Assembly: GCA_947588665.1 (NCBI GenBank) | Contig: CANPYU010000015.1 | Location: 1 to 14,199 of the forward strand | Direction of reading: 5' to 3' | Source of the DNA: an uncultured Bacilli bacterium | GTDB lineage: Bacteria; Bacillota_I; Bacilli_A; RF39; UBA660 | DNA length: 14,199 bases | Shown: piece after piece, positions 1 through 14,199 of the stretch | Numbering within the stretch: position 1 is the stretch's first letter | How the letters are laid out: every line of letters begins with the position of its first letter | The notes under the pieces: generated by a model | Databases searched by the model: none | What the model saw: only the letters and a program-made list of their open reading frames with translations | What the model was told of the DNA's origin: nothing | Program-made: the position numbers and the translations under genes

Positions 1-4
1 TACA

Positions 5-24
5 ATTTCTAATATATTAGAAAT
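5..24. repeat. Perfect 20-bp palindrome
   Basis: ATTTCTAATA (5-14) is followed directly by its exact reverse complement (15-24). It lies about 10-30 bases downstream of the start predicted for the leftward promoter, where a roadblock or repressor operator often sits. It has no loop and no T tract, so it looks more like a protein-binding site than a terminator. Binding by the neighbouring XRE protein is a guess. Confidence 0.5.
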
Positions 25-41
25 CCACTCTTTATACTAAA

Positions 42-70
42 ATTATATTATTGGTAATATCAAAAGTCAA
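42..70 (-). promoter_or_regulatory. Minus-strand sigma-A promoter firing off the left edge
   Basis: Read on the minus strand, a -35 hexamer TTGACT (70 to 65) and a -10 hexamer TATAAT (47 to 42) are separated by exactly 17 bp. This is near-consensus for the vegetative sigma factor. Transcription would start near position 35 and run out of the window to the left, so the XRE regulator at 146-592 has a divergent partner that cannot be seen. A dyad (45-60) lies across the spacer and -10. Confidence 0.6.
45..60. promoter_or_regulatory. Operator-like dyad inside the leftward promoter
   Basis: ATATTA (45-50) and TAATAT (55-60) are exact reverse complements separated by TTGG. The dyad overlaps the -10 and fills much of the spacer of the leftward promoter, a usual place for a repressor site. 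The arms are pure A/T, so chance is a real possibility in this AT-rich DNA. Confidence 0.35.
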
Positions 71-145
71 GAAAAATGTCATTATTTTTACGGAAATTAA
101 TATAACCATTGCAATGTATGAGAAAATTAAACTGGTGAATTTAAA

Positions 146-592
146 ATGATATATGGAAAAAAATTAAAAGAGATTAGAGAAAGAATTGGAATTACCCAAA
201 AAAGCCTAGCTACTCTCCTAAATGTTCAAGACAATGCTTTTGGACAATATGAAAGAGAATATGTAATAATGCCAACCAAACATTTAAATACCATTTGTAA
301 TTATTTTAACATTTCATTAGATTATTTATTTAATTTTACAAATAAACCCCAATATTTAAACTCTAGAAAAGAAATTAACAAAAAATTATCAGGAAAACGT
401 TTAAAAAAATTCCGTAAAAATCAAAAAATAACCCAAGAAAAATTAGCTAAGTTATTAAATGTTTCTCGCACAACTATTACAGAATATGAACGTGGTACTA
501 ATATTATTGCCACCCCTTTTCTATACACCATCTGTAAAAATAATCACATCTCTGCTGACTATCTCTTAGGCAAAATTGATAATTTAAATTAA
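146..592 (+). CDS. Tandem double XRE-family helix-turn-helix regulator
   Basis: A 148-residue protein made almost entirely of two Cro/CI (XRE, HTH_3) DNA-binding domains in tandem. Domain 1 spans about residues 5-62 (KLKEIRERIGITQ..LATLLNV..QYERE, ending SLDYLF). Domain 2 spans about 82-142 (RLKKFRKNQKITQ..LAKLLNV..EYERG, ending SADYLLG). The two align along their length, so the gene looks like an internal duplication. No oligomerisation, peptidase or ligand-binding domain follows. The ATG has a Shine-Dalgarno GGTGA at 134-138, seven bases upstream. It is divergent from an unseen gene driven by the promoter at 42-70, the classic layout of a local repressor. A covalently linked pair of domains could bind a dyad as a monomer. 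DNA binding is secure by family; target and signal are unknown. Confidence 0.85.
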   Translation: MIYGKKLKEIRERIGITQKSLATLLNVQDNAFGQYEREYVIMPTKHLNTICNYFNISLDYLFNFTNKPQYLNSRKEINKKLSGKRLKKFRKNQKITQEKLAKLLNVSRTTITEYERGTNIIATPFLYTICKNNHISADYLLGKIDNLN

Positions 593-629
593 AATTACAT
601 ACTTACCCCAAAAAATTTAAAAAAATTCT

Positions 630-658
630 TTACCAAATTGCAATTCTTATAATATACT
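630..658 (+). promoter_or_regulatory. Promoter of the candidate small RNA
   Basis: TTACCA (630-635, four of six matches to TTGACA), a 17-bp spacer, then TATACT (653-658, five of six). The start is predicted near 665-666, exactly where the paired 5' end of the structured RNA begins. An alternative -10, TATAAT at 648-653, has a poorer -35. Confidence 0.45.
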
Positions 659-665
659 GATTTTT

Positions 666-745
666 AAGCGAGACATAACTGCTTGCTAATAAATGGGTAT
701 TTTGCAAGCAAACACCCTCAAATCCTCAGTCTCGCTTATTTTTTT
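666..745 (+). ncRNA. Candidate structured small RNA with intrinsic terminator
   Basis: A perfect 9-bp arm pair AAGCGAGAC (666-674) / GTCTCGCTT (729-737) closes the element and is followed by a T-rich tract (738-750), so the outer stem resembles a terminator with a large internal insert. Inside, TGCTTGC (680-686) pairs with GCAAGCA (704-710). GGGT (695-698), in the loop of that hairpin, pairs with ACCC (714-717) just outside it, which is H-type pseudoknot topology. The predicted start falls at the first paired base, giving an RNA of about 80 nt. No open reading frame explains it. I do not recognise it as a known riboswitch or RNA family. It could instead be an elaborate terminator of the XRE gene. 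Function unknown. Confidence 0.5.
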
Positions 746-760
746 ATTTTATTTATTCAT

Positions 761-798
761 ATAAAAACCTCGTTTCCTTTATCTAAGAAACGGGGTTT
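761..798 (-). terminator. Intrinsic terminator of sirA-yneF
   Basis: On the minus strand AAACCCCGTTTC (798-787) pairs with GAAACGAGGTTT (776-765) as a 12-bp stem with one G-U pair and a 10-base loop, followed by a short T tract (767-761). It lies 25 bases beyond the yneF stop codon and is the natural end of that transcript. Confidence 0.8.
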
Positions 799-822
799 AG
801 TTCATTAAATTCATATTTTTTC

Positions 823-1032
823 TTACATATATCTATTCATTTGTTGCATTACTTGATTAACTTGTTTTTTACTAGGTTTCCTTCCCATACTACTCATCAT
901 TACTTCAATCATTTTTTCATTTATAGGTGGATTTTTCTTTAAATATTTTTGCATTACATATCTTGCCCCTAAAAAACCAACTACTAGCCCTATTACAAGT
1001 CCAATAATAAACCACAATATTTCTCCCCACAT
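823..1032 (-). CDS. yneF: UPF0154 family small membrane protein YneF
   Basis: A 69-residue protein with one N-terminal transmembrane helix (about residues 4-26, glycine-rich) and a conserved cytoplasmic tail carrying the UPF0154 signature: KKNPPINEKMI (32-42), then a methionine-rich stretch and MGRKPSKKQVNQVM (49-62). Length and motif match Bacillus YneF, whose biochemical role is not known. The ATG is preceded by AAAGGA about 10 bases upstream, at the long end of normal spacing. It follows the SirA-like gene by 47 bp, the same order as yneE(sirA)-yneF in Bacillus subtilis, which supports both assignments. It probably shares the sirA promoter and ends at the hairpin at 761-798. Confidence 0.93.
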   Translation of the reverse strand: MWGEILWFIIGLVIGLVVGFLGARYVMQKYLKKNPPINEKMIEVMMSSMGRKPSKKQVNQVMQQMNRYM

Positions 1033-1079
1033 GAGGCACCAGTCCTTTCACTCAATATATTACTATAAGTTTTCTTTTT

Positions 1080-1499
1080 TTACAAGCACACAAGTTCATT
1101 TAACCAAAAATAATCTTTATTTTTAAAATCGCATACAAATAAATTTTTATATTCTTTTAACTCTGTTAAAAAACTCGGCTTTAAAACATTACTTTCAAGT
1201 AATAAGAAAGCTTTATTAACCACCAACATTGAATCTTCTGGAATATATTTATTCTGTATTCTATGTACATTATGGAATTTTGAATAAAAGTCATTATTTT
1301 TAGATTCTCTAAAAATCTTATTATTAATTTTACTTTTATCAAAAGGACTAACAATCTGTAAAAAAAGATCATAAGCTAAATTAACATCTTTTTGATCAAA
1401 ATTATGAATATCCTCCATTGCTTTAAATAAATGATAAGGATTATTCTTCATCAAATTATAAAAACTTCTATTAATATTAAAAATATAAAATGTCCGCAT
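1080..1499 (-). CDS. sirA: SirA-like sporulation inhibitor of replication
   Basis: A 139-residue soluble protein. In Bacillus subtilis SirA (YneE, about 148 residues) binds domain I of DnaA and blocks new rounds of replication as cells enter sporulation. Recalled similarities are the N-terminal aromatic strand (RTFYIFNI, 2-9, against HYYTYLI), a turn at IVSPF (49-53, against ITQPI) and the C-terminal FVCDFKNKDYFWLNEL (121-136, against FLAMDFNSKRYGWLNPV). Overall similarity is modest. The assignment is strengthened by yneF immediately downstream, as in Bacillus, and by a Spo0A-box-like site upstream. The ATG has AGGTGA (1511-1506) six bases away. Without the context I would call this only a conserved hypothetical. 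Whether it still acts on DnaA is inference. Confidence 0.75.
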   Translation of the reverse strand: MRTFYIFNINRSFYNLMKNNPYHLFKAMEDIHNFDQKDVNLAYDLFLQIVSPFDKSKINNKIFRESKNNDFYSKFHNVHRIQNKYIPEDSMLVVNKAFLLLESNVLKPSFLTELKEYKNLFVCDFKNKDYFWLNELVCL

Positions 1500-1519
1500 A
1501 ATTAATCACCTATTAGCAT

Positions 1520-1551
1520 ATTATCACAACAAAAGCGCAAAATTTGTCGAA
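1520..1551 (-). promoter_or_regulatory. sirA promoter with Spo0A box over the -35
   Basis: On the minus strand a -10 GATAAT (1525-1520) with a TG two bases upstream is followed by a very short leader into the sirA Shine-Dalgarno. The -35 position 17 bp upstream (GACAAA, 1548-1543) is poor but lies inside TTCGACAAA (1551-1543), whose complement TTTGTCGAA matches the 0A-box consensus TTTGTCRAA at every base. A 0A box over a weak -35 is the usual arrangement at promoters activated by phosphorylated Spo0A. Confidence 0.6.
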
Positions 1552-1573
1552 CTGTGTAATTTTTCTCATTTTT

Positions 1574-4177
1574 TTAAACACCTGTCTTTAAATGATGTCG
1601 CCTTAAATAAATTTTTCTAATAAAATCTACTGGAAAAACACTCATGGAGAGCATTAAAACAATAAAGAATTCTTGAGCTTTAAGACCATATGTCCGAAAT
1701 AAATCTCCCCCATTATAAATTAAATAAACCTGAACTATTAAAATAAACGCGATAATAAATATAAATACTTTATTTTTACTTAAATTAGCAAATATATTAA
1801 GTCTTTCACTTCTAGCATTAAAGGAATTAAAAACCCCAATAAATATAAATAAAGCAAAATAAGCTGTCATTAAATATTTATAATTTTCTCCCATTCTAAT
1901 ATAATCTCTTACAATTGGTAATTTCAAAAAAAGTACACATAACATTGCCGAATATAAACCAGTCCATAAAACTTCGCCAATCATATACGAGTTAACAATT
2001 GCCTCATCTTTCTTTTTTGGTGGTTCATGCATATAACTAGAAAGTGCTGGTTCAAAAGAAAAAGCAAGTCCCGCGAAAGTATCCATAATCATATTAAGCC
2101 ATAACATTTGAATAATTGTAATTGGGGTATTAATACCTATAAATGGTCCAATAATAGAAAGAATAAGAGCACACATATTAACAGTTAATTGATATATAAT
2201 AAACTTTCTAATACTTTTAAAAATAGTTCTACCATATAATATTGCTTTACTAATCGATAAAATATTATTATCAAGTATTACAATATCACTAGCTTCTTTA
2301 GCAACTTCTGTTCCACTTCCCATTGCAAACCCCACATCGGCCTTTTTTAATGCTGGTGCATCATTTACTCCATCTCCTGTCATTCCAACAACTAAATCCA
2401 TTTCTTCTAATATTCTAACAAGTCTTGATTTATCTTGAGGAAGTGCTCTTGCAACAATACATAACTTTCCTGCTTTTCTTTTTAATTCTTCATCTGTAAG
2501 CTTATCCATCTCTTCATGAGTTAAAACAATATCTCCTTTATTATATATCCCTGCTTCACTTGCAATGGCAATCGCCGTTTCTTTAGCATCCCCTGTTATC
2601 ATAATAATATTTATGCCGGCACTATGAATTAGATTTACTCCCTCACGAGCTTCACTTCTAAGTTCATCTTTAATTGCAACCAGCCCTACAAACACTAAAT
2701 TATCTAAACTACTATTATATTTGTTATAACATAAAACTAAAACTCTAATTCCCTTTTTAGTTAAACTATCAATCATATTATTAATTAATTTCTTATTAAC
2801 TAAAACTTTTTCTTCTCCCATTTTATTTACATAAAAATTAACTTTAGGTAGTAATATTTCTGCTGCCCCTTTAATATAAGTAACATTATTACTTAAAGTA
2901 GTACTACTATATTTATTTTCACTATCAAAAACTTTTTTAGCAATAATCTTATCTTTTATATTCTTATCATAATTTACAAATCTCAAACAAGCTTTATCAG
3001 TTGAATTACCCCCAATAATCTCATTTTTATCACTAATAGTACTTTCATTATTATAATAAAGACTATTATATAAAATCCGATAATATTTATCATATAATTT
3101 AATATCTTTTAATGATTTAAATCTTATATTATCTCCTGTAATTATTTCACTTACCTCTAATTTACCTTTAGTAAGTGTTCCTGTTTTATCAGTAAGTACT
3201 ACATTTAAACTACCAGCTGTTTCAATTCCCACTAACTTCCTTACTAATACATTTTCTTTAAGCATCCTCTTCATATTACTAGATAAAACTAAAGTTATCA
3301 TCATTGGAAGCCCCTCAGGTACTGCCACCACAATTATTGTAACACTTAAAGTAAGCGCATATATTAAATGATCAGCCATTAATCTAAAATTAGTTATAGT
3401 ATCTATTATAAGCTTACCATCAAAATGATTTTCTAAAACAATGACGGAAAACAAATAAGAAATAGTAACTAATATAGCCCCTAAATAACCAAGTTTACTA
3501 ATAAATTTAGCTAACCCCTGAAGTCTTAACTTTAATGGTGAAGTAGGAGATGCTTCTGCTACTTCTCTTGCCAAAGCTCCATATACTGTTTTATCTCCTA
3601 CACTTACAACTTTCATATAAGCATTACCATTATATATAACTGAACCTCGATATAATTTATTATTATCTAAAATATTATCCCAACTAATTGGTGGATATTT
3701 TCTTGCCTCTTTAGTTTCTCCATTTAAACTTGACTCATCAACCGTTAAATTGCCTTTAATTAAATAACCATCTGCCGGAACTTTATCCCCACTATTAAGA
3801 ATAACTATATCATCAACAACTACATCTTCAATTGGTATTTCTAAAATTTTATTATCTCTTAGTACTTTAACTAATATTTTTGAAGATTCTTCCTGTAATC
3901 TTCTAAATGCTGCTTCGCTCCCATATTCTGAAATAGTTGATATAAAAGAAGCCAAAAAAATAGCAATTAATATTCCTAAAGTTTCAAAATAATCAGAATC
4001 TCGAAACAAAAAAACAACTTTAACTGCTAATGCTACTAAAAGTATTTTAATAATAGGATCTCCTAAAGATTCCAATAAAAGCTTTAAAAAACTATTTTGT
4101 TTAACATTACTAATATTATTAGTCCCATATTTTTTACGATTTCTTTCTACTTCTTCTGGTTTTAACCCTTGTTCCAT
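1574..4177 (-). CDS. PMCA-type (P2B) calcium-transporting P-type ATPase
   Basis: An 867-residue membrane pump predicted to export Ca2+ using ATP. Visible elements in order: N-terminal cation-ATPase region with helices M1/M2 (about 40-83); actuator domain with NGET at 152-155; helices M3/M4 with the ion-binding PEGLP (287-291); phosphorylated Asp330 in DKTGT; nucleotide-binding KGAAE (436-440); the hinge TGDGVNDAP (600-608); then M5-M10. M6 reads NMIMDT (695-700), the plasma-membrane-pump form rather than the SERCA NLVTDG, and M5 has N667 with no acidic site-I residue. This points to one Ca2+ per cycle. The actuator motif is NGET rather than TGES, keeping the key Glu154. There is no calmodulin-type tail. 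The ATG has an excellent AGGAGGG (4191-4185) upstream. It stands alone and is divergent from the radical SAM gene. Mn2+ or another ion cannot be excluded. Confidence 0.92.
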   Translation of the reverse strand: MEQGLKPEEVERNRKKYGTNNISNVKQNSFLKLLLESLGDPIIKILLVALAVKVVFLFRDSDYFETLGILIAIFLASFISTISEYGSEAAFRRLQEESSKILVKVLRDNKILEIPIEDVVVDDIVILNSGDKVPADGYLIKGNLTVDESSLNGETKEARKYPPISWDNILDNNKLYRGSVIYNGNAYMKVVSVGDKTVYGALAREVAEASPTSPLKLRLQGLAKFISKLGYLGAILVTISYLFSVIVLENHFDGKLIIDTITNFRLMADHLIYALTLSVTIIVVAVPEGLPMMITLVLSSNMKRMLKENVLVRKLVGIETAGSLNVVLTDKTGTLTKGKLEVSEIITGDNIRFKSLKDIKLYDKYYRILYNSLYYNNESTISDKNEIIGGNSTDKACLRFVNYDKNIKDKIIAKKVFDSENKYSSTTLSNNVTYIKGAAEILLPKVNFYVNKMGEEKVLVNKKLINNMIDSLTKKGIRVLVLCYNKYNSSLDNLVFVGLVAIKDELRSEAREGVNLIHSAGINIIMITGDAKETAIAIASEAGIYNKGDIVLTHEEMDKLTDEELKRKAGKLCIVARALPQDKSRLVRILEEMDLVVGMTGDGVNDAPALKKADVGFAMGSGTEVAKEASDIVILDNNILSISKAILYGRTIFKSIRKFIIYQLTVNMCALILSIIGPFIGINTPITIIQMLWLNMIMDTFAGLAFSFEPALSSYMHEPPKKKDEAIVNSYMIGEVLWTGLYSAMLCVLFLKLPIVRDYIRMGENYKYLMTAYFALFIFIGVFNSFNARSERLNIFANLSKNKVFIFIIAFILIVQVYLIYNGGDLFRTYGLKAQEFFIVLMLSMSVFPVDFIRKIYLRRHHLKTGV

Positions 4178-4233
4178 AAGTGTGCCCTCCTAAAAATATA
4201 TATGTTAAAAAATAATAATTAATACTTATATTT

Positions 4234-4262
4234 TTGACTTTTAAGAATCTCTATGCTAAAAT
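4234..4262 (+). promoter_or_regulatory. Extended -10 promoter of the radical SAM gene
   Basis: TTGACT (4234-4239), 17-bp spacer, TAAAAT (4257-4262) with a TGC extension just before the -10. The predicted start near 4269 leaves a leader of about 16 bases that holds only the ribosome binding site AAAGGTGA (4273-4280). Confidence 0.75.
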
Positions 4263-4284
4263 CTAGATATTAAAAGGTGATATT

Positions 4285-5202
4285 ATGTTTAAATATACTT
4301 TAGATAATAAAAGATATCATACTCTAAACTATTTTTTTAAATCTAAATTTAATTGTAAAGTTTTTAAAGTTAGTTTAAATGGTAACTTTTCTTGTCCCAA
4401 TTTTAAAAATGGACATGGATGCATTTTCTGTAAACATGGAAGTGGTAATAACTTAGAACATTTAAGTCTAAAAGATCAATTTAACCTTGTTAAAATTCCT
4501 TTAGATCAAAAATGGCCTAATGCTAAATATATTGCTTATTTCCAAGCTAACACGAATACTTATGCTCCTTTAAATATATTAAAAGCAAAATATGAAGAAG
4601 TCTTAACTTACCCTAATGTTATTGGCCTAGATATTGCCACTCGCAGTGATTGTCTAAATGATGAAGTATTAGATTATTTAGAAGAACTTAATACCAGAAC
4701 TTTTTTAATGGTAGAACTAGGATTAGAATCCAGTCATGATCAAACATTAAAACTCATAAATCGTGGTCATGATTTAGATAATTTTATTAAAGCCGTAAAA
4801 AAGCTTAAAAAAAGAAATATTTTTACTATTGCCCATATTATTAATGGCTTACCTTATGAAACAAAAGAAATGATGTTAGATACTGTTAAATTATTAAATA
4901 CTCTTCAAATTGATGGTTTAAAAATTCATATGTTATATATTGAAAAAGAAACTCCCCTCGCATTAATGTATCAAAAAAAGCCCTTTAAAATATTATCTAA
5001 AGAAGAATATATTGATATAGTTTGTGAACAACTCGAATATTTAAATGAAAATATTGTTATTATGCGTATTACTGGAGATCCTAAAAAAGAAGATCTAATT
5101 ACCCCAGATTGGTTATTAAAAAAATTTTGTGTTTTAAATGATATTGATAAAGAAATGCAAAAAAGAAATATTTACCAAGGAGATAAAGTCACTCCCAAGT
5201 AA
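4285..5202 (+). CDS. ytqA: TIGR01212-family radical SAM protein (YtqA/YhcC-like)
   Basis: A 305-residue radical SAM enzyme. The cluster cysteines are C37, C46 and C49 (CPNF..HGCIFC). The 8-residue gap between the first two is shorter than the CPNRDG..GGC form I recall for relatives. GLDIATRSDC (114-123) and VELGLES (143-149) are typical of the family barrel. The Bacillus member YtqA has been linked to mnm5s2U wobble-uridine modification of tRNA (name MnmL, working with the methyltransferase YtqB/MnmM); this is from memory and applies to the family, not to this copy. No ytqB-like gene adjoins it. It has its own promoter, ATG with AAAGGTGA upstream, and its last 14 bp overlap the end of the convergent sigH gene, with no terminator visible between them. 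Confidence 0.88.
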   Translation: MFKYTLDNKRYHTLNYFFKSKFNCKVFKVSLNGNFSCPNFKNGHGCIFCKHGSGNNLEHLSLKDQFNLVKIPLDQKWPNAKYIAYFQANTNTYAPLNILKAKYEEVLTYPNVIGLDIATRSDCLNDEVLDYLEELNTRTFLMVELGLESSHDQTLKLINRGHDLDNFIKAVKKLKKRNIFTIAHIINGLPYETKEMMLDTVKLLNTLQIDGLKIHMLYIEKETPLALMYQKKPFKILSKEEYIDIVCEQLEYLNENIVIMRITGDPKKEDLITPDWLLKKFCVLNDIDKEMQKRNIYQGDKVTPK

Positions 5203-5791
5203 TATTTCTTATTTTTTGTTTAATTCTTTGAATAGTATTATCTATTTGTTTTAAACTTTTATTAGTTAAACTAGCTATTTTTTTTATGTTATATCCATTT
5301 TTCAAATAGTTAAATATTTCATATTCATTAATAGATAATATCTCTTTTATTTTACTTAATAACTCTTCATAACTTTCTTTACTAGTTAATTTACTTAAAG
5401 GCTCAAAATCATAAACATCTTCCATTAAATCCTGAAGAGTCGTTCCCTCTTCATCATAATTATAATCTAGTGAATAAGAATTACTAAAAAATTTAGCTTT
5501 CTCTCCCCCATAACTTTTAATTATTTTTTGTAATCTTCTTCTAATACAAAGTGTAATAAATGTCTCTAGCTTAACATTTTTATCTTCTCTAAAATTTATT
5601 AAAGCATCACTAAAAGCAAAATAAGCCTCTTGTTCAAACTCTTTTAAATCAATTCCTAATTTTAATGCTACACTTCGATACTCATGCAATAAAACATCTA
5701 CAATATATTTATATTTATTATAAATAATATCTTTAGCTTCCTCACTATGTTCTAAATACAAAGAATATATCTCTTCATCTGAATAATCCAT
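5189..5791 (-). CDS. sigH: SigH-type sigma-70 family factor
   Basis: A 200-residue alternative sigma factor that would direct RNA polymerase to a special promoter set. Region 2 covers about residues 15-95 (FEQEAYFAFSDALINF, then the LETFITLCIRRRLQ helix). Region 4 covers about 145-195, with the helix-turn-helix NIKKIASLTNKSLKQIDNT (168-186). Resemblances to Bacillus sigma-H (218 residues) include FREDK (67-71), ITLCIRR (79-85) and SLKQIDNTIQRIKQKI (179-194, against VKSIDNALQRVKRKL). It starts 2 bp after the rlmB stop, with its AGAGG ribosome site inside rlmB, so the two are co-transcribed. Bacillus has rlmB-yacP-sigH; yacP is missing here. The stop is TGA. An ECF-like or other group-3 sigma factor is the alternative, but the context favours sigma-H. 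Confidence 0.85.
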   Translation of the reverse strand: MDYSDEEIYSLYLEHSEEAKDIIYNKYKYIVDVLLHEYRSVALKLGIDLKEFEQEAYFAFSDALINFREDKNVKLETFITLCIRRRLQKIIKSYGGEKAKFFSNSYSLDYNYDEEGTTLQDLMEDVYDFEPLSKLTSKESYEELLSKIKEILSINEYEIFNYLKNGYNIKKIASLTNKSLKQIDNTIQRIKQKIRNITWE

Positions 5792-5793
5792 AT

Positions 5794-6471
5794 TTACCTC
5801 TTTAACATTCCATAAATAAGTATAGCCGCGGAAACACTTGCATTTAAACTATTTATTTTCCCATACATTGGAATACTTACTATAACATCACTTTTATCTC
5901 TTATAATTTTACTTACTCCTTCTCCTTCTGCGCCAATTACTAAAACTCTTTTTAAAGCATAATCAACACTTTGATAAGGCTCTCCATCCATATCAGCTAC
6001 ATAAACAAAAAAATTATTATTCTGTAAAGTTTTTAAAGCATTGCTTAGATTACTAACTAATATTATTTTTACATTATTTAGTGCTCCAGCACTTATTTTC
6101 ATCACTGTTTCATTTACTCTTACACTTCGGTCTTTTGGAATAATTATTGATTTAATTCCCGCACATTCCGCCGTTCTAATAATAGCACCCAAATTATGTG
6201 GATCTTCCAAATGATCTAAACAGACCACAAAATCTTCCTCTAAACAATCATCTAATTTAAAATAATCATAATCATTAATATCAATTACAATACCCTGATG
6301 ATTAGCCTTAACCATCTTATTAAGTCTAACCTCCGGCACTAATTCATACTTAATTTTATTATCTCTTAAATACATAAAAATATTATTATCTTTAAAATTA
6401 TCTCTTAAATATACTTTATGAATATTTTTAACTGGTGTTTCTTTTAAAACATTTTTACCACATACTAACAC
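5794..6471 (-). CDS. rlmB: 23S rRNA 2'-O-methyltransferase RlmB (SpoU family)
   Basis: A 225-residue SPOUT-class enzyme that methylates the 2'-OH of a guanosine in the peptidyl-transferase region of 23S rRNA (G2251 in E. coli) using SAM. A short L30e-like RNA-binding part (about 1-75) precedes the knotted catalytic domain with motif 1 LEDPHNLGAIIRTAECAG (88-105, Asn93), motif 2 IGAEGEGVS (179-187) and motif 3 IPMYGKINSLNASVSAA (200-216). TrmH or another SpoU enzyme cannot be fully excluded, but size and sigH next door fit RlmB. I chose the GTG at 6471: it stands five bases from AGGTGA (6482-6477), while the GTG at 6480 lies inside that sequence and only about two bases from the predicted transcription start. 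Confidence 0.9.
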   Translation of the reverse strand: MLVCGKNVLKETPVKNIHKVYLRDNFKDNNIFMYLRDNKIKYELVPEVRLNKMVKANHQGIVIDINDYDYFKLDDCLEEDFVVCLDHLEDPHNLGAIIRTAECAGIKSIIIPKDRSVRVNETVMKISAGALNNVKIILVSNLSNALKTLQNNNFFVYVADMDGEPYQSVDYALKRVLVIGAEGEGVSKIIRDKSDVIVSIPMYGKINSLNASVSAAILIYGMLKR

Positions 6472-6488
6472 GTTTATCACCTAAAAAA

Positions 6489-6517
6489 AGTATATCAAAA
6501 AAGAAAAGTTTTGTAAA
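6489..6517 (-). promoter_or_regulatory. Promoter of rlmB-sigH
   Basis: On the minus strand TTTACA (6517-6512), a 17-bp spacer, TATACT (6494-6489), both five of six matches. The predicted start near 6482 coincides with the Shine-Dalgarno, giving a nearly absent leader. The promoter sits in the gap after the 187-residue gene, so rlmB-sigH can be transcribed apart from murD. Confidence 0.7.
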
Positions 6518-6549
6518 GCAAGGATTAACCCAACTTCTAACTTTTCTTT
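6500..6549 (-). repeat. 11-bp inverted repeat spanning stop codon and rlmB promoter
   Basis: AACTTTTCTTT (6539-6549) and AAAGAAAAGTT (6500-6510) are exact reverse complements 28 bases apart. In the minus-strand RNA the stem is AAAGAAAAGTT / AACTTTTCTTT, followed by three more Ts. The first arm contains the last codons of the 187-residue gene, the loop holds the rlmB -35 and the second arm lies in the promoter spacer. It could be a weak terminator, though only two of its pairs are G-C. Confidence 0.45.
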
Positions 6550-7100
6550 CTTACTAATTTCTTTATTTTAGATGAATTAATTAAATTATATATAAAATTA
6601 ATATCTTCTATATTTATTCCTTTAACTTGTAAATATTGTGCTAATGTATTATTATCATAATTATCCTTAATTTTTTTATAATCACGATAAAAATATTCCA
6701 CCAATAAAAGTTCTTTTAATTTTTCTAATCTATATTTTTTCACATTCAATTCTAAAGTCAATTTCTCATCTATATTTTGAACTTTATCCTGTTCATCTAC
6801 CATATTTTTATGAATAACCTGTAAATAATTTAAAGCTTTAGATGCTGCTTTAAAATCATTTTTTTCTTTAAAATACATTATAATACTTATACTAATAAAA
6901 TTTAAAGTTAAAATTATACTCCAAGTAAAACCCCATAATCCTAATAACAAGATAAAAGTTAATATAATAACTGGTATAGCTATACAAGCTAGTAAATCTG
7001 TCCTTAAACTTAATACTTTCTTTTCTTGAGCTTTAATTAACTTTTCTATTATTTTTATATTTTTTGCTTTTATAATTGCTTGTCCTCTTTTATCTGTCAT
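6537..7100 (-). CDS. Two-span membrane protein of unknown function
   Basis: I do not recognise this 187-residue protein. A basic N-terminal helix (about 1-32, KAKNIKIIEKLIKAQEKK) leads into two adjacent hydrophobic segments (about 34-54 and 57-77, the second starting WSIILTLNFIS). A long charged region follows that is mostly helical and probably coiled coil (about 79-148), with a short lysine-rich tail. Both ends should be cytoplasmic, with a tiny outside loop. No catalytic motif is visible. The ATG has GGAG five bases upstream and begins 11 bp after the murD stop, so it is co-transcribed and perhaps translationally coupled with murD. That suggests an envelope-related role, but context is the only evidence. 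Confidence 0.75.
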   Translation of the reverse strand: MTDKRGQAIIKAKNIKIIEKLIKAQEKKVLSLRTDLLACIAIPVIILTFILLLGLWGFTWSIILTLNFISISIIMYFKEKNDFKAASKALNYLQVIHKNMVDEQDKVQNIDEKLTLELNVKKYRLEKLKELLLVEYFYRDYKKIKDNYDNNTLAQYLQVKGINIEDINFIYNLINSSKIKKLVRKKS

Positions 7101-7111
7101 TTTAACTCCAT

Positions 7112-8437
7112 CTATAAATTATTTACTAATTCTTTAAATTCACATCCCCGATCTTCAAACTTAGCATATTGATCCCAAGAAGCTGCTCCGGGACTTAAAA
7201 GGACCACATCACCCTTTTTAACATTTTTCCTAACTTTAACCATCGCATCCTTTAAATATAGATCTGTCTCACATAAAATATCATGCGTATTACAAAATTC
7301 TTTTATTTTATCTCTAACTTCCCCAATCGCATATATTCTAACTATTCTATCTTTAAAAGGAATTAAATCATCAAAAGTCTGATTTCGATCCATTCCTCCA
7401 AATATTAAATGAATATTACCTGAAAAACTTTTTAAAGCCGTAACCGTCGCAGTTGGATTAGTAGCTTTAGAATCATTATAATATTCTACCCCTTCTATAT
7501 TTCTTACAAATTCAATACGATGTTCTACCCCTTTAAAACTTTTTAACACTTTTATTGCATATTTAAAATCAACTTTAAGTACTTTTAAAACTAATAACAT
7601 AGCTAAAATATTCTCATAATTATGTGTTCCTTTTAAAAGAATATCTTGAGTATCAATTACTTTTAATTTATCAATGTATATAGCATCACGAGTATAATAA
7701 TTATCTTCACTATTGAAATAATATTTAATATCTTTAATATCTTGAGTAAGTTTTAAACTATCTAAATTACTTTTATTTAATATAGCTATATTATCACTTG
7801 TATGTCCTTTAAATATTTTATATTTAACTTTTTTATAAGCTTCATACGTCCCATGATAATCTAAATGAGTAGGACATAAATTAGTTAAAACACTTATATT
7901 TGTTTTAAAATCATTCATATCAATTAATTGATGATCTGAAATTTCTAAAAGTAAAATATCTTTTTCTTTAATTCTATTTTCATTAATTATCTCTGCTAAA
8001 GGAATACCTATATTTCCCCCTAAAACAACTGGCATATTAGCTTCTTTTAATACTTCATAAATTAAAGTTGTTGTTGTAGTTTTACCATTAGAACCTGTAA
8101 CTCCAATAATATTGATATTTTTAGGCAAAAAGTGATAAGCAACTTCCATTTCATTTTGAACTTCTATTTTTAATTCTTTAGCTTTAAGTATACACGGATG
8201 ATTAGGAAATACTGCCGGATTTTTAATTACCAAAAAATAACTATCATCTAATAATTCTTCTGGTTTATCTGTCAAAATAAACTCTATTCCCCAGTCTTTT
8301 AATTCTTGCACTTTCTCTTTATCTTGCATTTTACTATCAGTAATAATTATTTGATTATTATAATCTTTAAGTAACTTAGCTACTTGATATCCACTTCTAG
8401 CCATCCCTAATATTAATATTTTTTTGTTCTCATACAT
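7112..8437 (-). CDS. murD: UDP-N-acetylmuramoylalanine--D-glutamate ligase MurD
   Basis: A 441-residue cytoplasmic Mur ligase that adds D-glutamate to UDP-MurNAc-L-alanine in peptidoglycan precursor synthesis, close to the usual length of about 450. Domain 1 opens with a nucleotide-fold KILILGMARSGYQVAKLL (6-23). The ATP loop is GVTGSNGKTTTT (112-123), followed by GGNIGIPL (140-147) and the substrate-site CPTHLDYHG (188-196). K205 in YKKVKYKIF is the expected carbamylated lysine. HRIEFV and YYNDSKATNPT lead into the C-terminal domain, which ends with SPGAASWDQYAKFEDRG. The usual SSFQL reads SDHQL (167-171). The ATG follows AAGGTGA by a normal gap. A TATAAT at 8460-8455 may give it a separate promoter, but no good -35 stands before it. 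Confidence 0.97.
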   Translation of the reverse strand: MYENKKILILGMARSGYQVAKLLKDYNNQIIITDSKMQDKEKVQELKDWGIEFILTDKPEELLDDSYFLVIKNPAVFPNHPCILKAKELKIEVQNEMEVAYHFLPKNINIIGVTGSNGKTTTTTLIYEVLKEANMPVVLGGNIGIPLAEIINENRIKEKDILLLEISDHQLIDMNDFKTNISVLTNLCPTHLDYHGTYEAYKKVKYKIFKGHTSDNIAILNKSNLDSLKLTQDIKDIKYYFNSEDNYYTRDAIYIDKLKVIDTQDILLKGTHNYENILAMLLVLKVLKVDFKYAIKVLKSFKGVEHRIEFVRNIEGVEYYNDSKATNPTATVTALKSFSGNIHLIFGGMDRNQTFDDLIPFKDRIVRIYAIGEVRDKIKEFCNTHDILCETDLYLKDAMVKVRKNVKKGDVVLLSPGAASWDQYAKFEDRGCEFKELVNNL

Positions 8438-8467
8438 CTAAATCACCTTCTTAAATTATATGTCAAA

Positions 8468-8495
8468 TAAAAAAAAAAAGCAATAATCTGCTTTT
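8468..8495 (-). terminator. Short hairpin terminator after the 423-residue HExxH gene
   Basis: In the minus-strand RNA AAAAGCA (8495-8489) pairs with TGCTTTT (8482-8476) across a 6-base loop, followed by a long T run (8479-8468). The first arm overlaps the stop codon. The stem has only two G-C pairs, but the T tract is excellent. It separates this gene from murD, perhaps partially. Confidence 0.6.
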
Positions 8496-9765
8496 ACAAT
8501 CGCCTATACTTTCTTAAATTTAATTCTTCTTTTTCTAATATTTCTGTAAAATTTAAACTTCTCAAATAATTATTATATTTTTCTAAATAACCATCAACTA
8601 AATCTTTATCTCTATCATTTTTAAATATTTGAATAAAATCTAAAAATGAACTATCTATATTATTTTCCTGAACATTAAGTAAACATATCTTAAATAATTC
8701 ATCTAATAAATACGGCGAATCCTTTAAAGAAGTTTTAATTTCCTCATGAATATAAGTATCCATATAAGTATCCATTACATCTATAATATAATTTATATCT
8801 ACTGTAGAATACTTTTCTTTTAACAATTTAATTAAATAATCCGAACCTAATAAATTATAATCTTCTAATGTATAAGAACTACATTTCATTAAATACTCTG
8901 TAATGGCAATCTCGTCTTGATAAGTCTCACTTTTAATACTTTCTTGAGCTAATTTAGAAGTCAAAGCTTCATTTAAAAATCGTCCTTTATACCCCATTCT
9001 AACAAAATTTTTACCCTTAATATTTCGATAAAAACTTCCCATAGTATGTGCAAGTTCATGAGTTATAGTACTATAATTATTATCATCACAATAATAAATT
9101 TTATTTTCTTTTGCCACATAACATCCGGCAATATTTCCTCCAAACTCCTGCAATTCCTCAGGTGTTAATTTAATTATTTGTAAAGTTTTCATATTTTCAT
9201 AAAATATCCGAAAGTCAAAATTAGGATGATTTTGATTAACTGCCCTCACTAAATTATAAGCACAAATCTTAAATGAATCATTAATATTAGAATTTTCTTT
9301 TATTGCCCTATTAACTAAATCTAAAGATACTTTTTCATATCCTAAAATATCATCTAACTGATTTAGATCCTCTATAAAAACTATCCCATATCTAAATTGT
9401 TGTGGCACATCAGAAATAAAATATTCATCTTTTAATTCTAAAGCTATTTTATCGCTGGAAATATTCAAATCATAATACTTTAAAGTCTCTTTCCATAAAG
9501 AAACAAACCTAAATAATAATAACATATCAATTATTATACATGATTTAGCTACCAACCGTTTTATTTTATCTTTATCCCTTAAATTATAATCATATAAAAT
9601 AAAACAATCTTTATTATTATAAACATCATTTAAATACTTTAAATCTTTTTCTAAAGGATATTTAAATTGTTCATTATTTTTTTCTAAAAAAATTTTATTT
9701 CCCTTTAAATCTTTAAAAATAGCAAATTTCTTTAAGTTATAATAAATATCTAATAAATATACCAT
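8494..9765 (-). CDS. Putative HExxH (gluzincin-like) protein, short paralogue
   Basis: A 423-residue protein of no family I recognise, paralogous along its length to the gene upstream. Layout: a beta-rich N-terminal piece (about 1-55); a basic stretch then a hydrophobic segment (about 70-90) that may be a membrane anchor; the block DFRIFYENMKTL (184-195); the zinc-site candidate HELAHT (236-241) with a downstream NEAL whose Glu266 is 26 residues after His240; and an all-helical C-terminal part with SPYLLDELFK (350-359). HExxH plus a later Glu in (N/D)EA is the gluzincin metalloprotease pattern, with Glu237 as the catalytic base. If the anchor is real, the protease part would lie outside the cell. 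I chose the ATG at 9765, five bases after GGTGA. TTG 9777 and GTG 9774 lie before or within that site. Substrate unknown. Confidence 0.75.
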   Translation of the reverse strand: MVYLLDIYYNLKKFAIFKDLKGNKIFLEKNNEQFKYPLEKDLKYLNDVYNNKDCFILYDYNLRDKDKIKRLVAKSCIIIDMLLLFRFVSLWKETLKYYDLNISSDKIALELKDEYFISDVPQQFRYGIVFIEDLNQLDDILGYEKVSLDLVNRAIKENSNINDSFKICAYNLVRAVNQNHPNFDFRIFYENMKTLQIIKLTPEELQEFGGNIAGCYVAKENKIYYCDDNNYSTITHELAHTMGSFYRNIKGKNFVRMGYKGRFLNEALTSKLAQESIKSETYQDEIAITEYLMKCSSYTLEDYNLLGSDYLIKLLKEKYSTVDINYIIDVMDTYMDTYIHEEIKTSLKDSPYLLDELFKICLLNVQENNIDSSFLDFIQIFKNDRDKDLVDGYLEKYNNYLRSLNFTEILEKEELNLRKYRRL

Positions 9766-9783
9766 ACCCCTCACCAAAAACCT

Positions 9784-9792
9784 ATTCTAACA
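9784..9792 (-). promoter_or_regulatory. Possible extended -10 before the short HExxH gene
   Basis: In the 40-bp gap between the paralogues the minus strand reads TGT directly before TAGAAT (9789-9784), an extended -10 with five of six matches. No recognisable -35 stands 17 bp upstream. The predicted start would leave a short leader before GGTGA. Co-transcription with the upstream paralogue is at least as likely. Confidence 0.3.
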
Positions 9793-9805
9793 TATAATAA
9801 ATAAA

Positions 9806-11941
9806 TTATCTACTTCTTTCTCTAATTAAATCATTAAAATAATTTATAAATAATTCTAATATTTCTTTTTCACTAAAATTATAACTATCTTTATTTATAT
9901 CTAAAATATTATAATATTTTAATACTTCTTCAAAATATAAATCTTCTTCATCTAAATTATCTATTAAATAATAGTATTCTAAAGGTATTTTAATATCATT
10001 ATATAAACTACTAATAACATAATTATTATTAATATCTTTAACAACTTTAATTTTTCTTAATTCATAAGGCAAAGGAACAATACTATTATCACTCGTAATA
10101 TTTACTTTATAACTAGGAATAAAAACAACTTGATCATCTAAAATTGTTAAATTATTTAAAATATCATTATATTTACCTATATAACTTTTTAAATACTCTA
10201 AATTAAGAATTTTATCTAAATTTAAACTATCATTTATTTTAATATTATTTAAATATAAAGTTAAACTTATCTTTGGTGTTTGAAAAACAATATCTTTTCC
10301 TTCCTGATAAATAATTTCTTCTTGTTTTGATATAACATATCCCATTTCTTTATTACTATTTAATGTAATAGTTAAATCTAAATCTGGTATATATTCTGCT
10401 TTAATAAATTTCCCCTTACTATAAATTGGTACTTTTTGATAATAATATTCTGGTAAATTAATATATTGAAAAGCAAACTCATTCCAAAAATCATCTGTTC
10501 CAAATTTATCATAATTAGAAATATACGCAATAGGAAGCAAACTATTAATATTATTTGCCCGAAATATCTTTCCTCCATTCCCTTTAATTAACCTCAAATT
10601 TCCTTTTCTATCTAATATATAATTATAATTTTTAGCTAAACAAGGAAATACTCCATCCCTACAAGTATATAAAGCATCTACATTCTGGTAAGCTTTCAAA
10701 TCATTGTTTATTTTTTCTAAAGTTATATAAGGCCTGTAACCTTTATCTTCCAATATTTTATTATATTTATTTAAATATTGATATAATATTGTTTTATCTT
10801 CTACTTGCCTAAATAATTTAGCAAATTCTTTAAAAGAATTATAATCTTTATCTATATTATAAATACTCATTTTAAAAAGCTCATCTAATAAATATGGCGA
10901 ACTATCTAAACTTCTTGTAATTCCTTCTTTAACTAATGAATTTTTATACGCATCAAGTACTTCAATAATATAATTTATATCTACTGAAGGATATTTATCT
11001 TCTAAACCTTCAATTAACGCCCAAACCCCTTTTTGATTATAATCCAATATATTAAAATTACCCATTTCCATTAAATAATCTGATACTAATTTTTCATTTA
11101 TATAAGCATATTCTTGAGAGCATAAATTAGTAATTTCACTATTTAGTGCTTCATCAATAAAACTTCCATTATTTACACTTCTTAAATAAAGATTTTTACC
11201 ATCAATCCGATAATAATGATAACTAGTATGAGCAAGTTCATGTATAATTGCATTTTCATCCATTTCTTCCTGATAATAAATAGTATTAGTAACACTATCA
11301 TAACAAGCAGCAATATGCCCATATTTAGCTTTTAACTCTTCATTTGAAATTGAAACAATATTTAAAGTTTTCATATTCTCATAAAATATCCGAAAATCAA
11401 AAGAACTATACATTTTCTCTAATTTTTGTACTAAAGTATGAGCACAAGTCTTAAATTGTTCATTTAAATTAGTATTACTATCAATTACCTCATGAACATT
11501 TTCAGTAGAAATGCTATCATAACCTAAAACTTCCGTTAAATCTTCACTATTTTTAATATTAACTATAGTATATTCTTTATTAGCATAAATAGGATTTATA
11601 GCATTTAAAACAATACCATTATCTGTTAACTTAACTTCATAATTTGCTAAATCACTTTTAAGCTTACCACCTATAATTCCTACTGCTATAACATCAAGAA
11701 CTAATAAACTTCTTGCAATTATAACTTTTTCTTTATAACTAAATTTTGGAATTAAATAACACATATATGGATTATAATTATTATATATGCTATTTAAATA
11801 TATAAAATCATCTAATAAAGGATACTTATATTTATTATCTTTAATTTCCAAAAAAGTTTTCCGGTTATTATTATCTAATAATATCATAAATTTCTTTTTA
11901 TCATAACTAATTACTAATAACTTTTGAAATTCCCCATTCAC
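9806..11941 (-). CDS. Putative HExxH (gluzincin-like) protein, long paralogue
   Basis: A 711-residue protein. Its first 410 or so residues parallel the short paralogue: N-terminal beta-rich region; hydrophobic segment about 72-92 (VIIARSLLVLDVIAVGIIGG); DFRIFYENMKTL (182-193); HELAHT (234-239); Glu264 in DEAL, again 26 residues after the second His; then SPYLLDELFK (349-358). Matching spacing of all three candidate zinc ligands in both copies argues for a retained metal site. A further 290 residues of mainly beta-strand-like sequence follow (from about 420), opening with a pair of cysteines (C427, C434; TCRDGVFPC) and absent from the short copy. I see no known domain in it. I chose the GTG at 11941, seven bases after GGGGGTG (11954-11948). 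The GTG at 11950 is part of that site. Possibly a membrane-anchored envelope protease with a substrate-binding tail; this is inference. Confidence 0.75.
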   Translation of the reverse strand: MNGEFQKLLVISYDKKKFMILLDNNNRKTFLEIKDNKYKYPLLDDFIYLNSIYNNYNPYMCYLIPKFSYKEKVIIARSLLVLDVIAVGIIGGKLKSDLANYEVKLTDNGIVLNAINPIYANKEYTIVNIKNSEDLTEVLGYDSISTENVHEVIDSNTNLNEQFKTCAHTLVQKLEKMYSSFDFRIFYENMKTLNIVSISNEELKAKYGHIAACYDSVTNTIYYQEEMDENAIIHELAHTSYHYYRIDGKNLYLRSVNNGSFIDEALNSEITNLCSQEYAYINEKLVSDYLMEMGNFNILDYNQKGVWALIEGLEDKYPSVDINYIIEVLDAYKNSLVKEGITRSLDSSPYLLDELFKMSIYNIDKDYNSFKEFAKLFRQVEDKTILYQYLNKYNKILEDKGYRPYITLEKINNDLKAYQNVDALYTCRDGVFPCLAKNYNYILDRKGNLRLIKGNGGKIFRANNINSLLPIAYISNYDKFGTDDFWNEFAFQYINLPEYYYQKVPIYSKGKFIKAEYIPDLDLTITLNSNKEMGYVISKQEEIIYQEGKDIVFQTPKISLTLYLNNIKINDSLNLDKILNLEYLKSYIGKYNDILNNLTILDDQVVFIPSYKVNITSDNSIVPLPYELRKIKVVKDINNNYVISSLYNDIKIPLEYYYLIDNLDEEDLYFEEVLKYYNILDINKDSYNFSEKEILELFINYFNDLIRERSR

Positions 11942-11964
11942 TAATATCACCCCCGATATAAAGC

Positions 11965-11988
11965 CAAAAAAAGCAATTAACTTGCTTT
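11965..11988 (-). terminator. Short hairpin terminator at the end of the lysozyme-like gene
   Basis: In the minus-strand RNA AAAGCAA (11988-11982) pairs with TTGCTTT (11976-11970) across GTTAA, followed by seven Ts (11971-11965). The first arm is made of the last codons and the loop carries the stop codon. It resembles the hairpin behind the short HExxH gene. Read-through into the long paralogue is likely, as that gene has no clear promoter. Confidence 0.6.
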
Positions 11989-12549
11989 AATTAAATTAAT
12001 ATAATAATTAACATCTTTATACCAATTAGGATTCTCGGCATATTTTTTATTCATTAACTCTGGAGTTGTTAATCCATAAGCATAATAATTATTTGCTAAA
12101 TTACGAATAAAAGCATTTAATCCCGTATCTAAATCTTTAAATGAAGCATATGAACCACATCCAGTTCCTTTCATGCCTCCAATATTATTACAATGTTTAG
12201 TTAAATAACTGCAATTCCATTTACAACCTGTTTCTACTAATATAATACCTGTTGCCACCAATGGATCTACTTCATATTCTAAAGCAATACTTGCAATATT
12301 TGTACCATATCCATCTAATGTTGAATTAAGAACATTATTAATTTTATTACTTAATTCCTTCAATGTTAAACCTTCATAAACAATTAGCTCTTCATATCTA
12401 CTTTTTGGAATATTACTTTCATATATATTATTCTTTATATAATTATGATATAAAACTCTTTCTTCTGTACTTTTTTTATAAGCTATAATACTACTACTTA
12501 ATATAAAAATGATTATCATCATCTTATATATATAACTTTTCATTTTCAA
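11977..12549 (-). CDS. Membrane-anchored lysozyme-like (glucosaminidase-type) protein
   Basis: A 190-residue exported protein. An N-terminal hydrophobic helix (about 8-23) after a lysine-containing start acts as signal anchor with no obvious cleavage site. A linker follows, then a lysozyme-fold domain (about 80-190) of the glucosaminidase (PF01832) type that cuts peptidoglycan glycan strands. Seen in the sequence: SIALEYEVDPLVATGIILVETG with candidate catalytic Glu106, the CNNIGGMKG turn (120-128), YASFKDLDTGLNAFI (134-148) and the family's closing WYKDVNYYINLI. Four cysteines (C109, C113, C120, C131) cluster around the active site and could form two disulfides, unusual for an exported protein of a low-GC Gram-positive. 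The ATG follows AGGGGGAAG by about nine bases. It is first behind a perfect promoter and upstream of the two HExxH genes. It may cut, bind or merely sense cell wall. Confidence 0.8.
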   Translation of the reverse strand: MKMKSYIYKMMIIIFILSSSIIAYKKSTEERVLYHNYIKNNIYESNIPKSRYEELIVYEGLTLKELSNKINNVLNSTLDGYGTNIASIALEYEVDPLVATGIILVETGCKWNCSYLTKHCNNIGGMKGTGCGSYASFKDLDTGLNAFIRNLANNYYAYGLTTPELMNKKYAENPNWYKDVNYYINLIKAS

Positions 12550-12561
12550 AACTTCCCCCTG

Positions 12562-12576
12562 CTTCTTTTAAAGAAG
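12562..12576. repeat. 15-bp palindrome at the predicted transcription start
   Basis: CTTCTTT (12562-12568) and AAAGAAG (12570-12576) are exact reverse complements around one central base. The element covers about +1 to +16 of the lysozyme-like transcript, just before the Shine-Dalgarno. It could be an operator, or fold in RNA as a 5-bp stem with a 5-base loop that stabilises the 5' end or affects ribosome access. Confidence 0.45.
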
Positions 12577-12583
12577 TATCATA

Positions 12584-12612
12584 ATTATAACATATATTAC
12601 TTATTTTGTCAA
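12584..12612 (-). promoter_or_regulatory. Perfect consensus sigma-A promoter of the lysozyme-like gene
   Basis: On the minus strand TTGACA (12612-12607), exactly 17 bp, TATAAT (12589-12584), with TG positioned as an extended -10. Both hexamers match consensus at every base, so this should be the strongest housekeeping promoter in the window unless it is repressed. The predicted start is near 12577. Confidence 0.85.
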
Positions 12613-12631
12613 ATCAAGTACAAACATTTGT

Positions 12632-12928
12632 TTATATTCTTTCAATAAAATCAATATTTTTAATCTTAATTTTATCCCCACTTAAAGTAAGCAACTCATT
12701 ATTAGTTTTACCCACAATTACTGTCTCAATAATATCATTACCCATTCTTATTTCTACTTTACTCTTATAAACATGATGAGGATTAGCAAAAATTTCATTT
12801 ATCTTTCCCAAAATATTAACATTATCTCTATTAACATTCTTTACTTCCCGACTTGAAAATACTTCTCTATTATTATTTAACTGCTTATTAATTGGATTAG
12901 CATAAACTTTAGGCAAATTTTTATTCAT
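12632..12928 (-). CDS. Small protein of unknown function (98 residues)
   Basis: I do not recognise this protein. The first 50 residues are polar, basic and asparagine-rich, with two similar short motifs, VYANP (8-12) and IFANPHHVYKS (46-56). The last 45 residues (about 54-98) look like a compact beta-strand domain: VEIRMGNDIIETVIVGKT, LLTLSGDKIKI, then NIDFIERI, a strand pattern like small SH3- or Sm-like barrels. There is no signal peptide, membrane helix or cysteine. The ATG has GAGGTG seven bases upstream (12941-12936). It is divergent from rodA and upstream of the lysozyme-like gene, which has its own promoter. Real gene status rests on the good ribosome site and non-random composition. 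Confidence 0.65.
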   Translation of the reverse strand: MNKNLPKVYANPINKQLNNNREVFSSREVKNVNRDNVNILGKINEIFANPHHVYKSKVEIRMGNDIIETVIVGKTNNELLTLSGDKIKIKNIDFIERI

Positions 12929-12986
12929 AAGTTACACCTCTATAATATTTTATGATAAATTACCTAAATTGAGACATACTAATACC

Positions 12987-14072
12987 ATGAAAAAGAAAAA
13001 TATAATTAATAAATTACCCTTAATAATTCCTTTATTAATACTTACCATTATCTCTTTAATTAACATGAAAATAATAGGTATTAATAATGAAACTTATAAT
13101 AGTTATTTTCTAAAACAAGTATTATGGTTTATCCTTGGATTTATTTCTATGGTTATAATTATTATTTTTAAACCCAAAATACTTTTTAAATATAGTAAAT
13201 ATCTATATTTATTAAATGTTTTACTTCTAATATTAGTCTTATTCTTTGGTAAAACTGTCAATGGTTCTACTGCCTGGTTTAATCTTTACTTTTTTTCTTT
13301 TCAACCCAGCGAATTAATGAAATTAACACTTACTCTTTATTTAAGTGAAACCCTATCCCATTATAAAGAGCATACTTTTAAACAAGAACTAAAATTTATT
13401 CTAAAAGCTTTTTTTATCACATTAATCCCTTCTTTATTTGTATTTCTAGAACCTGATACTGGAGCAATCATTATATATTTTTTAATAATGATTGGAGTTA
13501 TTTTAGTTTATAAATTAAACTTTAAATGGTATTTATTTATTAGTATTATAATAATTATCGCACTATTAACTTTTAGTTATTTGTATATCTATCAAAAAGA
13601 TCTTTTAATTAAATTAATAGGAACCTCTTTCTTTTATCGAATTGATAGAATTTTAACATTTGTAAATAATGATTCTTTTCAATTAGATCGCGCTTTAACT
13701 GCCATAGGAATTTCTAATATTTTTAAAGGTGGCAATTATATATATATTCCAGAAGCCCCCACCGACTTTATTATTGCTTTATCTATTAATAATCTGGGTA
13801 TCATAAGTTTTATTATAATTTTAATAAGTTTCATTATTTTAGATTTCTACTTTTTATTTAAACTTTTTAAAGCTAAAAATACTAAATTTAAAATGTTTTT
13901 CTCAAGCTTTATTGTCATGTTTATTTTTGCTCAAATTCAAAACATAGGCATGAATCTAGGTCTATTCCCCATCATTGGACTACCCTTACCATTCTTAAGT
14001 TATGGAGGTACAAATATCATTGTTTACTTCATGTTTTTAGGAATTTTAGCTAGTAAAAGTAAAAATTTTTAA
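12987..14072 (+). CDS. rodA: RodA-type SEDS peptidoglycan glycosyltransferase
   Basis: A polytopic membrane enzyme of 361 residues with about ten helices that polymerises lipid II into glycan strands, normally paired with a class B penicillin-binding protein. Visible: NGSTAWFN (92-99, W97); FQPSEL (105-110); EPDTGA (155-160); the loop TDFI with candidate catalytic Asp260; and NLGLFPIIGLPLPFLSYGG (323-341). The GLPLPF form and missing FtsW-type KGLTLPF favour RodA (elongation) over FtsW or SpoVE. The loop before TDFI is short. I prefer the ATG at 12987, which gives a lysine-rich cytoplasmic start. An in-frame TTG at 12969 would add six residues. Neither start has a convincing Shine-Dalgarno. 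It is divergent from the 98-residue gene across 58 bp. Confidence 0.9.
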   Translation: MKKKNIINKLPLIIPLLILTIISLINMKIIGINNETYNSYFLKQVLWFILGFISMVIIIIFKPKILFKYSKYLYLLNVLLLILVLFFGKTVNGSTAWFNLYFFSFQPSELMKLTLTLYLSETLSHYKEHTFKQELKFILKAFFITLIPSLFVFLEPDTGAIIIYFLIMIGVILVYKLNFKWYLFISIIIIIALLTFSYLYIYQKDLLIKLIGTSFFYRIDRILTFVNNDSFQLDRALTAIGISNIFKGGNYIYIPEAPTDFIIALSINNLGIISFIIILISFIILDFYFLFKLFKAKNTKFKMFFSSFIVMFIFAQIQNIGMNLGLFPIIGLPLPFLSYGGTNIIVYFMFLGILASKSKNF

Positions 14073-14089
14073 TTTTTTTAAATTTTTAC
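14059..14089. repeat. AT-only inverted repeat after rodA
   Basis: GTAAAAATTT (14059-14068) and AAATTTTTAC (14080-14089) are exact reverse complements separated by 11 bases rich in T. The left arm runs up to the rodA stop codon. With only one G-C pair per stem it would be a weak terminator at best. It runs directly into the next promoter. Confidence 0.35.
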
Positions 14090-14118
14090 TTGACAAAAAT
14101 ATCATTTTGTATTAGTAT
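14090..14118 (+). promoter_or_regulatory. Promoter for a gene beyond the right edge
   Basis: TTGACA (14090-14095, perfect), a 17-bp spacer, TAGTAT (14113-14118, four of six). The start is predicted near 14125. No coding start is visible in the remaining 75 bases, which hold an untranslated leader. It contains a near-perfect 7-bp stem (TCGAACA / TGTTTGA, one G-U) with a 7-base loop at about 14125-14145. Confidence 0.65.
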
Positions 14119-14123
14119 ACAAA
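14106..14123. promoter_or_regulatory. Operator-like inverted repeat over the -10
   Basis: TTTGTAT (14106-14112) and ATACAAA (14117-14123) are exact reverse complements around TAGT, covering the whole -10 hexamer of the right-edge promoter. GTAT...ATAC dyads of this type are common operators of GntR-family repressors in Firmicutes. The regulator and target lie outside the window. Confidence 0.5.
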
Positions 14124-14199
14124 CTCGAACATTTAATTTGTTTGAATATTCTTTTCCATTCTTTGATATACTTCCTTTACTTAACTAATATCAAATTCT

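Follow-up and report, generated by a model that had tools for sequence, protein, structure and literature searches.

Putative gluzincin-type zinc metallopeptidases of an unnamed family in uncultured Bacilli and Tenericutes

Two adjacent genes, here called a and b, in the 14,199 bases of DNA that were analysed (24% G+C; hereafter the window) probably encode gluzincin-type zinc metallopeptidases of an unnamed family of uncultured Bacilli and Tenericutes, each with a cytoplasmic N-terminal domain, one signal anchor and a catalytic domain outside the cell. The N-terminal domain, of about 60 residues, would stay in the cytoplasm, and the single hydrophobic segment that follows it would act as a signal anchor, or perhaps as a cleaved signal in some relatives. 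A zinc ion is predicted to be held by the two His residues of an HExxH motif together with a Glu on the following helix, while the Glu of HExxH is predicted to activate the water that cuts the peptide bond. Surface proteins may be trimmed or turned over by such a peptidase. Metal binding, catalysis, an outside location and a role on surface proteins are what we infer for the family. Its four predicted catalytic residues are near-invariant, no library searched names it, and a broad profile matches 163 of the 385 sampled genomes of the small-genome order to which genome G001 belongs (at most three candidates scored per genome), as a long-form profile does 32 of the 193 in the family that includes G001. 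With a name for the peptidase family, these small-genome bacteria would gain a testable function in surface proteolysis.

The tandem genes and their neighbourhood

Genes a and b are tandem paralogues, as the original prediction had proposed: a BLASTP alignment finds 156 of 426 residues identical (37%) with an E value of 4e-80, and the likeness is therefore not due to chance. The matching order of blocks that had been read from the letters is seen in both structure models, DFRIFYENMKTL and SPYLLDELFK are common to the two proteins, and in each a Glu lies 26 residues after the second His of HELAH. Copy a stops at the point where the C-terminal extension of b starts. The inner starts of the two genes (ATG at 9765 for a, GTG at 11941 for b) are each preceded by a purine-rich, ribosome-binding-like stretch; the outer starts give 427 aa from TTG for a and 714 aa from GTG for b.

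Table 1. Positions of the features discussed; window coordinates unless a locus is named.
Feature	Position	Strand	Remarks
Gene b, 711 aa	9806..11941	-	N-domain, hydrophobic segment, gluzincin-like domain, C-terminal extension; ORF 9806-11950
Gene a, 423 aa	8494..9765	-	Blocks as in b, without C-terminal extension; ORF 8494-9777
b N-terminal beta-rich domain, predicted cytoplasmic	11756..11926	-	Conserved in 17 aligned long-type sequences; model secondary structure
a N-terminal beta-rich domain, predicted cytoplasmic	9592..9762	-	Long-type alignment and model of a
b hydrophobic segment, proposed signal anchor	11660..11725	-	Hydropathy, flanking charge
a hydrophobic segment, proposed signal anchor	9493..9555	-	Hydropathy, flanking charge
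b HELAH, proposed zinc-binding motif	11228..11242	-	Residue 237 (outer start); conservation
a HELAH, proposed zinc-binding motif	9046..9060	-	Residue 240 (outer start); conservation
b distal Glu (EAL), proposed third zinc ligand	11150..11152	-	Residue 267 (outer start); conservation
a distal Glu (EAL), proposed third zinc ligand	8968..8970	-	Residue 270 (outer start); conservation
b C-terminal extension, about 290 aa	9809..10678	-	Mixed strands and helices; missing from a
Glucosaminidase-like gene, 190 aa	11977..12549	-	Directly upstream of b; Pfam PF01832, 29.8 bits, cut-off 30.2
murD	7112..8437	-	Next gene downstream of a; Pfam Mur_ligase_M, 2.5e-28
Candidate operon promoter, perfect TTGACA-17-TATAAT	12584..12612	-	Just upstream of glucosaminidase-like gene; consensus match only
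DUF1292-related gene upstream of short-form zincin	L092 4683-4934; L098 6777-7034; L118 4485-4751; others		Overlap often 8 bases (mechanical starts)

Transcription of the minus strand would run through a 98-aa ORF, the glucosaminidase-like gene, b, a, murD, a 187-aa ORF, a TrmH-like RNA methyltransferase gene and a sigma-factor-like gene (the last two named from a reading of the sequence), and an ftsW-like gene stands divergent to this row. The gaps between the glucosaminidase-like gene and b, between b and a, and between a and murD measure 29, 31 and 59 bases, gene starts being set mechanically and stop codons left in the count. The TTGACA-17-TATAAT site occurs once in the window, against a mean of 0.01 in 200 shuffles, and a terminator scan, whose power is low at so high an A+T content, returned none on the minus strand from 5000 to 13100. 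It is likely that the glucosaminidase-like gene, b, a and murD form one operon, in which the peptidases would be co-transcribed with wall genes. The 98-aa ORF (12632-12928, minus strand), which adjoins the glucosaminidase-like gene, recurs in five loci and has no family above the Pfam cut-off; the 187-aa ORF (6537-7100, minus strand), which separates murD from the TrmH-like gene, is missing at that place in L001.

The setting among cell-wall genes, to which the original prediction had drawn attention, recurs. BLAST clustering divided the 39 loci examined into 19 of a long type and 20 of a short type (one of the 20 encoding 775 aa), and a glucosaminidase-like gene precedes the peptidase in 6 of the 19 long-type loci (the window, L001, L108, L109, L112 and L120), with murD following in all of these except L108, that is, in 5 of 19. 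The remaining long-type loci have other neighbours, some of them common to pairs of loci. Because a secreted-type wall hydrolase is encoded upstream, the processing of wall enzymes is one candidate role, which in our judgement is possible rather than probable. Envelope proteins, the substrates that the original prediction had suggested, are likewise no more than possible ones. Between the window and L001 the peptidase is 42% identical and nine other shared genes are 60-90% identical, so that the peptidase changes faster than its neighbours.

Pairing had been suggested as a possible rule, and this idea did not survive. A tandem pair occurs in 1 of the 19 long-type loci, the window alone among them having two copies, and only 5 of all 39 loci hold more than one (window 2, L106 4, L107 2, L117 2 about 3 kb apart, and L119 3). 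Six of the first eight genomes found gave one match and the other two gave two partial-stretch matches. The copies in L106, L107 and L119 are short-form zincin genes in tandem, and some short-form copies elsewhere are broken by stops (L035/L067 and L038/L069). Genome G377 carries two long-form genes on separate contigs (L112 and L113), one in the glucosaminidase-murD setting and the other elsewhere. Two trees were built for the timing of the a/b duplication. In the first, b groups with the one copy that L001 has (91/81), and the p-AU against a grouping of a with b is borderline at 0.0498. The larger tree does not decide between the two groupings (71/14; p-AU 0.307); in it the L001 gene falls into a single clade with a and b (97/88).

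Catalytic residues, structure models and known families

Conservation was counted over 165 aligned sequences, which gave 166 stretches, gaps being set aside. The count restored the pieces found of six partial, broken or hard-to-align loci (L008, L016, L022, L028, L035 and L038) that are omitted from the 39 rows of alignment A3. The profile used for aligning drew on up to 73 of the 165 sequences, which favours agreement. The first His and the Glu of HExxH are each kept in 161 of 161 aligned stretches, the second His in 160 of 161 and the distal Glu in 161 of 162; Asn195 is kept in 161 of 161 and Tyr286 in 158 of 163. The exception is P0072, where Arg and Lys replace the second His and the distal Glu. 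Free variation of the distal Glu among homologues was looked for and not found. The original prediction had taken both the ligands and their spacing to be conserved, and the first half of this stands: the His/Glu/His/Glu residues are held by selection, and the exact distance is not. Among 160 aligned stretches the second His and the distal Glu lie 24-40 residues apart, most commonly 33 (74 of 160), and the 26 residues of a and b are found in 14.

In a structure search, the AlphaFold models of a and b find their best matches, at middling Z, among gluzincin zinc peptidases, in line with the metalloprotease first proposed. HExxH and the distal Glu lie on helices 235-247 and 266-277 of model a and on helices 232-241 and 263-275 of model b, by position only. 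The gluzincins of clan MA(E) (families M1, M4, M9, M13, M30 and M34) likewise carry HExxH and a Glu on the following helix. The a/b family has HExxH with its catalytic Glu and, from sequence and model position, a further conserved Glu on the helix that follows the one with the active site; the best reading is that its members are divergent gluzincins.

None of the families in Pfam, NCBIfam or the PDB sequences takes in a or b, in agreement with the earlier failure to place them. Pfam matches nothing in a, and in b it yields two names below threshold, one of them Tox-MPTase4; NCBIfam offers a single weak name, which is unrelated, and the PHROGs matches are weak ones to a few families whose function is unknown (best E 0.0029). 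PDB sequences hold no significant match to gene a, and no PDB chain falls below E 0.2 with a profile of 39 relatives. Scans of relatives (39 against Pfam and NCBIfam, 73 against Pfam) return scattered weak names, some of them zincins and others clearly unrelated: among the 25 listed of 38 families for the 73 members, the weak zincin matches are Tox-MPTase4 (5 of 73), M91 (3 of 73) and SprT-like (2 of 73), and the 39 relatives give weak single matches to M48, M61 and M78.

Tox-MPTase4 (PF15640) is the most frequent of these weak Pfam matches (at E 0.1 or below in the five members, best 2.6e-4), and in gene b it spans the stretch with HExxH; however, b scores 12.9 bits against a gathering score of 25, and a has no match. 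PMC3482391 describes this domain as a toxin that usually follows RHS repeats, an architecture unlike that of a and b. M60-like peptidases (PF13402), which PMC3267712 presents as extracellular, with the gluzincin-like pattern HExxHx(8,28)E and with a representative in a Mycoplasma, are absent from the 25 families matched by the 39 members at E 0.1. The matches to Peptidase_M91 (PF14891) reach at best a non-significant E of 0.01, and neither a nor b matches it at E 1. For the fold-level neighbours M1, M9 and M34, Pfam gives no match to a or b at E 1, nor to the 39 members at E 0.1. Among the matches listed in the literature on RF39 metallopeptidases and HExxH, no description of the family appears in a title or the start of an abstract. 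The literature searched on gluzincins in Tenericutes leads to the M60-like peptidases. On the literature and the family libraries searched, the family is so far unnamed and undescribed. Phage or plasmid origin was also considered and rejected: tblastn found no match for a in phages or for b in plasmids, viral contigs held no confirmed locus (gene b; alignment A2), the PHROG matches are weak, and a viral structure library gave nothing at E 0.001 for model a.

Long and short forms, location and partners

Twelve entries came from the first protein search, both window proteins among them, and genome contigs gave eight loci, all on records titled as uncultured Bacilli, Tenericutes or Mycoplasma. 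A second search with the mixed alignment A3, its scoring limited to the 7992 candidates with the most words in common, added one protein, P0013. A third search used the short-form alignment A4 and brought the number to 388 proteins for that form; among the best 120 of these, which were used, none has a Pfam domain, and two name their source, a Bacilli bacterium in which they are annotated as hypothetical proteins. Wherever the source of a relative is named, it is uncultured Bacilli or Tenericutes. The short form measures about 300-390 aa and has the catalytic domain in common with the long form: a profile-profile comparison gives a probability of 98.7% and an E of 2.8e-16 over 178 columns, with HExxH and the distal Glu in register.

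Location was assessed on 36 non-redundant long-type proteins. A hydrophobic segment of mean hydropathy at least 1.6 is present in 31, and the flank on its N side is the more positive in 31 (mean net charge +2.25 vs -0.75). A positive N-side flank followed by a hydrophobic segment fits an N-in, C-out topology, and this charge bias makes it likely that the catalytic domain of the long form lies outside the cell, as the surface location first suggested would have it. Near the segment end, loose patterns pick out a lipobox-like motif in 4 of the 36 and an AxA-like motif in 7, two having both; a and b have neither. The contrary arrangement, in which an intracellular catalytic domain is attached to the membrane by the hydrophobic segment and acts on cytoplasmic proteins, is unlikely. 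It would suit the short form, in which an 18-residue measure finds hydropathy of at least 1.6 in only 17 of 130 entries (19 of 34 in a long set that includes fragments and outliers) and whose genes often sit tightly behind a small DUF1292-related gene, but it accords poorly with the charge bias of the long form and with the few members whose segments end as those of exported proteins do.

This small gene lies directly upstream of the peptidase in 10 of the 20 short-type loci, and Pfam names it DUF1292 in 3 of 4 tested. Of the 29 best short-type matches (L062-L090), 17 have a DUF1292-related gene upstream and 2 downstream; 16 of the 17 upstream genes overlap the peptidase or lie within 21 bases of it (mechanical starts), and 2 of the 17 precede peptidase genes broken by stops (L067 and L069). 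The genes further upstream mostly differ, so that the two-gene unit of DUF1292-related gene and short zincin is itself conserved. Such a recurrent neighbour is a starting point for working out what DUF1292 does; in the literature listed, DUF1292 turns up once in each of six papers. One could imagine that the zincins of one bacterial order make up a diversifying system centred on a small partner, in which short enzymes are co-translated with a DUF1292-related inhibitor, chaperone or substrate, and in which the fused cytoplasmic N-domain takes that role in the exported long form, keeping the enzyme silent inside and letting it act outside, or on neighbours, after export; we regard this as quite unlikely. 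Homology between the N-domain and DUF1292 is not needed for it. That homology, suspected by eye, is rejected on present evidence, profile-profile comparison giving E 0.12 over 12 columns and, with larger sets, 0.59 and 0.72.

The N-domain of the long form is well conserved (10 of 63 columns invariant in 17 sequences), and two small ORFs encode it alone, as might be expected if the protein were a membrane sensor whose cytoplasmic N-domain signals and whose outer zincin-like domain receives the input, a layout perhaps akin to that of RsgI-type or BlaR1-type receptors. Three of 39 loci have a response-regulator-like cluster (named from a reading of the sequence), which in L111 immediately precedes the peptidase, and 4 of 39 have HTH-like genes. 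A sensor is nevertheless very unlikely: two N-domain pieces run against Pfam have no match, no regulator was seen as the immediate neighbour of the long form at more than a single locus, and a pure receptor would have no need of the near-invariant catalytic residues. The Glu of HExxH serves catalysis rather than zinc holding, and its retention in every aligned stretch makes an inactive zincin-like scaffold, kept for binding and not for cutting, most improbable for the family, even if P0072, without second His and distal Glu, indicates that inactive members can exist.

The simplest account is that the gluzincin family, unnamed and fast-changing, has a long form that is held by a signal anchor and probably acts outside the cell. 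The original prediction keeps its unnamed family, its residues, its metalloprotease likeness, here of the gluzincin kind, the outside location and the wall setting, and loses pairing and fixed spacing. The two ORFs that consist of the long-form N-domain, without a peptidase, lie at 1489-1764 of L060 (minus strand) and 1486-1689 of L061 (plus strand).
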